Shown in pieces: positions 1 to 64,000 of a stretch of 64,000 nt of DNA. The DNA is taken from NCBI RefSeq assembly GCF_030684215.1, contig NZ_JAUXOV010000055.1, forward strand, positions 1-64,000, in the 5' to 3' direction. How positions within the stretch are numbered: the first letter of the stretch is position 1; every line of letters starts with the position of its first letter. This DNA comes from Pseudotabrizicola sp. (GTDB lineage: Bacteria > Pseudomonadota > Alphaproteobacteria > Rhodobacterales > Rhodobacteraceae). Position numbers and translations under genes: made by a program. The notes under the pieces are model-generated. The model was not told where the DNA came from. It saw only the letters and a program-made list of their open reading frames with translations, and did not search any database.

Positions 1-779
1 TCCCCAGACTGGTTCCGCGAGGGCGTCAGGCCAACCCATGGCCCCACCTTCTTCGAGGACGTGAACCTGGAGGGATCGTCGACGGCTGATCGGTAGGTCA
101 GAGCGACAACCGCGCCGACCCCCGGCATCGACATCAGCCGATGGCAAACGGGATCATCCTGGGCCAGTTGGCGAACACGGCGCTCCAGTCCCGCCAGTTC
201 CTGCCGTAAAAAGGACCGCGCGCGGAGCAGCGGTCCCGTCGCAGCCAACAGCATGGGAGTGCCTGCTACCAGTTCACGGATGCGCTGCTCGAACCGCCCC
301 CGAGAGATGGCACCGACCTTGAGCCCAAAGTTTCGCAAGAGCCCGCGCAGAGACATTTCCAAGGCAATAAAGCCTTGTTGCACGGCCTTGCGGGCACCAA
401 GCACGGCGCGAACTTCTTGCGCCGAGACGGACTTGCAGTGGACCGGCCGGAACCAGCCGAGGTGAAGCAGGCGCGCAATACCCTCGGCGTCCCGACGATC
501 GGTCTTGATCGGCATGGCTTTCAGCGCCCCCTTCACCTGCCGGGTCTCCATCAGCACGACGTCCAGTCCCGCTTCGGTCAGCCCGCGGTGCAACCATTGC
601 GACAGGGGGCCGGCTTCAAGACCGATAGCGGCGATGGTGCCGTCCAGCTCCCTCATCCACCGTGTCAGCGCTTCCGGCTCGCTGGCCGCCTGCGCCTCCC
701 TCACGATCTTCCCATGCTCGTTGATTACGCAGATCGCGGTCTTCTCCAGCGACACGTCCAGTCCGACAAACAGCTTCAT
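1..779 (-). CDS. IS110-family transposase, C-terminal part beyond window edge
   Basis: The reading frame opens at an ATG (777-779) and stays open for 259 codons to the left edge, so the protein is truncated only by the window. It has the DEDD (RuvC-like) catalytic set of IS110 transposases: D8 in GLDVS, E55 in GLEAGP, and D94/D97 in KTDRRDAEG. Towards the edge (about residues 218-240) comes the PGVGAVVAL stretch that opens the Transposase_20 domain, which carries the catalytic serine further on, outside the window. IS110 enzymes recombine a circular intermediate guided by a structured bridge RNA from a non-coding end of the element. The next gene upstream is an IS5-type transposase that begins decoding only about 115 bases away, so the upstream end of this element may be cut short. 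The family assignment is firm; whether the element is active is unknown. Confidence 0.9.
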   Translation of the reverse strand, partial: MKLFVGLDVSLEKTAICVINEHGKIVREAQAASEPEALTRWMRELDGTIAAIGLEAGPLSQWLHRGLTEAGLDVVLMETRQVKGALKAMPIKTDRRDAEGIARLLHLGWFRPVHCKSVSAQEVRAVLGARKAVQQGFIALEMSLRGLLRNFGLKVGAISRGRFEQRIRELVAGTPMLLAATGPLLRARSFLRQELAGLERRVRQLAQDDPVCHRLMSMPGVGAVVALTYRSAVDDPSRFTSSKKVGPWVGLTPSRNQSG

Positions 780-840
780 CCCGAAGTCCTCCCGATGGAT
801 TCAATACGGGAATGGCGCCAGCTTGCCCTCGATATTGCAA

Positions 841-877
841 CGGTAACGGGCGGGTCGCGACGCAGGCCCCGTTACGG
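841..877. other. Hairpin between the IS110 and IS5 transposase genes
   Basis: The arms are CGGTAACGGG (841-850) and CCCGTTACGG (868-877), complementary at nine of ten positions. The 17-nt loop contains the perfect 8-bp palindrome GTCGCGAC (854-861). It lies 60-100 bases upstream of the IS110 start codon, where IS110-group elements carry the left end and bridge RNA, and just beyond the stop of the IS5 transposase. It could be part of a bridge RNA, an IS end, or a simple terminator for the IS5 gene. Sequence alone does not decide. Confidence 0.5.
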
Positions 878-892
878 CATCTCGTTCTCGCA

Positions 893-1698
893 TCATAGCC
901 AGAACATGACTGTTGCGGCGAGGGCGACGGCGGAGAGGAAGACCTTCGGGCACCTGTCGTAGCGTGTTGCGACCCGTCGCCAGTCCTTGAGCCGCCCGAA
1001 CATGATCTCGATGCGGTTGCGGCGTTTGTAGCGTCGCTTGTCATGCTTGATGGGTTTGCCGCGCGACTTCCTGCCGGGAATGCAGGGCTTTATCCCCTTG
1101 TCTTTCAACGCATCTCGGAACCAGTCTGCATCATAACCGCGGTCGGCAAGCAACCATTCCGCCTTTGGCAGGCTGCTCAGCAGGGCCGCCGCACCGGTGT
1201 AGTCACTGACTCGTTGCCCGGCAGGCGATGCCTGTATCGCCGAGAGGGGGCCTGCGGTCATGAAGAAGCGGAGCGGGCGGCCCTCGGCGTCGGTAACGGC
1301 ATGCAACTTGGTGTTCATGCCGCCCTTGGTTCGGCCGATCAGACGGCCCCTCTGGTCACCGGCTCCCCCTTTTTCGACCGTAGGCTGGTCGCCGTGCGGT
1401 GTGCCTTCAGGTAGGTCGCGTCGATCATAACTGTCTTCGCGACGGCGGCCTCGGCTGCCAGGCCAACCATCATACGGGCGAAGACACCCTTGTCGCTCCA
1501 CCGTTTCCAGCGGTTGTAGAGGGTCTTTGGTGGGCCATATTTCTTCGGCGCATCGCACCACCGCAAGCCATTGCTATTAATGAAGATTATCCCGCTCAAC
1601 ACTCGCCGATCATCGACACGGGGTTTGCCGTGGCTCTTCGGGAAGAAGGGTTGAAGCCGCGCCATCTGCGCGTCCGTCAGCCAAAAAAGGTTGCTCAT
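893..1698 (-). CDS. IS5-family (IS427 group) transposase, two frames joined by -1 frameshift
   Basis: The first frame runs from ATG at 1698 to a stop at 1339 (119 codons). The second covers the rest down to the stop at 893. The first frame holds the DUF4096-like N-terminus and the first catalytic Asp (D93 in MIDATYLKAH). The second frame holds the second Asp (LLADRGYDADW) and the Glu (RNRIEIMFGRLKDWR) with the usual Y/R/K neighbours. The second frame is offset by -1 relative to the first and the switch fits the slippery run at 1369-1375. IS427-group elements normally make the full DDE transposase this way, so I read this as an intact programmed-frameshift gene and not a pseudogene. A disabling indel in the same place cannot be excluded without seeing other copies. 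Confidence 0.85.
1369..1375 (-). other. Slippery heptamer for -1 frameshifting in the IS5 transposase
   Basis: Read on the minus strand the site is G AAA AAG in the first frame, followed by GGGG. Slipping back one base on AAA-AAG moves translation into the frame that carries the second and third catalytic residues. The protein then continues through KGGAGDQRGRLIGRTKGG, a typical IS5 sequence. The shift direction and the A-run match established frameshift sites of the IS427 group. Confidence 0.7.
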
Positions 1699-1859
1699 CA
1701 GTCAGTCTCCTTGCGGAGGCTGAATCACGCCGCGAGCGGATGATCAATGGGTCCTGACCCTAACGCAACGGCAGAGCGAAATGCATTTGGGTGAAGGTAG
1801 GAAGCCCGACGGCATCATCGCTCTGGTGCGTTATCTGGCAAGGGTTTGCCCTGTGTCGT

Positions 1860-2486
1860 CTATCCGGTGCGCACCCCAAGGGATGACAGAACCCACGCCG
1901 AAAGATCTTTCAGCACGCTTTGTGTGGCGCTGTTGAACCCTTCGACCAGAGCAATGGTTTCAGTGGTGGCAACCGGAACGCTGGCGTTAAAGGTACGGGT
2001 TGCCATGACCGACGCATCGCTTTCGCGCACCAGCCTTGCGGTCAGCCTGACGCGGATGGTGGCGCTTTTGCCGTCGGGGGCTGCCTCGGCCTGAAGGTCG
2101 GTCATTTCCGAGATGAGCACATAATCGCCAAAGCTGCCCAGCGGGCGGCGTCCGACATAGCGAAAGCCGTTGCTGTCCTCCAGCGTGCGCACGATCAGCG
2201 TTTGCATCATCAGGGGCGCCTCTGAGGCCCATTGCCCATCGGTCAGATATTGCGCCTGAAGCGGACGCGGGCGGATCATGATGCGATCCGTCATCAGCCC
2301 GCCGGGAGCTGTGGGCACTTCGACCACAAGCTGGCGCGCAAGGCTGCTGCGCGCAACCTGCACATCGACAGGGGCCTGAAGGTCATAGCTTTGCGTAGGC
2401 GTTGCGGCGCTGTTCAGCGCTGAGATGGCTGAACAGGCTGACAAAAAGGCGGTGGCGACGAGGGCGGTCACGATCGGGCGAAGCAT
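1860..2486 (-). CDS. ABC-type transport auxiliary lipoprotein (PqiC/ABC_trans_aux-like)
   Basis: This 208-residue protein has a lipoprotein signal peptide with lipobox LSAC (Cys18). The body resembles the ABC_trans_aux/PqiC family, periplasmic lipoproteins that partner MCE proteins in moving phospholipids between the inner and outer membranes; features are the YDLQAP start strand, the QYLTDGQWA stretch and alternating beta/alpha segments. It is the last gene of the minus-strand operon, 30 bases after the MCE gene, which supports the role. The lipid carried and the direction of transport cannot be told from the sequence. Confidence 0.82.
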   Translation of the reverse strand: MLRPIVTALVATAFLSACSAISALNSAATPTQSYDLQAPVDVQVARSSLARQLVVEVPTAPGGLMTDRIMIRPRPLQAQYLTDGQWASEAPLMMQTLIVRTLEDSNGFRYVGRRPLGSFGDYVLISEMTDLQAEAAPDGKSATIRVRLTARLVRESDASVMATRTFNASVPVATTETIALVEGFNSATQSVLKDLSAWVLSSLGVRTG

Positions 2487-2516
2487 GGCAGTGCTCTTTC
2501 TATACTGGCGATAGGC

Positions 2517-4262
2517 TTACTGGCGATAGGCGGGCGTATTGGTTCCCCCAAGGAAGAACCGCGCCGGGTCGCGCTGGATCTGGCGGGTCAGTTGGTCAAG
2601 GTTGCCGATCAGATCGCGCATTTCGCGCGACAACCGGGTGAACTGCGGCAAGGCATTGGCGGAAAAGTCTCGGATCGGCTGGCCCGAAGCCGAAGCCGTG
2701 CGTGCCACTTCGTCAAAGGCTTGCCGGGCCGCCTCGCTTGCGGCTTTCAGATCAGCGGTCACTGCCGGAATATCAGCCGACACCTGCGCGATGGCCTGAT
2801 CCAGGGTGTCGATCGTGCGGCGCAGATCGGTGGTGATCGCGGCCACATCATTGTTGATCACCCGGTCGGCGCCGTCAAAGGTGCGCTCGGCCGCTGTCAG
2901 AGTGCGTTCGCCGACCACCAGCGCAGAGTTGATCGCACTCAGCGTTTCATTCGCGCGGCTGAACGTATCGGTGACGGTGGTGACGGCAGCACTTGCATCA
3001 TCCATCAGCCCGTCAACCTTGCCGGTAGCATCGGTCAGGCTTTGACCAACATCGGTAATCGTGCGGTTGGCCGTTTCGACGGCAGAGCGGATATCGGCCA
3101 CCAGCGCGGGCAGGTCGGCATTGGCTGCGTCCGAGATGGGTTTGATGGCCGCCCGTGCCTCGGCCACCAGTGCAGTGCCGTCGCCCATGACCAGTGCATC
3201 AAAGTTCGTGGTGGCCTTGTCGAATGTCTCTAACGTGGCTGTCAGATCAGCGATCATAGCATCGGTGGCGCGAATTGTTGTTTCAACCTGCGTCAGTCGC
3301 GCGGTCGCAGCTTCGCCTGTCAGACGGAATTCGGCCACCATCTCACGCGCTTGCGTCCCGATCTGGTCTATTTGCACGCGCAACTCGGCAATGCTGGCGC
3401 GGGCTTCTTCGGTCGTCTGCTTCAGGTTTTCGGTGATGTAGCGATCTGCCGAAGCCAGGGTGGTGGTTGCCTGATCCAACGTAGCGGTGCCGCTGGACAG
3501 CGCTGTGCGCGATTCAGTGACCAGCCCATCTACATTCCTGAGCGTGGTTTCTGCCGTCTCGAACAGGCTTTCTGCCCGCCCGGTCAGGCCCTCCAGCGTG
3601 ACGTTGAAAGCCGAGATATTGTCGGCAAAATCTGCCACTGCAGAAGCCACGACCGAAAAATCCTCAAGCGCCTTGGACAGCCCCGCCGAGGCTGTGTCCG
3701 CGTTTTCCAGAATGCTGCCCACGCGCTCGATATTTTCGGTGCTGGCAAGGTTAGACAGGTCTTGCATCACCCGCAGGGCTTGTTCGACCAATTGCGGCGC
3801 GTCCTCGGTCAGGCTTTGCAGCATCGACCGGCCGGCTTCAATCTGGGGGATGTCTAAAAGGCTGGTAGCGCGCAAAAGCGGGTCCGTCGCCTCACCGGGG
3901 CTGATCCCGACAAAGGACACGCCCGTGACACCTTGCGATTCAATGGTGGCAACCGAACTGGTGCGCACCGGAACATCAGTGCCGATTTCCAACCGGACCC
4001 GCACGGTGCCATCCCCATCCGGCGACAGGCGCACATCAACCACCTGACCTACGGGCAACCCGGCAAAGCGCACATCAGATGCGGTGGCCAACCCCGAGAC
4101 CGAGGTGAACTTCACCTCGTAATAGCTGAACTGACGGTCAAGCTGCACCTGCGCGAACCACAGGAAAAACCCAAGGATGCCCAAAAGCCCGGCCAGTGTG
4201 AAAGCTCCGATCAGGACGTAATTTGCTTTGGTCTCCACAGGATCAACTGCCTTTCTGCGCAT
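2517..4262 (-). CDS. MCE (MlaD-type) domain protein with long helical tail
   Basis: The protein has 581 residues. One membrane helix near residues 14-34 is followed by a single MCE domain (about residues 42-120, containing VRFAGLPVGQV and GVTGVSFVGI). A tail of some 440 residues, rich in Ala, Thr, Asp and Leu, follows and is predicted to be long helix or coiled coil. MCE proteins form hexameric rings that bind lipid for ABC lipid transporters. The 20-base overlap with the ATPase gene upstream indicates translational coupling. The length far exceeds classical MlaD (about 180 aa) and recalls the larger MCE proteins whose helical tails can form a tunnel across the periplasm. The exact substrate is unknown. 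Confidence 0.88.
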   Translation of the reverse strand: MRRKAVDPVETKANYVLIGAFTLAGLLGILGFFLWFAQVQLDRQFSYYEVKFTSVSGLATASDVRFAGLPVGQVVDVRLSPDGDGTVRVRLEIGTDVPVRTSSVATIESQGVTGVSFVGISPGEATDPLLRATSLLDIPQIEAGRSMLQSLTEDAPQLVEQALRVMQDLSNLASTENIERVGSILENADTASAGLSKALEDFSVVASAVADFADNISAFNVTLEGLTGRAESLFETAETTLRNVDGLVTESRTALSSGTATLDQATTTLASADRYITENLKQTTEEARASIAELRVQIDQIGTQAREMVAEFRLTGEAATARLTQVETTIRATDAMIADLTATLETFDKATTNFDALVMGDGTALVAEARAAIKPISDAANADLPALVADIRSAVETANRTITDVGQSLTDATGKVDGLMDDASAAVTTVTDTFSRANETLSAINSALVVGERTLTAAERTFDGADRVINNDVAAITTDLRRTIDTLDQAIAQVSADIPAVTADLKAASEAARQAFDEVARTASASGQPIRDFSANALPQFTRLSREMRDLIGNLDQLTRQIQRDPARFFLGGTNTPAYRQ

Positions 4263-5040
4263 CTTTGGCGGTCAGGGCCGCGCGGGCGCGTGGCCCGTGA
4301 AAATAATCGTGAACCCACGGGTGATCGACGCGCAACATCTCGTCCATGGTGCCTGTAACCAGAACTTTCTTCTCGGCCAGCACTGCAATGCGGTCGCAGA
4401 TCGCATGGAGCGTGTCCAGATCATGTGTGACCAAAAATACGGTCAGTCCCATGGTATCACTAAGCTGGCGGATCAGCGTGTCGAAATCGGCGGCCCCGAT
4501 CGGATCCAGTCCGGCGGTGGGTTCGTCAAGAAACACAATTTCGGGGTCCAGCGCCAAGGCCCGCGCCAGTCCTGCGCGCTTGCGCATGCCGCCCGACAGT
4601 TCCGACGGGTACTTGTCCCCCGCCAGATAGGGCAGGCCGGACATCGAGATTTTCAGATCGGCCATCGCACGGCGCAAGGCCGGGTCCAACCCCTCGACCG
4701 CCCGCATCGGCACTTCGACATTTTCGCGCACGTTCAGCGACGAGAACAGCGCGCCATCCTGAAACATCACGCCCCAGCGCCGTTCCAGTGCTATGCGCTC
4801 GGCCTCGCTGGCGGCGCGCACATCGGTGCCCAGCACCTCGATCTCTCCGGCCACAGGGCGCTGAAGGCCCGCGATGGACCGCAGCAGAACCGACTTTCCG
4901 GTGCCCGACCCGCCGACGACGCCCAGAATCTCGCCCCGGTAAACATCCAGATCAAGCCCGTCATGCACGACATGACTGCCGAACTGGTTGCGAATCCCAC
5001 GCAGACGGATCACCGGGGTAGGATCTGTCGCGACCGTCAT
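4243..5040 (-). CDS. ABC transporter ATP-binding protein, MlaF-like
   Basis: The 265-residue ATPase has Walker A GGSGTGKS (about residues 38-45), signature LSGGMRKRAGLARAL, Walker B VFLDEPTAGLD and an H-loop VTHDLDTL. The GGMRKR form of the signature is characteristic of MlaF/Ttg2A ATPases of lipid-transport systems. It overlaps the permease gene upstream by four bases (ATGA) and the MCE gene downstream by 20 bases, so it sits in the middle of the mla-like operon and presumably powers lipid movement from the cytoplasmic face. Confidence 0.9.
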   Translation of the reverse strand: MTVATDPTPVIRLRGIRNQFGSHVVHDGLDLDVYRGEILGVVGGSGTGKSVLLRSIAGLQRPVAGEIEVLGTDVRAASEAERIALERRWGVMFQDGALFSSLNVRENVEVPMRAVEGLDPALRRAMADLKISMSGLPYLAGDKYPSELSGGMRKRAGLARALALDPEIVFLDEPTAGLDPIGAADFDTLIRQLSDTMGLTVFLVTHDLDTLHAICDRIAVLAEKKVLVTGTMDEMLRVDHPWVHDYFHGPRARAALTAKDAQKGS

Positions 5041-6179
5041 ATGCCCACCTGCGCGAAGAAGATTGAAAACAGCGCATCAATGACGATCACCGAAAAAATC
5101 GCCGTCACCACCGCAGCCGAGGTTTTCTGGCCCAGCGACTCAGCATTGTTGCCAACCTGCATTCCAGCATGACAGCCCACCACACCGATAATGATGGCAA
5201 AGAACGGAGCCTTGATCATACCGACCATCAGATGCGACACATCCGTGCCCTCGATCAGCCGTGACTGGAACATGGCGGGGGATATGCCCAGTTCCACCCA
5301 ACTCATCAGCGCGCCGCCGAACAGGCCCGCCGCATTGGCGATCATCCCCAGAATGGGCAGCATCAACAGCAAGGCCAGCACGCGCGGCACGATCAGCGCC
5401 GCCGCCGGATCAATGCCCAGCGTGCGCATTGCGTCAATTTCTTCGCGCATCTTCATCGACCCGATTGCGGCGGTAAAGGCCGATGCCGTGCGACCTGCCA
5501 CGATAATGGCGGTCAGCAAGATGCCCAGTTCGCGCAGGATCGACACCGCGATCAGATCCACCACAAAGACCTCGGCCCCGAATTGCTTGAGCTGGGTAGA
5601 CCCTTGAAACGCAAGCACAATCCCGATCAGAAACGCCATCAGCGCTACAATCGGCACGGCCTTCAGCCCGACCTCGTGGCAGTGATGCACAAGGGCGGTC
5701 AGCCGGAATTCAGACGGATGCCGAAGCGCACGTGCAAGGCGCGACAGGAACAGCCCCAAAAAGCCCAGAAGCTGCATCAAAAATGAGACCGCCCCCATCA
5801 CCGAGCGGCCATATCCGTCCAGCCAAAGGGCCAGCGTCATGGGTTTTGCGGGGGGCGTATCGGGATTGGGCAGGGCATCGCGCACGGTCTGGATCAGGGC
5901 TGCGCTGTCCGCGCTTGCCCCGGTAATCTGCATGGAATGCCCGGCCGCTGTTGCCTTTGCGTCAGCCTCGGCAATCGCCCAAGCGGCGGCGGTATCCAGC
6001 CGTGTGACGCCTGACAGATCCACCAAAAACGGCCCCGCCGTTGCCGCCTGCATCAGTGCGCCATGCAGCGCCGTCAGATCTCCAAGCGAAAACCGCCCCG
6101 CAAGGTGCAGGCTGACCGCGCCATCGGCTTGGTCAGTGGTCACAGAGACTGGCGTTTCAAGGCGGTCCAAAACCTGCAT
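5037..6179 (-). CDS. MlaE-type ABC permease with N-terminal STAS domain
   Basis: The protein has 380 residues. The first ~100 form a STAS-like domain (LAGRFSLGDL, VDLSGVTRLDTAAAW) and the remainder an MlaE permease with five or six membrane helices (ALMAFLIGIVLAFQG, GRTASAFTAAIGSMK, EEIDAMRTLGIDP). In E. coli the STAS function is a separate protein, MlaB; here the two are fused, as in many alphaproteobacteria. This is the first gene of the operon. ATG at 6179 is the only good start because the STAS fold begins immediately after it. Confidence 0.9.
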   Translation of the reverse strand: MQVLDRLETPVSVTTDQADGAVSLHLAGRFSLGDLTALHGALMQAATAGPFLVDLSGVTRLDTAAAWAIAEADAKATAAGHSMQITGASADSAALIQTVRDALPNPDTPPAKPMTLALWLDGYGRSVMGAVSFLMQLLGFLGLFLSRLARALRHPSEFRLTALVHHCHEVGLKAVPIVALMAFLIGIVLAFQGSTQLKQFGAEVFVVDLIAVSILRELGILLTAIIVAGRTASAFTAAIGSMKMREEIDAMRTLGIDPAAALIVPRVLALLLMLPILGMIANAAGLFGGALMSWVELGISPAMFQSRLIEGTDVSHLMVGMIKAPFFAIIIGVVGCHAGMQVGNNAESLGQKTSAAVVTAIFSVIVIDALFSIFFAQVGI

Positions 6180-6307
6180 TCATCCCCTTGGGTTGAAAGG
6201 GTGGGGCTATCATCATCGACGGCAATAGAGAAGTCCGGGGGGCACCACGCAGCGCTGTGGCCTGACCACTGATCACTGGCGTTGCGCATTGGCCATACTG
6301 TGCCCGA

Positions 6308-6985
6308 TCAGCGCGGTGTGCGGGCATTGATCTCACGCGCGATAAACCGCCCGATCACGCCAGAGCCTGCGGGTGACGGGTGGGTTTTGTCCGATGCAAA
6401 AAGCGCGGCATTGTTCGGATCAAACACATCTTCTGAGTCTATGAAGAACACGCCCTGCCTTGCGCTGGCAAAGGCCGCGATGCGCCGTTCCAACTCGACA
6501 AGGCCGGGACGACAGCCTTTGAAAGACTCTGATTGCGGCGCTGCATAATAGCCAACCCACAGCACCTGTGCGCCCTGCGACCGTGCCGTCAAAATCAGGT
6601 CGGGGATAGAGCCTGTGCTGGCATCCTTTGACATCAACGCGTCAATCTCGTCGTCGCAGGGGGTGCAACCACAGTTGAACCCCAGATCATTGGCCCCTCC
6701 GTTCATCACCACCCAGTTCCACCGTCCCGGTGAAAGCTGCGAGGGAATGCCAAGCCGCCCGATGGCCCCAAGCGCGCCAGGCCGGACACGCGCACCCAAG
6801 GCGGCGCGACTGACCACATCGCGGTTAAGCTCGGTGCCGATTGCACTGCCAATATCAGCGCCGCCCGACCTGTTCCACGCCATCACGGAATCACCGATGA
6901 CCAAAATATCACCACCCGACCGGGGCGGCGTCAGCCCGCAGGCTGCGACCAGCACCAAAAGGCCAAGCACCATCCATGGTTTCAT
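6308..6985 (-). CDS. SGNH/GDSL-family hydrolase lipoprotein
   Basis: The 225-residue protein has a lipobox ending VAAC (Cys16), so it is probably anchored in a membrane facing the periplasm. It carries the SGNH blocks: GDSVMAW with Ser33, NGGANDL with Asn99, and DKTHPSPAG with catalytic Asp199 and His202. Such enzymes hydrolyse acyl or acetyl esters of lipids, glycans or peptidoglycan. It lies 128 bases upstream of the mla-like operon on the same strand, but the gap argues for separate expression. The substrate is not identifiable. Confidence 0.8.
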   Translation of the reverse strand: MKPWMVLGLLVLVAACGLTPPRSGGDILVIGDSVMAWNRSGGADIGSAIGTELNRDVVSRAALGARVRPGALGAIGRLGIPSQLSPGRWNWVVMNGGANDLGFNCGCTPCDDEIDALMSKDASTGSIPDLILTARSQGAQVLWVGYYAAPQSESFKGCRPGLVELERRIAAFASARQGVFFIDSEDVFDPNNAALFASDKTHPSPAGSGVIGRFIAREINARTPR

Positions 6986-7072
6986 TCACACAGCCTTATC
7001 GCGCCCCAGCCTTTGCAACCTTACGGGTGGTCTTGCCGCAGGCCAAATCACAGTCCCGTTGCGCGGCCAAAG

Positions 7073-8125
7073 TCAGGGGCTGGCTTTGACGGGGCCACAA
7101 GACTGGCGCTCTATCAGCCGACAGGCAAGCTCGATCCGGCGCGCGGGCATATGGGCGCCAAAGCTCAAATCACGCAGCAGATCCACGGCAGCGGCCCCAA
7201 TATGGCGCATCGGCATTTCAATCGCGGTCAGGGGTGGCGTGAAAAACGCCCCCTGCGCCAGCCCGTCCATGCCAAGCACCGAAACATCCCCCGGTACAGA
7301 CAGGCCAAGCGATGCCAGCCCCTGCATGCAGCCCATGGCCAGACTATCACTGGCACAAAGCACGGCCGAGAAATCGACACCGTGGCGCTGGATCCTGTCC
7401 TTCACCGCTTGTGCCGCGCAATCGGGTAACCAGTCTGCCACATCAATCTGCAAGCCCGCATCCAGTGCCACGCCACCAAGCGTCATGCGATCCCGCCAAC
7501 CCTCAAAGCGCCGCTCAATCGTGCGGCGTCCCCGGCGACTAAGAAACAGAATGCGGCGGTGTCCCAGCCGCATCAGGTAATCGGTCGCCATCGTTGCAGC
7601 TGCCCGGTTTGACGGCGCGACCGAAGACAGTTGCATCAACGGATCATCCCCGTTGACCAGCACCACGGGCTTGCGCGAGGCGCGCGCGGCGGTCAGCATG
7701 TCTTCGTCATCCAGCGTCAGGAACAACAGGCCCGCTACACTTGGGTCATTCGCCACCTCGGCAAGTGTCTGACGTTCCTGTTCGGTCGAGGTGATCGGCT
7801 GGGTCATCACTGCTGCCCGCAAAAGTTTCGCCTGTTCTTCAATGCCTTGCATGACGTTCAGGGTGAACTGGCTGCGCGCGTAATCTTCCATCGCGGCGGG
7901 GCTGGCAAGGATCAGCAGCCGCTGGCCAGACAGGGTCGAGGGCAGGGCATAGCGAAACTCCTGCGCCTTGCGCTGGATCTTTTCCACCAGCTCTGGCCGC
8001 ACCCCCGGCGCGCCCGACAGCGCGCGTGACACGGTGGCGATGGACACGCCGCAAGCGGTTGCCAGATCGTCCAGTCTGATGCGGCGGCTTGGTTTGCCGC
8101 TTTTGCCCGGTGGCGTGCTGTGCAT
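7073..8125 (-). CDS. LacI-family transcriptional regulator of the uronate locus
   Basis: The N-terminal helix-turn-helix reads RLDDLATACGVSIATVSRAL (about residues 18-37 from the chosen ATG) and is followed by a periplasmic-binding-protein-like effector domain, about 350 residues in all. The ATG at 8125 has GGAAAG seven bases upstream and is preferred over a TTG at 8140. The gene is transcribed away from the GH105-kduI-transporter operon, and two TGCAAA-type inverted repeats lie in the shared 95-base gap, so it is very likely the local repressor. A sugar derived from uronic-acid oligosaccharides is the expected inducer by context only. Confidence 0.9.
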   Translation of the reverse strand: MHSTPPGKSGKPSRRIRLDDLATACGVSIATVSRALSGAPGVRPELVEKIQRKAQEFRYALPSTLSGQRLLILASPAAMEDYARSQFTLNVMQGIEEQAKLLRAAVMTQPITSTEQERQTLAEVANDPSVAGLLFLTLDDEDMLTAARASRKPVVLVNGDDPLMQLSSVAPSNRAAATMATDYLMRLGHRRILFLSRRGRRTIERRFEGWRDRMTLGGVALDAGLQIDVADWLPDCAAQAVKDRIQRHGVDFSAVLCASDSLAMGCMQGLASLGLSVPGDVSVLGMDGLAQGAFFTPPLTAIEMPMRHIGAAAVDLLRDLSFGAHMPARRIELACRLIERQSCGPVKASP

Positions 8126-8155
8126 GGGGTAACTTTCCAATGTGCCCGCCTATCA

Positions 8156-8190
8156 TGCAAAAAATTTTCATGTTGTGCAAATTTTTTGCA
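8156..8190. promoter_or_regulatory. Paired LacI-type operators in divergent promoter
   Basis: TGCAAA-TTT-TTTGCA (8176-8190) is a perfect 6-3-6 inverted repeat. TGCAAA-AAA-TTTTCA (8156-8170) is the same with one mismatch. Their centres are 20 bases apart, about two helical turns, so two dimers could bind on one face of the DNA. They sit between the LacI gene (start 8125) and the hydrolase gene (start 8220). They probably control both directions. Confidence 0.7.
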
Positions 8191-8219
8191 CTGCCATGAT
8201 CTGATTCAAGGACCAAAAC

Positions 8220-9338
8220 ATGGGCCAAGGGGGGAAGATGCGACCACAGGCTGATCAGATCAGGCGCAAGCTTGGGCAATTGGTGCGGGGTCTGACCGAC
8301 CTGCGCCACGATGGCCAGTTTGATGAGCCAAATCTTGACGGGACAGCAGGCGATTACATCAGCTTTGACAGCTGGGAATGGCCGCAGGGGGTTGGGCTTT
8401 ATGGCTTGGCGCAGCTGTGGCGGCGGCATCGTGACCCGGCTTTGCAGGCGTTGCTGGAGAGTTGGTATGCCCGCCATCTTGACCGCGGCCTGCCGGGGCT
8501 GAACATCAACACCACCGCGCCGATGCTGGCGTTGTCGCTGTTGTGGTCTGAAACCCGCGATCCACGCTGGCGGCCTGCGCTGGACGATTGGGCGGATCGT
8601 CTGATGGCTGATGCCCCGCGCACGGCCGAGGGCGGATTTCAGCATGATGTGTCCGACAAGGTAAACCCCGGCGAATTGTGGGATGACACGCTGTTCATGG
8701 CGGGGTTGTTTTTGGCCCGGTATGGCCATGCGGCGGGGCGGCCCGAACTGGTGGACGAAGCGATCCGCCAGTTTCTGGTGCATGCGCGCTATCTGTCGGA
8801 CCCGGACACCGGTTTGTGGTTCCATGGCTGGACCTTTGACGGGCGGCACAACTTCGCCCGTGCGCGCTGGGCGCGGGGCAATGCATGGATCACGGCCTGT
8901 ATTCTTGACCTGTTTGAGGTGCCGGACCTGCCGGGGTCGGTCCGGCTGTATCTGACCGAGGTGTTGCGCGCTCAGGTGCAGGCGTTGCTGCCGTTGCAGA
9001 CCAAAAACGGGGCATGGCGCACGCTGCTGGATGATCCGCAAAGCTATGAGGAGATCAGTGCTACGGCTGGTTTTGCTTACGGACTGCTGAAGGCGGCAGG
9101 GCAAGGTATCGGCGGGGCCGACTGGGCCGAGGCCGGGTGGCGCGCTGTGCAGGCGGTAATGGTGAACATCGACGATCAGGGCACAGTGCAAAACGTGTCT
9201 TACGGCACGCGGATGGGGCCGGATCTGCAGTTTTACCGCGACATCCCGTTGCAACCCACTGGCTATGGTCAGGCGCTGGCGATCCTGTGTCTGGTCGAGG
9301 CTGAGGGGCAATTGGCAACCGCAGGGGTGGCGGCATGA
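8220..9338 (+). CDS. Glycoside hydrolase family 105/88-type unsaturated uronyl hydrolase
   Basis: This 372-residue protein resembles (alpha/alpha)6-barrel YteR-type enzymes that remove the 4,5-unsaturated uronic acid left by polysaccharide lyases. Visible blocks are SWEWPQGVGLYGL (51-63), the catalytic Asp block WDDTLFMAG (D155/D156), HGWTF (202-206) and WARGNAW (217-223). There is no signal peptide, so it acts in the cytoplasm on imported oligosaccharides. A second ATG at 8238 behind AAGGGGGG is an equally good start. It overlaps kduI (ATGATG), whose substrate forms spontaneously from the released unsaturated uronate. Pectin (rhamnogalacturonan), ulvan or glycosaminoglycan fragments are all possible sources. 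Confidence 0.85.
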   Translation: MGQGGKMRPQADQIRRKLGQLVRGLTDLRHDGQFDEPNLDGTAGDYISFDSWEWPQGVGLYGLAQLWRRHRDPALQALLESWYARHLDRGLPGLNINTTAPMLALSLLWSETRDPRWRPALDDWADRLMADAPRTAEGGFQHDVSDKVNPGELWDDTLFMAGLFLARYGHAAGRPELVDEAIRQFLVHARYLSDPDTGLWFHGWTFDGRHNFARARWARGNAWITACILDLFEVPDLPGSVRLYLTEVLRAQVQALLPLQTKNGAWRTLLDDPQSYEEISATAGFAYGLLKAAGQGIGGADWAEAGWRAVQAVMVNIDDQGTVQNVSYGTRMGPDLQFYRDIPLQPTGYGQALAILCLVEAEGQLATAGVAA

Positions 9339-10168
9339 TGGACGTGCGCTATGGCGGCAACCCCGCCGATGTGATGACCGCCACCACCGACCGCCTGCGC
9401 GCCGATTATATGGTTGAGGGGGCCTTTGCGCCGGGGCAGTTGCGGCTGACCTATACCCATGTCGACCGTATGATCCTTGGCGGCGCGGTGCCCACAGATA
9501 CGCCGCTGGTGTTCGGCGATGGCGCAGACCTGGGGACCGAGTTCTTTTTTTCGGCACGCGAGGGCGGGCTTGCCAATCTGGGCGGGCCGGGGGTGGTGAC
9601 GGTGGATGGCAACGACTACGCCATGGGAAACCGTGATATCCTCTACATCGGACGCGGCGTGCAGCGGGTGGAGATGCGCAGCGATGACGCCACCCATCCG
9701 GCGTGGTTCTACCTCAACTCCGTACCGGCCGGGGCAAATCATCCGACTCGTCTGATCCGCCGCGATCAGGCAAAGCACATCCGCTTGGGCGAGCCGGCCA
9801 AGGCCAATGTGCGGTCCTTGGCAATGTATATCCACCCCGAAGTCTCGCCGTCTTGTCTGCTCTTGATGGGCATCACCGATCCTGCCCCCGGCAGCATGTG
9901 GAACACCATGCCGCCCCATCTGCACGAACGCCGGATGGAGGCTTATTGCTACTTTGACATGGGCGATGATGACCGGGTGATGCACTTCATGGGCCGCCCC
10001 GATCAGACCCGGCATCTGGTGATTGCCAATGGCGATATGGTGCTGTCGCCCGCGTGGTCCATCCATATGGGGGCGGGCACCGGGCCATATGCCTTTGTCT
10101 GGGGCATGACCGGTGAAAATCAGGCCTATACCGACTTTACCCCCGTTCCTGTCTCATCGCTTAGGTAA
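9335..10168 (+). CDS. kduI: 5-dehydro-4-deoxy-D-glucuronate isomerase
   Basis: The 277-residue protein matches KduI along its length (VDRMILGG, GTEFFFSAREGG, GRGVQRVEM, THPAWFYLNS). The metal ligands are in place: H195 and H197 in PHLHER, E202, and H244 in SIHMGAG. KduI isomerises 4-deoxy-L-threo-5-hexosulose uronate to 3-deoxy-D-glycero-2,5-hexodiulosonate. No kduD, kdgK or kdgA lies nearby, so the later steps must be encoded elsewhere. It is translationally coupled to the upstream hydrolase gene. Confidence 0.95.
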   Translation: MMDVRYGGNPADVMTATTDRLRADYMVEGAFAPGQLRLTYTHVDRMILGGAVPTDTPLVFGDGADLGTEFFFSAREGGLANLGGPGVVTVDGNDYAMGNRDILYIGRGVQRVEMRSDDATHPAWFYLNSVPAGANHPTRLIRRDQAKHIRLGEPAKANVRSLAMYIHPEVSPSCLLLMGITDPAPGSMWNTMPPHLHERRMEAYCYFDMGDDDRVMHFMGRPDQTRHLVIANGDMVLSPAWSIHMGAGTGPYAFVWGMTGENQAYTDFTPVPVSSLR

Positions 10169-10177
10169 TCATCTGAC

Positions 10178-12652
10178 ATGCAAGGCTTTCTGTCCCATCC
10201 CCTGACCCCCGGCGCGGCTGTTGGATATTGGCGTCTTGGTCCGACCGCAGAGGCGCGGTTCGACCTGCCTGACCTGCCAATGGCGGGAGAGATGGACCCG
10301 TTTTTTTTCCTGACCAAGGACAAGAACTTCATCCCGCACGAATACCCCTGCCGCACGCAGTTTGCGGCGGATCGTCGCGACCAGCGGCCACAGGTGGCCA
10401 ATGCGTTCGAGGCGGCGCGCAACTGGTTGCCCTTTGGATCGCCGCGCCTTGATCTGTCGGGGTTCTGGTTCCGGCCCACCCATCTTGCGACATGGGCGGA
10501 AACGGTGATCCGGGCGGCCGCTGCCGGGCCTGCGCGCCTGAGTCTGCGCACCTGCGGCGGGGCGGTGCTGTTCGTGAACGGCACGGAAGTGGGATGGATG
10601 GCCCCCTACAAGCGCAACGCGGAAACCGCCGCTGAATTCGACGTGACGCTGCACGCGGGCGACAACAGCGTGCAGGTGTTCTTTGACGATCTGGCCGAGC
10701 GTGATGCCCGCTATTACATCCAGCTTGACTGGCTGAACGGTCCGGAGGCCGAGGCGGGCATCCCCACCGCCTGCACCACTGACCACGCCCGCGCGATGGA
10801 AACGGCACTTGCGACGATGCACTTTGACCAACCGGCCTATACCGGGGGCGAGGTGGCGCTGGTTTTGCCGGTGCCGATGCCGATGGATGTCGATGTGGCA
10901 ATCCGGGTCGAGGGCGATTTCATGTCGCACCATCCCGCCGCCTTGCACCGGCATTTGCCCGCAGGGGCGGCACAGCTGGTCATCGACCGGGCTGAAAACC
11001 TGCCCGGCGATTTCCGGCACTTCATCCCCACGCTGACCGCAGACGGCTTTTCTGCCACCCGCACCTTTGGGGTCGAGGTCTGCGATCTGGCCGCACAAGG
11101 CACCGCCCCCGACACGCTGGCGGCGCGGATCGACGAGGCGCTGACATGGGTCGCCAACCGCGCCGAACCCGACACGGTGGCGGCACTTGCACGGCTGGCG
11201 CAGGGGCTTTCCGGCCCCGAGACCGAAGCGATGATCGACGCGACCCTCCCCGCGATCGAGGATTGCTGGGATTGCGCCGATTTCGCGCTGGTGCCGCTGC
11301 TCTGGGGGCGCACCCGGTTTGGGCATCTGCTGTCCGACCGGGTGCGCGACCGGATTGATTCTGCCATCCTTGGCTATCGCTACTGGATGGACGAGCCGGG
11401 CAATGACGTGCAGTGGTATTTCAGCGAAAACCACGCGCTGCTGTTCCACACCTCGGCCTATCTGGCGGGGCATCTGCTGCCCGAGGCCACTTTCCGCCGG
11501 TCAGGCCGCACGGGGGTGGAACAGTCTGCCACCGGGCGCGACCGCGTGCGGGCCTGGCTGGATCACTTCGAGGAATGGGAGATGGCCGAATTCAACTCAG
11601 CCCCCTATTTCCCAATTGATTTGAAAGGGTTAACCGCGCTTTACGCCCTCGCGCCCGATGCTGATATCCGGGCGCGCGCAGGCCGCGCCGTGGTGCGGTT
11701 GATCGAGGTGGTAGCCAATTCCGCGCATCATGGCGTGATCACGGCCGCCCAAGGGCGCAGCTATGAACACACACTGCGCGCGGGCCGCACGCTGGAATTG
11801 TCGGCCATCACCCGCATGTTGTGGGGCATGGGCCAGTTTGGTGCGCGCTTCCACTGCCTGCCGGGGCTGGCGCTGGCCTTGCGTGATCATGGATTGCAAC
11901 TGGATGCGGGTCTGGCCGCGCGCGCCAGTCTTGCGGCGGGCGAACAGGAATGGATGTTCGCGCAAGGTGAAGGCCGCTTTGCCGCGCTGTATCATGCAAA
12001 AACCCCGGATTGGGCCATGGGATCGACGGCGGCTTACCGCTGGTTTGACTGGGGCTATCAGGAAACCCTGCTGCATGCCCGCATGGGGCGGAACCCGGAT
12101 GCGCAGATCTGGATCAACCATCCGGGCGAGGTGATTCATTCCGGCTATGGCCGTCCGTCGTATTGGGGTGGGTCTGCCTCGGTGCCAAGGGTGCAGCAGT
12201 ATCGCGGTCTGGCGCTGGTGTGGTTTGATGGCCAGCCAGAACAGCCGGGCTTCACTCATTGCTGGTTTCCGGCCATTGCCTTTGATGACACCCGGTTGAT
12301 GGGTGATATGGCAGCGGCGGCCGTGGGCGAAGGCGCTATGGTGGTCCGCGCTTCCGGTGCGCTGGAAATGGTCGCCGATGGCCCCACAGCAGGCTGCGAA
12401 TTGCGGCTTGCAGGGTGCCATGGGTGGTGGATTGTGCGGATGGGTCACGCAGCAAAGGGGCTTGATGATTACGCCGCGCAATTCTCGCAACTTACTCCTG
12501 ACATTGGCGCAAATTCGCGTGCTACAGTCACGATTGATGATCCTGAATACGGCCCGGTTCACTTTCACGCTGATGGCCGGATCGAGGCGGAGGGGCGGAC
12601 AGTCAATCCAAAGGAATGGACGGTCGTGGGGCACAGAACCCTGCACCGCTAA
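10178..12652 (+). CDS. Large protein of unassigned function in uronate locus; possible new CAZyme
   Basis: The protein has 824 residues and no signal peptide. It begins 9 bases after kduI and precedes the sugar transporter genes. I cannot assign it to a named family. Visible layout: an N-terminal beta-rich, lectin-like part (about 1-270), a central helical part (about 310-600) with FSENHALLFHTSAYLAG and RSYEHTLRAGRT, then a C-terminal beta-rich part with WINHPGEVIHSGYGRPSYWG and GFTHCWFPAIAFDD. A toroid followed by a beta-sandwich recalls the overall plan of several polysaccharide lyases, and the ENHA stretch recalls their Asn/His active-site loops, but this is resemblance only. Context suggests cytoplasmic processing of uronate-containing oligosaccharides. 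It could be a lyase, a hydrolase or another enzyme. Confidence 0.75.
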   Translation: MQGFLSHPLTPGAAVGYWRLGPTAEARFDLPDLPMAGEMDPFFFLTKDKNFIPHEYPCRTQFAADRRDQRPQVANAFEAARNWLPFGSPRLDLSGFWFRPTHLATWAETVIRAAAAGPARLSLRTCGGAVLFVNGTEVGWMAPYKRNAETAAEFDVTLHAGDNSVQVFFDDLAERDARYYIQLDWLNGPEAEAGIPTACTTDHARAMETALATMHFDQPAYTGGEVALVLPVPMPMDVDVAIRVEGDFMSHHPAALHRHLPAGAAQLVIDRAENLPGDFRHFIPTLTADGFSATRTFGVEVCDLAAQGTAPDTLAARIDEALTWVANRAEPDTVAALARLAQGLSGPETEAMIDATLPAIEDCWDCADFALVPLLWGRTRFGHLLSDRVRDRIDSAILGYRYWMDEPGNDVQWYFSENHALLFHTSAYLAGHLLPEATFRRSGRTGVEQSATGRDRVRAWLDHFEEWEMAEFNSAPYFPIDLKGLTALYALAPDADIRARAGRAVVRLIEVVANSAHHGVITAAQGRSYEHTLRAGRTLELSAITRMLWGMGQFGARFHCLPGLALALRDHGLQLDAGLAARASLAAGEQEWMFAQGEGRFAALYHAKTPDWAMGSTAAYRWFDWGYQETLLHARMGRNPDAQIWINHPGEVIHSGYGRPSYWGGSASVPRVQQYRGLALVWFDGQPEQPGFTHCWFPAIAFDDTRLMGDMAAAAVGEGAMVVRASGALEMVADGPTAGCELRLAGCHGWWIVRMGHAAKGLDDYAAQFSQLTPDIGANSRATVTIDDPEYGPVHFHADGRIEAEGRTVNPKEWTVVGHRTLHR

Positions 12653-12659
12653 GAACGAC

Positions 12660-12676
12660 CCCGGCGGGAGGCCGGG
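12660..12676 (+). other. Intercistronic hairpin before the binding-protein gene
   Basis: The stem is CCCGGC (12660-12665) with GCCGGG (12671-12676) around a five-base loop, with no T-run after it. It lies between the 824-residue enzyme gene and the binding-protein gene, just ahead of an AAGGAGGAG ribosome site at 12686-12694. Hairpins in this position commonly protect the downstream message and allow higher binding-protein levels. A partial terminator is the alternative. Confidence 0.5.
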
Positions 12677-12700
12677 CTATAACAGAAGGAGGAGAACGAC

Positions 12701-13963
12701 ATGAAAAATACAATGATCGCACTGGCACTCGGTGCCAGCCTGATGGGCACGACCGCGCTTGCCGGTGACGTGCGTCTGATGTGGTATTCTGACGGGGTCG
12801 AGGGCGAGGTGATGAAAGACCTTGTCGCGCGCTTCAACGCGGAAAACCCCGGCATCAACGTCATTCTGGACGAGGTGGCCTATAAGGTTGTGCAAGAACA
12901 GCTGCAAATTCAGCTTGAAGCAGGCTCTGGCCCCGATATCGCCCGCGTAACCAATATCAAGACATTGGCACCGCATTGGCTGGATCTGACGCCGTATCTG
13001 GCGGACCCGGACTATTGGCGCACCAACTTTGGCGCCCATGCAGATTGGATGCGGACAGATGGCAGTGATGCTATCACCGGGTTCATGACCCAGCTTACCT
13101 TGACAGGCGGTTTTGCCAACGCGACCCTGTTTGAACAGGCGGGCGTGGCGTTGCCGGGTGAGGGGGCCACTTGGGATGATTGGGTGAACGCTGCCGATCA
13201 GGTCGCGAAATCGCAAGGCACCGCCGCCGCCTTTGCCATCGACCGTTCGGGCCACCGGATCTCTGGGCCAAATGTGTCTTATGGCGCGGATTACATCGGT
13301 GCTGACGGCATGCCTGTGCCGGTGGATGACGGAACCAAAGCCTTTGCCGCCAAACTGGTTGGCTGGGTCGAGGGCGGCCAGATGCTGCGTGACACATGGG
13401 TTGCGGCATCGGGATCTACCTATCGTGCGGCGGCGGACGACTTCATCAACGCGGCGATCCCATTCTATTATTCCGGCAGTTGGCAAATCGCCAACCTGTC
13501 GACCAAGATCGGCGACGGGTTTGACTGGGTGGCCACCGGATCGCCTTGCGGCACCGCCGGATGTTCCGGTCTGGCCGGGGGGGCTGCGCTGGTCGCGGTG
13601 AAATACACCCAGAACGCCGAGGAAGTGGCAAAAGTCATGGAATATTTCGCGCGTGAAGATATCGTGAAAGAGTTCTCCGAGCGCACCCTGTTCTTGCCTG
13701 CCCATGCCGGCGTCGCGGCTGCTGGTGGCCTGAACTGGCAGACTGATGATGTGAATGTAGGCGCAGCGCTTGATGCCTATGTGGCGGCTGCGGGTGATAT
13801 CCTGCCTGCCGCTGGTGCGCTTCCTGCTTGGAAGTGGGCCTCACCGGTTTATGGCGCGCTGGTTAACCGGATCAGTCAGGTGATGGCGGGTGAGTTGACC
13901 TTGGACGACGCGTTTGCGCGCATCGATCAGGACATCGCTGAACAGGTCGCGGCGGCTCAGTAA
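12701..13963 (+). CDS. CUT1-type sugar ABC transporter substrate-binding protein
   Basis: The 420-residue protein starts with a Sec signal peptide ending near residue 21 (TTALAGD). It has the family-1 extracellular solute-binding fold: LMWYSDGVEGEVMKDLVARF, IQLEAGSGPDIARV, and a C-terminal pattern with SGSWQIANL and LPAHAGV. A strong AAGGAGGAG ribosome site precedes it. It captures the substrate in the periplasm and hands it to the two permeases that follow. Given GH105 and KduI next door, the ligand is probably an unsaturated uronate-containing oligosaccharide. Confidence 0.92.
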   Translation: MKNTMIALALGASLMGTTALAGDVRLMWYSDGVEGEVMKDLVARFNAENPGINVILDEVAYKVVQEQLQIQLEAGSGPDIARVTNIKTLAPHWLDLTPYLADPDYWRTNFGAHADWMRTDGSDAITGFMTQLTLTGGFANATLFEQAGVALPGEGATWDDWVNAADQVAKSQGTAAAFAIDRSGHRISGPNVSYGADYIGADGMPVPVDDGTKAFAAKLVGWVEGGQMLRDTWVAASGSTYRAAADDFINAAIPFYYSGSWQIANLSTKIGDGFDWVATGSPCGTAGCSGLAGGAALVAVKYTQNAEEVAKVMEYFAREDIVKEFSERTLFLPAHAGVAAAGGLNWQTDDVNVGAALDAYVAAAGDILPAAGALPAWKWASPVYGALVNRISQVMAGELTLDDAFARIDQDIAEQVAAAQ

Positions 13964-13966
13964 GCC

Positions 13967-14980
13967 ATGACCGGGGTAAAGGGAATGTTGGGGGCCGTTG
14001 TGACGGCCCCCCTGGGCTGGCTCGCCCGTCTGCTGGATGCGCCCTTGCGCCTTTGGCAACGAGTGGCGGGGCAGGGCGGTATGGTGGCGTTTTTCCTGTT
14101 GCCGAACATGGCGATTTTTACCATTTTCGTCTTGCTGCCGCTGGTCATCAACATCGCCTATTCGATGACGACCGGCGCGGCCCTTTTCCTTCCTGACCGC
14201 ACCTATGTTGGCATGGGCCAATATGAACGGCTGCTTCGCTGCACCGATTACACCAATCTGATGACTTGTCAGGAAGATCAGTTCTGGATTGCCCTGCGCA
14301 ACACCGGCACTTTTGTTGTGCTGCAAGTGTCGCTGCTGATCGTGGCCGCGACCATCACCGCGCTGATCCTGAACCGGGCGCTGCGCGCGCTCAGCTTCTG
14401 GCGGGCGGTTTTCTTTTTTCCGGTGCTGTTGTCGCCGGTTGTTGTGGGCTTGATCTGGCGCTGGATTCTGGACCGCAACGGCGTGTTGAATGCAGCCCTT
14501 GTCGGGGTGGGGATGGACCCCGTGAACTGGCTGCTGGAGCGCAACTATGCCTTTTCCGCCGCGATTGGCGTGACGATCTGGGCGCAATTGGGGTTCTTTG
14601 CCCTGATCCTGCTGGCCGGATTGCAAGCCATTCCGCGAGATCTGTATGAGGCAGCCGAGATGGACGGCACCAAGCCCGCCCGCGTGTTCTGGCGCATCAC
14701 GCTGCCGCTGTTGATGCCCAATATGCTGGTGGTGATCGTGCTGGCGCTGATCCGTGCGGTGCAGGTGTTTGACGAGGCCTATGTGCTTACGGGGGGCGGT
14801 CCGGGCACGGCCACGCTGTTCCTGACGCAGTATATCTACGAGGTCGGCTTTGCCTCGCTCTTGAAAAACCCCGGACTTGCAGCGGCGGCGTCTATCTTGA
14901 TGGGTGGGGTGCTGATCGTGCTGACCTTGCTGCAACTGGCGCTGGGCAAACGCAATGAGCGGAAAGGAAAGTTGAAATGA
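13967..14980 (+). CDS. Sugar ABC transporter permease (MalF/UgpA-like)
   Basis: The inner-membrane protein has 337 residues and about six helices. The coupling-loop EAA motif reads YEAAEMDGTKPARVFWRITL, as in CUT1 permeases. It begins 3 bases after the binding-protein gene and overlaps the second permease gene by 4 bases. A periplasmic loop with four cysteines or more hydrophilic residues (CTDYTNLMTCQED) is slightly longer than usual. It forms the channel together with the next gene product. Confidence 0.93.
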   Translation: MTGVKGMLGAVVTAPLGWLARLLDAPLRLWQRVAGQGGMVAFFLLPNMAIFTIFVLLPLVINIAYSMTTGAALFLPDRTYVGMGQYERLLRCTDYTNLMTCQEDQFWIALRNTGTFVVLQVSLLIVAATITALILNRALRALSFWRAVFFFPVLLSPVVVGLIWRWILDRNGVLNAALVGVGMDPVNWLLERNYAFSAAIGVTIWAQLGFFALILLAGLQAIPRDLYEAAEMDGTKPARVFWRITLPLLMPNMLVVIVLALIRAVQVFDEAYVLTGGGPGTATLFLTQYIYEVGFASLLKNPGLAAAASILMGGVLIVLTLLQLALGKRNERKGKLK

Positions 14981-16026
14981 GCCGCGCCATGGCCTTTCTG
15001 ACCCGCCGCAAAGGGGGCGATGCGTGGGACTGGACCGATGTGTTCACCTTCATCTGGCTGGGCTCTGCCGTGTTTATCATGTTCGGTCCGGCACTTTGGC
15101 TGGTGCTGTCCTCGTTCAAATCGCCCGCGCAATTGTCGGAGTTTCCGCCGACCTTGCTGCCGTATGAGGCGCAAACGGTTGCTGTTGAAGGCTACGACCG
15201 GCTGTTGCCACTGTTTTCGGTGTCCGATGACGATGGCACCCGGACCCTCGCCGAGGTGCGCCGGGTGGGGACCGTGGCGCAGATGGTGGACCCGGCGAAC
15301 CCTGCAGAGGTGCAGCGCATCAACATCGCCAACCGGACCCCGGTGCGCGAGGTGGGGTTTTCCTGGGGCAACTACCTTGACCCGTTCCTGCGCTTTGATT
15401 TCCTGAACTATACCAAGAACTCGATCTTCGTGACCGGGGTCGCCACGCTGATCACCCTGCTGACAAATTCGATGGCGGCCTTTGCGCTGTCAAAATACGA
15501 GTTCCGGGGACGTGGGTTTGTGGTCGTGCTGATCATTGCCACGCTGATGATCCCGCTATCGGTGATCCTGGTGCCCTTGTATTCCATCGTGGCGGGGGTG
15601 GGGCTGATCAACTCGCTTTGGGGGGTGATCCTGCCCACGGTTGCCACACCGACGGGGGTGTTCCTGTTGCGGCAATACATGCTGACCATCCCCGATGAAC
15701 TGCTGGAGGCGGCGCGGATGGATCATGCCAGCGAATGGCAGATCTATTGGCGGATCGTTCTGCCACTGACCGCGCCCGCGCTGGCGGTGCTGGCGATCTT
15801 CTCGGTGGTCTGGCGTTGGAATGATTTCCTGTGGCCGCTGATCGTGTTGTCGCGGCAAGAGGTCTATACGCTGCAAGTCGGCCTGAACGCCTATGCCGGA
15901 GAGCTGAATGTGCAGTGGCACTATCTGCTGGCGATGACCGTCATCACCATGATCCCGGTCGTTCTGGTCTTTATCTTCCTGCAACGGTTCATCACGGCGG
16001 GCATCGCCGGAACCGGGTTGAAATAG
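14977..16026 (+). CDS. Sugar ABC transporter permease (MalG/UgpE-like)
   Basis: The 349-residue protein has a first helix near 25-45, then a hydrophilic periplasmic insertion of about 90 residues (roughly 55-145), then five further helices. The EAA motif reads LLEAARMDHASEWQIYWRIV. The long insertion between helix 1 and helix 2 is typical of a subset of CUT1 MalG-type permeases. The start codon overlaps the previous stop (ATGA), so both permeases are made together. Confidence 0.93.
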   Translation: MSRAMAFLTRRKGGDAWDWTDVFTFIWLGSAVFIMFGPALWLVLSSFKSPAQLSEFPPTLLPYEAQTVAVEGYDRLLPLFSVSDDDGTRTLAEVRRVGTVAQMVDPANPAEVQRINIANRTPVREVGFSWGNYLDPFLRFDFLNYTKNSIFVTGVATLITLLTNSMAAFALSKYEFRGRGFVVVLIIATLMIPLSVILVPLYSIVAGVGLINSLWGVILPTVATPTGVFLLRQYMLTIPDELLEAARMDHASEWQIYWRIVLPLTAPALAVLAIFSVVWRWNDFLWPLIVLSRQEVYTLQVGLNAYAGELNVQWHYLLAMTVITMIPVVLVFIFLQRFITAGIAGTGLK

Positions 16027-16035
16027 GGGTTCCCG

Positions 16036-17091
16036 ATGGGACGCATACAGTTGCACGACATCCGCAAAAGTTTTGGCGCTATTGATGTGCTCAAAGGCAT
16101 CGACTTGACGATTGACGAAGGCGAACTTGTGGTCTTCGTCGGCCCATCCGGCTGCGGAAAATCCACCTTGCTGCGCATGATCGCCGGGTTGGACAAGCCC
16201 ACCTTTGGGCGGATCGAGATTGACGGCACCGATGTTACCGCGCGGTCGGCGGCGGATCGGGGGCTGGCGATGGTGTTCCAGTCGTATGCCTTGTATCCGC
16301 ATATGACAGTGCGCGCCAACATGGCCTTTGGCCTGCAAAACACCAACATGCCAAAGGCCGAGATTGACACCCGCATTGGCGAGGCCGCGCGGATGCTGGA
16401 GATTGAGCCGCTGCTGGAACGCCGCCCCGGCCAGTTGTCTGGCGGGCAGCGGCAGCGGGTGGCCATTGGCCGCGCCATTGTGCGCCGCCCGACTGCCTTC
16501 TTGCTGGACGAGCCGTTGTCAAATCTGGACGCCGAATTGCGCGTCAGCATGCGGGCAGAACTCTCGGCACTGCATGATCGCCTTGGGGCCACGATGATTC
16601 ACGTGACCCATGATCAGGTCGAGGCGATGACAATGGCCGACCGGATCGTTGTGTTGCGCGCCGGAAAGGTGGAACAGGTTGACACGCCGCTGAACCTGTT
16701 CAACCGCCCTGCTAATCTGTTCGTGGCGGGCTTCATCGGCGCGCCGGGCATGAACCTGTGGGCCGGGCAGGCCAAGGGCGTGTCGGTGCAACTGGACAGT
16801 GGGGCATTGCTGCCACTGCCGCTTGGCGTGCGCGTGCCCGATGGTCCGGTGACGCTCGGCATCCGTCCGCAACATCTGCGCCCCGAGGTCGGGGGACCAA
16901 TTCGGGCCGAGGTGCGGCTGATTGAGGCGCTTGGACCTGAAAGCGTTGTGCATGCCGATATGGGCGCGGGCGGTGGCTTGCTTGCGGTTCTGCCGGGCCA
17001 GCCCGACCTAGGGCGGGGGGCAGTGATCGAGTTGGGCTATGAGCCGCAATTCGTGCATGTCTTTGGGTCTGATGGTCAGCGGCTGGCTTAG
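16036..17091 (+). CDS. Sugar ABC transporter ATP-binding protein (UgpC/MsmK-like)
   Basis: The 351-residue ATPase has Walker [10 protein letters not shown] (K42), signature LSGGQRQRVAIGRA, Walker B FLLDEPLSNLD and H-loop VTHDQVEAM, then a C-terminal TOBE/OB regulatory domain (about 240-351). It ends the transporter operon 9 bases after the second permease. Its presence makes this a complete CUT1 importer. Its stop overlaps the stop of the convergent hydrolase gene. Confidence 0.94.
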   Translation: MGRIQLHDIRKSFGAIDVLKGIDLTIDEGELVVFVGPSGCGKSTLLRMIAGLDKPTFGRIEIDGTDVTARSAADRGLAMVFQSYALYPHMTVRANMAFGLQNTNMPKAEIDTRIGEAARMLEIEPLLERRPGQLSGGQRQRVAIGRAIVRRPTAFLLDEPLSNLDAELRVSMRAELSALHDRLGATMIHVTHDQVEAMTMADRIVVLRAGKVEQVDTPLNLFNRPANLFVAGFIGAPGMNLWAGQAKGVSVQLDSGALLPLPLGVRVPDGPVTLGIRPQHLRPEVGGPIRAEVRLIEALGPESVVHADMGAGGGLLAVLPGQPDLGRGAVIELGYEPQFVHVFGSDGQRLA

Positions 17092-17984
17092 GCCAGGGCG
17101 CTTGCCATGAAATCCAGCATCGCTCGGTGCATGGCAGGTGTTTCTAAATGGCCCGAGGCGGCTTCGCGGTGGATTGCCAGCCGCCCGCCGTGTTGGGCAT
17201 AGGCTGCGCGCACCTGATCCAGCGCCGGAGCTGTGGCGGCGGGGGGCGTCAGCGGGTCCAGATCGCCCAGACCGATAAACTGCGCACGCGGCGCGATCCG
17301 TCCCGCAATCTGCCCGTTTGACGCCCGCGCCAGCAGGCCCGGCACCGTCAGGTAAATCCCGTGCAGATCATGCTGGCCAAGCGCGATCAACTGTCGATAA
17401 TCGGCAAAGCAGCACTCATGTGCGACGGCGCGCAGGCGCGGCTCCAGCGCGCCTAGCCAATAGGCCAGCGTGGCCCCCATCGACAGGCCAAACACCCCGA
17501 TCCGGTCGGCGCGCACCTCGGGCCGGGCGGCAAGCCACTGCACTGCCGCGAGGTTTTCCGCCAGCATCTGCCCGGCCAACGACCGCCCCTCCCACAGCAG
17601 CGCCTTGGTCGTCGCAGTCTCGGATTGCGCGGCACGGCTGCCAAAACAGGGCATATCCAGACACAGCGAGGCGATCCCCCGTGCGGCCAATGCGCGCCCG
17701 GTCGGGGCGAACAGGGCAGGGCGGCCGTTGATCACCTCGGCCGCGCCGATGTCATAGCGGTTGCCATGGGCGTGGATCAGCAGCACCGCCGGAGTTGGCC
17801 CGGTGGTATCTTGCGGGCGGCACCAATAGGCGCGCGCCATCTGATCTGCGCCGATACTCAGCCGCAATTCTTCGGCACGGCAGGTTGCGTCCTCTACCGC
17901 CACCCCAAGGCTTTGCGCCGAGATCATCGGAACCGGATCGCACAACCCGAACGCTTGCCACAGGTCTTCGTTGTGCAATGTCAT
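17088..17984 (-). CDS. Alpha/beta hydrolase, dienelactone-hydrolase/acetyl-esterase-like
   Basis: The fold is visible from the oxyanion region LLIHAHGNRYD, the nucleophile elbow GLSMG (FGLSMGATLAYW), the acid GLGDLDPLTPP and the His in ASGHLETPAMH. I choose the ATG at 17984, which has GGGGGGGCG just upstream; an in-frame ATG at 18035 is possible. The product is about 298 residues and cytosolic. It is convergent with the uronate transporter operon and may deacetylate imported oligosaccharides, but this is guesswork from position. No regulator is evident. Confidence 0.78.
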   Translation of the reverse strand: MTLHNEDLWQAFGLCDPVPMISAQSLGVAVEDATCRAEELRLSIGADQMARAYWCRPQDTTGPTPAVLLIHAHGNRYDIGAAEVINGRPALFAPTGRALAARGIASLCLDMPCFGSRAAQSETATTKALLWEGRSLAGQMLAENLAAVQWLAARPEVRADRIGVFGLSMGATLAYWLGALEPRLRAVAHECCFADYRQLIALGQHDLHGIYLTVPGLLARASNGQIAGRIAPRAQFIGLGDLDPLTPPAATAPALDQVRAAYAQHGGRLAIHREAASGHLETPAMHRAMLDFMASALA

Positions 17985-18142
17985 ATCGCCCCCCCGGTCC
18001 ACTCCATTCGGGGCCAGAGTGGCGTTTGCCGCCATCCGGGTCCAGCGCAGAGTATCAGGCCGCGTTTTTTGGGGGCCGCTTGATGCCTTCTGGACGAAGC
18101 GAAATTACCCGACTATAATACTCAGGTTTAAGGAGATGTATC

Positions 18143-18550
18143 ATGCAGGCACTTGCGCGACCAAGCCCACAGACCGGGCCAAACCAACCCATTCCGGCAG
18201 CCGTCGCAGCCTTGCGCCGGATTGCGCGGCGCTGTCAGGCCGGGGCGCGGATTGATCTGTTTCAGGCCTGCGCGATGCTGTCTTTGCGTGCCGATCTGGC
18301 CGCCCAAGCCTATGCCGAGGCCCTGTTGCGCGGCCTTGCAGTGGTTCTTCCTCGTGCGCCCGTGCTGCACCAACCCGGCGCGGCCGAGCTGTCATTTGAC
18401 GAGGTGTGGATCGCCAGTTTGCTGGACGCGGCCGCGCGCAAGGATGACAGTTCTGTGCGCTTTCTTCTCGCCTCACGCCTGCCGCGTCATACGTGGCGGC
18501 AGGTCGGTTGGCTGGCGGCACAGCTGGCGCAGAGGCAAGATCAGATGTGA
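18143..18550 (+). CDS. Conserved-looking hypothetical protein, 135 aa
   Basis: A strong AAGGAGATGTATC ribosome site precedes the ATG. The protein is helical and Ala/Leu/Arg-rich with no membrane segment or signal peptide (PAAVAALRRIARRC, YAEALLRGLAVVLPRAPVLH, HTWRQVGWLAAQL). The codon choice is like the neighbours, which argues for a real gene. It stops 18 bases before an ICE box that precedes dps on the same strand. I do not recognise the family and propose no function. Confidence 0.65.
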   Translation: MQALARPSPQTGPNQPIPAAVAALRRIARRCQAGARIDLFQACAMLSLRADLAAQAYAEALLRGLAVVLPRAPVLHQPGAAELSFDEVWIASLLDAAARKDDSSVRFLLASRLPRHTWRQVGWLAAQLAQRQDQM

Positions 18551-18567
18551 CTGAGTAAACTTGTCAG
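18551..18567. promoter_or_regulatory. Imperfect palindrome next to the ICE box before dps
   Basis: CTGAGTAAACTTGTCAG is 17 bases with outer arms CTGA/TCAG. It abuts the ICE box (gap of one base) in the dps promoter region. It agrees with the palindrome at 42671-42687 at 13 of 17 positions and weakly with 19703-19719 before hemP. It may be a site for a second iron-responsive regulator. The binding protein is not known from the sequence. Confidence 0.35.
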
Positions 18568-18568
18568 G

Positions 18569-18585
18569 TTTAGAATTATTCTAAA
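18569..18585. promoter_or_regulatory. ICE box (Irr-type iron control element) upstream of dps
   Basis: TTTAGAA-TTA-TTCTAAA is a perfect 7-3-7 inverted repeat and matches the iron control element recognised by Irr in alphaproteobacteria. It lies about 108 bases upstream of the dps start. Irr acts under low iron, and iron-storage genes are usually its repression targets, so dps is expected to be kept low when iron is scarce. Direct binding is inferred from the match only. Confidence 0.8.
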
Positions 18586-18692
18586 AGGGGTTGTCCCCGC
18601 ACCTATCTGCCCCTACCTTGTGCAAGCGGATAGCCAGCCTGTATGCAAGCCAGTTCGCCCCAGAATTCCGAACTCATTAAAGGAGGTCAGGC

Positions 18693-19163
18693 ATGGCGCA
18701 AGCTTCAGCCCAAATCAGCCCATCGGCCCGCGAAGCCGTGTGTGAGGCGCTCAATCAGGGCGTCGCAGAAACCGTGGTCGCCACGATGCTGGCGCAGAAT
18801 TTCCACTGGAACGTGACGGGCATGGGCTTTGGCCCGCTGCATGCGCTGTTTCAGACCATGTATGAAGATCATTTCACCGCCCAAGACGATCTGGCCGAGC
18901 GCATCAAGGCGCTGGACGGCCATGCCGAGGGCCAGCTTTCGGCCATGCTGAAGCGGTCAAAGATCGTCGAGCATGACGGCCACGCCAAGGCTGAAGCCAT
19001 GGTTGCGGCCTTGCTTGCAGCCCAGGAAACGCTGGCGGCCACACTGGCCGGTATTGCAGCGGTGGCGGAAGAAAACGGCGATCTGCTGACGCAGGATCTG
19101 GCGATTGCGCGGGGCCAAACCCACGAGAAATTCGCCTGGATGCTGCGCGCGCATCTGCGCTGA
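18693..19163 (+). CDS. dps: Dps-family ferritin-like DNA protection protein
   Basis: The 156-residue protein forms a four-helix bundle of the Dps type. Ferroxidase ligands are visible: H38 (NFHWN), H50 (GPLH), D65 and E69 (QDDLAER). The Asp usually four residues after the second His is Gln54 here. Dps dodecamers oxidise and store iron and protect DNA from peroxide. An AAAGGAGG ribosome site precedes the ATG. The ICE box upstream and the heme-uptake island downstream place it in an iron-responsive region. Confidence 0.92.
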   Translation: MAQASAQISPSAREAVCEALNQGVAETVVATMLAQNFHWNVTGMGFGPLHALFQTMYEDHFTAQDDLAERIKALDGHAEGQLSAMLKRSKIVEHDGHAKAEAMVAALLAAQETLAATLAGIAAVAEENGDLLTQDLAIARGQTHEKFAWMLRAHLR

Positions 19164-19176
19164 TCGTGCCTGAGCG

Positions 19177-19416
19177 TTACAGCGGGCTTTTTACATTCCG
19201 CTTTTCGCAACGTTTGGCGTAAGCCGGTGCCCAGTGACGATAGCGGCCGATATCATTTTGTTGATGCACCAGCATGTCGATAAAGGCGTGTTGGTGTTTC
19301 TCTTTTTTAAGCTTCTTGAACATGTCTTTCTGATCTTTTGTCATCGAACAGCCAATACAATGGCCCTCGCGTTTGAATTTGCAGACACTGATGCAGGGAG
19401 AGGGAAGTTTGGTCAT
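19177..19416 (-). CDS. DUF1289 family protein
   Basis: The protein has 79 residues. Its N-terminus carries the DUF1289 cysteine pattern CISVCKFKREGHCIGC (C8, C12, C20, C23), which probably binds zinc or an iron-sulfur cluster. A lysine-rich helix and an HxP-type tail follow. It starts 37 bases after hemP on the same strand and may be co-transcribed with it. The function of the family is unknown. Confidence 0.85.
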   Translation of the reverse strand: MTKLPSPCISVCKFKREGHCIGCSMTKDQKDMFKKLKKEKHQHAFIDMLVHQQNDIGRYRHWAPAYAKRCEKRNVKSPL

Positions 19417-19453
19417 CGTATCCTCGCAGGGCGGTTTTGCCCTTTGGCTGGGG

Positions 19454-19621
19454 TTACTTGGTCAGGATCAGCTTTCCGGCACGTGTGATGCGCAAAACGT
19501 AGACTTGGCCGTCCAGCACGATATGCGCCTTTGCGCCGCCTGCCGTCAGCGCCTCATGCGCCGGGGCAGGGCGAATGTCTGGCAATGGTTGCGGGCAACT
19601 GGGGGGCTGGCGGTCTTGCAT
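19454..19621 (-). CDS. hemP: Hemin uptake protein HemP/HmuP (55 aa)
   Basis: This short frame (ATG 19621-19619, TAA 19454-19456) encodes 55 residues. The second half, IVLDGQVYVLRITRAGKLIL followed by TK, is the HemP/HmuP domain; the first half is Pro-rich and disordered. HemP proteins are small factors found beside heme receptors and needed for full heme-uptake gene expression in several alphaproteobacteria. It follows tonB by 111 bases. That gap holds a TTGACA -35-like hexamer (minus strand, 19700-19695), so it may have its own promoter. Confidence 0.9.
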   Translation of the reverse strand: MQDRQPPSCPQPLPDIRPAPAHEALTAGGAKAHIVLDGQVYVLRITRAGKLILTK

Positions 19622-19702
19622 GCGGGTGGCCTGGGCAGGGAATGGGGCTGGCCGAAAGGCCGGATCGTGAATAGGTGATCTTTTCTGTCGGAATTGTCAA
19701 TC

Positions 19703-19719
19703 CTGAGTCTTTTACTTTG
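19703..19719. promoter_or_regulatory. CTGAGT element upstream of hemP promoter (weak)
   Basis: CTGAGTCTTTTACTTTG lies directly next to the TTGACA-like -35 of hemP. It matches the better palindrome at 42671-42687 at 12 of 17 positions, mostly in the left arm and centre. The right arm is poor, so this is only a candidate site. Confidence 0.25.
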
Positions 19720-19732
19720 CGCCTGTGCAGGG

Positions 19733-20578
19733 CTACCGTCGCCCGACAAATTCAAACCGGAACTCGGTTTCTGCGCCTGCGGGGGGTGGCGGAAAGGGCG
19801 CGGCGCGGCGGATATGGTCAAGCGCGGCGCGTTCGAGCGACGGATCCCCAGTTGAGCGTGCCACGCGCGCTGATGCCAATGCGCCAGACGATGCCACGCG
19901 AAAGGCCACAACAACCGTTCCACGCGCCGAACTGGCGGTCTTGCGAGTACCCTCGATCTTGCGCAGCACAAGGCCGGGATAGCTGGAGCGTGCCGCATTG
20001 CCCGCCTGCTGCGCCGGTTTGGTGTTGCCAGCGCCTGATGCGGCGGCGGTGGGTGCTGCCTCTTGCCCGTCTTGCGACCCTTTGTGCGCTGCTCGGTCTG
20101 CGTTTCCGGCAGGCACAGGTGCGGCCGATTTGGCGGCGCGTTTTTCGGTTGGGGGTGCCTTGGCCAATGGTTTTTCCAGCCGCGCACGGGGTCTGGGCGA
20201 TCTGTCCGGCGCTGCCGTCTCAGCTTTGGCCGTCTGTGCAAGCGTCGGCGTGGCGGGCGTTGGGGCCATGGTCGCAGCCACCGGCAAAGCCAGATCTGCC
20301 ACATCAGCGGACGGCAACAACGGGGGCGGTGCCATAGCTGCCGCCGTAATGGGGGGGAACTGCGCCGTTCCGGTTGGCGCAGGAGGGGCACTGGTGGCGG
20401 CAACCGGCTGCGCGCCTTGGGCAAGATCCTCAAACGCCTCACCCAACAGGGCGATGGTGGCGGGAGCGCCGCCCTCAACCGCAAGATCCTCATGCGGAGC
20501 AATGGCAATTGCGCCTGCCGCATGTAGAGCGCCAGACAGCGCAAGCGCGGCAACGAAGGGAAGGCGGGCTTTTTTCAT
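19733..20578 (-). CDS. tonB: TonB-family energy transducer of the heme system
   Basis: From ATG at 20578 the protein has 281 residues. It has an N-terminal membrane anchor (FVAALALSGALHAAGAIAIA, about 8-27), a long Ala/Pro-rich periplasmic span and a C-terminal TonB domain (about 200-281, with YPGLVLRKIEG, VVAFRVASSGALASARVARS and FPPPPAG). It couples ExbB/ExbD proton flow to the outer-membrane receptor. The start overlaps the stop of the second exbD (ATGA), which excludes the longer frame. The anchor helix carries a His (LHAAG) near the position of the functional His of E. coli TonB. Confidence 0.9.
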   Translation of the reverse strand: MKKARLPFVAALALSGALHAAGAIAIAPHEDLAVEGGAPATIALLGEAFEDLAQGAQPVAATSAPPAPTGTAQFPPITAAAMAPPPLLPSADVADLALPVAATMAPTPATPTLAQTAKAETAAPDRSPRPRARLEKPLAKAPPTEKRAAKSAAPVPAGNADRAAHKGSQDGQEAAPTAAASGAGNTKPAQQAGNAARSSYPGLVLRKIEGTRKTASSARGTVVVAFRVASSGALASARVARSTGDPSLERAALDHIRRAAPFPPPPAGAETEFRFEFVGRR

Positions 20579-20982
20579 GGGGCAGACCGTTCGGTAACCA
20601 GGCGCACTTCGATCGCAAAGGCCCCCTGCGCGGTGCTGGCACGGCGCAAAGCGTTGGAAATACGCAGCAAATCCTGTGCAGGCAGATCGCGGGCGGGAAC
20701 CAACCGCAGCACCTCGGCGCCTGCGATGATCCGGGCGGCGGCATAGGCTTCTGGCAAGGTTGGCTTGCCGCGCCACAGCGTTGTGCCATCCGCGCGGATG
20801 GCCAGCGCATCATCAGGCGCGCGTGTGGCCAGTGCCCCGGTCTCGATCAGGCGGATGTCATTGTCGAGGGGCGAGGCGACCTGACCTGCGATCAGAAAGA
20901 ACACCAGCATCAGAAACACCACGTTGATCAGCGTGATTGTTGGCTCGGCGCGGCGGCGGGTCGGGGGGGCAAGGCGGGACAT
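20575..20982 (-). CDS. exbD: ExbD-like protein with Asn in place of the conserved membrane Asp
   Basis: The 135-residue protein has the ExbD layout: a short cytoplasmic start with RRR, one membrane helix (about 15-35) and a periplasmic domain. The helix reads TITLINVVFLMLVFF. The residue aligned with the proton-carrying Asp of ExbD (E. coli D25) is Asn20. The upstream ExbD keeps Asp20. The two presumably assemble in one motor, with this copy unable to carry the proton. The codon is AAC, read directly from the sequence. Confidence 0.85.
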   Translation of the reverse strand: MSRLAPPTRRRAEPTITLINVVFLMLVFFLIAGQVASPLDNDIRLIETGALATRAPDDALAIRADGTTLWRGKPTLPEAYAAARIIAGAEVLRLVPARDLPAQDLLRISNALRRASTAQGAFAIEVRLVTERSAP

Positions 20983-20983
20983 G

Positions 20984-21358
20984 TCAGCCTCCGATCACGC
21001 GCAGGGTGATGTCTGGCTGATCGCGCAGCGCGCCGAGCACATCCACCAGCCGCTGCGCCGTCACCCCGTCGCCGGGCGCCAAGATGACCAGGAGCGGCGC
21101 ACGGCTGGCCAATGCCCCCGGCAAAGCGGCCAGATCCAGCGTCTGGGTGTCCAGCGTCAATGTGTCGGGCATCAGACGCAAAAAGGCAGGCGCATCAGCC
21201 TTGGCGCTGGCCCCACCCGAGGCGGTGATCAAAGGCAGATCACCAAAGCGGGTAAAGGTAGAGGACAGCATGAAAAACAGCAGCAGAAGAAAGATCACGT
21301 CGATCAGCGAGGTCATTGACAGGGGCCGCCGCCGGGTGGATTGCCTAAGCCGGGACAT
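20984..21358 (-). CDS. exbD: Biopolymer transport protein ExbD
   Basis: With the start at ATG 21358 (MSRLRQ, matching the start of the second copy) the protein has 124 residues. The membrane helix MTSLIDVIFLLLLFFML contains the conserved Asp20 that relays protons. The periplasmic part ends in LRVIGG. The start lies 14 bases inside exbB, indicating coupling. It is one of two adjacent exbD genes. Two bases separate it from the second. Confidence 0.88.
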   Translation of the reverse strand: MSRLRQSTRRRPLSMTSLIDVIFLLLLFFMLSSTFTRFGDLPLITASGGASAKADAPAFLRLMPDTLTLDTQTLDLAALPGALASRAPLLVILAPGDGVTAQRLVDVLGALRDQPDITLRVIGG

Positions 21359-22016
21359 GCGCAAACCCCGGTTGCACAGAGGGTTCCGCAAGCGCCCTCA
21401 AGCCGGGGCATAGGGCGGCTTCGATCAGGGTGGTGGCCATCCGGCGCTCTGCCGCCATTCGCTGTTCCAGCCATGCCAGCAGTGCTGACACCGGCATGGC
21501 CACCGCAAGACCTGCCGCCGTGGTCATCAGCGCCACCCAGATCCCGCCGGCCAGAACCGAAGGGTCAACCGCTTGCCCGGCCCCTTGCATCGCGCGGAAC
21601 GCGTCGATCATGCCCAGAACCGTGCCAAAAAGCCCCAACAGGGGGGCCACCTGCGCGATGGTGTCGAGCAATCGAAAACCGGTCTCCAGCCGCGCGAGCC
21701 TGTCTTCGGCCAGCGTATACAAACGATCACGCGTGGCAGCGCTTTGTGCCTGCAACGCCTCGGCCAGCAGGGGTGACAGGTGGCTGGGGGCCGCTTCGGC
21801 CAAGGCGCGGGCGCGGGTGTGCTGGCCTGCATCCTGCGCGGTGATCGCAGCCTTCAGCCCTGTGTGCCGCCCCACACCTGCGGCGCGGAACTGCCAAAGC
21901 TTGCACAGCACAACTGCGCCCGCCAGAACCGATAGCGCAAGGATCAGTGCAACCACCGGCCCCCCCAAACGGATCAGGCCAACCAAAGCGTCGCGTGCCT
22001 CCATAAGGTGGATCAT
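21345..22016 (-). CDS. exbB: MotA/TolQ/ExbB proton channel family protein
   Basis: The 223-residue protein has three membrane helices (about 15-35, 115-140 and 155-175). The MotA/ExbB block is visible: LDTIAQVAPLLGLFGTVLGM and IWVALMTTAAGLAVAMP. ExbB pentamers form the channel around ExbD that energises TonB. It overlaps the preceding gene (ATGA-type overlap with the 138-residue protein) and the following exbD, so the receptor-to-TonB set is one tight operon. Confidence 0.92.
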   Translation of the reverse strand: MIHLMEARDALVGLIRLGGPVVALILALSVLAGAVVLCKLWQFRAAGVGRHTGLKAAITAQDAGQHTRARALAEAAPSHLSPLLAEALQAQSAATRDRLYTLAEDRLARLETGFRLLDTIAQVAPLLGLFGTVLGMIDAFRAMQGAGQAVDPSVLAGGIWVALMTTAAGLAVAMPVSALLAWLEQRMAAERRMATTLIEAALCPGLRALAEPSVQPGFAHVPA

Positions 22017-22429
22017 CCTGTTACCTCTACGCCTTCAACGGTGCTGTGTGGTTTCAGCGCGGCGGCACAGGCGGTGGAGTCTGCGCCCTCACAGCTTGAC
22101 ACCCCGTTCAGCAGAACCTGCCCAAGATCATCGCAGCCCAAGCCTGCCACATCGAATTGCCGCACCCGTTGCCTCCCCTCTGGCAGAGCGGCAAAGTCGA
22201 ACAGCGTGAACTGTGCGACTCGCCCGGCCTTGGTGAACAGCACCGCTTCCAGCACCAGCCGGGTGATGTCGGTGTCGGTGGCGTTGTCGGCCACAAAGGT
22301 CAGCCGACAAGCTTGAGGTTGCGGGTCCAACGTGTTCAGGGCGATCCCCAGATCCTGCGCCCCGGCCGCAGTTGCCGCAGTGGCAGCGATGGCAAAAGCC
22401 ATCGCTGCGAAAACCAGACGCCTTACCAT
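22013..22429 (-). CDS. Secreted four-cysteine protein in heme operon, unknown function
   Basis: The 138-residue protein has a signal peptide cleaved near AAGAQD (residue 24). The mature part contains four cysteines (C41, C99, C113, C121) that could form two disulfides, and beta-type segments (CRLTFVADNATDT, FTLFDFAALPEGRQRVRQFD). It overlaps the receptor gene upstream by 7 bases and exbB downstream by 4. Because it is locked between receptor and motor genes it is probably a periplasmic part of heme uptake. I do not recognise a named family. Confidence 0.75.
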   Translation of the reverse strand: MVRRLVFAAMAFAIAATAATAAGAQDLGIALNTLDPQPQACRLTFVADNATDTDITRLVLEAVLFTKAGRVAQFTLFDFAALPEGRQRVRQFDVAGLGCDDLGQVLLNGVSSCEGADSTACAAALKPHSTVEGVEVTG

Positions 22430-24537
22430 GTCAGCGCCTTTGCGAGGCTGACCTTGAACGTCCGCCCGCGCCCGCGATCTGCGGACAGGTTGTTGCGGTA
22501 ATCCCTGTCAAACACGTTCTCAACCGCCAGTTGCACGCTGACCCCTTCCAGCGCGCCGGACTGAGGTTTCCAGCCAAGGAACAGGTCGTGCGTGGCATAT
22601 CCGGCATAACGGGTCGAGGTGATAACCCCGGTCGCGGTGCTGCGGGTGGCGGTGGTAATGCGGTCTGCAAAATTTCCGCGCCAGCCGTATTCGATCCCGC
22701 GATCCGGCACCCGTCCGCCCAGCGTCAGCGCAAGGGATTCGGCCGGTGTGGTGGCGATGGTATATCCAAAGTCGCTGTCCTTGCCCGACACCTGCGAGTA
22801 GGCAAGCCGCCCGAAGAAACGGTCGGTCTCGTAGCCCGCCTCGATCTCGGCGCCTTTGAAATGCGCGCGGGCCAGATTGCGGTGGAACACGGTATCGACG
22901 GTGGGAGTCGTGGTGATCAGATTGTCGATCCGGTTGCGAAAGACCGTGGCCTTGATCTGCAAGCTGTCATCTGCCGAAAACAACCCCTGATGCGACCAAG
23001 CAAGGCCGAGCTCAAAACTGGTGGCCTTTTCCTTTTCCAACGACAGGGCCGGGGCCTTGGTCGCAGACCACGAATAGAGCTCATCCAGCGTCGGCAGGCG
23101 TTCGGTGCGCGCGACCGAGCCGAACACCGACAGATCATCGGTGATTTTGTAAAGTGCTGCAAAGGTCAGTGCCGTGGCCTCATCCTTGACCCGCGCGGCC
23201 CCCGGCACGTTTGCGCTGGGATCGCGGGTGCCAAAGTCGATCCGCGCGCCGGGAACAAGCGTCAGGCGCTCGCCGATAACCAGTTCAGATTGCGCATAAA
23301 TACCGAATTTGCGGTCGGTGCCTTCGGGGTGAAAGCCCAGCGGACCAGAACTGTCGGCCACGCGCTTTTGGTTGGTTGCCTGCAAACCGACGGTCAGGAA
23401 GTTTTCCCACCCGGCACCTTGCTGCGTCGCGGTGTTTTCCACTTTCAGCATTGTCGTGCGATAAGCGTAATCCACATCACAAAAGACGTTGGCATTCGAT
23501 GCCACGGGCAGACAGGTTTGTGGCACGCCGGCCAGATTGCGGGCGTCACGCTGGGAAACGCTGGTATCAGAATAAGCAAGCTGGACCTTTGGGTTCAGCC
23601 ATGCCAGATCTGTGGTCGCCTGCCAAACCGCGCTGATCGTGGTGTCGGTCGTGTCACGCCGCACCAGACCAAAGGCATCGGCAATCACATTGCCACCGCC
23701 GGTCTGCGACAGGGTGGCGTTGTCGTCGTTGCTTTCAAAGCGCTGGACCGACAGGCGCAGAGTTTGCGTCTCGCCCAGCCGGAAGGTGCCTTTGACCAGC
23801 GCGGATGGTGACGAAAATTCAGAGCCACGGATCGTGGTGCCCGCGCCATCCTTGTAGTCGTTTGATGTGCGATAGCCCAAGGCCGCCAGAAACTCTGCCC
23901 CCGGTGCGGTGCGCAGTGCCAGAATGGCCGAGCCCATGAGTGCATCGCCGTTGCTTTCATAGCCGAGTTTCAGCCGCGCGGCCCCGGTCTTGCCCTCGGG
24001 GATAAAGTCGCCAGCATCCTTGGTCTCGAAATTCACCGTGCCGCCGATAGCACCAGAGCCATACAGAACTGCCGACCCCGGCCCGCGCAGCACCTCGACC
24101 CGGCGATAAAGTTCGGGATCGCTAAAGAACGAGCCAAGGCGATACTGCTCGTAGAACTTCGGCACGCCATCGACGTTGACGATGATGCGCGCCTCGCTGG
24201 CGGTCTGTTCAGTGGTGCCGATGCCACGGATGTTGAACGCCGTGCCAAGCGGGCGGTCAGATCCTGCCGCCTGCACTCCCGGCACGTTGAGCAAGATCTG
24301 CCCGACCGTGGCGGGCTGTTCGCGGTCGATGTCGTCTTGCTCAACCGCGGTGACTGCCTGCGGCGTGTCTATGGCCACCTTTTGCTGTCCCGCGCCCAGA
24401 ATCAGACGGCCGAGGAAGGTTCCTCCACGTGTTGCATCCTGCGCGGCGGCAGGTGTCGCAATGGCGATAATGGCGGCGGTTGTCATCAGGCGGGCAACGC
24501 CCGCAATGGTCGGTTGGCCCGAAAAATTCGGTTGCAT
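22423..24537 (-). CDS. TonB-dependent heme/hemoglobin-type outer-membrane receptor
   Basis: From ATG 24537, with AAGGGG seven bases upstream, the protein has 704 residues. A signal peptide ends near TPAAAQDATRG. The plug domain (about 55-170) has NVPGVQAAG, NIRGIGTTEQ and EVLRGPGSAVLYGSGAIGG. The beta-barrel runs to the final ALTW. RLPTLDELYSWS with SLEKEKATSFELG matches, loosely, the FRAP-NPNL heme-receptor region. Being first in an operon with exbBD, tonB and hemP and facing hmuSTUV, it almost certainly imports heme. Confidence 0.9.
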   Translation of the reverse strand: MQPNFSGQPTIAGVARLMTTAAIIAIATPAAAQDATRGGTFLGRLILGAGQQKVAIDTPQAVTAVEQDDIDREQPATVGQILLNVPGVQAAGSDRPLGTAFNIRGIGTTEQTASEARIIVNVDGVPKFYEQYRLGSFFSDPELYRRVEVLRGPGSAVLYGSGAIGGTVNFETKDAGDFIPEGKTGAARLKLGYESNGDALMGSAILALRTAPGAEFLAALGYRTSNDYKDGAGTTIRGSEFSSPSALVKGTFRLGETQTLRLSVQRFESNDDNATLSQTGGGNVIADAFGLVRRDTTDTTISAVWQATTDLAWLNPKVQLAYSDTSVSQRDARNLAGVPQTCLPVASNANVFCDVDYAYRTTMLKVENTATQQGAGWENFLTVGLQATNQKRVADSSGPLGFHPEGTDRKFGIYAQSELVIGERLTLVPGARIDFGTRDPSANVPGAARVKDEATALTFAALYKITDDLSVFGSVARTERLPTLDELYSWSATKAPALSLEKEKATSFELGLAWSHQGLFSADDSLQIKATVFRNRIDNLITTTPTVDTVFHRNLARAHFKGAEIEAGYETDRFFGRLAYSQVSGKDSDFGYTIATTPAESLALTLGGRVPDRGIEYGWRGNFADRITTATRSTATGVITSTRYAGYATHDLFLGWKPQSGALEGVSVQLAVENVFDRDYRNNLSADRGRGRTFKVSLAKALTW

Positions 24538-24604
24538 CAGTGTCCCCTTGGTCGCGACGGTTGTGGTCGGCTGGCGGAACGCTGGCACCCTGCGGGATCG
24601 GCTC

Positions 24605-24652
24605 TTGACCCCGTTGGAGCAGGGTTCTAGATTAACCCAGCAAATTCGTCAA
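24605..24652. promoter_or_regulatory. Overlapping divergent promoters for heme receptor and hmuSTUV
   Basis: Plus strand: TTGACC (24605-24610), 17 bases, TAGATT (24628-24633) towards hmuS. Minus strand: TTGACG (24652-24647), 17 bases, TAGAAC (24629-24624) towards the receptor. The two -10 boxes overlap. The sequence GGGTT-N7-AACCC (24622-24638) covers both -10 boxes and could be an operator that switches both arms at once. No perfect ICE or Fur box was seen here. Confidence 0.5.
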
Positions 24653-24735
24653 GTATTGCACCGCGCCATCCAGCCCAGGGGCCACGCCCCCGCCAGACAT
24701 GCGACCACTGCCCATGTCAAAGCCCAAGGCCAAGG

Positions 24736-25785
24736 ATGACCGCCATGCTGATTTCCCCTGATATGATCGCTTTGATCACCCAAGCCCGCGCCGAGCGCCC
24801 CAAGCTGCGCGAGCGTGATCTTGCCGCCACGCTTGGTCTGTCCGAAGCGCAACTTGTCGCCGCCGAGGCGGGCGGGGCGGCCACGCGAATCGTCGCGGAC
24901 CCGGCGCGCCTGATGCCGCATATCTGCCAGATGGGCGATGTGATGGCGCTGACCCGCAACGAAAGTGCGGTGCATGAACGGCGCGGGGTCTACAAGAATT
25001 TTCACGCCGGCGCGCATGCCTCGATGGTGCTGGGCGACGAGATTGATCTGCGGATCTTCCCGCGCCACTGGGTCCATGCCTTTGCGGTCCGTGGTGAGAC
25101 GGATCAGGGGGTGAAGCGCAGTGTGCAGGTGTTTGATGCGGCGGGTGATGCTGTTCACAAGGTTCATCTGGGGGCCGGTTCGGATGCGGCCGCCTTTGAC
25201 GCAGCGATTTCAGATCTGGCAGTGCCCGATGATGCCCCGTTTGAAATCGCCGCCCGTGCCGCCCCGGAACCTGCCCGCATTGACGCGGCCCGCATCGACG
25301 CGCTGCGCAGCGAATGGGCGCAGATGACCGACACGCATCAGTTTCTGGCGATGGTGCGGCGGTTGAAGATGAACCGGCTGGGGGCCAACCGCGCTGTAGG
25401 CTCCACCTTTGCCCGCCAGCTTCCGGTGGATGCCGTGTCGTGGGCGCTGGAACGCTCTGCCGCCGAGGCGCTGAAGATCATGCTTTTTGTGGGCAATGAG
25501 GGCTGTATCCAGATCCATTCCGGCCCGGTGCAGCGGATCGAGCCGATGGGACCATGGCAAAACGTGCTTGACCCCCGGTTCAACCTTCATTTGCGCGCCG
25601 ACCACATCGCCGAGGTCTGGCTGGTCAGCAAACCCACCAAACGCGGTCCCGCGGTTTCGGTCGAGGCATTCGATGCCGAGGGCCGCTTGATCCTGCAAAT
25701 GTTCGGCAAACGCGCCGAGGCTGATATTGAGACCTCGGGCTGGGACCGGATGGCCAAGGGGTTGGCGGCAGAGGTGTTGGCATGA
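24736..25785 (+). CDS. hmuS: Hemin-degrading/chaperone factor HmuS/HemS
   Basis: The 349-residue protein has the duplicated HemS/HmuS/ChuX fold: first half with ALTRNESAVHERRGVY and LGDEIDLRIFPRHW, second half with FVGNEGCIQIHSGPVQRI and LDPRFNLHLRADHIAEVW. HmuS-type proteins accept heme in the cytoplasm and degrade or deliver it. AAGG-CCAAGG precedes the ATG. It is first in the plus-strand arm and overlaps hmuT by 4 bases. Confidence 0.93.
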   Translation: MTAMLISPDMIALITQARAERPKLRERDLAATLGLSEAQLVAAEAGGAATRIVADPARLMPHICQMGDVMALTRNESAVHERRGVYKNFHAGAHASMVLGDEIDLRIFPRHWVHAFAVRGETDQGVKRSVQVFDAAGDAVHKVHLGAGSDAAAFDAAISDLAVPDDAPFEIAARAAPEPARIDAARIDALRSEWAQMTDTHQFLAMVRRLKMNRLGANRAVGSTFARQLPVDAVSWALERSAAEALKIMLFVGNEGCIQIHSGPVQRIEPMGPWQNVLDPRFNLHLRADHIAEVWLVSKPTKRGPAVSVEAFDAEGRLILQMFGKRAEADIETSGWDRMAKGLAAEVLA

Positions 25786-26675
25786 ACCGCGCAAGGTTTG
25801 TTTCGGTGGGCGGGGTCCATGCCGGACTGACGGCGATGTTGCTGCTGTTGGCGCTGGCCACAGCAGCGCGTGCCGATGACGGGCCGCGCCGGGTGATTGC
25901 GGCGGGCGGATCGGCGGCAGAGATCGTCTTTGCGCTGGGTCAGGGCGACCGCCTGATCGCGCGCGATACCACATCAAGTTTTCCTCAGGCGGTGCTGGAT
26001 TTGCCCGATGTGGGCTATGTCCGCCGCCTGTCGCCGGAAAACCTGATCGCGATGGAGCCTGATCTGATTCTGGCCGAACATGATGCAGGCCCGCCCGAAA
26101 CCATCGAGATTCTGACCCGTGCGGGCGTGCCCATGGTCATCTTGCCCGAGGCCCGGACCCCGGCGGATGTGCTGGCCAAAATCGGTCTCACCGCCCAAGC
26201 GCTGGGTCTGCCAGAGGCAGGTGCGCAGCTTTTGGCCCGGACGCAAAGCGATTTGGATGCGGCGGCGCAAGCTGCGGCATCATTGCCCGCGCGGCCTCGG
26301 GTCATGTTTGTTCTGTCGCTGCAAGGCGGGCGCATTCTGGCGGCGGGCAGCGATACCTCGGCTGCGGCGATGATTGCGCTGGCTGGCGGGGTCAATGCTG
26401 TTGAGGGTTTTATCGGCTACAAGCCCTTGACCGATGAGGCCGCGATTGCGGCGGCGCCGGATGTAATTCTGGCGATGGACCGAGGGGGCGACATGGCTGT
26501 CGAGGCGGATGAGCTTTTGGCGCATCCCGCTTTGGCGCTGACCCCGGCCGCACAGCGTGCACAGGTGGTGCGGATGGATGGTCTGTATCTGTTGGGATTT
26601 GGTCCGCGCACCGGGGCAGCCGCGCTGGAGTTGAACACGGCGCTGCGGGCGGTCATTCCGGCGGGACGCGGCTGA
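25782..26675 (+). CDS. hmuT: Heme ABC transporter substrate-binding protein HmuT
   Basis: The 297-residue protein has a signal peptide ending near ATAARADD and a class III periplasmic-binding fold: VIAAGGSAAEIVFALG, LIARDTTSSFP, the heme-ligand-type segment PDVGYVRRLSPENL, and VNAVEGFIGYKPLTDEA. The Tyr in VGYVR occupies the place where HmuT/ShuT/PhuT use Tyr as axial heme ligand. It binds heme in the periplasm for HmuUV. Stop and next start overlap (TGATG). Confidence 0.92.
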   Translation: MNRARFVSVGGVHAGLTAMLLLLALATAARADDGPRRVIAAGGSAAEIVFALGQGDRLIARDTTSSFPQAVLDLPDVGYVRRLSPENLIAMEPDLILAEHDAGPPETIEILTRAGVPMVILPEARTPADVLAKIGLTAQALGLPEAGAQLLARTQSDLDAAAQAAASLPARPRVMFVLSLQGGRILAAGSDTSAAAMIALAGGVNAVEGFIGYKPLTDEAAIAAAPDVILAMDRGGDMAVEADELLAHPALALTPAAQRAQVVRMDGLYLLGFGPRTGAAALELNTALRAVIPAGRG

Positions 26676-27739
26676 TGGTGGCGCTGGACGCATCAAGCCT
26701 GATGGGCGACCGCGGTGCGCAGGCGCGCGTGACCATGTTGGCGCTTATGGCCGCATTGTTGCTGACGGGACTGCTCAGTCTGTCGCACGGGGCGTCTGGT
26801 GTTTCGCTTTGGTCACTGATTGAGGCGCTGACATCGGGTCAGGCCATGCCTGACCGAGACCGGCTGATCTTGTGGGAAATCCGCTTGCCCCGAATGCTGA
26901 CGGGCGTGCTGGTGGGCGCGTCGCTGGCGGTGGCGGGGGCGGTGATGCAGGGGTTGTTCCGCAATCCGCTGGCCGATCCGGGTCTTGTGGGCGTGGGGGC
27001 CGGGGCGGGCTTGGGTGCGGTGGTGGCGATCGTGTTGGGCGGTCTGGCCCCGCTTTGGCTGACACAGGCCGTGGGGTATCATCTGGTGCCACTGGCGGCT
27101 TTTCTTGGCGGTTGGGCATCTACGCTGGTGCTTTACCGGGTGGCCACGCGGTCGGGTCGCACATCTGTGGCGACAATGCTGCTGGCTGGCATTGCGCTTG
27201 GCGCGCTGGCCGGGGCGGCGACGGGGGTGTTGGTCTATATTGCCGATGACCGTCAGTTGCGGGATCTGACATTCTGGGGCCTTGGCAGCCTTGGCGGGGC
27301 GAGTTGGCCAAAGCTCTTGGCGGCAGGGCCGGTCATGGCACTGGCACTGGTCGCGGCCCCGTTTCTGGCGCGTGGCCTGAACGGTCTGGCGCTGGGCGAG
27401 GCCGCGGCGCATCACATCGGTCTGCCGATCCAGCGGGTCAAGGCAGTGGCGATCCTGACCGTGGCGGCAGCGACCGGGGCCGCAGTGGCGGTGGCAGGGG
27501 GGATCGGGTTCATCGGTATTGTTGTTCCGCATCTTCTGCGGCTGGCGACCGGGCCGGATCACCGCTTCTTGCTGCTTAATGCGGGGCTTGCGGGGGCGAC
27601 CTTGTTGCTGTTGGCGGATTTGATCGCGCGCAGCATCATTGCGCCCGCTGAACTGCCCATCGGTATCGTCACAGCCACACTGGGCGCGCCAGTGTTTTTG
27701 TGGATTTTGTTGCGGCGTCGCGGGCTGGTGGATCTGTAA
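26675..27739 (+). CDS. hmuU: Heme ABC transporter permease HmuU (FecCD family)
   Basis: The 354-residue integral membrane protein is of the BtuC/FecCD type with about ten helices. Hallmarks are IRLPRMLTGVLVGASLAVAG, MQGLFRNPLADPGLVGVGAG, GSLGGASWPKL and the final GAPVFLWILLRRRG. The start overlaps the hmuT stop by two bases and the stop is followed directly by the hmuV start. It forms the heme channel in the inner membrane. Confidence 0.94.
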   Translation: MVALDASSLMGDRGAQARVTMLALMAALLLTGLLSLSHGASGVSLWSLIEALTSGQAMPDRDRLILWEIRLPRMLTGVLVGASLAVAGAVMQGLFRNPLADPGLVGVGAGAGLGAVVAIVLGGLAPLWLTQAVGYHLVPLAAFLGGWASTLVLYRVATRSGRTSVATMLLAGIALGALAGAATGVLVYIADDRQLRDLTFWGLGSLGGASWPKLLAAGPVMALALVAAPFLARGLNGLALGEAAAHHIGLPIQRVKAVAILTVAAATGAAVAVAGGIGFIGIVVPHLLRLATGPDHRFLLLNAGLAGATLLLLADLIARSIIAPAELPIGIVTATLGAPVFLWILLRRRGLVDL

Positions 27740-28522
27740 ATGTTGATTTCGAACGATATCCGCGTGTCTTTGGGCAAAGTCCCGGTCCTGCACGGGATCA
27801 GTGCCGCAGCGCGGGCGGGTGAGGTGACGGTGATCGTCGGCCCCAACGGGTCGGGCAAAACCACGCTGTTGCGGGCATTAACCGGTGATGTTGCGTTTCA
27901 GGGCCGGGTCTGCCTGAACGGGCAAGATTGCGCCCGGCTGCGCCCGTGGGAACTGGCGGCGTTGCGCGGTGTGCTGCCGCAAGCCTCGGCGCTGGCGTTT
28001 CCGTTCACGGTGGCCGAGGTGGTGCGGCTTGGCCTGACCGTCGCCACCCATGCCAACCGTGCCGAACTTGTGGTGCGCGCGCTTGGCGCGGTGGATATGG
28101 AAGGCTTTGCGCGGCGGCTGTATCAGGAACTGTCGGGCGGGCAACAAGCGCGGGTGCAACTGGCGCGCGTTTTGGTGCAGGTGTGGGAACCAGTCGTCGC
28201 TGGTGTGCCACGCTGGCTGTTTCTGGATGAACCGGTGGCCAGTCTGGACATTGCGCATCAATTGGCCGTTGTGCGCCTGATGCGCGATTTTGCGCGGCGG
28301 GGCGGCGGCGTGGTCACGGTGTTGCACGATCTGAACCTGACCGCCATGGCCGCCGACCGGGTCTGGCTGATGGATCAGGGCCGACTGACAGGGCAGGGGG
28401 CGATGGCCGAAGTGCTGACCGATGCTGCGCTAGAACTCGCCTATGGCTGCCCACTGCGGGTGGGGCGTTTGCCCGCTTTGGGCGGATGGTTTGCCCTGCC
28501 ACAGGCGGCGGGTGTGGCTTAG
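27740..28522 (+). CDS. hmuV: Heme ABC transporter ATP-binding protein HmuV
   Basis: The 260-residue ATPase has Walker A GPNGSGKTT, signature LSGGQQARVQLARVL, Walker B LFLDEPVASLD and H-loop VLHDLNLTAM. It begins immediately after the hmuU stop codon and completes the importer. The last few bases overlap the 3' end of the convergent modC gene. Confidence 0.94.
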   Translation: MLISNDIRVSLGKVPVLHGISAAARAGEVTVIVGPNGSGKTTLLRALTGDVAFQGRVCLNGQDCARLRPWELAALRGVLPQASALAFPFTVAEVVRLGLTVATHANRAELVVRALGAVDMEGFARRLYQELSGGQQARVQLARVLVQVWEPVVAGVPRWLFLDEPVASLDIAHQLAVVRLMRDFARRGGGVVTVLHDLNLTAMAADRVWLMDQGRLTGQGAMAEVLTDAALELAYGCPLRVGRLPALGGWFALPQAAGVA

Positions 28523-29610
28523 TCGCGGTGGGTGGGCGCGCGGGCAACATGGTCGCGCGCCACGGACATGGATTTCACAATGGCATGGACGGCATCGCCG
28601 GGCGCAAGGTGCATCTGATCCGCCGCGCGCCGCGTGATGCGGGCAAGCAGGTCATGGCCCGCCACATCAATATGCACCATCGCCCCCGGCCCGACGCCTT
28701 GCACGATCCGGGTAATCACCCCGGCAATGATGTTCTGCGCGGACAGACCTTCGGGCCGAGCGCGCGACAAGATCACCTCATGCGCCATGATCCGCACGCG
28801 CACTTGCGCGCCCACAGGCCCCGAAACGCCCGCCAGATACAGCGCGCCCGTCGGTCCGTCCAACCGGGTCAGGCCATCTGACCCATGTTCGGCAATCGTC
28901 GCGGGCAGCATCGCGGCCACCTCGCGGATGCCCATGGCGCGCAGGGCGTCGGGGTCTGCCATCACTTGGGCGGTGCTGCCTTGCCGCACCACGCGCCCCT
29001 GTTCGATCACCACCATACGGTCAGCCAGAAGCTGCGCCTCGTTCATGTCATGCGTAACAAGGATCACCGGCATGGCCAAAGACGCGCGCAGGGCGATGAT
29101 CTCGGCATAAAGCGTCTCGCGGGTGGGGCGGTCCACGGCGGAAAACGGCTCGTCCAGCAACAACGCCTGCGGCTTGCGGGCAAGCGCGCGCGCTACCGCC
29201 ACCCGCTGCTGCTGCCCGCCCGAAAGCTGGGCAGGCTTGCGGTCTGACAGGCTGTGCAGGTTGACCAGATCCAGCAGGCGCGCGGCCTCGGCCCGGTCGG
29301 GACTGACCATAGCCACCATCACGTTTTGCGCGGCTGTCATATGCGGGAACAGCGCATAATTCTGGAACACCACCCCGACGCGGCGGCGATGCGTGGGCAG
29401 ATTGACCCCGGCTGTGGTGTCCAGCCATGTGGTGCCGCCCACCACAACGCGCCCCGCTTCCGGGTGCGAAAGCCCGGCAATGCAGCGCAACAGCGTGGTC
29501 TTGCCGGACCCGGAGTGCCCCACCAGCGCCAACAGTTCGCCCGGATCGACCCGGAACGAGATATCCAGCGCGATCGGCGTTTGCGCCTGTGCCATCACCT
29601 CCAGCGCCAT
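28519..29610 (-). CDS. modC: Molybdate ABC transporter ATP-binding protein ModC
   Basis: I choose ATG 29610 (MALEVMAQ), which overlaps the modB stop as TGATG; a longer frame from 29646 would run far into modB. The product is about 363 residues: ATPase domain with [24 protein letters not shown] and LLLDEPFSAVD, then a C-terminal Mop/TOBE domain (about 290-360; LSAQNIIAGVITRIVQG) that binds molybdate. ModC powers high-affinity molybdate uptake for molybdenum-cofactor enzymes. Confidence 0.93.
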   Translation of the reverse strand: MALEVMAQAQTPIALDISFRVDPGELLALVGHSGSGKTTLLRCIAGLSHPEAGRVVVGGTTWLDTTAGVNLPTHRRRVGVVFQNYALFPHMTAAQNVMVAMVSPDRAEAARLLDLVNLHSLSDRKPAQLSGGQQQRVAVARALARKPQALLLDEPFSAVDRPTRETLYAEIIALRASLAMPVILVTHDMNEAQLLADRMVVIEQGRVVRQGSTAQVMADPDALRAMGIREVAAMLPATIAEHGSDGLTRLDGPTGALYLAGVSGPVGAQVRVRIMAHEVILSRARPEGLSAQNIIAGVITRIVQGVGPGAMVHIDVAGHDLLARITRRAADQMHLAPGDAVHAIVKSMSVARDHVARAPTHRD

Positions 29611-30278
29611 CACGATAACCGTCGCCCGACGCGCGCCGACAACCAATAGGTCAGCGCGATGGTGAACAGGCTGATTGCCACCAGAACGGCAGACATGGTG
29701 GCGGCCCCTTTGTCATCAAAGCCCTGCACCCGGTCGTAGATCGCAATGGCGATTGTCTTTGTTTCGCCGGGGATAGAGCCGCCCACCATCAGCACGATGC
29801 CAAACTCGCCAAGCGTATGGGCAAATGTCAGCACCATTGCCGTCACCACCCCCGGCCATGCCAGCGGCAGGTCTACCCGCCACAGCGCAGCCATGGGCGA
29901 CAGACCACAGCAGCGCGCCGCCTCGCGCACTTCGACCGGAATCGACTCGAACCCGCGCTGCGCGGGCTGGATCGCAAAGGGCAGGTTGAAAATCACGCTC
30001 GCCAGCACCAGCCCCTGAAAGCTGAACACAAGCTGATGGCCGAACAGCGTTTGCCACAGATCGCCCAGCGGGGAATTGCGCCCGAAAGCCACCAGCAAGT
30101 AGAACCCAAAGACGGTGGGCGGCAGCACCAAGGGCAGCATCACCAGCGCCTCGACCAGCCCTTTGCCCCGGAATCGCCGATAGGCCAGCAGGCGGCCCAT
30201 CAGGACCGACACCGGCAGCAGGAAAACAACGGTCCACCCCGCCAACTGCAATGATAGGAAAAGGGCGGTCCAGTCCAC
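29610..30278 (-). CDS. modB: Molybdate ABC transporter permease ModB
   Basis: The protein starts at GTG 30278 (VDWTALFLSLQ), four bases after the modA stop, with AGGAG overlapping the end of modA as ribosome site. It has 222 residues with about five helices and the permease block EVREAARCCGLSPMAALWRV. The GETKTIAIAIYDRVQGFD segment is characteristic of ModB. A longer ATG start at 30326 would overlap modA and lacks a ribosome site. Confidence 0.93.
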   Translation of the reverse strand: MDWTALFLSLQLAGWTVVFLLPVSVLMGRLLAYRRFRGKGLVEALVMLPLVLPPTVFGFYLLVAFGRNSPLGDLWQTLFGHQLVFSFQGLVLASVIFNLPFAIQPAQRGFESIPVEVREAARCCGLSPMAALWRVDLPLAWPGVVTAMVLTFAHTLGEFGIVLMVGGSIPGETKTIAIAIYDRVQGFDDKGAATMSAVLVAISLFTIALTYWLSARVGRRLS

Positions 30279-30282
30279 GCGG

Positions 30283-31077
30283 TCACTCCTGCGGCAGGGT
30301 AAAGCCGTAACGGTCCATAATGTCACGGGCGGCGCGCGCGTTCATATAGGCATAAAACGCCTGCGCAACCTGCCCGGCGCCATTCAACAGCACCATGCGC
30401 TGACGCAGCGGTTCGTGCCAGTCTTCTGGGATCAGCGCAAAATTGCCACGCGCGGTCACCTCGGGGGCAAGTGCCAGCGAATAGGCGATGATCCCGCCCT
30501 CGGCGTTGCCCGACAGCGCGAATTGTGCGGCTTGGGAGACATTTTCGCCAACCACCAGAACGGGGTGCAGATCATCCCATATCCCTTTTGTGATCAACGC
30601 CTCACGCGCGCGCATGCCGTAGGGGGCGTGATCGGGATTGGGAATGGCAAACCGGGTGATCTGGCCTGCCGCGAGCATCCGGGCCAGACTGTCCAGCGCC
30701 GGATCAGGGGTCAGGGCAGACCCGGTCGGCACCATGATGACAATGCGGCCAAGGGCGTAAAGATCACCTGCATCGGGGGTAAACCCGTCGGCGTGCAAGG
30801 CTGCGATAAACGACTCATCTGCCGCCATGAAGATCTGGAACGGTGCGCCTTCGCGGATCTGGCGGGCAAAGTTGCCAGTAGAGCCAAAGGCCAGCCGCAC
30901 GTCCATACCGGTGTCGGCCCTGAACGCCGCTGCGATCTCGGTCAGCGCGAATTGCAGATCTGACGCGGCCGCGATCACCGGAATATCACCTTGCGCCTGC
31001 CCTTGCCCGGCAAGGGCAAGCGCTGCTGTGGCCGCGAACAGCGCGCGGCGGGTGATGGCAAGGGGCATGGGCAGCAT
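30283..31077 (-). CDS. modA: Molybdate ABC transporter substrate-binding protein ModA
   Basis: The 264-residue protein starts with a signal peptide (RRALFAATAALALAGQGQAQ). The anion-binding fold shows PVIAAASDLQFALTEI, FGSTGNFARQI and FMAADESFI, then GGIIAYSLALAP. The Ser of SDL and of GSTG are the expected oxyanion contacts. ATG at 31077 and at 31068 are both possible. It binds molybdate or tungstate in the periplasm. No modE gene or molybdenum-cofactor riboswitch was seen in the 80-base upstream gap. Confidence 0.93.
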   Translation of the reverse strand: MLPMPLAITRRALFAATAALALAGQGQAQGDIPVIAAASDLQFALTEIAAAFRADTGMDVRLAFGSTGNFARQIREGAPFQIFMAADESFIAALHADGFTPDAGDLYALGRIVIMVPTGSALTPDPALDSLARMLAAGQITRFAIPNPDHAPYGMRAREALITKGIWDDLHPVLVVGENVSQAAQFALSGNAEGGIIAYSLALAPEVTARGNFALIPEDWHEPLRQRMVLLNGAGQVAQAFYAYMNARAARDIMDRYGFTLPQE

Positions 31078-31157
31078 CCGGGGTGTTGTGGCTTGTCAAA
31101 CATATCGCGGGAAGTTGGCGCGACAGGCAAGCGCTATTTCCCTTGGGTTTTGGCCAC

Positions 31158-31997
31158 TTACGCCCGACCAGACGCCCCAAGGCCGCGAAAAACCGCTTGG
31201 GCCGCGTGCTGCATCGGATCATGCGTGTCTGTCAGAATCGCATTTCTGTCAAAGCGGTTGGCGTCGCGCGCCATCGCCGCGCGCAAAGCCGCGCCAAAGA
31301 CCATGCGCAATTCGGTGCCGATGTTGAATTTGGCAATATGGCTGGTGGCCGACAGTTCAGCGCGCTGATCGAACGGCACGCCGGACCCGCCATGTATGAC
31401 CAGCGCCACGTCGGTCAACGCTTCAATCGCGCGCAGACGGGCAAGGTCAAGCCCGTTGCCGGGGTCTTGCTGCAAATGCAGGTTGCCAATGGAAATGGCC
31501 ATGGCGTCCACCCCGGTTTCGCGGGCAAAGCGGGCGGCGTCTTCGGGATCTGTCCCGGCAGAGGCTGCGCCCCCGGCGTATCCGACAAAGCCGATCTCGC
31601 CTTCGCAACTGGCCCCGGCGGCATGGGCCAGTGCGGCTACGGTTGCGGTTGCGTCGATGTTCTCGGCCAAGGGCAGGTCTGATCCGTCAAACATCACCGA
31701 TGAAAACCCCGAGTCCAGCCCTGCGCGGCAGTCCGCCAGCGATGTGCCATGGTCCAGATGTGCCACGACAGGCACCGAAGCGCCTTCGGCCAGATGCCGG
31801 AACATCGCTCCCCAAACCGAAACAGGCATATGCGCCCGCGCGCCCGGTCCGGCTTGCAAGATCACCGGCGCACGTTCGGCCTCGGCGGCGGCGACAAAGG
31901 CGCGGGCGTCTTCCCAGCCAAGGCAGACCAGACCCGGCACGGCGTATCCACCTTTCAGCGCCGGTTGCAGCACATCGCGGAGCGTCACAAGGGTCAT
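31158..31997 (-). CDS. Class II aldolase of inositol catabolism (IolJ-like)
   Basis: The 279-residue protein is a class II fructose-bisphosphate/tagatose-type aldolase: PVVAHLDHGTS with the zinc His, SVMFDGSDLPL, CEGEIGFVG, VDAMAISIGN, VIHGGSGVP and FNIGTELR. It overlaps iolB (ATGA) and is last in the iolDCBJ operon, so it probably splits 2-deoxy-5-keto-D-gluconate 6-phosphate to dihydroxyacetone phosphate and malonate semialdehyde, the IolJ reaction. The family alone would also allow other ketose-bisphosphate substrates. Confidence 0.85.
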   Translation of the reverse strand: MTLVTLRDVLQPALKGGYAVPGLVCLGWEDARAFVAAAEAERAPVILQAGPGARAHMPVSVWGAMFRHLAEGASVPVVAHLDHGTSLADCRAGLDSGFSSVMFDGSDLPLAENIDATATVAALAHAAGASCEGEIGFVGYAGGAASAGTDPEDAARFARETGVDAMAISIGNLHLQQDPGNGLDLARLRAIEALTDVALVIHGGSGVPFDQRAELSATSHIAKFNIGTELRMVFGAALRAAMARDANRFDRNAILTDTHDPMQHAAQAVFRGLGASGRA

Positions 31998-32851
31998 TTG
32001 AACTTGGCCACCATATCCATGATGCCGGGAATGGTGTGCAATTGCGCGGCATGGGTGGGTTGAAAATACTGCTTCAGACTGCGCTGGCTTTGGCCACCCA
32101 GAATGGTGAAGTAATACATCTCATACCCCGGCAGCACGCAGCAGGGGTGATAACCGGTGTCGATCAGCACGGTTGAGCGGTTCATGATGTGATAGGCGTC
32201 GCCCGGTTCGTTGTCGACCCGTTGCAGCATTTGCAGGCCAGAGCCATAATCGGGCTTGAAGCGGAAATTATAGCATTCGTCATGGCGCGTCTCGATCATG
32301 CCTTCCCCTGTGCTGTCCAACCGGTCGGCGTCGTGCTTGTGGGACGGGAACCCCGACCAGCCGCCCGCACCCACGGTGTAAAGCTCGCTTACCAGCAGGC
32401 GGCCCACGCGGTCATGATAGGCGGCACCAAGGATGTGTTTGATCTTGCGGTGGGTTTTGGTGTCGTCCGACCCGTATTGCACGCGGTCGATATCAGCGGC
32501 GCGCACAGCAAAGGGGCGCAGGGTTTCTGCGAATCTTGCCCCGGCGATGAAGGTTTCCGTGTCGGTCAGCGCAGTGATCCGCGCGCCGGTGTCTTGCGGC
32601 ACATAAGCGCCCTCCGGCTCGCCATCCCACACATCCGCCCCCCGGTTGCCGATCGCGGCAAAGGTTTCGCCCATGGTTTCCACCGTGACCGTGCCCGTCG
32701 CAGGCACGATGCAGGTTTCATAGCCGGGGGTGCGGTAGGTAAAGCTTTCTCCCGCTTTCAGCGTGATGATGTTGAAATAGACCAGCGGCACAACCGCATC
32801 GTCCATATCGACGATGGCGCGGTTCTGGTTGTCATGGGGGGCGATGTGCAT
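31994..32851 (-). CDS. iolB: 5-deoxy-glucuronate isomerase
   Basis: From ATG 32851 (MHIAPHD), preceded by AAAGGA, the protein has 285 residues and matches IolB throughout: a bicupin with YFNIITLKAGESFTYRTPG, VSELYTVGAGGWSGFPSHKH, YNFRFKPDYGSGLQML and HPCCVLPGYEMYYFTILGG. IolB converts 5-deoxy-D-glucuronate to 2-deoxy-5-keto-D-gluconate. It lies 10 bases after iolC and is coupled to the aldolase gene. Confidence 0.95.
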   Translation of the reverse strand: MHIAPHDNQNRAIVDMDDAVVPLVYFNIITLKAGESFTYRTPGYETCIVPATGTVTVETMGETFAAIGNRGADVWDGEPEGAYVPQDTGARITALTDTETFIAGARFAETLRPFAVRAADIDRVQYGSDDTKTHRKIKHILGAAYHDRVGRLLVSELYTVGAGGWSGFPSHKHDADRLDSTGEGMIETRHDECYNFRFKPDYGSGLQMLQRVDNEPGDAYHIMNRSTVLIDTGYHPCCVLPGYEMYYFTILGGQSQRSLKQYFQPTHAAQLHTIPGIMDMVAKFK

Positions 32852-32861
32852 GTGGGTTCCT

Positions 32862-33839
32862 TTATCCGGTCGGGCCGGGGTGCTGGCCAAGAAAGCCGTC
32901 AAGTTCGGCAGTGGTCGGCATGGCAGGGGCGCAGGCCACGCGGGCGACCACCATCGCTGCAGCGGCAGAGCCGCGCAGAACGGCGTCTTTGACGGGCACG
33001 CCACTTGCCAGTGCTGCGATGAAGGTGCCAAGGAAGCTGTCGCCGGCACCAGTGGGTTTCAGGGCGGTGGTCGGGTAAATGCCGGTGGCAAATTCGCCCT
33101 TGGGTGTGATTGTTACCGCGCCCTTTTCACCCATCTTGTAGACCACGATTTGCGCGCCCTGCGTGATCAGGCTGCGCGCCTTGTCCAACCCCCGGTCCGG
33201 GTGCCCGGCCATGAAACCGAACTCTACATCATTGCCGACGATCACATCGCAAAGGGCGGCAGCACGCGAGTAATTTTGGGCGGCAACATCGGCGGAGGGC
33301 CAGGAATAGGGGCGGTAATCGACATCGAAAATAAGTGGCAGTCCCACTGCGCGGGCCAGGTCAAAAGCACGAAAGGCGGCACCGCGTGATGGTTCGGCGG
33401 CAAGAACGGTCCCAGTGGTGATCAGCGCGGAGAAGGGGGCGTAGTCAATCGCTTCTACGTCGGAAACAGTCATGGCAAAGTCGGCGGCATTGTTTCGATA
33501 TATGACTGATTGGCAGTTGTCTGCCCTCGTTTCCACCACGGCCAGTGAGTTGCGCGCCTCGCCCGCCACGGCGCGCACATGGGCGCGGTCGATGCCGTAA
33601 GCGTCCAACTGGTTCAGGCAAAAGCGGCCCACCGCGTCATCAGACACGCAGGTCACCAGCGCGGCGCGGCACGCTTGCCGGGTCAGCGCCACGGCAATAT
33701 TGGCCGAAGATCCCCCCAGCGCGGTTGTAAAGCGGGTGGCCTGTTCGATCTGTGTGCCGGGCGGGTCAGCATAAAGGTCCATGCCCGCCCGCCCGATCAC
33801 AAGGAAATTTCGCCCGGCAAGGCGCGCAAGATCGGCCAT
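32862..33839 (-). CDS. iolC: 5-dehydro-2-deoxygluconokinase
   Basis: The 325-residue PfkB-family kinase has an N-terminal LVIGRAGMDLYADPPG and FTTALGGSSANIAVALTR, typical of IolC, a D-Y-R-P-Y-S-W segment, and the catalytic GAGDSFLGTF near residue 273. It phosphorylates 2-deoxy-5-keto-gluconate at C6. Its start codon overlaps the iolD stop (TGATG). Confidence 0.94.
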   Translation of the reverse strand: MADLARLAGRNFLVIGRAGMDLYADPPGTQIEQATRFTTALGGSSANIAVALTRQACRAALVTCVSDDAVGRFCLNQLDAYGIDRAHVRAVAGEARNSLAVVETRADNCQSVIYRNNAADFAMTVSDVEAIDYAPFSALITTGTVLAAEPSRGAAFRAFDLARAVGLPLIFDVDYRPYSWPSADVAAQNYSRAAALCDVIVGNDVEFGFMAGHPDRGLDKARSLITQGAQIVVYKMGEKGAVTITPKGEFATGIYPTTALKPTGAGDSFLGTFIAALASGVPVKDAVLRGSAAAAMVVARVACAPAMPTTAELDGFLGQHPGPTG

Positions 33840-35710
33840 CAGACGCCCTGCCTTTGCGCGGCGCGCCCGGCCTCGACTGCTGTGTGCTTGTCACGGACGG
33901 TTTCGCTGTCGGAGACCTGCGCGGTGCCAATCTCCCACCACGCATGGCCTTGGGTTGTCCAGCCGTCGTAAGGATCGACCTGCATCACGATAACGCTGGT
34001 GCGGTCAGCAGCCTTGGCACGCTGGAACGCTTGCGCCAGTTCTGCGGGGTTGGCCACCGTTTCTGCATTGGCCCCCATCGCGCGGGCGTGGGCCTCAAAA
34101 TCCACCGCAAAGGGCGCGGGAACAGTCGAGCAATCTGCGATCAGGTTGTTGAAACTGGGTTGCCCGGTGTTGTTTTGCAGCTTGTTGATGACCGCAAAGC
34201 CGCCATTATCCAACACAAGGATGATCAGTTTTCGTTCAGTGAGTACTGACGAGTAAATGTCCGAATTCATCAAGAGATAGCTGCCATCTCCAACGAAAAC
34301 TATGGTGTCTCGGTGCGACTCATGTTCGAATTGTGCAATTCGTGCGCCCCAGCCACCAGCGATTTCGTAGCCCATGCAGGAAAATCCGAACTCTACATCC
34401 ACAGTGCCGACCCCCAGCGTGCGCCAGTTGGCAGTGACCTCGGCGGGCAGACCGCCAGCCGCTGTCACCACCCGGTCGCGAGGGTGGCACAGGGCGTTCA
34501 CCACACCGATGGCCTGGGCGTAGGAATTGGGGCGGTTGCCATGGGCCACATTCCCCGCGACGTATGCATCCCATGCCTTGCGCTCTGCTTGGGCCTTGGC
34601 CATCCAGTCCGAGGGTGCGCGGTGGGTGCCAAGCGCATCGCCAAGCGCCAGAAGCCCCAGCTTGGCATCTCCCACCACGGTCAGCGATTGGTGCTTGGCC
34701 GCATCGTGCCGCCCGGCGTTCAGGCCGATCAGGCGGGCATCTTGGGCAAAGACCGTCCATGATCCGGTGGTGAAATCTTGCAACCTTGTGCCGACGGCCA
34801 GCACCACATCCGCCGCGCCCGCAATGGCATTGGCGCTGTCCGATCCGGTTACCCCAAGCGGGCCGATGTTCAGCGGATGGTCGGCCAACAGGTTCGCCCG
34901 GCCAGCGATGGTTTCGACAACCGGAATGCCATGATCTTCAGCAAAGGCGGTCAACTCGGCCACCGCACCGGAATATTGCACGCCGCCACCAGCCACGATC
35001 ACCGGGCGCTTGGCGGCACTCAGCAGGGCTACAGCCTCGGCCACTTCGGTTGTGTCGGGTGATTGGCGGCGGATACGGTGAACCCGGGGGGCAAAGAACG
35101 CCTTTGGATAGTCATAGGCCCAACCCTGAACATCCTGCGGCAGGGCAAGGAAGGCCGGGCCGCAATCGGCGGGGTCCAGCATCGTGGCCAGCGCAGCAGG
35201 CAGCGATTGCAGCACCTGCGCCGGGTGGGTGATGCGGTCCCAGAACCGGCTGACGGCCTTGAACGCATCGTTCACGCCGATGGTGGGGTTTCCGAAATGC
35301 TCCAGCTGTTGCAACACCGGATCGGGCAGGCGGGTCAGGAAGGTGTCGCCGCACAGCATCAGCATCGGCAGGCGGTTGGCATGGGCAAGTGCTGCCGCTG
35401 TCAGCAGGTTCGCGGTGCCCGGCCCTGCGCTGGCGGTGCAGAACATGAAGCGGCGGCGCAGGTGGTATTTGGCGTAAGCCGCCGCCGCAAAGCCCATGCT
35501 TTGTTCGTTCTGCCCGCGATACAGTGGCATCTCGGCCTGAACCGGATACAGCGCCTCGCCCAGACAGGGCACGTTGCCATGGCCGAAAATACCGAAACCT
35601 CCGCCGCAGATGCGGACCTCGGCCCCGTCGATCACGATGAATTGGTTCATCAGCCAACGCACGATGGCCTGTGCCACAGTCAGCCTGATGGTATCGTCCG
35701 TATTTGCCAT
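33839..35710 (-). CDS. iolD: 3D-(3,5/4)-trihydroxycyclohexane-1,2-dione acylhydrolase
   Basis: From ATG 35710, preceded by GGGGGAG, the protein has 623 residues. It is a ThDP enzyme: an N-terminal pyrimidine-binding domain (ICGGGFGIFGHGNV, YRGQNEQSMGFAAAAYAK with catalytic Glu), a middle domain, and a C-terminal PP domain with the ThDP motif GDGSYLLMNSDI followed by LDNGGFAVIN. IolD opens the ring of the diketone intermediate to give 5-deoxyglucuronate. It is the first gene of the minus-strand iol operon; its promoter region holds the palindromic operator at 35777-35792. Confidence 0.95.
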   Translation of the reverse strand: MANTDDTIRLTVAQAIVRWLMNQFIVIDGAEVRICGGGFGIFGHGNVPCLGEALYPVQAEMPLYRGQNEQSMGFAAAAYAKYHLRRRFMFCTASAGPGTANLLTAAALAHANRLPMLMLCGDTFLTRLPDPVLQQLEHFGNPTIGVNDAFKAVSRFWDRITHPAQVLQSLPAALATMLDPADCGPAFLALPQDVQGWAYDYPKAFFAPRVHRIRRQSPDTTEVAEAVALLSAAKRPVIVAGGGVQYSGAVAELTAFAEDHGIPVVETIAGRANLLADHPLNIGPLGVTGSDSANAIAGAADVVLAVGTRLQDFTTGSWTVFAQDARLIGLNAGRHDAAKHQSLTVVGDAKLGLLALGDALGTHRAPSDWMAKAQAERKAWDAYVAGNVAHGNRPNSYAQAIGVVNALCHPRDRVVTAAGGLPAEVTANWRTLGVGTVDVEFGFSCMGYEIAGGWGARIAQFEHESHRDTIVFVGDGSYLLMNSDIYSSVLTERKLIILVLDNGGFAVINKLQNNTGQPSFNNLIADCSTVPAPFAVDFEAHARAMGANAETVANPAELAQAFQRAKAADRTSVIVMQVDPYDGWTTQGHAWWEIGTAQVSDSETVRDKHTAVEAGRAAQRQGV

Positions 35711-35776
35711 GGCACTCCCCCGATCGCCGCAGGGCCACAGGGGGCTTGCACGGCTTGCGAAGGGAGGATACATAAT

Positions 35777-35804
35777 TTGCAACCGGTTGCAATACCGGCT
35801 GCAA
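35777..35804. promoter_or_regulatory. LacI-type palindromic operator in divergent iol promoter
   Basis: TTGCAACCGGTTGCAA (35777-35792) is a perfect 16-bp palindrome with the central CG typical of LacI-family sites. A second, overlapping imperfect repeat TTGCA-N8-TGCAA ends at 35804. The site lies 67 bases upstream of iolD and 28 bases upstream of the oxidoreductase start, so it can govern both operons. The likely binder is the LacI regulator at 38971-39960. Confidence 0.75.
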
Positions 35805-35819
35805 GCGGGGAGGCTTTCA

Positions 35820-36935
35820 GTGACGGATATCGGAATCGGGCTGGTCGGCGGCGGCTATATGGGCAAGGCGCATGCGGTGGCCCTGTCAGCGGTTGGTGCG
35901 GTGTTCGATACCGCTTTGCGCCCCCGGCTGGAAGTGATTGCGGCGTCGAGCCCTGAGTCGGCTGAGGTTTACCGCCGTGCTTATGGGTTCAACCGCGCGG
36001 CGGCGGATTGGCGTGAGCTTGTGGCCGACCCCAAGGTGCAGGCCGTGGTCATCGCGTCACCCCAGTCCACGCACCGAGCGATTGCCGAGGCCGCTTTTGC
36101 CGCTGGCAAGCCGGTGTTCTGCGAAAAGCCGTTGGGCGCGTCGCTGGACGATGCCCGCGCAATGGTGGCCGCGGCCGAGGCGTCGGGTCTGCCCAATATG
36201 ATCGGCTTCAACTATGTGCGCACCCCTGCCACGCAATTCGTGCGGCAATTGCTGGCGACAGGCGCGATCGGCGATCTGACGTGGTTCCGGGGTGAGCATA
36301 CCGAGGATTTTCTGGCCGATCCGGCGCTGCCTGCGACCTGGCGCACCACGGGTCGGGCGAATGGCTGCATGGGCGATCTGGCCCCGCATCCGATCAACTG
36401 CCTGCTGGCGCTGATGGGTCCGGTGGCCGAGCTTTCCGCGCGGATCGAGACCGTCCACGCCACCCGTCCCGGCCCGAACGGTCCCTTGTTGGTGGACAAT
36501 GACGATCAGGCGCAACTGATGCTGCGCTTTGCCAGTGGGGTGATGGGGCATCTGTTTGTCAGCCGCGTCGCCACGGGGCGCAAGATGGGCTATGCCTATG
36601 AAATTCATGGCACAAAGGGTGGAGTCCGGTTTGATCAGGAAGATCAGAACGCGGTCTGGCTCTACCGTGCCGAGGGTCCAGAGGCCACGCGCGGCTTTAC
36701 CCGCATTCTGACCGGGCCTGCGCATCCGAACTATGCCGCCTTTTGTCAGGGCCCCGGCCATGGCACCGGCTATCAGGACCAGATCATCATCGAGGCGCGG
36801 GATTTTCTGGAGGCGATTGCCACCAGCACACCCGTCTGGCCCACCTTCCGCGACGGTCTGGCAGTCAGCCAGATTATCGATACCGCCTTCAAATCATCCG
36901 ACGACGGCCGTTGGCACGCCGTCCCGCAAATATGA
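35820..36935 (+). CDS. Gfo/Idh/MocA oxidoreductase, inositol dehydrogenase-like
   Basis: A GTG at 35820 with GGGGAGG seven bases upstream gives 371 residues. The Rossmann start is IGIGLVGGGYMGKAHAVAL, with CEKPLGASLDDA as the EKP catalytic-lysine motif and FNYVRTPATQFV after it. The family includes myo- and scyllo-inositol dehydrogenases. Being the first gene of the plus-strand iol arm, it is a good candidate for the inositol-oxidising step or for an inositol stereoisomer. The exact substrate cannot be read from the sequence. Confidence 0.85.
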   Translation: MTDIGIGLVGGGYMGKAHAVALSAVGAVFDTALRPRLEVIAASSPESAEVYRRAYGFNRAAADWRELVADPKVQAVVIASPQSTHRAIAEAAFAAGKPVFCEKPLGASLDDARAMVAAAEASGLPNMIGFNYVRTPATQFVRQLLATGAIGDLTWFRGEHTEDFLADPALPATWRTTGRANGCMGDLAPHPINCLLALMGPVAELSARIETVHATRPGPNGPLLVDNDDQAQLMLRFASGVMGHLFVSRVATGRKMGYAYEIHGTKGGVRFDQEDQNAVWLYRAEGPEATRGFTRILTGPAHPNYAAFCQGPGHGTGYQDQIIIEARDFLEAIATSTPVWPTFRDGLAVSQIIDTAFKSSDDGRWHAVPQI

Positions 36936-36942
36936 GGATCAA

Positions 36943-37833
36943 ATGACCATCCGCATTGGCAATGCCCCTTGTTCCTGGGGTGTAGAATTTGCAGACGACC
37001 CGCGTAATCCGGACTGGCGACAGGTGCTGTCCGAGTGCGCCGCCGCAGGTTACAAGGGGATCGAACTTGGCCCCATCGGCTTTATGCCCGAAGATCCCGA
37101 GATTCTGGGCGAGGCGCTGGCAACCAATGATCTGACGCTGATCGGCGGCGTGGTGTTTCGCCCGTTTCACGACCCCTCAAAATGGGATGAGGTGATGGAT
37201 GCAGCGCGGCGCACCTGCAAGGCGCTGGTGGCGCATGGGGCGCGGCATCTGGTGCTGATCGATTCCATCTCTGCGCGCCGGGCGCCCACAGCCGGGCGCG
37301 CGGATGCGGCAGTCCAGATGTATCCGTCAGAATGGGCGGCCTTTCGCAACCGCATTTCCACTGTGGCGCGCATGGGGGCCGAGGAATACGGCCTGACCGT
37401 TGGCATCCACGCCCACGCGGCAGGGTTCATCGACTTTGAGCCGGAACTGGAGCGTTTGCTGGCCGAGGTGGATGAAAGCATCCTGAAAATCTGCTTCGAC
37501 ACCGGGCATCATTCCTATGCGGGCTTTGATCCGGTCGCTTTCATGCGCCGCCATATGGGCCGTATTTCCTATATGCATTTCAAGGATATAGACCCCGTGG
37601 TCAAGGCGAGGGCGATTGCGGCCAGTACCGGATTCTATGATGCCTGCGGGCAGGGCATTTTCTGCAACCTTGGCACGGGAGATGTCGATTTTCCGACCGT
37701 GCGCCAGATCCTTCTGGACGCTGGGTTTGACGGGTGGTGCACGGTGGAACAGGATTGTGACCCCACGCTGGATATCAGCCCCGTCAACGACGCGCGCAAG
37801 AACCGCGAATACCTTTCCTCCATCGGATTCTGA
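36943..37833 (+). CDS. TIM-barrel protein, IolE/inosose dehydratase-like
   Basis: From ATG 36943 (preceded by GAGG) the protein has 296 residues of the AP-endonuclease-2/sugar isomerase-epimerase superfamily. Visible blocks are IGNAPCSWGVEF, GYKGIELGPIGFMP, VGIHAHAAGFIDFEPELERL, ICFDTGHHSYAG, YMHFKDIDP and WCTVEQDCDP, whose Glu, Asp, His and Glu are the metal ligands. In an iol locus the expected job is dehydration of inosose to the diketone used by IolD. It is not close to the classical IolE start, so an isomerase or epimerase of the same fold is the alternative. Confidence 0.8.
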   Translation: MTIRIGNAPCSWGVEFADDPRNPDWRQVLSECAAAGYKGIELGPIGFMPEDPEILGEALATNDLTLIGGVVFRPFHDPSKWDEVMDAARRTCKALVAHGARHLVLIDSISARRAPTAGRADAAVQMYPSEWAAFRNRISTVARMGAEEYGLTVGIHAHAAGFIDFEPELERLLAEVDESILKICFDTGHHSYAGFDPVAFMRRHMGRISYMHFKDIDPVVKARAIAASTGFYDACGQGIFCNLGTGDVDFPTVRQILLDAGFDGWCTVEQDCDPTLDISPVNDARKNREYLSSIGF

Positions 37834-37840
37834 GGGCATC

Positions 37841-38974
37841 ATGGCAAAACTGAACTGGGGCATGATCGGCGGCGGCGAGGGTAGTCAGATCGGGCCAGCC
37901 CACCGTCTGGGCGCTTTGGCCGACGGGCATTTCACCCTTGCGGCAGGCGCGCTGGATCACCGCGCTGATGTGGGGCGCGACTACGCGAAAGCATTGGGGG
38001 TTGCTGCCGACCGGGCCTATGGCGACTGGACGGAAATGCTGGCAGGGGAACGGAACCGCCCCGACCGCTGCGATCTGGTAACGGTGGCTACACCCAATTC
38101 CACCCACTTTGAGATTACCAAGGCCTTCCTTGAAGCTGGCTTTAACGTCCTGTGCGAAAAGCCGATGACGGTGACGGTGGAGGAGGGCGAAGAAATCGTC
38201 CGCATCGCCGGGAAGACCGGCAAGATCTGTGCGGTGAACTACTGCTATTCCGCCTATCCGATGGTGCGCCAAGCCCGTGCGATGGTGCGCAATGGTGACA
38301 TTGGCCGGGTGCGGCTGGTGGTCACCAACTTCAGCCACGGGCACCACGGCGACGCCAGCGACGCCGACAACCCGCGTGTGCGCTGGCGCTATGATCCGGC
38401 GATGGCGGGCGTGTCCGGCCAGTTCGCCGATTGCGGCATCCATGCGCTGCACATGGCCAGCTTTATCTGTGACGACGAGGTGGAAAAGCTGTCCGCTGAC
38501 TTTGCCTCGACCATTGCCAGCCGGGTGCTGGAGGATGACGCTATGGTCAACTTCCGCATGACACGCGGCACGGTCGGGCGGCTTTGGACTTCATCCGTTG
38601 CCATCGGGCGGCAGCATGGGTTCGACATTCAGGTCTTTGGCGAAACCGGGGGCTTTCGCTGGGCATCCGAGCAACCGAACCAGCTGATCTATACCCCGGT
38701 GGGCGGGCGCACACAGATCATGGAGAAGGGCGAAGGCGGGCTTTATGACGATGCCAAGCGCCTGTCGCGCGTGGCGATTGCGCACCCCGAAGGCTTTCCG
38801 CTGGCGGTCGCGAATATCTATTGCGACCTTGCCGATGCCATCCGTGGCCAAACGCGCGACGGATTGCCCACTGCGGCCAGTGGTTTGCGGTCGATGGCGG
38901 CGGTGCATACGGCTGTTGCCTCGGCCAAGGCCGGAGGGGCATGGATGGACGCCCGCCCGCCCATGTTCCGCTAG
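37841..38974 (+). CDS. Second Gfo/Idh/MocA oxidoreductase of the iol locus
   Basis: From ATG 37841 the protein has 377 residues. It shows NWGMIGGGEGSQIGPAHR as dinucleotide-binding start, VLCEKPMTVTVEEGEEI as EKP motif, and NYCYSAYPMVRQAR and GQFADCGIHALH towards the active site. It starts 7 bases after the IolE-like gene, so the three plus-strand genes form one operon. It is clearly different from the first oxidoreductase and may act on another inositol isomer or on a keto-inositol. Its stop shares the CTAG tetranucleotide with the convergent LacI gene. Confidence 0.85.
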   Translation: MAKLNWGMIGGGEGSQIGPAHRLGALADGHFTLAAGALDHRADVGRDYAKALGVAADRAYGDWTEMLAGERNRPDRCDLVTVATPNSTHFEITKAFLEAGFNVLCEKPMTVTVEEGEEIVRIAGKTGKICAVNYCYSAYPMVRQARAMVRNGDIGRVRLVVTNFSHGHHGDASDADNPRVRWRYDPAMAGVSGQFADCGIHALHMASFICDDEVEKLSADFASTIASRVLEDDAMVNFRMTRGTVGRLWTSSVAIGRQHGFDIQVFGETGGFRWASEQPNQLIYTPVGGRTQIMEKGEGGLYDDAKRLSRVAIAHPEGFPLAVANIYCDLADAIRGQTRDGLPTAASGLRSMAAVHTAVASAKAGGAWMDARPPMFR

Positions 38975-39960
38975 CGCAGGGTTCCCCGGTCAATCACCCG
39001 GCAGGGGAACAGCCGCACCTCTGGCGGGCGGTCTGGCTCTGCGATGGTTGCCACCACCACCTCGATGGCGGCCTCGATGATCTGGGCCACCGGCTGATGT
39101 ATCGTGGTCAGCGCGATGTTTTGCCAGCGCGACATTTCCATGTCGTTCAGGCCGATCAGCCCGATATCACCGGGCACCGACAGGCCAGCATTCTGTATGG
39201 CGCTGAGCGCGCCAATCGCCAGCAGATCATCGCCGCAGAAATACGCTTCGGCCGGGGGTTCGCCCAACAAGCGCTGCATCTCGGCCCGCCCGGCATCAAA
39301 GGTGTAATCGGTGGCAAAACTTGTGCTGCTAGCAATCCGCGGATGCTCTGCAAGTGCGCCCAGAAACCCGGCCATGCGGTCTTGGGTCGAAGTGGCGCTG
39401 CGCGGCCCGCCCAGAAAGGCCACCCGCCTGTAGCCGCGCCGGATCAGCGCCTGTGCCGCCATGCGTCCGCAGGCCACGTTGTCGATGCCCACCACAGACA
39501 CATCCGGCGCGACCGAAGGACGCCCGAACGTGTGCACAACCGGCAGGCCCGCGCTTTTGAACGATTCAGCAAAGCTTGCTGGCAGGGTGGACGAGGCCAC
39601 AATCACCCCATCCACCGAATACTGCCGCAGCATCCGTACCGATGCCGCTGGGTCTGTCGCGTTGCTCAGGTTGACCAGCAGGGGCCGCAAGCCCCGGTCT
39701 TGCAGCCCGCGCGTAAACAGATCAAACACTTCCAGAATCAAAGGGTTGTGGAAGTTGTTGACGATGAGGCCAATCAGCTTTGTCCGTCCGGTGGTCAGGC
39801 TGGAGGCCAGCGCATTGGGCGCATAGCCCAGATCAAGCGCGGCCTGTTCCACCTTGGCGCGGGTCTTGGGCGACACCGATGCCCCGTCGGTAAAGGTGCG
39901 CGACACCGCAGAGCGCGACACGCCGGCCCGTTCCGCCACGTCTTTCAGGGTCACCACCAT
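38971..39960 (-). CDS. LacI-family transcriptional regulator of the iol locus
   Basis: From ATG 39960 the protein has 329 residues. The helix-turn-helix VTLKDVAERAGVSRSAVSRT lies at residues 3-22, followed by a hinge (YAPNALASSL) and the ligand domain (LIGLIVNNFHNPL, VDGVIVAS, GDIGLIGLNDMEM). It is convergent with the oxidoreductase operon and is the only regulator in the locus. The palindromic site at 35777-35792 has the form such proteins bind. The inducer is probably an inositol or a catabolic intermediate. Confidence 0.88.
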   Translation of the reverse strand: MVVTLKDVAERAGVSRSAVSRTFTDGASVSPKTRAKVEQAALDLGYAPNALASSLTTGRTKLIGLIVNNFHNPLILEVFDLFTRGLQDRGLRPLLVNLSNATDPAASVRMLRQYSVDGVIVASSTLPASFAESFKSAGLPVVHTFGRPSVAPDVSVVGIDNVACGRMAAQALIRRGYRRVAFLGGPRSATSTQDRMAGFLGALAEHPRIASSTSFATDYTFDAGRAEMQRLLGEPPAEAYFCGDDLLAIGALSAIQNAGLSVPGDIGLIGLNDMEMSRWQNIALTTIHQPVAQIIEAAIEVVVATIAEPDRPPEVRLFPCRVIDRGTLR

Positions 39961-40100
39961 TGCGCGCTGTCCATCGTCTGTGCTTTCGCTGACTATACTG
40001 GCAAAGGTGGCAAAGAAAACCTTTGCTGCGCCCCGGTTCAGGTGCAAAGTTCTGCCAGTGCCGCTTGCAATATGGTCAAGGCGCGATCATTCAGGCAGGT

Positions 40101-41135
40101 ATGACCCAGATTTCAGACCAAGACTTGTTTTCCGCGGCTGCCCTTGGGTGGAGTGCTTTCTTTGATGACCAGCTTGGCGCGGAAGAGGCTGGCCTTGACC
40201 GGATGCGCATTGCAACCGTTCACCGCGCCCGACTGACCGCTGTTTCTTCGGCGGGGCCGGTCCGGCTGACTTTGCCACCACAATTGTCTACGGGCGATTT
40301 CGCCGTGGGCGATTGGGTTCTGGCCGAGCCGGGCACGGCGCTTGTGGTGCGCAGGCTTGACCGCAAGACCCTGCTGCAACGCCATACCGAGGGCGCGCGG
40401 TTCCCGCAGTTGATCGCGGCCAATGTCGATACGTTGTTTATCGTGACCTCGTGCAACGATGATCTGAACCCGGCCCGGTTGGAACGCTATCTGGCCTTTG
40501 CGAATGAGGCGGGGGCGACACCCGTGATCGTTCTGACCAAGGCCGATCAGGTTGCCGATCCAGAGCCTTACCGCGAACAGGTGATCGGCTTGCAGCGCGG
40601 GCTGGCGGCGGTGGCGCTGAATGCAAAATCACCCGACGCGGCAGATATGCTTGCGCCATGGTGTGCCGAAGGCCAGACAGTTGCCTTGGTCGGATCATCG
40701 GGGGTGGGCAAGTCATCGCTACTGAACACGCTGGCGGCCAAGGCCCCGGATGAGGCGCAACTGACCGGCAGCATCCGCGAGTCTGATGCCAAGGGTCGTC
40801 ACACCACCACCGCGCGATCGCTGCACCCGATAGTGGGCGGCGGGTGTGTGATCGACACGCCGGGGATGCGCACGCTGCATATCAGCGATACCGCATTTGG
40901 GCTGGACCAGTTGTTTGCCGAAATCATCGAACTCGCCCCCCAGTGCCGATTTCGCGATTGCACCCACGCACACGAGCCGGGATGCGCGGTTCAGGCGGCA
41001 GTTGCCAAGGGCGCGCTGGACCCGGAACGGCTGGTGCGCTGGCGCAAATTGCTGGAGGAGAACCGGGCTAACACTCCGGTTCAGACCGGGCCGCGCGGCA
41101 ATAAAACGACCAAGACCCCCGGCAAACGCTGGTAG
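40101..41135 (+). CDS. rsgA: Small ribosomal subunit biogenesis GTPase RsgA
   Basis: The 344-residue GTPase has the circularly permuted order of G motifs: TKAD (G4) near residue 156, then GSSGVGKSSLLN (G1), then DTPGM (G3). An N-terminal OB domain (about 35-100) and the C-terminal zinc knuckle CRFRDCTHAHEPGC (about 288-301) complete the RsgA layout. It assists late maturation of the 30S subunit. I use ATG 40101 because the earlier in-frame codons overlap the LacI promoter side without a ribosome site. Confidence 0.94.
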   Translation: MTQISDQDLFSAAALGWSAFFDDQLGAEEAGLDRMRIATVHRARLTAVSSAGPVRLTLPPQLSTGDFAVGDWVLAEPGTALVVRRLDRKTLLQRHTEGARFPQLIAANVDTLFIVTSCNDDLNPARLERYLAFANEAGATPVIVLTKADQVADPEPYREQVIGLQRGLAAVALNAKSPDAADMLAPWCAEGQTVALVGSSGVGKSSLLNTLAAKAPDEAQLTGSIRESDAKGRHTTTARSLHPIVGGGCVIDTPGMRTLHISDTAFGLDQLFAEIIELAPQCRFRDCTHAHEPGCAVQAAVAKGALDPERLVRWRKLLEENRANTPVQTGPRGNKTTKTPGKRW

Positions 41136-41237
41136 GGCGCGGGTTATCGTTTTGGCGTGACATTGCTTTGGCCGTCACGCAACTGCCTGCAACCGTCTGA
41201 TGATTTGCCCTGTCGTCTGATGCGGGGCGTTCCAGCA

Positions 41238-42410
41238 CTATTGCGCGGGCAAATGATGCAGGTTGCGGCGCGATTGTCTTGAAACGCCACCTAATGTTCG
41301 GGCGATTTCCTCGATGATACGATCAACATTGCGTGCCGAGATATCTACCGAAAACGGCAGACCCAAGACCCGCGCTGCAACGTCGGTCGACGTATCCAGA
41401 TTGGCGCGCCGACAGCCCGCATAGGCCGGATGACTCTGTAGCCCGTGACCATACCAGCGCCGGGATTCGATGTTTTGTGCCGCAAGCGCTTCGCCAACAC
41501 GTTCGGCTTCAGCTGCATCCTGGGCGATGAACAGGGCATAGGGCACTGCTGCATCAGAGTTCACCTCTATGCGGTCACCAATAAGGTAGAAGTCGGCCAG
41601 CATGGTATAGATCGACGCTGTCATCATGAATGCAGCCCGTTTTTGTGGCCATGTTTCCAGATCGGCAAGGCCGACGGCGGCATGATATTCGCTGAGCTTG
41701 CCGTTGATCCCCGGAATGACGCTGATGCGCTCCCCGACAAAGCCGAAATTCACTGCTGCAACAGCCCGCTGGATCAAGGCCTGATCGCCACAGATCATCA
41801 ACCCGCCTTCGGCAGTGCTGAGTGTCTTGGTGGCATGCAGGCTGATTGCAACCGGCAGGCCCGACGCAATGACCTCGGCAGCCGAAAACGTGTCAAAGCT
41901 GGCGGCTGCGTCGATCACCACCGGCACCCCGGTGCGCTGCGCAAAGGCGCGCCAGCCAGCAAGGTCGATCTGCCGCCCGTAGGGGGCCACAAGGATAACA
42001 GCGCCAACCTGCGCAAAATCCGGTAGCGCCTCGACAGCGACCGGGTCCAGCGCCCAGCTTTGCGCATCGACATCGACCAGATAGGGCGCATAGCCGCAAG
42101 CCTGTGCCGCGCTTGCCGTGGCAACAAAGGTATAGGCCGGGCAAACGCACAATGGGCGATCTGCCTTGGCCCGTCCCGCAGCAGCCACAAGCAAACCGAT
42201 CAGCGCCGCCGTCCCCGATCCGGCAATCCCGATCCGGCCCGGATCAATTGCAAAATGTCCCGCCAATGCCTTTTGCAGCATTTCGTGCAGGTTCCCCCCG
42301 TTTGAGTAAAACCGGGTGGTGTCTATATTGCGGAGAAAGGGCGAAAGCTGGTCAGATGTCGGCAGCATCGGGCGGCTGACGTGGATGGATTGGGCTTGCG
42401 CGCTTTCCAT
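41238..42410 (-). CDS. DegT/DnrJ/EryC1/StrS-family PLP aminotransferase, orphan
   Basis: The protein has about 390 residues from ATG 42410; ATGs at 42434 and 42572 are also in frame and the start is uncertain. Family marks are YSNGGNLHEMLQKAL near the start, GSGTAALIGLLVAA, PAYTFVATASAA, VVIDAAASFD and SLHATKTLSTAEGG, whose Lys binds PLP. Such enzymes transaminate keto-sugars on nucleotide carriers, or related substrates. No sugar-nucleotide, glycosyltransferase or polysaccharide gene is nearby, so the substrate is open. Almost 500 bases without a gene precede it, with a palindrome at 42671-42687. Confidence 0.85.
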   Translation of the reverse strand: MESAQAQSIHVSRPMLPTSDQLSPFLRNIDTTRFYSNGGNLHEMLQKALAGHFAIDPGRIGIAGSGTAALIGLLVAAAGRAKADRPLCVCPAYTFVATASAAQACGYAPYLVDVDAQSWALDPVAVEALPDFAQVGAVILVAPYGRQIDLAGWRAFAQRTGVPVVIDAAASFDTFSAAEVIASGLPVAISLHATKTLSTAEGGLMICGDQALIQRAVAAVNFGFVGERISVIPGINGKLSEYHAAVGLADLETWPQKRAAFMMTASIYTMLADFYLIGDRIEVNSDAAVPYALFIAQDAAEAERVGEALAAQNIESRRWYGHGLQSHPAYAGCRRANLDTSTDVAARVLGLPFSVDISARNVDRIIEEIARTLGGVSRQSRRNLHHLPAQ

Positions 42411-42899
42411 CGTCGATCCACGCCCTGTGGTCATGGCGTGTCCGGCACTGGTTGGTAGTTTGGGTGTATACCACTGCTCGGCTGGGGCCTGATCAGATGT
42501 ATGGATGTGCGGTCTTCTAGCCAAAGTTGTTAACCAGCTATTAATAATTTTCCGATATCCCACTGGTATCACGGCGATAGCGCGGCGTATCCGGTGTTTT
42601 GGGCAAAACGGGCTCAGACTTGGTAAACCGAGACTAAAGTTATGCGTATCACTGCGAACTTTTAGGCAATCTGAGTTAATTACTCAGACCGGCCGCAATC
42701 CCCAGTTGCGGGCGCTGCAAGGCAGCACAGCTTCTGCGCGCGCTCGCAGTGTTTCACAAGGTTCTGTCGTTAAAACAGGCTGGAAATGCGTCTCAGTGAT
42801 TCGCTGAAAAACCTTGCTCATAAGGCGATTTGCTTTTTGTAGCTTGGGGTTTGCTGAGCGGGCCTTGCGTGTGGTCTGGGCATGTTGCGGTCACGCGCG
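42411..42899. other. Gene-free stretch upstream of the DegT gene
   Basis: This 489-base region has no convincing reading frame on either strand. It is more AT-rich than its surroundings around 42520-42690. It holds the 17-bp palindrome CTGAGT-TAATT-ACTCAG (42671-42687), a likely regulator site. No tRNA, terminator or repeat pair was found. It probably contains the DegT promoter and debris from the decayed chromate transporter region. Confidence 0.5.
42671..42687. promoter_or_regulatory. Perfect CTGAGT...ACTCAG palindrome
   Basis: The arms CTGAGT and ACTCAG are exact reverse complements around TAATT. The site lies about 260 bases upstream of the DegT start and downstream of the chrA remnant. 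It is similar to the imperfect palindrome in the dps promoter (18551-18567). The binding protein is unknown. Confidence 0.45.
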
Positions 42900-43485
42900 T
42901 CAGTTTATCAGTGTCAGTCCGATCCCGCCCATCGCGGCGACGATCACCACACTCCATGGCGGGGCTTTCCACTGGATCAGCAGAACAAAGCACGCCAGCG
43001 CTAGCGCAAGGTCGCCCAGATCTCTGATGGTGCCGGTAAAGACCGGGTCATAAAGGGCAGCACCCAGAATGCCGACACCGGCATCATGACATGTCCGCCC
43101 AGCTGCGCGCTGTTTCCGCGCCCCAGTGCAAGCCCGGCACAGGCGCCAAACACGATCGCGCCCACCATCCCGAACGCCCCTGGCAGTATCACCAGCACCG
43201 CGACGGCGCCTACGGCAATCGTTGCGCGCTAGCGCTCGGGGCACAGCGTTCTTGCCATGCCCAGAGCGGCCTGTGCGACAATCGCCACCGCAACGACTTT
43301 CAGCCCGTGCAAGGCCCCAGAGGCTATCGGCCTGGTCAACGAGGCCGCCGTCAGGACAAAAACCAAAAGCACCAGCGCCGAGGGCAGCGTAAAGGCCGTG
43401 AATGCCCCAAGCGCCCCCAACCAGTCGGCGTTCCCTGTGCGCCCGGTGTGGCAGGGGCTTGGTCAGCCGTTGATTTATCTGTCAT
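42900..43485 (-). pseudogene. Decayed chromate transporter (ChrA) remnant
   Basis: Three frames carry pieces of a ChrA-type chromate transporter. An ATG at 43485 starts MTDKSTADQAPA in one frame. After a shift comes LGALGAFTAFTLPSA and VVAVAIVAQAALGMARTLCP, which is interrupted by an in-frame TAG (43229-43231) and then resumes as VLVILPGAFGMVGAIVFGA. A second shift near 43090 leads to ILGAALYDPVFTG and the C-terminal FVLLIQWKAPPWSVVIVAA. At least the central and most of the second half of the usual ~400-residue protein are missing. The gene is plainly non-functional. Its homologues export chromate. Confidence 0.85.
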
Positions 43486-43538
43486 TCCGTCATTGCCCTA
43501 TCAACTGTGCCCAATGCCACCCATACCCGCAGGCCCAG

Positions 43539-44144
43539 TCAGGGATCGGCAGTGATATTGGCCAGCACCACCGCGATCATCTGTTCGATCTTGTCTACCG
43601 GCACACCTGAAATGCGCTTTTCCAGACCCAGTAGCACGATTCCATGAACTGAAGAAAACAGCGCGCGGGTCATCAGATCAATGCGCGCGGCGGGCCAGTC
43701 GGGAAAGATCCGGGCCAGCGGGGCCGAGATCAGCGCAAAAAGCGCTGCAAGTTCCGCCAGATACCACGCGGGCACCTGCGTCTCGATCGACATTTCCAGA
43801 TCAAACAGCGCGCGCCATGCTTTTGTGTTGCTGGCGGCAAAGTGCAGATAGGCGTGTGACATCGTGATCAGGCAATCGCGCGGCGTCAGATCCTGCCCTG
43901 CCATAGACGCCGAAACAGCCGCCCCCAGCCGTTGAAACGTGCGGCCGTTCACCGCCATCGTTACGGCGTTCAGATCGGTGAACACGTTATAAATCGCGCC
44001 CACCGAACAGCCCGCCAGCTTTGCCAGATCCCGCGCTTTGAGCGCTGCAAGACCCTGCGCTGCGATCACCGCTTCGGCGTGGTCGATCAGGCGCGTGCGC
44101 AGATCATCGCGGCGCGTTTCGGTCTTGCTGGGGGCGCTGGCCAT
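43539..44144 (-). CDS. TetR/AcrR-family transcriptional regulator
   Basis: From ATG 44144, with AAGGAG upstream, the protein has 201 residues. The helix-turn-helix is [20 protein letters not shown] (about residues 38-57). The C-terminal part is of the TetR_C/WHG type ([19 protein letters not shown]). A perfect 8-3-8 palindrome lies directly upstream and overlaps the ribosome site, so autoregulation is likely. Possible other targets are the enolase-superfamily gene upstream and, formerly, chrA downstream. The ligand is unknown. Confidence 0.88.
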
Positions 44145-44151
44145 AAGTGCT

Positions 44152-44170
44152 CCTTGAACTTTGTTCAAGG
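44152..44170. promoter_or_regulatory. Perfect palindromic operator before the TetR gene
   Basis: CCTTGAAC-TTT-GTTCAAGG is a perfect 19-bp inverted repeat. It begins 8 bases upstream of the TetR start codon and includes part of the ribosome site. A bound dimer would block transcription or translation start of the regulator gene. Sites of this kind are typical for TetR-family self-repression. Confidence 0.8.
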
Positions 44171-44226
44171 ATAGCCAAGGCGCGGAAGAAGCGCAAACGG
44201 GGCCGCACGCAACTGGCGCGCATATA

Positions 44227-45474
44227 TCACTCCTTGTGCGGCAAGGTAGACGGCGCGCCGCCCTCAAACCGGTTGCCATTGGTGTAATCACAGGGTGCCT
44301 CTTGCATCTGAAGATGCAGACCGGTGCCGGAATAGGGATGCGCGCGCGCCACATCTTCATCAAAGTCGATGCCAAGACCTGGGGCTTCGGGCGGCAGGAT
44401 ATAACCGTTTTCCCAAATGATGCTGTTACGGATCAGCTTTTGGTGGAACGCGCCGCCGGTCTCGATGGTCTCGGCCATCAGCAGGTTGGGGATCGATGCC
44501 GCCAGATGCACATTCGCCGCCCATTCCACCGGGCCTGCATACAGATGCGGGGCCATTTCGGCGTTGAACACCTCGGCCATGGCGCTGATCTTCTTGGCCT
44601 CCCAGATGCCGCCCACGCGCCCCAGCGCCGGTTGCAGGATCTTGACCCCGCCATGGCGCAACAGTGCGCCGAACTCGGCCTTGGTGGTCAGCCGCTCGCC
44701 GGTTGCCAGCGGGATGCGGACGGCGCGCCCCACCTCGGCAAATTCGAGCAGGTTGTCCGGCGGGATCGGTTCTTCGTACCACAGCGGGTTGTAGGGTTCC
44801 AACTCGCGCCCCAGGCGGATCGCGCCTGACGTGGTGAACTGGCCATGGGTGCCGAACAAAAGATCAACCCGGTCGCCCACCGCCTCGCGGATCGCGCGGC
44901 AAAACGCGACCGAACGCGAGATATCAGACAGCGCCGGCTGATGCCCGCCGCGCAGGGTATAGGGACCGGCGGGGTCAAACTTGACGGCTGTGAACCCCAT
45001 TTCCATGAAGCGCACGGCCGCCCCTGCGGCGGCGTCGGGATCGATCCAGAAATCGGGGTTCTCATTGCCTGGTTCGGGGTAAAGATAGGTGTAGCTGCGA
45101 ATACGTTTGTTGATCTTGCCGCCCAGAAGCGCCCACACTGGGCGGTTGCGGGCCTTGCCGAGGATATCCCAGCAGGCGATTTCCAGCCCGGAAAACGCGC
45201 CCATCACGGTGGGATCGGCGCGTTGGGTGAAGCCCGAGGAATAGGCACGGCGGAACATCAGTTCGATATCTTCGGGCGAGGAGCCTTCCATGTGGCGGGA
45301 AAACACATCCTCGATCACCGCGATCATCGCCCTGGGGCCGACGGTAGAGGCATAGCATTCGCCATACCCCGTGATGCCACAAGCCGTGGTCAGTTTGGGA
45401 AAGATCCAGTAGCGCCCGCCCCAGCCCGGAAACGGCGGGGCGACGACGAAGATTTCAAGGTCTTTCAGCTTCAT
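44227..45474 (-). CDS. Mandelate racemase/muconate lactonizing (enolase-superfamily) enzyme
   Basis: The 415-residue protein has the capping domain followed by the barrel: [28 protein letters not shown] (K165-x-D167), [11 protein letters not shown] (H210), WYEEPIPPD (E234/E235), ATGE (E260) and EMAPHLYAG (H310). Enzymes of this group dehydrate or cycloisomerise sugar acids. The position two residues before H210, normally a metal-binding Asp in sugar-acid dehydratases, is Gly208, so the metal site differs from the textbook set. The gene stands alone between TetR and the exporter operon. The substrate is not assignable. Confidence 0.83.
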
Positions 45475-45499
45475 GCCAGCGGCCCTTTCTTGGCAAGCG

Positions 45500-45554
45500 C
45501 CGGGCGACTTTGCGTCTCCCGGACCCCCTGCAGAGTATTTTTACCAAGATGAAG
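45500..45554 (-). repeat. Hairpin plus A/T-run element downstream of the exporter operon (copy 1)
   Basis: Read on the minus strand, downstream of the exporter gene, the order is CTTCATCTTGGTAAAAATAC, TCTGCAGGGGG, then a hairpin CCGGG...CCCGG (45500-45504 with 45518-45522). The same order recurs at 54834-54883. Sequences of this kind are, as I recall, scattered behind genes in Rhodobacteraceae genomes. It may act as a terminator or as a mobile REP-like element. Confidence 0.5.
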
Positions 45555-45616
45555 GGTAGGCGCGGTTTCGTGGCAGGGCAAAGGTGTTTGCGACAGTGTA
45601 TGACGTAAATGAACGA

Positions 45617-46852
45617 TCAGGCGGGTTGGGGCCGGCTGAGGCGGGGGCCAAGGACATGCAGCGCGAGGCAGGCGAGCATCATGGCGGCGGCGAGCAGGAA
45701 GGGCGCGCCGGGGGCGTAGACCGGGGCCGTGGGGCTGGTAAAGGCGCTGAAGGTGGCGGTCATGATCAGGGGCGAGGTGATCATGGCGATGGCGTTCAGG
45801 CTGGCCAGCACGCCCTGGACCTCGCCTTGGGCATCAGCGGGGGCGGCGCGGCTGGCAATGGCCTGAAGCGCCGGCGTGACTGCGCCGCCAAGCGCGGTGA
45901 CCGGTGTGATCATCAGCGCAAGGACGGGGGAGGTAACAAGGCCAAGGGCCGTGAGGGTGACTACATCGACCCACATGCCGTAGTGGGCGGCACGGTGTTC
46001 GCCAAAGCGCCGGATCATCGGGCCAACCAGCAGGGCCTGACCGAGCGCATAGCTGATGCCATAGATCGCCAGTGATATGCCGACCATCTGCGTGCTCCAG
46101 CCAAAGCGGGCCTGCCCGAAATAGGCCCAGATCGCGGGGTAGACGTTCATGGCGATGCCGAGGATCAGGAAGCAGGCAAGTGTCAGGCGCAGGCCGGGCA
46201 GTTTGCTGACAGACCGCAGCGCGCCCAAGGGGTTGGCACGACGGATCGAGAACGGGCGGCGGGTGGCATCGGTGACGGTTTCAGGCAGAACCAGCCAGCC
46301 GAAGATCAGGTTGGCGAATGCCAGGGCTGATGCTGCATAAAACGGCGCGCGGGTGTCGATGCCCGCCAAGAGCCCACCGATCAGCGGCCCAAGCACAAAG
46401 CCCACCCCAAAGCCTGCGCCGATCAGACCAAACCGCGCCCCGCGCTGGTCGGGTGGCGTGATGTCGGCGATATAGGCTGTGGCGGTGGAATAGGTGGCGG
46501 CGGTGATGCCTGCGATAACTCGGGCCAGCAGCAAGAGCCAGATCGTGGGGGCAACCGCCATCACCAGATAATCGACCGACATGATCAGCAGTGACAGCAG
46601 CAGCACCGGGCGGCGGCCAAAGCGGTCTGACAGTGACCCGAGGATCGGGCCGAACAGGAACTGCATCACGGCGAATGAGGTGGCAAGCACACCGCCCCAC
46701 AGCGCGGCATGGGCCAGATCCTGCCCGGTGACTGCGCGGATCAGGTCGGGCATCACCGGAAAGATCAGTCCGATCCCGATAGCATCCAGCGTGACGGTGG
46801 TCAGGATGAAAGTCAGCGCGAGTTTCGGGGTGCGGGTCGGGGTGGGGGTCAC
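45617..46852 (-). CDS. TetA-like major facilitator superfamily exporter
   Basis: The 411-residue protein has about twelve membrane helices. The MFS motif A is GSLSDRFGRRPVLLL (about 71-85) and the antiporter-type motif is GFVLGPLIGGLL. Overall it resembles the TetA/TCR 12-helix group, a large family in which most members do not confer tetracycline resistance. A GTG at 46852 shares bases with the stop of the hydrolase gene (GTGA). It is last of five overlapping genes, so it probably exports or imports the compound handled by the upstream enzymes. Confidence 0.88.
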   Translation of the reverse strand: MTPTPTRTPKLALTFILTTVTLDAIGIGLIFPVMPDLIRAVTGQDLAHAALWGGVLATSFAVMQFLFGPILGSLSDRFGRRPVLLLSLLIMSVDYLVMAVAPTIWLLLLARVIAGITAATYSTATAYIADITPPDQRGARFGLIGAGFGVGFVLGPLIGGLLAGIDTRAPFYAASALAFANLIFGWLVLPETVTDATRRPFSIRRANPLGALRSVSKLPGLRLTLACFLILGIAMNVYPAIWAYFGQARFGWSTQMVGISLAIYGISYALGQALLVGPMIRRFGEHRAAHYGMWVDVVTLTALGLVTSPVLALMITPVTALGGAVTPALQAIASRAAPADAQGEVQGVLASLNAIAMITSPLIMTATFSAFTSPTAPVYAPGAPFLLAAAMMLACLALHVLGPRLSRPQPA

Positions 46853-47574
46853 GTTGCGGCCTGACTGTGCTGGGCAATGGTGTGCAGGCGCTGGGCCAGC
46901 GCATCAGGGCAGGCGAAGAACGGCGAATGTGACGCGGGCAGGGTGGTGTGGTGCGCTGCCGGGACGGACCCGGCCATCACCGCCTGATACTCGGGTGGAA
47001 TGGCGCGGTCATCGGTGCAGCGAATGTAATGCCGGGGCAGCGACTGGCTGCGTTGGGTCAGGGTCAGCACGGTTTCCTGCGGCGCAATCGGCTGCGGGGT
47101 CAGGCACAGCGTGGCTAGGGTCTGCGCCTGCGCGTCGCAATCGTGGTAGAACAGCGCATTGGTCTGCGCGGGATCAAAGCCAAAGGTGCCTTGATACTTG
47201 TTCACCCTTATGGCCGGGGCCAGCGGTTGGTGCGGGCCTGCCCGGCGCATGTCGCCAAGCGTCATCCCCGATACCGGCGCATAGGCGCACAGATAGACGA
47301 GGGCAGAGATATGGGTGGGGTCGGTCTCCGCCGCGGCGGTGATCGGGTAGCCCGCCATCGAATGGCCGACCACAATCGTCGGGCTGTCCAGCGCTGTGCA
47401 GATGGCTTGGGCATAGCTGTCCAGCGTGACCTGATCAAAAGGCGTGCGGTCGCGGCCATGGCCGGGCAGGTCTATGGCTCGAGCGCTGTGGCCAAGGGCG
47501 GCAAGCGCAGGGATCACGCGGTGCCAGCACCATGCGCCGTGACACGATCCGTGGATCAGCAGAAACTCAGACAT
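46849..47574 (-). CDS. Alpha/beta hydrolase (esterase-like), third in the operon
   Basis: From ATG 47574 the protein has 241 residues. It starts directly with FLLIHGSCHGAWCW, the oxyanion region of the plant salicylate-binding-protein/pyrethroid-hydrolase-like group. The nucleophile is Ser72 in GHSMAG and the His lies in ASHSPFFACP near the end. It has no signal peptide. It overlaps the PcaD-like gene by 8 bases and the exporter gene by 3. It hydrolyses an unknown ester or amide. Confidence 0.83.
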   Translation of the reverse strand: MSEFLLIHGSCHGAWCWHRVIPALAALGHSARAIDLPGHGRDRTPFDQVTLDSYAQAICTALDSPTIVVGHSMAGYPITAAAETDPTHISALVYLCAYAPVSGMTLGDMRRAGPHQPLAPAIRVNKYQGTFGFDPAQTNALFYHDCDAQAQTLATLCLTPQPIAPQETVLTLTQRSQSLPRHYIRCTDDRAIPPEYQAVMAGSVPAAHHTTLPASHSPFFACPDALAQRLHTIAQHSQAAT

Positions 47575-48352
47575 GGCCGATACTTTCCAGAAAGTCGCGC
47601 AACAGGTCGGCATAGACGCCCGGTTGCTCCACCATTGGCAGATGCCCCGCGCTCCGGACCAGCACAAAGCGGCTGCCAAGGATCAGGTCGGCGGTTTCCT
47701 TGACCAGATCGGGCGGGGTGGACCCGTCGCGCAGGCCCGCGATTGCCAGCGTCGGCAGGGTCAGCCCGGCGGTGGGCGTATAGAAATCGGTGCCCGCAAT
47801 CGCCGCCGCTGCCCCCATCCAACCCTCTGGCGGGGTGGCAAGTAGCATGGCGCGCATCTGCGTCAACTCGGGCAGGTCGCGCCATTGGCGGCCAAACCAA
47901 CGCTCTAAGGTGGCGTCGGCAATCGACTCCAGCCCGCCTGCGCGCACGGCATCAATCCGGTCCTGCCATTGCGACGCAATCCCGATGCGGGCGGCGGTGT
48001 TCGACAAGACCATGCCGCGCACCAGATCCAGCCGCTTGACCGCCAGCCCCTGCGCGATCATCCCGCCTATCGACAGGCCAACGACCACCGCATCGCGCAC
48101 CCGTACGCGGTCCATCACGCGTTCCAAATCATGGATCAGCGCGCCCATGGTATAGGGTGCGGGCGGCACGTCTGATGCCCCATGCCCGCGCATATCCAGC
48201 CGCAGAAGACGGTGCCTCGGCAGCCGCGCCACCACGCCATCCCACAGCGCCAGATTGGTGCCCAAAGCGTGCAGCAGCACCACGGGTGGCCCACCCTCTG
48301 GCCCGGACATCTCGACGTTCAGCCGCAGGTCGGGGAAAAACATCAGCGCCAT
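47567..48352 (-). CDS. Alpha/beta hydrolase, 3-oxoadipate enol-lactonase (PcaD)-like
   Basis: The 261-residue protein resembles PcaD: VVLLHALGTNLALWDGVV, LDMRGHGASDVPPAPYTM, nucleophile Ser94 in GLSIGG, and His in SAGHLPMVEQP. True PcaD hydrolyses beta-ketoadipate enol-lactone, but no other protocatechuate gene is here and the operon partners differ, so a related lactone or ester is equally possible. It begins three bases downstream of the lyase gene stop. Confidence 0.82.
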   Translation of the reverse strand: MALMFFPDLRLNVEMSGPEGGPPVVLLHALGTNLALWDGVVARLPRHRLLRLDMRGHGASDVPPAPYTMGALIHDLERVMDRVRVRDAVVVGLSIGGMIAQGLAVKRLDLVRGMVLSNTAARIGIASQWQDRIDAVRAGGLESIADATLERWFGRQWRDLPELTQMRAMLLATPPEGWMGAAAAIAGTDFYTPTAGLTLPTLAIAGLRDGSTPPDLVKETADLILGSRFVLVRSAGHLPMVEQPGVYADLLRDFLESIGHV

Positions 48353-48355
48353 GGC

Positions 48356-49312
48356 TTAGCCAAACCGCGCGAGGGCTGCACGAAACAGCGCAGGATCAGC
48401 ATTGCCGCCACTGGCCACACAGATCACCGGATCGGCGCTGTCCGCAAACAGCGCCGCCGCCAGCGCGACAGCACCCCCCGGTTCCAGCACAATGCGCAGA
48501 TGGGTGAATGCCAGCGCCATCGCCTCCAGCGCCTGATCATCTGTCACGACAACCCCTGGCCCGGCCAGCCGTTGCAGAATCGGAAAGGTCATCTCCCCCG
48601 GAGCGGGCGTCAAAATCGCGTCACAGACCGAGCCAGAGGTCTGCGCATTGCGCAGCCGCTTCCCCGCCGCCAGTGACCGCGCCATGTCGTCAAAGCCCGC
48701 AGGCTCCACCGTGCGCACCCGCAGACCCGGAGCCTGCGCCTCCAGCGCGAGGGCAATGCCCGCCGACAGCCCGCCCCCGCCGCAACACACCAGCACGTCG
48801 CCCGCCTCTATGCTCAAGGTGCGCGCCTGTGCTGCAATCTCCAGCCCCACCGTGCCTTGCCCCGATATCACCTGCGCATCATCAAACGGCTTGATCAGCA
48901 CCAGACCGCGCTGGGCGCACAGCTCAGCACCCAAAGCGTCGCGGTCGGTCGTGGCGCGGTCATACAGCACCACCTCTGCCCCATAGGCGCGGGTGTTGGC
49001 GATCTTCACCTCCGGCGCGTCCGAGGGCATCACCACCACGGCGGCCAACCCATGCCGCGCGGCGGCCAGCGCCACCCCTTGCCCATGGTTGCCCGACGAA
49101 TAGGCCAACACGCCGCGCGCGCCCGCCGCCAAGGCTGAAACCGCCGACCACGCGCCGCGAAACTTGAACGACCCCGTCACCTGTAGACATTCCGCCTTGA
49201 CCAGAACCCGCTTGCCAAAGCGCGCATCCAGCAGTGGCGCGCTTAGCAGCGGCGTCAGCCGCGCATGGCCCGCCAATCGCCCCGCCGCAGCCTCGATCAT
49301 CGCGACGTTCAT
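48356..49312 (-). CDS. Threonine/serine dehydratase-like PLP enzyme
   Basis: The 318-residue fold-type II PLP enzyme has VTGSFKFRGA with PLP Lys50, SSGNHGQGVALAA (71-83), and the phosphate-binding CGGGGLSAG. The end GGNADPALF is typical of catabolic threonine dehydratases, serine racemases and hydroxyaspartate dehydratases. There is no C-terminal ACT domain. It overlaps the first hydrolase gene (ATGA). It may deaminate a beta-hydroxy amino acid freed by one of the hydrolases in the operon. Confidence 0.87.
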   Translation of the reverse strand: MNVAMIEAAAGRLAGHARLTPLLSAPLLDARFGKRVLVKAECLQVTGSFKFRGAWSAVSALAAGARGVLAYSSGNHGQGVALAAARHGLAAVVVMPSDAPEVKIANTRAYGAEVVLYDRATTDRDALGAELCAQRGLVLIKPFDDAQVISGQGTVGLEIAAQARTLSIEAGDVLVCCGGGGLSAGIALALEAQAPGLRVRTVEPAGFDDMARSLAAGKRLRNAQTSGSVCDAILTPAPGEMTFPILQRLAGPGVVVTDDQALEAMALAFTHLRIVLEPGGAVALAAALFADSADPVICVASGGNADPALFRAALARFG

Positions 49313-50133
49313 GCGCAGGCCCCAAGGAACGCGCGGATCACCGCCACCGAGTCCGGCTCATCCAGAAACGGAATATGCGCGCGGTCAGGCACCTCGGCAA
49401 AGATCATATCCGGGCGGCGGCGGCGCATCTCCTCGGCCGTGTCTGCCGACAACAGATCGGAATTCACCCCGCGCAACAGCGCCAAAGGCAACCCGGCACA
49501 GGCGTCAAACAGCGGCCACAAATCCACCGCTGGCCCCTCAAACGCGGCCAGAAACGCCTCGCGCAATGCCGGATCATAGGTAATGCGTAGGCCCTCTGCC
49601 GTCTCACGGTAATGCAGGCGTGCCTCCTCCAGCCAGCGCGACTCTGGCACCCCCGCAAAGCCGGGCATCATGCCGGGCAAGGCCCGCGCCAGCGCGGCAT
49701 GGGTCCGCATGGCCGGATTGCGCCCGACATAGTCGAAAATCCGCTCCAGCCCCGGTCGGTGAATATCTGGCCCCACATCGTTCAGCAGCAGCCCCCTCAG
49801 CCGGGGCCGCGCCACCGCCGCCAGCATCATGCCAATCAACCCCCCGCGTGAGGTGCCGATCACGCAGGCACTCTCCACCCCCAGATGGTCCAGCAAATCC
49901 AAGGCGTCGCGCCCCTCAACCGGCACAGTATAGCTTGCGGCCCCGGTCCAGTCGCTTTGCCCGCGTCCCCGGTAATCCATCCGTATCACCCGGCAGGGCG
50001 GCAGATGCGGCAGCATATAGTCAAAATCGCCCATGCTCCGGGTCAGCCCGGGCAGACACAGCACCGGTAAACCCTCACCCTGATCGCTATAGGCCAGCTT
50101 TGTGCCATCCTGCGCTTTGAAAAACTGGGTCAT
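49309..50133 (-). CDS. Alpha/beta hydrolase, first gene of five-gene operon
   Basis: The 274-residue protein has GLPVLCLPGLTRSMGDF, DYRGRGQSDW, nucleophile Ser95 in GTSRGG, and a His in PDRAHIPFLDEP. AAGGAG precedes the ATG. The GTSRGG elbow and lid region (GFAGVPESRWLEEARLHY) place it in the broad esterase/lactonase/haloperoxidase-like group. It opens an operon of five genes that overlap or nearly touch. The 270-base gap before it, shared with the divergent ABC exporter, shows no clear operator. Confidence 0.84.
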   Translation of the reverse strand: MTQFFKAQDGTKLAYSDQGEGLPVLCLPGLTRSMGDFDYMLPHLPPCRVIRMDYRGRGQSDWTGAASYTVPVEGRDALDLLDHLGVESACVIGTSRGGLIGMMLAAVARPRLRGLLLNDVGPDIHRPGLERIFDYVGRNPAMRTHAALARALPGMMPGFAGVPESRWLEEARLHYRETAEGLRITYDPALREAFLAAFEGPAVDLWPLFDACAGLPLALLRGVNSDLLSADTAEEMRRRRPDMIFAEVPDRAHIPFLDEPDSVAVIRAFLGACA

Positions 50134-50403
50134 CGGCAGCTCCTTGATCGGGCAGGGGCCTGCGATCCCCCGCCCGCAGGTAAAGCCGATGCGCGCCGCT
50201 GCCGCAATATGTCATCCACCGCCCATACTCTGCCTGCCGCATTCAATTTGGCAAAACTACTCCCACCGGAGGCATCCGCCGCTTGCCCCTCGCGCAGCGC
50301 CTGAAAAGCTGGTTATCACCGACAAAACAGGGGCGCGGCAATCGGGGCGCTTGCCCCGGCGGGCCGGGTTGCCTAAACCCGAGGCGCAACAAGGCAGGAC
50401 GAC

Positions 50404-52185
50404 ATGGCACGCACACCCACAGTCACCGAAGACCGCGCGAAATCAAAACAGGTCAGCGCCCTCGCAGGCTTGCTGCCTTTCCTGATGCCGTATCGCCGCC
50501 TGTTGCTGCTGGCCTTGCTGGCCCTGATCCTGACTGCCGCTGTCAGTCTGGTGTTGCCGCTGGCCGTGCGGCGGGTGGTGGATAACTTCAACGCCGATGT
50601 GGTCATTCTGGACCAATACTTCGGCGCCGCCATCATCATTGCCGGGCTGTTCGCATTTGGCTCTGGCATGCGCTACTATCTTGTCACCCGTCTGGGTGAA
50701 CGCGTGGTGGCCGACATCCGCCGTGCGCTGTTTGACCGGGTGCTGATGCTGTCGCCGGCGTTTTATGAGCGGATCATGACCGGCGAGGTGCTCAGCCGCA
50801 TCACCACCGACACCACGCTGATTTTGTCGCTGATCGGCTCCTCCATTTCGATTGCACTGCGCAACAGCCTGATTTTGTTGGGTGGTCTGGTCCTGATGCT
50901 GTTGACCTCGGCCAAGCTGGCGGGGCTGGTGCTGCTGATCGTGCCTGTGGTTGTGGTGCCGATCATCGTGCTGGGCCGCCGTCTGCGCAAACTGGGGCGC
51001 GAAAATCAGGACTGGATCGCGAATTCTTCGGGCTCGGCCTCCGAGGCGCTGTCATCTGTCCAGACCGTACAGGCCTTCACGCATGAGCCGCAAACCCGCG
51101 CTGCCTTTGCCGAGGTGACCGAAAAAAGCTTTCTGTCAGCCAAAACCCGCATCGGCACCCGTGCCGTGCTGACGATCTTTGTGATCTTTCTGGTGTTTAC
51201 CGGCATCGTTGGTGTGCTCTGGATGGGCGCGCGCGACGTGCGCGCCGATGTGATGACGGCAGGCGAACTGATCCAGTTCGTCATCTATGCCATCATGGTC
51301 GCGGGATCGGTCGGTGCGCTGTCGGAAATCTGGGGCGAATTGCAACGCGCCGCAGGTGCGACCGAGCGTCTGGTCGAACTTCTGCACGCCACCGACCCGG
51401 TGAACGACCCCGCCACACCCGTCGCCCTCCCCAAACCCGTTCGCGGCGAGATCCGCTTTGATGCCGTCACCTTCCGCTATCCGGCCCGGCCCGAAACCTC
51501 TGCCCTTGAGAGCGTTACGCTGCACGTCCAGCCCGGTGAAACTGTGGCGCTTGTTGGCCCTTCTGGCGCGGGAAAGACGACGATTTTGCAACTTCTGCTC
51601 CGGTTTTACGATCCGCAACAGGGCAGCGTCACCCTTGACGGCATCGATCTGCGTGACCTGACCCGCGGCGATTTCCGCCAGTCTTTGTCGCTGGTGCCGC
51701 AGGATCCGGTGATCTTTGCCGCTTCCGCTCGCGAAAACATCCGCTTTGGCCGACCAGAGGCGACCGATACAGAGGTGGAAGCCGCCGGGCGCGCTGCCGC
51801 CGCGCATGATTTCATTGCCGCCTTGCCACAAGGCTATGACACCTATCTTGGCGAGCGCGGCGTTATGCTGTCGGGCGGCCAGAAACAACGCATCGCCATC
51901 GCCCGCGCCATTTTGCGTGACGCGCCGGTTCTGCTGCTGGATGAAGCGACCAGCGCGCTGGACGCAGAATCCGAACGACTGGTGCAGGCCGCCGTGGAAA
52001 CCCTTGCGCAAAACCGCACCACTCTTGTCGTGGCTCACCGTCTGGCCACCGTCAAACGCGCCGACCGGATCATTGTGTTTGATCAGGGCCGTATTGTGGC
52101 GCAGGGCAAGCATGATGATCTTGTCCGTGATGGCGGCCTTTATGCACGGCTTGCGCGGTTGCAATTCACCGATGGCGCGGCCTGA
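50404..52185 (+). CDS. MsbA-like ABC exporter (membrane domain fused to ATPase)
   Basis: The 593-residue half-transporter has six membrane helices (about 20-315), including a SVQTVQAFTHEPQT coupling helix, and an ATPase with Walker A GPSGAGKTT, signature LSGGQKQRIAIARAI, Walker B LLLDEATSALD and H-loop VAHRL. It works as a dimer. Lipids, peptides or drugs are possible cargoes; the sequence does not decide. It is likely monocistronic. Confidence 0.9.
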   Translation: MARTPTVTEDRAKSKQVSALAGLLPFLMPYRRLLLLALLALILTAAVSLVLPLAVRRVVDNFNADVVILDQYFGAAIIIAGLFAFGSGMRYYLVTRLGERVVADIRRALFDRVLMLSPAFYERIMTGEVLSRITTDTTLILSLIGSSISIALRNSLILLGGLVLMLLTSAKLAGLVLLIVPVVVVPIIVLGRRLRKLGRENQDWIANSSGSASEALSSVQTVQAFTHEPQTRAAFAEVTEKSFLSAKTRIGTRAVLTIFVIFLVFTGIVGVLWMGARDVRADVMTAGELIQFVIYAIMVAGSVGALSEIWGELQRAAGATERLVELLHATDPVNDPATPVALPKPVRGEIRFDAVTFRYPARPETSALESVTLHVQPGETVALVGPSGAGKTTILQLLLRFYDPQQGSVTLDGIDLRDLTRGDFRQSLSLVPQDPVIFAASARENIRFGRPEATDTEVEAAGRAAAAHDFIAALPQGYDTYLGERGVMLSGGQKQRIAIARAILRDAPVLLLDEATSALDAESERLVQAAVETLAQNRTTLVVAHRLATVKRADRIIVFDQGRIVAQGKHDDLVRDGGLYARLARLQFTDGAA

Positions 52186-52320
52186 GGGGGAAGCCAACCC
52201 TGCTTTTCCCCGCCGACCCCGGCACAGTGTCATTGCGCTTTGATCCTCACGCGCCATACTGCGCGCCAATGCCTCTGGCACCTACGTCCGGGGCGATAAA
52301 GCTGGGTAGAGGAGTATCCG

Positions 52321-52749
52321 ATGGGAATGTGGAGTTTCGTGAAAGACGCGGGCAAATCGCTGTTTGGTGGCAAGGCAGAGGCGGCAACCTTGCCAGAGCC
52401 AGAGGCGCTGAAGACTGAACTCAAGGATCTGGGGCTTGATGCTTCCGGGCTTGAGATCAAGGTCGATGGTGACAAGGTCACCGTGGAAGGCAAAGCCGTG
52501 TCGCCCGAGATGAAGGAAAAGGTTATCCTTGCCGTCGGCAATGTGGCGGGTGTGGCTTCGGTCGAGGCTGAAGCCGATGGCGATGAGCCAACATTCCACA
52601 CCGTGCAAAAGGGTGAAAACCTGTCGGTGATCGCCAAGGCCACGCTGGGCAGCGCCAACCGCTACATGGAAATCTTTGAGGCCAACAAGCCGATGCTGAA
52701 GCACCCTGACAAGATCTATCCCGGTCAGATGCTGCGCATCCCGGCCTGA
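52321..52749 (+). CDS. BON-LysM protein (Kbp/YgaU-like)
   Basis: The 142-residue protein has a short helical start (GMWSFVKDAGKSLFGGK), a BON domain (about 45-90, LEIKVDGDKVTVEGKAVS) and a C-terminal LysM domain (about 94-141, FHTVQKGENLSVIAKATLG and YPGQMLRIPA). E. coli YgaU (Kbp) has the same plan and binds potassium. GGAG precedes the ATG and a strong terminator follows. Confidence 0.9.
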   Translation: MGMWSFVKDAGKSLFGGKAEAATLPEPEALKTELKDLGLDASGLEIKVDGDKVTVEGKAVSPEMKEKVILAVGNVAGVASVEAEADGDEPTFHTVQKGENLSVIAKATLGSANRYMEIFEANKPMLKHPDKIYPGQMLRIPA

Positions 52750-52770
52750 TCTGCGCCGGTCAGCTTGTGA

Positions 52771-52800
52771 AAGGCGGTCCTTCAGGGGCCGCCTTTTTTT
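52771..52800 (+). terminator. Rho-independent terminator after the BON-LysM gene
   Basis: The stem AAGGCGGTCC (52771-52780) pairs with GGGCCGCCTT (52786-52795) with one G-T wobble around a five-base loop. Seven T residues follow or end the stem (52794-52800). It lies 22 bases after the stop codon. Confidence 0.92.
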
Positions 52801-52927
52801 ACAGACTGGCCCCGGTTTGACGTTGCGTTTTGATCCACAGCTGCGGCTTGGCAAATACCGCTTTTGCCCACATTGTAGGTGGCAGGGATAAAAGACCCCC
52901 CATCAACGGGGTCATAGGGAGGATACT

Positions 52928-54817
52928 ATGGGGACTTTCGTCACCCGCGAAGATATCGCGGCGACCGAGGCTGAAATGTCATGGGCTGATCGCCCGGTGG
53001 CACGCACGATGTATGAATTCATCAGCGGCACAAAGGCCGCTCATGGCGCGCGCCCGGCTGTCAGCTACCAGCTGCTCTCTGGCCCCGAAACCAAGAGCGA
53101 AACCCTTACCTGGGCCGAGTTGCACGCGCTGACCACGCAGGCCGCCAACCTGTTCCGCAGCCTTGGCGTGGGCGAATCCGATGTGGTGGCCTATGTCCTG
53201 CCCAATGCGCTGGAAACCGTGGTCACCCTGATCGGCGGCGCGGTCGCGGGTATCGTCAACCCGATCAATCCACTGTTGGAGCCTGAGCAGATCAGTGCCA
53301 TCCTGCGTGAGACCAAGGCCAAGGTCGTGGTCACGCTCAAACCCTTCCCGAAAACCGACCTGCCGCAAAAGGTGGCCGAAGCGGTGCGTCACGCGCCAAC
53401 GGTGAAAACCGTGTTGGAGGTCGATCTGGTGCGCTACCTGTCGGGTGCCAAGAAGTTTATCGTGCCGCTGATCCGGCCGAAAAATCCGATCAGCCACAAT
53501 GCCAATGTCAAGAATTTCATGACTGAACTGGCGCGCCAGCCGTCAGACCGCCTGACCTTTGCAGACGAGCCGCGCGACCGAGTTGCCGCATATTTCCACA
53601 CCGGTGGCACCACCGGTATGCCAAAGGTCGCCCAGCACAAGGTGTCGGGCATGGTCTATAACGGCTGGCTTGGTCAGCAGTTGTTGTTCAAGCCCAATGA
53701 TGTGGCAATGTGCCCGCTGCCGTTGTTCCATGTGTTTGCCGCCTATCCGATCCTGATGGGCATGATCGCATCGGGCGCGCATGCGGTGTTCCCGACCCCT
53801 GCTGGCTATCGCGGCGACGGGGTGTTTGACAACTTCTGGAAGTTGATCGAACGCTACAAGGCCACCTATATGATCACCGTGCCGACCGCGCTTTCGGCGC
53901 TGATGCAGCGCCCGGTCAACGCCGACATCTCGACCTTGCGCAACGCGTTTTCCGGCTCATCGCCCCTGCCGATCGAGCTGTACAACCGCTTCAAGAAAGA
54001 AACCGGGATCGAGATTATCGAAGGCTATGGCCTGACAGAATGCACCTGCCTTGTGTCGATCAACCCGCCCGATGGCGTAAAGAAAATCGGCTCGGTCGGC
54101 ATGCCCTTTCCCTATACCCACGTCCGCATCCTGCACAAGAACGGCGAGGGCTTTCGCGAATGTGGCGTGGATGAGGTGGGTGAAATCTGTGTCGCGAACC
54201 CCGGCGTATTTGAAGGCTCGACCTATACCGAAGTCGACAAGAACAAAGACCTCTTTGCCGAAGGCCGGTTCCTGCGCACTGGCGATTTGGGCCGCATCGA
54301 CGCCGATGGGTATCTGTTCATCACCGGCCGCGCCAAGGATCTGATCATTCGCGGCGGCCATAACATCGACCCCGCAATCATCGAAGAAGCGCTTATGGGC
54401 CATGAGGCGGTCGCCGTGGTCGGTGCCATCGGCCAACCCGACGCGCATTCAGGCGAACTGCCTGCGGCTTACGTCGAACTGGTCAAAGGCTCCAATGCAA
54501 CTGTGGCCGATCTTATGGATTATGCCACCAAACACATCCACGAACGCGCCGCCCTGCCCAAGCATATCGAGATTCTGGTGGAAGTGCCCAAAACCGCCGT
54601 GGGTAAGGTGTTCAAACCCGACCTGCGCCGCATGGCCATCACCCGCATCTATGACGAGGCGCTGGCAAAAGCCGGTATCCCGGCCAGCGTGGCGATGGTG
54701 GCCGAGGATAAAAAACGCGGCCTTGTGGCAAAGCTTGTCAAAACCGGCCCGGTCGATGACGCAAAGGTCACCGAAGTGCTGGGCGGCTTTACCAACCCGT
54801 GGGACTGGGCGGCGTAA
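52928..54817 (+). CDS. AMP-forming acyl-CoA synthetase
   Basis: The 629-residue protein belongs to the ANL (AMP-binding) superfamily: P-loop FHTGGTTGMPK (about 220-230), GYGLTECT, FLRTGDLGRIDADGYLFITG, RAKDLIIRGGHNI and the C-terminal catalytic Lys in KTAVGKVFK. It activates a carboxylic acid to its CoA thioester. The N-terminal ~40 residues and overall length suggest the medium/long fatty-acid group, but the acid is not identifiable. GGGAGG precedes the ATG. Confidence 0.88.
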   Translation: MGTFVTREDIAATEAEMSWADRPVARTMYEFISGTKAAHGARPAVSYQLLSGPETKSETLTWAELHALTTQAANLFRSLGVGESDVVAYVLPNALETVVTLIGGAVAGIVNPINPLLEPEQISAILRETKAKVVVTLKPFPKTDLPQKVAEAVRHAPTVKTVLEVDLVRYLSGAKKFIVPLIRPKNPISHNANVKNFMTELARQPSDRLTFADEPRDRVAAYFHTGGTTGMPKVAQHKVSGMVYNGWLGQQLLFKPNDVAMCPLPLFHVFAAYPILMGMIASGAHAVFPTPAGYRGDGVFDNFWKLIERYKATYMITVPTALSALMQRPVNADISTLRNAFSGSSPLPIELYNRFKKETGIEIIEGYGLTECTCLVSINPPDGVKKIGSVGMPFPYTHVRILHKNGEGFRECGVDEVGEICVANPGVFEGSTYTEVDKNKDLFAEGRFLRTGDLGRIDADGYLFITGRAKDLIIRGGHNIDPAIIEEALMGHEAVAVVGAIGQPDAHSGELPAAYVELVKGSNATVADLMDYATKHIHERAALPKHIEILVEVPKTAVGKVFKPDLRRMAITRIYDEALAKAGIPASVAMVAEDKKRGLVAKLVKTGPVDDAKVTEVLGGFTNPWDWAA

Positions 54818-54833
54818 CCCGAACCGCGGCTAC

Positions 54834-54883
54834 TCATTTTCTGTTCAAAAATATCCCGGGGGGGCGGGGGGCTGGCCCCCCGC
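54834..54883 (+). repeat. A/T-run plus GC-hairpin element downstream of acyl-CoA synthetase (copy 2)
   Basis: The order is TCATTTTCTGTTCAAAAATA, TCCCGGGGGG, then the hairpin GCGGGGGG/CCCCCCGC (54864-54871 with 54876-54883, loop CTGG). It has the same order and orientation relative to the upstream gene as the element at 45500-45554. It starts 16 bases after the stop codon. A terminator role is possible although no T-run follows the stem. Confidence 0.5.
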
Positions 54884-54915
54884 TCTGCCCTTGGCCAAGA
54901 TTCCGCCCTCTGCCA

Positions 54916-55608
54916 TCACTCACGGACATTCAGCCGGTGGAACAGATGGGTGAATGTCGCCGCCCCCAGAACCGGGATCAGAAGGTTGAGAAAGGGCACC
55001 GACAACGGTGCGGCCATCAGCGTGCCTGCAATCCAGACCTTGCCCCAATGCCGCTTGCGCAGCGCTTTTGCGCCTGCGCGCCCCAATCTCCGCATCGCGA
55101 CAAGGGTGAAATATTCCCGCCCCAAAAGCAGCCCGTTTACCAGCCAGAACACTATCGGAATAAACGGCCCGGCAAAGGCATACAGGATCAGCGCCAGCGT
55201 GTTGACTGCGATCAGCAGGGCAAAGAAATTCGCGGCATCGACCAGCGCATCGCCCAGCGGTAGCCGGGGCACCGGCGGCAGCGCGGGGTAGTGCCGGTCC
55301 TCCACCGCCTGCGCCACGTCTTCCAGAAACAGGCCGGTAAAGGCCGAGGCTACCGGCATCATCAAAAACACCGACAGCCCGATCATGAACAGCGCCGATC
55401 CCCATGACAGCAGCGTATCGAGGCCTCCGACGGGGCCGACAAAGGGAATGTCGATCGCGTCGGGCGTAAAGGTCTGGATCAAGGCAAGAAAGCCTGCATA
55501 GACCGCGACCAGCAAGGCCAGCGACAACATAACCCCGATCAGCATGACCCGCCGGAACGGCTTGTCGCCTAATTGCAGCAGGGCCTTCAGGAAATCCCCA
55601 AGGATCAT
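54916..55608 (-). CDS. EI24/CysZ-like membrane protein
   Basis: The 230-residue protein has about four to six membrane segments (VMLIGVMLSLALLVAVYAGF, ALFMIGLSVFLMMPVASAF, FFALLIAVNTLALILYAF) and the EI24-family block VFWLVNGLLLGREYF. In E. coli, CysZ of the same family moves sulfate. No cysteine-synthesis gene is near, so a sulfate role is not supported by context. It lies two bases from the nitroreductase gene on the same strand. Confidence 0.85.
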   Translation of the reverse strand: MILGDFLKALLQLGDKPFRRVMLIGVMLSLALLVAVYAGFLALIQTFTPDAIDIPFVGPVGGLDTLLSWGSALFMIGLSVFLMMPVASAFTGLFLEDVAQAVEDRHYPALPPVPRLPLGDALVDAANFFALLIAVNTLALILYAFAGPFIPIVFWLVNGLLLGREYFTLVAMRRLGRAGAKALRKRHWGKVWIAGTLMAAPLSVPFLNLLIPVLGAATFTHLFHRLNVRE

Positions 55609-55609
55609 T

Positions 55610-56182
55610 CTAGCCCCAGCTTACCAGTTTGGCCACATCCGGGCGCGGGCGGTCGGGGGCCATCGGGGTCGGGGTGGCGATATGGATGATCCCGGCCACC
55701 GTCTCATGCTCTGCGCAGCCAAAGGCCTGAGCGCGGAATTCGGCATCATGCGAGGGCCAGCCCGACAGCCAGCACACGCCCCAGCCCGCCGCTGTGGCGG
55801 CATGGACGACATTCATGCACAACGCCCCCGCTGACAGCACCTGTTCGGCCAACGGCACCTTTTCGGCGGCTTTGGGTGATGAGATCACCACCACCGCCAA
55901 TTGCCCGCGATCAAACTGGCCCCGGCCTTTTTCGATCTTTTCGGCGTCGCCGCCCATCGCCTGCGCGCGCGCCTCGGCCAGATCGGCCAGCCGCGCCATG
56001 GCGGCGCGGTCCAGCACGATCATCCGCCACGGTTCCAGCTTGCCATGATCGGGCACACGCAAAGCAAGGCTCAGGATTTTCAGGATCTGATCGCGGTCCG
56101 GCACCGGGGCGGTAAAGGTCTTTGCCCCCGGTGATTGGCGCAGGGCCAGATAGTCAAGGACGGCGGGATTTGGGTCGGGCAT
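55610..56182 (-). CDS. Nitroreductase-family flavoprotein (YdjA-like)
   Basis: From ATG 56182, with GGAGAG upstream, the protein has 190 residues. It shows LALRVPDHGKLEPWRMIVLD, QLAVVVISSPK, and GWGVCWLSGWPSHD, the pattern of short single-domain nitroreductases that bind FMN as dimers. The physiological substrate is unknown. It is probably co-transcribed with the EI24 gene. Confidence 0.88.
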   Translation of the reverse strand: MPDPNPAVLDYLALRQSPGAKTFTAPVPDRDQILKILSLALRVPDHGKLEPWRMIVLDRAAMARLADLAEARAQAMGGDAEKIEKGRGQFDRGQLAVVVISSPKAAEKVPLAEQVLSAGALCMNVVHAATAAGWGVCWLSGWPSHDAEFRAQAFGCAEHETVAGIIHIATPTPMAPDRPRPDVAKLVSWG

Positions 56183-56303
56183 CTGTCTCTCCGGTCTGTG
56201 TAGGGTGCAGGCTATGCGCTTGGCAGGGGAAATTCCAGAGCCGGGCTGTCGCTTGCGCAGTGGCACGCTCTGCGGCAGACTTGCGCCAGCACAAAGGAGC
56301 AGC

Positions 56304-56558
56304 ATGACCAAGGGTTTGTGGGCGCATCTTGCCGCGCCGGGGGCGGAGTTTCATGTGCGGGCAACGCCGCGTGCCCGTCAGCCGGGCTTGTCGTTTACGG
56401 GCGGCAAGTTCCAGATCGGCGTGACCGCTCCGGCGGATGACGGCCGCGCCAATGCCGCCGTGACCGAGACGCTCGCCCATGCGCTTGGAGTGGCCAAGAC
56501 GCGCCTGACCCTTGTGCGCGGGGTCATATCGCGCGACAAGACCTTCCGGCTTGATTGA
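56304..56558 (+). CDS. DUF167 (YggU-family) protein
   Basis: From ATG 56304, with AAAGGAG upstream, the protein has 84 residues. It carries the YggU core FHVRATPRARQPG, VTAPADDGRANAAVTETLA and RGVISRDKTFRL. The function is unknown; the fold is a small alpha/beta domain. It ends 23 bases before the next gene, suggesting co-transcription. Confidence 0.85.
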   Translation: MTKGLWAHLAAPGAEFHVRATPRARQPGLSFTGGKFQIGVTAPADDGRANAAVTETLAHALGVAKTRLTLVRGVISRDKTFRLD

Positions 56559-56581
56559 ACCAAAGGCGAAAGGGCCATCTG

Positions 56582-57019
56582 ATGTCGCAGCTTCCGGCTA
56601 TATTGGTCATCCTTTTGGGGGGGGTTGCCCTTGCCGTTCAGGCACCACTGAACGGCGCTTTGGGGCGCACGCTTGGCTCGGCCCTGCCTGCGGCTGCGGT
56701 GTCGTTTGCGGTCGGCTTCATTGCGCTGCTGGTGCTGAGTTTTGCCAGTGTGGGCAATCCCTTTGCCCGGCTGGGTGCGGTGCCATTGTGGCAATGGGCA
56801 GGCGGGTTTCTGGGGGCTTACTACGTCTGGTCGGTGGCTTGGGGCGTGCCGATGCTTGGGGTGGTCACAGCCATGGCGGCCCTTGTTCTGGGTCAGATGG
56901 CCGGGGCTTTGCTGTTGGATGCCGTCGGGGCCTTTGGCGTGCCAGTGCAGCCCATAAGCCTGACCCGTGTTCTGGCCGTGGTTCTGGTGGCCGCAGGGGT
57001 GGTGTTGTCGCGGCTTTAG
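56582..57019 (+). CDS. YdcZ/DUF606-family inner-membrane protein
   Basis: The 145-residue protein has about five membrane helices (AILVILLGGVALAVQAPLNG, AAAVSFAVGFIALLVLSF, GGFLGAYYVWSVAWG, LVLGQMAGALLLDAVG). It matches the DUF606 half of the drug/metabolite transporter group. Members often pair as two short proteins or occur fused; only one unit is present here. The cargo is unknown. ATG 56582 is preferred over an upstream TTG. Confidence 0.85.
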   Translation: MSQLPAILVILLGGVALAVQAPLNGALGRTLGSALPAAAVSFAVGFIALLVLSFASVGNPFARLGAVPLWQWAGGFLGAYYVWSVAWGVPMLGVVTAMAALVLGQMAGALLLDAVGAFGVPVQPISLTRVLAVVLVAAGVVLSRL

Positions 57020-57032
57020 GGATTCCGTAGTC

Positions 57033-57275
57033 TTAAGGCTTTCCGGGCCGCTCCAACCGGTAGCTGCCTTCGGGAAGGTCCAGCGCTGCCGCCAGATCGG
57101 CCAGTTGCCCCATCGACAGGCTGATGCGGACGACATCGCCTGACAGCGGGTCTTCTTGTTCCAGAACCACGCATTCTTCGAAGGCGAGGATCGTCACGTC
57201 TTCTTCCAGCCCGTCCGACCCCTCATCAATCAGGGTGATCACGGTCGCGTCAAAGTCGTGTTCAATGGTAAACAT
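57033..57275 (-). CDS. Small acidic hypothetical protein, 80 aa
   Basis: The protein is strongly acidic (FDATVITLIDEGSDGLEEDV, LEQEDPLSGDVV) with no membrane segment and ends SYRLERPGKP. It is convergent with the YdcZ gene and divergent from the M48 lipoprotein gene. No clear ribosome site is visible. I recall no named domain, and coding status rests on regular codon use. Confidence 0.6.
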   Translation of the reverse strand: MFTIEHDFDATVITLIDEGSDGLEEDVTILAFEECVVLEQEDPLSGDVVRISLSMGQLADLAAALDLPEGSYRLERPGKP

Positions 57276-57446
57276 GAGTTAAGATTAGACCTGTGGCGGG
57301 CGAAAGCGCAATGGGGATATTGGTGGGCAGCCCGGCTCGTTGCCGTGGCTGCGCAACTTGGCGTGAAGTGCCGCACAGGCTCTTTCGTCTGCCGGTTCAC
57401 CTGCTATCTTTGGCGCAAAAATAACGAAGTTCCAAAGGGGCGAGAT

Positions 57447-58184
57447 ATGGGCATTCGGCGTGCATTGGGCATGGGACTCTTGGCGGCGCTGCTGGCGGCG
57501 TGTCAACCTATGGCCTATCCGGCACCCTCCACACCGCCGCCGCCTTCTGTGCAAGCCATCAACGCACCGCTGCCTGATGGCCGGTTGTCGCCCGAACAGG
57601 CGGCGCGCAATTTTGTGGCCGTGGTGGCGCGCGTGGAACCTGTGGCCGAGGCGATGTGCCGCGAACGTCGCCCGCGCAGCAATTGCGACTTCGAGATTGT
57701 GGTGGATGATCGCCCCAACCAGCCGCCGAATGCCTTTCAGACGCTGGACCGTTCAGGGCGGCCCATCATCGGCTTTACGCTGGCCTTGATCGCGGATGCG
57801 CGCAACGTGGACGAAATCGCCTTTGTTGTGGGCCATGAAGCTGCGCATCACATCGCAGGCCACATCCCGCAGGTGCAGCGCACCGCGACGACCGGGGCCG
57901 TGCTGGCGGGGGTACTTGCGCAAGCCTCGGGCGCACCGCCCGAGGCCGTGCGCGCAGCACAACAGATGGGTGCGACCATGGGCGCGCGCACCTATGCCCG
58001 CAATTTCGAGCTGGAAGCCGATGCGCTGGGGGCCGAGATTGCATTTCGGGCGGGCTTTGATCCGGTGCGTGGGGCCGGGTTCTTTGACCGCCTGCCCGAT
58101 CCGGGGGACCAGTTTCTTGGTAGCCACCCACCAAACGCGCAACGGGTCGAAGCCGTGCGCCGGGTTGTCGCGGGGCTGCGCTGA
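57447..58184 (+). CDS. M48-family metalloprotease lipoprotein
   Basis: From ATG 57447, with AAAGGGG upstream, the protein has 245 residues. The lipobox AAC gives Cys19. The zinc site is HEAAHH (H129, E130, H133) and the third ligand is in FELEADALG (E188), as in M48 peptidases such as BepA and LoiP. It probably acts in the periplasm in outer-membrane protein quality control. A short Pro-rich linker follows the lipid anchor. Confidence 0.88.
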   Translation: MGIRRALGMGLLAALLAACQPMAYPAPSTPPPPSVQAINAPLPDGRLSPEQAARNFVAVVARVEPVAEAMCRERRPRSNCDFEIVVDDRPNQPPNAFQTLDRSGRPIIGFTLALIADARNVDEIAFVVGHEAAHHIAGHIPQVQRTATTGAVLAGVLAQASGAPPEAVRAAQQMGATMGARTYARNFELEADALGAEIAFRAGFDPVRGAGFFDRLPDPGDQFLGSHPPNAQRVEAVRRVVAGLR

Positions 58185-58245
58185 TCTACATTTTTATGAG
58201 GCCGTGGTGTGAGTCCGGCTTTCATGGGCACCTAAAGGGCCCAAT

Positions 58246-59559
58246 ATGTTTAAGGGGTGGTGTGGTATGGCTGCGACGCGGTCTATGTTCGAGTTGCGCA
58301 GGCTTTTGCGTAAATTGTGGGTCAGAACATCTGTCTTTGCCGTCGCAGGCGTTGCAGTGGTTGTCGTGACCCCGATGGTGTCCCCGTTTCTGCCGGAATG
58401 GCTTGCCGAGATTGAGGCGGAAAATGCCGTTGAAAGCATTCTGGCCATCATTGCGACATCCATGCTGGCGGTCACCACCTTTTCAGTGTCGATCATGCTG
58501 ACGGCTTATGGCGCGGCGTCGCAAGCAGGCACCCCGCGCGCGGTCACGCTGTTGAAAGAAGATGTCACATCGCAGATGGTGCTGGCCACTTTTCTGGGCG
58601 CGTTCCTGTTTTCTTTGTTTGCGCTGATCGGCATTCGCAGCGGGGTCTTTGATGCGGCGGGGCGGGTGGTTTTGTTCTTTGCAACCATGTGGGTCACGCT
58701 TGCCGTTGTGGTGGCGCTGGTGCGCTGGATCACGCATCTGACAGATTTCGGACGGCTGTCGGATACCGTCGCGCGGGTCGAAACCGCCGCCATCAAGGCG
58801 ATGAGCGACCGGGTCAAACAGCCCTATCTTGGCGGTGTGCCAGCGGAGGGCACCCCCGAAAGCTGGATCGCAGTTTATCCTGAAACCTCGGGGTATCTGT
58901 GCCATATCGATATGCCCGCGCTTCAATCCTTGGCCAAGGCGGTTGGCCGCGCAGATGGCACCCCCTTGATTCAGCTGGATGTTTTGCCCGGTGCCTTTGT
59001 GCATCGCAACCGTGTGCTGGCATGGTTGTCTGCGCGGATCACCGAAGGCGAGGCAAACAAAGACTGCCATGTCCGTGCGCAAAAGGCTTTTACCGTCGGG
59101 GAGGCGCGCAGCTTTGACCAGGATCCGCGCTTTGGTCTTTCGGTCCTGTCCGAAATCGCAGAGCGCGCGCTGTCGCCTGCGGTGAATGACCCCGGAACGG
59201 CGCTGGATGTTCTGGGCCGACAGTTCCGGGTGCTGGACGACTGGGCGGATCGCGACTCTGACGTGGCGCCGGATTTCCCACTTGTCGCGGTGCCTGGGCT
59301 TTCCATGCAAGATCTGCTGGAGGATGCCTTTGCCGGAATTGCGCGCGATGGGGCGGGCGTCGTTTCGGTTCAGTTGCGGTTGCAAAAAGTGCTGATCGCG
59401 CTGGTGCAAAGTGCCCCAGAGCGATTTGCAGCGGCGGCGCTTCAATTGTCGGACAGAGCCGTGGCCGAGTCTGCGTCGGCGCGGCTTTACCCCGAAGATC
59501 AGCGCCGGATTGAGCAGGCAAATGAAGACTTGCGCGCGATTGCCCTGCGCGCTGCTTGA
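58246..59559 (+). CDS. DUF2254 predicted membrane protein
   Basis: The 437-residue protein has four membrane helices in the first 170 residues (SVFAVAGVAVVVVTPMVSPF, IIATSMLAVTTFSVSIMLTA, LATFLGAFLFSLFALIG, ATMWVTLAVVVALVRWI) and a soluble C-terminal part with FGLSVLSEIAERALSPAVND. The layout is that of DUF2254. The function is unknown. AAAGG precedes the ATG. Confidence 0.85.
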   Translation: MFKGWCGMAATRSMFELRRLLRKLWVRTSVFAVAGVAVVVVTPMVSPFLPEWLAEIEAENAVESILAIIATSMLAVTTFSVSIMLTAYGAASQAGTPRAVTLLKEDVTSQMVLATFLGAFLFSLFALIGIRSGVFDAAGRVVLFFATMWVTLAVVVALVRWITHLTDFGRLSDTVARVETAAIKAMSDRVKQPYLGGVPAEGTPESWIAVYPETSGYLCHIDMPALQSLAKAVGRADGTPLIQLDVLPGAFVHRNRVLAWLSARITEGEANKDCHVRAQKAFTVGEARSFDQDPRFGLSVLSEIAERALSPAVNDPGTALDVLGRQFRVLDDWADRDSDVAPDFPLVAVPGLSMQDLLEDAFAGIARDGAGVVSVQLRLQKVLIALVQSAPERFAAAALQLSDRAVAESASARLYPEDQRRIEQANEDLRAIALRAA

Positions 59560-59627
59560 TCTGGGTCAAAGTCAGTCGTGCCATTGTCCTGCACGCTGAT
59601 CTGGCACAAGGATCAAAGGACGCAGCG

Positions 59628-59885
59628 ATGATCGGATATTCGGAAACCCCGTTGGCTTGGGGGCTGACGCGCGGCATGGCGCGGCTTTTGGGGGTCAGTC
59701 TGTCTTCGGCGGTTGTTGAGGGCTGGCTGAGTCGCAAGGAGTTGGGAGAGTTGGTGGATCGCTGCGAAGCCTGCACGCAGAAAGCCGCCTGCACTACCTG
59801 GATGGCCGTTGCGGTGGGCAGCCCTTGTCCTCCGGTCTTTTGCCCGAACAAGGCCGCGCTAGAGGTGCTGTCTTTGCGCCATTGA
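59628..59885 (+). CDS. Small cysteine-containing protein (DUF6455-like)
   Basis: From ATG 59628, with AAAGGA upstream, the protein has 85 residues. It ends in a cysteine-rich part with C-x2-C (RCEACTQKAAC), CTTW and PCPPVFCPN, resembling the small DUF6455 proteins of Rhodobacteraceae. Metal or iron-sulfur binding is plausible. Function is unknown. Confidence 0.7.
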   Translation: MIGYSETPLAWGLTRGMARLLGVSLSSAVVEGWLSRKELGELVDRCEACTQKAACTTWMAVAVGSPCPPVFCPNKAALEVLSLRH

Positions 59886-59933
59886 CCTTTCGCCCGCTGC
59901 CCGCCAGTTTCCGGCATGGGCAGGGGGGCATGG

Positions 59934-60305
59934 ATGATCCGGCTGGAAAATGTCGTCAACGACCGGGGGTCGCGCTATGCGGTGACGGGCGGTATCGTTG
60001 CCGGTCGCGCTGGGGTTGATGCGTTCTTGCGCGACCTGAAGCGCGAAAAGAAATACGCAAAAGCCACGCATAATTCCTGGGCCGTCATCCTGTCGGACGA
60101 TGGCCCTGTAAAGAATGACGACGGCGAGTCAGGGGCAGGCGCGGTCATTCTGAAAATGCTGGACCGCGAAGGCCTGTCTGACTGCGTGGTTGTGGTTACG
60201 CGCTGGTATGGCGGGGTGCATCTGGGGGGCGACCGTTTTTCCCATGTCGTAACCTGCGTACGGGCCTTTCTTGAAGCGTGGCGCAACCGGGGTGGCGCTG
60301 CATGA
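59934..60305 (+). CDS. Impact/YigZ N-terminal domain protein, short form
   Basis: From ATG 59934 the protein has 123 residues. The Impact domain is visible from AKATHNSWAVIL, the DDGESGAGAVIL variant of the DDGEPxGTAG motif, and VVVTRWYGGVHLGGDRF. Classical YigZ proteins have about 200 residues with a second DUF1949 domain, which is absent here. The usual conserved Pro-Ser-Gly-Thr of the central motif is also changed. It is probably a divergent single-domain member. A link to translation control is known only for distant eukaryotic relatives. Confidence 0.78.
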   Translation: MIRLENVVNDRGSRYAVTGGIVAGRAGVDAFLRDLKREKKYAKATHNSWAVILSDDGPVKNDDGESGAGAVILKMLDREGLSDCVVVVTRWYGGVHLGGDRFSHVVTCVRAFLEAWRNRGGAA

Positions 60306-60423
60306 AGCCTTGCGTGCAGAGGTCCGGCGGCTTGTCGCTAGGGTGATCCGGTTGTGGCAATGCGCGCAGCCAAGCTGCAACCTCTGCCTGGCGGGTTGGT
60401 CAGGTCTTATCAGGTATCACGCG

Positions 60424-60498
60424 GATCTGGTCCACCCTTTGCCAGACCAGATCGCCTTGGACTGGCGGGGCGAGAGGTGCCGCGACGGCAGCACCTCT
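60424..60498. terminator. Two hairpins between convergent genes, likely bidirectional terminator
   Basis: GATCTGGT (60424-60431) pairs exactly with ACCAGATC (60446-60453). AGAGGTGC (60473-60480) pairs exactly with GCACCTCT (60491-60498). They stand between the ends of the Impact-domain gene and ribH, which converge. T-rich sequence follows the second stem on the plus strand. Confidence 0.6.
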
Positions 60499-60507
60499 TT
60501 GTGGTTT

Positions 60508-60999
60508 TCAGGCGCTTTTAAGCGCGGATTGCACCCGCGTCAGTTGTGCATTGAGCGTCAGCACCTGACACACCGCATCGACTGCCTCGGCGCCCTTTTT
60601 CACGAAGTGGTCAGCAAAAAACGCGGTCAGCACATCTGTTGGCTGATAGTTATGCGGCGTCAGCGAGACCGAGAACACCGGAATCCCGGTGGCCATCTGT
60701 GCTTGCATCAAGCCGTCGATCACCGCGCTTGCGACAAAATCATGCCGGTAAATCCCGCCATCCACCACAAAGGCGATGGCAACAACGGCGTCATAGCGCC
60801 CGGTTTCGGCTATTTTTTTCGCCAAAAGTGGCATCTCGAACGCGCCGGGCACGTCAAAGGTGTCGACATGGGTGTTTGGCAGAAGGGTTGCGGCCTCAGC
60901 AAGAAAGCTGTCATGGGCACGGTCCACGATATCGCTGTGCCAGCGGGCGCGGATAACGGCCACGCGGGCCGCAGAGGTGTAGGGGGATGGGTTGGTCAT
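60508..60999 (-). CDS. ribH: 6,7-dimethyl-8-ribityllumazine synthase, type II (RibH2-like)
   Basis: From ATG 60999, with AAAGG upstream, the protein has 163 residues. It shows VAVIRARWHSDIVDRAHDSF, FDVPGAFEMPLLAKKIAE, AIAFVVDGGIYRHDFVASAV and VFSVSLTPHNYQ. The type I enzyme has GxxIRGxTxH; the GGIYRHDF form marks the decameric type II group known from Brucella and rhizobia. The enzyme makes the riboflavin precursor lumazine. Other rib genes are not adjacent. An FMN riboswitch precedes it. Confidence 0.93.
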   Translation of the reverse strand: MTNPSPYTSAARVAVIRARWHSDIVDRAHDSFLAEAATLLPNTHVDTFDVPGAFEMPLLAKKIAETGRYDAVVAIAFVVDGGIYRHDFVASAVIDGLMQAQMATGIPVFSVSLTPHNYQPTDVLTAFFADHFVKKGAEAVDAVCQVLTLNAQLTRVQSALKSA

Positions 61000-61021
61000 T
61001 TTGGAACCTTTGCGTTGCTGC

Positions 61022-61069
61022 GTCAGGTCCCAGAGCATCAAACGGCCTGACCCGCCCGGCAAAGGGCGG
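61022..61069 (-). promoter_or_regulatory. Expression platform hairpins between FMN riboswitch and ribH
   Basis: Two hairpins lie in the leader after the aptamer: CCGCCC/GGGCGG (61052-61069) and GTCAGG/CCTGAC (61022-61051 overall). Neither is followed by a T-run on the minus strand. Control is therefore more likely at translation start than by an intrinsic terminator, although the ribosome site at about 61011-61007 is not clearly inside a stem. Confidence 0.45.
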
Positions 61070-61078
61070 ATACAAACC

Positions 61079-61208
61079 ATTCTCTTTCATCCGGACTATA
61101 CCGTCGGCCCCGGAGTTTCACCGGATCTGCTGACCCAAGCGACGCGAAACGACGCAAGGCGCTCGCGGGCTATACCGCCGGTGGGGAATTGCGCCCCGCC
61201 CTGAGAAC
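61079..61208 (-). ncRNA. FMN riboswitch (RFN element)
   Basis: Read on the minus strand the leader begins GTTCTCAGGGCGGGG and continues with CCCCACCGGCGGTAT, AGCCCGCGAGCG, GTCAGCAGATCCGGTGAAA, CCGACGGTATAGTCCGGATG and AAAGAGAA. These are the conserved blocks of the RFN element in the right order, with the outer stem closing TTCTC/GAGAA. It binds FMN and lowers expression of riboflavin genes when FMN is plentiful. It sits 80 bases upstream of ribH. Confidence 0.97.
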
Positions 61209-61278
61209 ACCGGATTGCTACGGTTTTTGTGTCGACAGGGCAAGACAGGAATGCGCGCGCTGACTGTGCAAAGACGCG

Positions 61279-61971
61279 CTAACCCAAGGCATAGCCCGCA
61301 CCCCGCACGGTGCGCAGCGGATCTTCACCGCCGTTCTGCATCAGCGATTTGCGCAACCGCCCGATGTGAACGTCAACGGTGCGGCTGTCGACATAGATAT
61401 CGCGGCCCCAGACCCGGTCGAGCAACTGTTCGCGCGACCAGACCCGCCCCGGCTTTTCCATGAATGTGGACAGCAGGCGAAATTCGGTAGGCCCGAGTTT
61501 CAGCACAGAGTTTCCGCGGTAAACCCGGTGGGTTTCGGGATCAAGCCGGATGTCATCCCATTCGAGCACGACGCCGATGGTCGATGGCCGCACGCGGCGC
61601 AACTGCACTCGGGCGCGCGCCATCAGTTCCAGCACCGAATAGGGCTTGATCACATAATCATCGGCCCCGGTTTCCAGACCCCGGATACGGTCCACCTCCT
61701 CGGCGCGGGCTGACAGCATGATGATCGGAATGCTGCGGGTGTCCGGGCGCATCTTCAGGCGGCGACAGACCTCGATGCCCGACAGCTCCGGCATCATCCA
61801 ATCCAGAATGATGATATCGGGGGTGTCTTCATCCACCAGCAGCAGCGCATCTTCGCCATTGCCGGCCTGCACCACACGAAAGCCCTCGGCCTCCAGATTA
61901 TAGGCCAGAACTTCGCGTTGTGCGGGTTCATCTTCCACCAGCAGAACGACGGGTTGCGACGTGTGTGCCAT
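61279..61971 (-). CDS. phoB: Phosphate regulon response regulator PhoB
   Basis: The 230-residue protein has a receiver domain with acidic residues E13/D14, phospho-acceptor D57 (IILDWMMPEL) and K107 (VIKPYS). An OmpR-type winged helix follows (about 130-228; LKLGPTEFRLLSTFMEKPGR, VDVHIGRLRK). It is last in pstB-phoU-phoB, five bases after phoU. No phoR kinase gene is in the window. Confidence 0.95.
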   Translation of the reverse strand: MAHTSQPVVLLVEDEPAQREVLAYNLEAEGFRVVQAGNGEDALLLVDEDTPDIIILDWMMPELSGIEVCRRLKMRPDTRSIPIIMLSARAEEVDRIRGLETGADDYVIKPYSVLELMARARVQLRRVRPSTIGVVLEWDDIRLDPETHRVYRGNSVLKLGPTEFRLLSTFMEKPGRVWSREQLLDRVWGRDIYVDSRTVDVHIGRLRKSLMQNGGEDPLRTVRGAGYALG

Positions 61972-61975
61972 GGTG

Positions 61976-62698
61976 TCAGATCGTCGACGTGGCGGAGTCG
62001 GTCAACGAAGTTACATCGCCTTTTGGCCGGTCATCGTCGGGGTAGATGCCTGTCACCAGGTAGATCACCTGTTCCGCAATGCCCGTCGCATGGTCGCCCA
62101 CACGTTCGATGTTCTTGGCGATGAAATGCAGATGCATGCAGGGCGTGATATTTCGCGGGTCTTCCATCATATGGGTCAGGAATTCACGAAAGACCGAGTT
62201 ATACATCTGGTCCACTTCAGCATCACGCCGGCGCACGTCATCGGCCAGTTTCGCGTCGCGCGTCACATAGGCATCCAGCGCGTCTTTCAGCAGGCCAACG
62301 ACCGAACGCGCCATGCGCGAGATCGACCCGGCAGAGCCATTCACCGGGCGCATCTGGCTAAGGACCAGCGAGCGTTTGGCAAGGTTTTTGGCATAATCGC
62401 CTGACCGTTCCAGAGACCCCACGATGCGCATGACCGTCAGCACGGTGCGCAGATCGGTCGCGGTCGGGGACCGCAGCGCGATGATGCGGGCGCATTCGGT
62501 GTGGATCAGGTCTTCCAGTTCGTCAATCGCACGGTCCCCGGCGCGGACTTCGGCGGCAAGCGCTTCATCGCGGGTTTCCAGCGCTTGGGCGGCCTGCAAA
62601 AGGGCATGTTCAACCAAGCCCCCCATTTTCATGACCAAAGCCTGCACGCCTTCCAGGTCGCGGTCAAAGGCTGAACGGATATGTGGTTCCATAATCAT
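61976..62698 (-). CDS. phoU: Phosphate signalling protein PhoU
   Basis: The 240-residue all-helical protein is a duplicated PhoU three-helix bundle: FDRDLEGVQALVMKMGGLVE, RIVGSLERSGDYAKNLAKR, and the second repeat KNIERVGDHATGIAEQVIYL. PhoU links the Pst transporter to PhoR and shuts the regulon off under phosphate plenty. It begins 6 bases after pstB. A second ATG six bases in is equally plausible. Confidence 0.95.
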   Translation of the reverse strand: MIMEPHIRSAFDRDLEGVQALVMKMGGLVEHALLQAAQALETRDEALAAEVRAGDRAIDELEDLIHTECARIIALRSPTATDLRTVLTVMRIVGSLERSGDYAKNLAKRSLVLSQMRPVNGSAGSISRMARSVVGLLKDALDAYVTRDAKLADDVRRRDAEVDQMYNSVFREFLTHMMEDPRNITPCMHLHFIAKNIERVGDHATGIAEQVIYLVTGIYPDDDRPKGDVTSLTDSATSTI

Positions 62699-62704
62699 TG
62701 TTCC

Positions 62705-63502
62705 TTAGCCGATCCGGCCACTGATATAGCTTTCGGTGCGCGGGTCTTTGGGCGAGGTGAAAATCTGCCCGGTTTCGCCGTATTCGACCAGACTGCCCAG
62801 GTGGAAAAAGGCGGTGCGCTGGCTGACGCGGGCGGCCTGTTGCATGGAGTGGGTGACGATCACCACCGAAAACTGGTTGCGCAATTCGTCGATCAGTTCT
62901 TCGACCTGCGCCGTCGCAATCGGGTCAAGCGCCGAGCAAGGTTCGTCCATCAAAAGAACTTCGGGCGAGGTGGCGATGGCGCGCGCAATGCACAAGCGTT
63001 GCTGCTGGCCCCCCGACAACCCGGTGCCGGGCGAGTCGAGACGATCTTTGACCTCGTTCCACAAAGCGGCTTTGCGCAGGCAGCTTTCGACTATCTCATC
63101 CAGTTCGGCCTTGCTGGAGCTGAGGCCGTGGATCTTGGGGCCGTAGGAGACGTTCTCATAAATCGACTTTGGAAACGGGTTCGGCTTTTGAAACACCATG
63201 CCGACCTTGGCGCGCAACTGGACCGGATCGACGCTGCGATCATAGATGTTTTCGCCATCCAGAAGGATCTCACCCTCAATACGCGCGGATGCCACGGTAT
63301 CATTCATCCGGTTCAGGCAGCGCAGAAAGGTCGATTTTCCGCAGCCCGACGGACCGATGAACGCGGTGACGGTGTGGTCTAGAATATCAACATCGACATC
63401 CTTCAGCGCATGTGTGGTGCCGTAATGGACCTGAACGCCGCGCGCTGTGATCTTGTTCTTCTGGTCGGACACGACCCTCTCCTCAAGCTGAATGTCTTTC
63501 AT
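62705..63502 (-). CDS. pstB: Phosphate ABC transporter ATP-binding protein PstB
   Basis: The 265-residue ATPase has Walker [10 protein letters not shown], the Pst-specific [10 protein letters not shown], signature [15 protein letters not shown], Walker [13 protein letters not shown] and H-loop VTHSMQQA. It is first in the minus-strand operon. Upstream is a divergent gene, so pstS, pstC and pstA are not adjacent on this side. A Pho-box-like sequence lies about 100 bases upstream. Confidence 0.96.
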
Positions 63503-63600
63503 GGTCTAAACGTCTTTCCTTCGTCCATGCGCCACGCAAAGCTTGGGCGACTCAGTTTCATCTGCTTTAACGCAGGCGCGTGACGGTCGTGCATCGGTTT

Positions 63601-63619
63601 TGTAACAATATGATGACAT
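63601..63619 (-). promoter_or_regulatory. Pho-box-like sequence upstream of pstB
   Basis: On the minus strand the sequence reads ATGTCAT-CATA-TTGTTAC followed by A. The first seven bases match the CTGTCAT half-site at six positions and the second at four, with the usual 4-base spacer. It is about 100 bases upstream of pstB. It supports PhoB control of pstB-phoU-phoB but is not a perfect box. Confidence 0.5.
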
Positions 63620-63714
63620 GGCCGGTGGGCGGGTGTCATCCGCTGTGCAGGCTCTGGCTCTTTCACCACATGCCGGATAGCCTTAGTCAAAACAATGAAG
63701 CCAAGGGGCAGGGC

Positions 63715-64000
63715 ATGGACAGGCAGATGACAGCGCGGGCAGTGCTGACCGGCACGGGCATGGCGGCGGGACTTGGGTTGTTTGCCTTGTCACAACTGGC
63801 GGATGCCGGGGTGCTGGCGGGGCACCCGCTTTTGGGCGCGGCCACCTTTGCGGCTTGTTTTTTCGCAACCCTTCTGGCGATGGCTGGTCCGCTTTCTGTA
63901 GTGCGCGCAGCCCTTGGCGCGCTGTTTGTGGCGCTTGGGGTGACTGTGCTGCTTAGCATTGCGGCCCTTGGCTTTGTCCGGGTCGAGGATGTTCTGGACA
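63715..64000 (+). CDS. DUF4153-like membrane protein, N-terminal part
   Basis: The frame opens at ATG 63715, with AAGGGG upstream, and remains open for 95 codons to the right edge. It shows hydrophobic segments GTGMAAGLGLFALSQLADAG, GAATFAACFFATLLAMAGP and VVRAALGALFVALGVTVLL, resembling the start of Rhodobacteraceae DUF4153 proteins. It is divergent from pstB with a 212-base gap that holds the Pho-box-like sequence. Function is unknown. Confidence 0.65.
   Translation, partial: MDRQMTARAVLTGTGMAAGLGLFALSQLADAGVLAGHPLLGAATFAACFFATLLAMAGPLSVVRAALGALFVALGVTVLLSIAALGFVRVEDVLD

Follow-up and report, generated by a model that had tools for sequence, protein, structure and literature searches.

The 824-aa protein encoded between the KduI gene and a CUT1 importer in the window (the whole stretch of 64,000 nucleotides that was analyzed) was read, with a probability of roughly 60%, as an enzyme that acts in the cytoplasm by beta-elimination, belongs to the class of toroid-plus-beta-sandwich polysaccharide lyases, and makes the substrate of the GH105 enzyme of the same operon. 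The operon, the residue conservation, and the predicted fold class were computed; the chemistry, the residue roles, the exo mode, and the substrate are what we infer. The protein stood beyond chance, because its 60 homologs gave a mean column identity of 72% and 258 stretches encoding a relative were found in a scan of GTDB genome representatives.

Operon and domain layout

The genes were arranged in a tight operon in the order GH105, KduI, 824-aa protein, and CUT1 importer, with a LacI gene divergent from it (Table 1). The GH105 and KduI genes overlapped by 4 bases, 9 bases separated the end of the KduI gene from the 824-aa ORF, and the importer genes lay downstream on the same strand. The LacI–GH105 gap of 79 bases contained two near-palindromes; palindromes were present in 48/74 such gaps of related loci versus 39/74 shuffled controls, and thus no operator is claimed. 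The GH105 protein was the sole PF07470 match in the 4.4-Mb host genome and had no apparent signal peptide, and the best PDB matches of two GH105 proteins, one from each branch of the family (see below), were 3qwt and 3pmm in both cases. The NCBIfam label for this GH105 clade, 'beta-galactosidase BglB', was counted against the proposed function.

The ORF had an ATG start and no internal stops, and the 824-aa protein, at full length, was the only match in its own genome. The maximum 12-residue hydropathy near its N-terminus was 0.82, compared to 1.96 in the substrate-binding protein; this measure was a rough one for signal peptides, since the LacI regulator also reached 1.83. No signal peptide was apparent in the 824-aa protein by this measure, and the hydrophobic N-terminus present in the substrate-binding protein was absent from it, so it would be expected to act in the cytoplasm, on imported oligosaccharides. 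The full-length model displayed a beta/alpha/beta layout, of which residues 300–824 were also seen in a better model (see below). The original prediction had described a cytoplasmic protein between kduI and a complete CUT1 importer, with a beta-rich start, a helical middle, and a beta-rich end: the gene calls bore out the position, the rough hydropathy measure agreed with the location, the predicted models displayed the three parts, and its two quoted motifs were located in the translation at residues 415–424 (FSENHALLFH) and 645–658 (WINHPGEVIHSGYG).

Table 1. Coordinates of the operon genes and of regions and residues of the 824-aa protein within the window
Feature	Coordinates	Strand	Evidence
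LacI-family regulator, divergent from operon	7073..8140	-	NCBIfam LacI-type, best E 3.5e-34, all below cut-offs
GH105/GH88 unsaturated uronyl hydrolase	8220..9338	+	PF07470 E 9.2e-85; NCBIfam NF051900 'BglB' above cut-off; PDB 3qwt/3pmm
KduI, 5-dehydro-4-deoxy-D-glucuronate isomerase	9335..10168	+	NCBIfam NF002091 E 2.7e-107, above cut-off
824-aa protein (proposed role: beta-elimination on uronides inside the cell)	10178..12652	+	Homologs, predicted fold, conserved residues
N-terminal beta-rich region, residues 1–310	10178..11107	+	Full-length model, Foldseek top matches, PA14 matches
Alpha/alpha toroid, about residues 313–583	11114..11926	+	Model of residues 300–824, Foldseek
E417-N418-H419, proposed carboxylate neutralizer/base, start of toroid helix 417–433	11426..11434	+	119/119; predicted model
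Y477, directly ahead of helix 478–491, proposed as general acid/base	11606..11608	+	119/119; predicted model
R527-S528-Y529, conserved toroid residues	11756..11764	+	R527 and Y529 invariant in 119/119
C-terminal antiparallel beta domain, about residues 588–824	11939..12649	+	Model of residues 300–824, Foldseek
H648 of the NHPGE motif, after beta strand, candidate for the catalytic His of the beta domain	12119..12121	+	His 114/119, Gln 4, Tyr 1
H694, alternative candidate beta-domain catalytic His	12257..12259	+	Invariant in 119/119
CUT1 substrate-binding protein, hydrophobic N-terminus	12701..13963	+	PF01547; hydropathy
Importer permease 1	13967..14980	+	PF00528
Importer permease 2	14977..16026	+	PF00528
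Importer ATPase, MalK type	16036..17091	+	PF00005, TOBE_2, OB_MalK
Alpha/beta-hydrolase (esterase-like), optional partner	17088..18035	-	PF01738

Predicted fold, conserved residues, and family status

Two models were compared with PDB structures by Foldseek: (i) a first, full-length model from a 10-row alignment, which reached a middling pLDDT of 74.8, matched mostly GH2 enzymes plus the PL15 lyase Atu3025, and was not relied on for the core fold; and (ii) an AlphaFold2 model of residues 300–824 from the window's protein and 59 relatives, with pLDDT 87.9 and pTM 0.90. The GH2 matches of the former most likely came via the N-terminal region, part of which (within residues 1–310) probably resembles the sugar-binding domain of GH2 enzymes, a reading taken from Foldseek matches given without their ranges. 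The latter matched 23 PDB chains at E<=0.001. Of these, 22 were chains of lyases (heparinases II and III, HepC, Alg17c, Atu3025, Dp0100, GAGases II and VII, the chondroitinase 9o3q, BtPL33, chondroitin ABC lyase, and chondroitin AC lyases), and the other, which ranked third, was dermatan sulfate epimerase 1 (6hzn); the best lyase match had an E of 8e-8 and the first hydrolase an E of about 7e-3. The query-normalized TM-scores were 0.23–0.45 and the rmsd values 10–16 Å, so the likeness lay in topology rather than in close superposition. In the predicted model, residues 300–824 belonged to the toroid-plus-beta-sandwich lyase fold class, an alpha/alpha toroid followed by an antiparallel beta domain; this two-domain layout is common to PL8, 12, 15, 17, 21, 23, 35, and 39, according to the available parts of PMC12269599 and PMC12088678.

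Conservation was tallied at 22 positions in 119 distinct members (101 of the first branch and 18 others), and E417, N418, H419, E471, Y477, R527, Y529, Q628, W663, and H694, among others, were invariant in all 119. About 44 columns were invariant in an alignment reaching a haloarchaeal relative of approximately 27% identity, in which N418, H419, and Y477 were still kept. The part of PMC12088678 available (Table 4) lists the catalytic sets Asn186/His187, Tyr239, and His405 for PL39, Asn240, Tyr294, and His424 for PL12, and Asn336/His337, Tyr390, and His555 for PL15 (6LJA). From that table, the distance from Asn (or the toroid His) to Tyr was computed as 53–63 residues and that from Tyr to the beta-domain His as 130–166; the corresponding distances in the 824-aa protein were 59 (N418 to Y477, inside the range) and 171 (Y477 to H648, slightly over it), and since these spacings were picked post hoc from many invariant residues, they back the fold result and are weak alone. 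Because Gln or Tyr replaced H648 in five of the 119 members, H648 may not be the base, and H694 stays as the alternative.

These results bear on three points of the original prediction. The toroid-plus-beta-sandwich fold that it had named as support was found in the predicted model, with lyases as 22 of the 23 top Foldseek chains; of the conserved His/Tyr/Asn in the cleft that it had named alongside, the conservation was seen across the aligned sequences, with N418-H419, Y477, and H694 in 119/119 members and H648 in 114/119; and its suggestion that a lyase or hydrolase works inside the cell ahead of GH105 gains support from the predicted fold class together with the conserved residues.

The 824-aa protein had no explaining match in Pfam, NCBIfam, or PHROGs, and neither Pfam nor NCBIfam explained any of 16 diverse members; the only Pfam match below E 0.02 was PA14, found in 2/16 members (best E 4.9e-4). 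A PDB sequence search with one protein and two profiles gave a best E of 0.079, which was not convincing. Known lyase families were also compared: (i) the PL15 lyase Atu3025 gave no phmmer or hmmsearch match to the 824-aa protein, and hhalign against a thin PL15 profile (3 homologs) gave a probability of 0.5%; (ii) PF07940 (Hepar_II_III_C) had no match at E<=1 in the 16 members, and hhalign against nine Hepar_II_III proteins gave 0.1%; and (iii) no match at E<=1 was found in the 16 members for PL26-type Pfam models or for the DUF2264-type Pfam model of GH154. Membership in PL15 or Hepar_II_III by sequence was rejected on these negative Pfam scans and profile–profile comparisons. PL26, PL27, and PL42 were weighed on what is described of them, and membership in none of them was supported. 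That profile comparison tied the protein neither to PL15 nor to cellular Hepar_II_III proteins, and that the TM-scores reached only 0.23–0.45, was counted against the proposed function. A match to a characterized family with another role, named beforehand as the outcome that would speak against the original prediction, did not turn up by sequence in Pfam, NCBIfam, or the PDB. No description of the protein was recognized in a literature search whose coverage took in a minority of subscription journals. The 824-aa protein apparently works like toroid lyases, with no Pfam or NCBIfam family over cut-off, and, as judged against Pfam, NCBIfam, and PDB sequences, it appears to define a sequence family that is new within a lyase class already known.

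Related loci and candidate substrate

Going by their titles, the best 80 of the 258 stretches all belonged to Rhizobiales, Rhodobacterales, or proteobacterial bins without a placement. With the own genome counted, relatives were present in 10/292 genomes of the host order and 9/398 of the host phylum; in a class-wide sample of 385 genomes, the own genome was the only match, and the family, although spread over several orders, is therefore patchy. Plasmid records contained 200 further matches, including a second branch of about 30% identity in Rhizobium, Sinorhizobium, Thioclava, Photobacterium, and Catenovulum; a profile of this branch matched 4/197 genomes of one gammaproteobacterial order and 20/151 of one rhizobial family, counts that include some first-branch members. 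The archaeal relative (Haladaptatus), also among the plasmid matches, was shorter and missed most of the N-terminal region. None of 39 pattern stretches from viral contigs encoded a relative.

Neighbor homologs were counted in these best 80 loci at a threshold of at least 45% identity to the window's proteins. The substrate-binding protein was found in 80/80, GH105 in 79/80, each permease in 78/80, KduI and the ATPase in 77/80 each, LacI in 74/80, and the esterase-like alpha/beta-hydrolase in 34/80; the absent permeases and ATPases (L017, L053, and L055) fell at contig ends. All 77 loci having both genes kept the order GH105–KduI–824-aa protein on one strand. A set of 15 further loci (L105 and L165–L178; 13 of the second branch and two, L168 and L169, of the first) contained a GH105 or GH88 gene in every case, directly adjoining the gene of the protein in 13/15 (exceptions: L169 and L178); of the loci with annotation, L103, L104, and L107 also had such a gene next to it, and L108 had one a few genes away. 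The locus L022 contained the protein and the importer, with GH105, KduI, and LacI not detected, and the annotated Haladaptatus stretch (L106) had no GH88/GH105 gene; both were counted against the proposed function. Wider neighbor scans yielded a luciferase-like monooxygenase, a Gfo/Idh/MocA oxidoreductase, GntR, an aldo/keto reductase, and others, and gave no substrate pointer.

Rhamnogalacturonan-type oligosaccharides would be the substrate at about even odds, and Rha-GlcA-capped arabinogalactan oligosaccharides would be the next candidate. GH28 was encoded in 7/16 second-branch loci, all rhizobial (L103 and L170–L175), and was absent from L104, L105, L107, L165–L167, and L176–L178. The Thioclava locus (L107) adjoined a rhamnose operon, kduI, and kduD, and the host genome carried the rhamnose mutarotase gene rhaM. 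Rhamnose genes were labeled in 0/15 of the further loci; the substrate evidence is thus thin, and the second branch supplies most of it. The host genome encoded one Hepar_II_III_C protein, of a family present in 37/41 genomes searched, which was counted against the proposed function, and had no match to the three lyase families searched, PF18370 (PL11-type), PF00544, and PF14583; an unsaturated substrate for GH105 would thus come from the 824-aa protein, from a lyase outside these three families, or from other organisms.

Proposed reaction, alternatives, and known systems

Beta-elimination would be the most economical account of the fold, the residues, and the operon. A uronic-acid-containing oligosaccharide would enter via the CUT1 importer; N418/H419 would neutralize the carboxylate of the uronic acid; Y477, with H648 or H694, would serve to remove the C5 proton and expel the C4 group, leaving a product with a Delta-4,5-unsaturated uronyl end; GH105 would then hydrolyze the unsaturated residue, and KduI would isomerize the released 5-keto-4-deoxyuronate. 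The favored mode is that of an exo-lyase, in which the expelled group is a sugar.

The main rival is an oligosaccharide dehydratase, which would beta-eliminate water from a saturated uronate at the non-reducing end and so create the Delta-4,5 form for GH105. There are precedents for such a supply in the accessible text of two papers, namely P29_PDnc, paired with GH105/GH88 in ulvan degradation (PMC8511951), and BcGDH of GH154, which feeds GH105/GH88 (PMC12269599); the absence of the three lyase families from the host also fits, since imported saturated oligosaccharides would need dehydration. The Tyr/Arg/Tyr set proposed for BcGDH in the part of PMC12269599 seen loosely resembles Y477/R527/Y529, a resemblance judged by eye only. 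The strong fold matches, however, were glycan-cleaving lyases and one epimerase, and no GH154 entry was recognized among the 50 fold matches listed; dehydration was rated unlikely. A proposal covering both chemistries, namely that an unlisted, widespread family with a lyase fold makes the GH105 substrate intracellularly from imported saturated oligosaccharides, as exo-lyase or dehydratase, is tentative and falls somewhat short of even odds; if it is true, these bacteria could live on pectic or arabinogalactan uronides with no secreted lyase of their own.

An (alpha/alpha) barrel with an N-terminal beta domain would also suit a glycoside hydrolase or phosphorylase, and the many GH2 matches of the full-length model, probably made through the N-terminal region, as well as GH127, GH146, and GH81 far down the core Foldseek list, point that way; the gap between the core's first hydrolase and its best lyase (E values above) makes this quite improbable. 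A uronyl C5-epimerase acting on imported oligosaccharides is highly improbable: dermatan sulfate epimerase shares the fold and the proton-abstraction chemistry and ranked third among the Foldseek matches, but the conserved neighbors GH105 and KduI handle unsaturated uronides and their products, and epimerization alone does not produce the GH105 substrate. A non-catalytic binding protein of lyase descent, to which the substitutions of H648 could be taken to point, is barely credible given E417, N418, H419, Y477, R527, and Y529 unvarying in 119 members.

If the beta-eliminating reading is right, an unnamed gene of many rhizobia and rhodobacteria would gain a testable role, and a GH105-encoding cell lacking the three lyase families searched could produce unsaturated uronides itself; a lyase (or dehydratase) family with a catalytic motif unlike the usual one would be added, together with a tool to cut plant-wall oligosaccharides.

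Among known systems, the PL15 exo-alginate lyase Atu3025 (3a0o/3afl) combines an alpha/alpha toroid with an antiparallel beta-sheet, as does the model of the 824-aa protein; as described in PMC12088678 and PMC8618178, it is exolytic, its toroid carries His/Tyr, and its beta domain carries His. The 824-aa protein differed from Atu3025 in having an extra N-terminal beta region, a different operon, the motif NHPGE in place of the PL15 motif SHSHGD, and no sequence or profile similarity. The best core Foldseek matches were PL17 Alg17c, PL12 heparinase III, PL35 GAGases, PL33, and PL39; for all of these except PL33, Table 4 of PMC12088678 gives a catalytic set of the Asn(-His)/Tyr/His kind. They shared no Pfam or PDB sequence match with the 824-aa protein, and the whole-chain superposition was poor.

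The PL26 exo-rhamnogalacturonan lyase (PcRGLX; YetA-like) cleaves rhamnogalacturonan oligosaccharides in exo mode. This activity resembles the job proposed for the 824-aa protein, but PL26 was not recognized among the 50 fold matches listed. The L-rhamnose-alpha-1,4-D-glucuronate lyases of PL27 and PL42 would supply the same kind of GH105; in the accessible portion of PMC8377490, PL27 consists of an N-terminal beta-sandwich plus an (alpha/alpha)6 barrel, set beside the 824-aa protein here by description only, and PL42 is likened to beta-propeller relatives. The dehydratases P29_PDnc and GH154/BcGDH produce the Delta-4,5 end for GH105/GH88, as proposed for the 824-aa protein; P29_PDnc was set apart by description only, from the available text of PMC8511951, where Asp/Glu/Arg/Lys/Tyr residues were probed and Y306F remained active. 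Finally, for Rhizobiales and Erwinia, PMC3870299 predicts that LacI controls a cluster for rhamnogalacturonides, rhi. This cluster, taken here as a hint toward the substrate, has LacI, an ABC importer, and glycan enzymes like the window's operon and, set beside it by description, may be the same operon.

Surroundings of the uronide operon

The gap between the divergent LacI gene and the GH105 gene contained two near-palindromes that look like LacI-type operators, but palindromes were found in 48 of 74 related loci versus 39/74 shuffled controls, an excess that was not clear. The esterase-like gene past the importer recurred in 34 of the 80 related loci, and its product might remove esters from the oligosaccharide.

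Coordinates of the features discussed
Feature	Location	Strand	Remark
MlaD and MlaE-type lipid transport genes	window 2517-6179	-	upstream of uronide operon
LacI-GH105 gap	window 8141-8219		near-palindromes starting at 8154 and 8174
Esterase-like gene	window 17088-18035	opposite to importer	past importer genes
Ferritin-like gene	window 18693-19163		downstream of uronide operon
Haladaptatus relative of 824-aa protein	L106:9800-11785		
Hepar_II_III_C protein	G000:C51:41649-42401 (L126)		sole match in window's genome

Relatives in divergent settings

The relative from the archaeon Haladaptatus (locus L106) lacked most of the N-terminal region, and thus the core of the 824-aa family is the toroid plus the beta domain. 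Its neighbours were genes for Gfo/Idh/MocA oxidoreductases and for sugar isomerases; a gene of the heparinase II/III family lay close by, and no GH88/GH105 gene was annotated. At locus L022, a relative and the importer were present, while GH105, KduI, and LacI were undetected; a different partner may be in use there.

Hepar_II_III_C and Atu3025-like proteins

The Hepar_II_III_C family was present in 37 of the 41 genomes searched. Atu3025-like proteins were encoded at three loci (L129, L130, and L131) from two relatives in the genus of the window's genome and one in its family, and that of L129 matched the PL15 exo-alginate lyase Atu3025 (3a0o) over its length.
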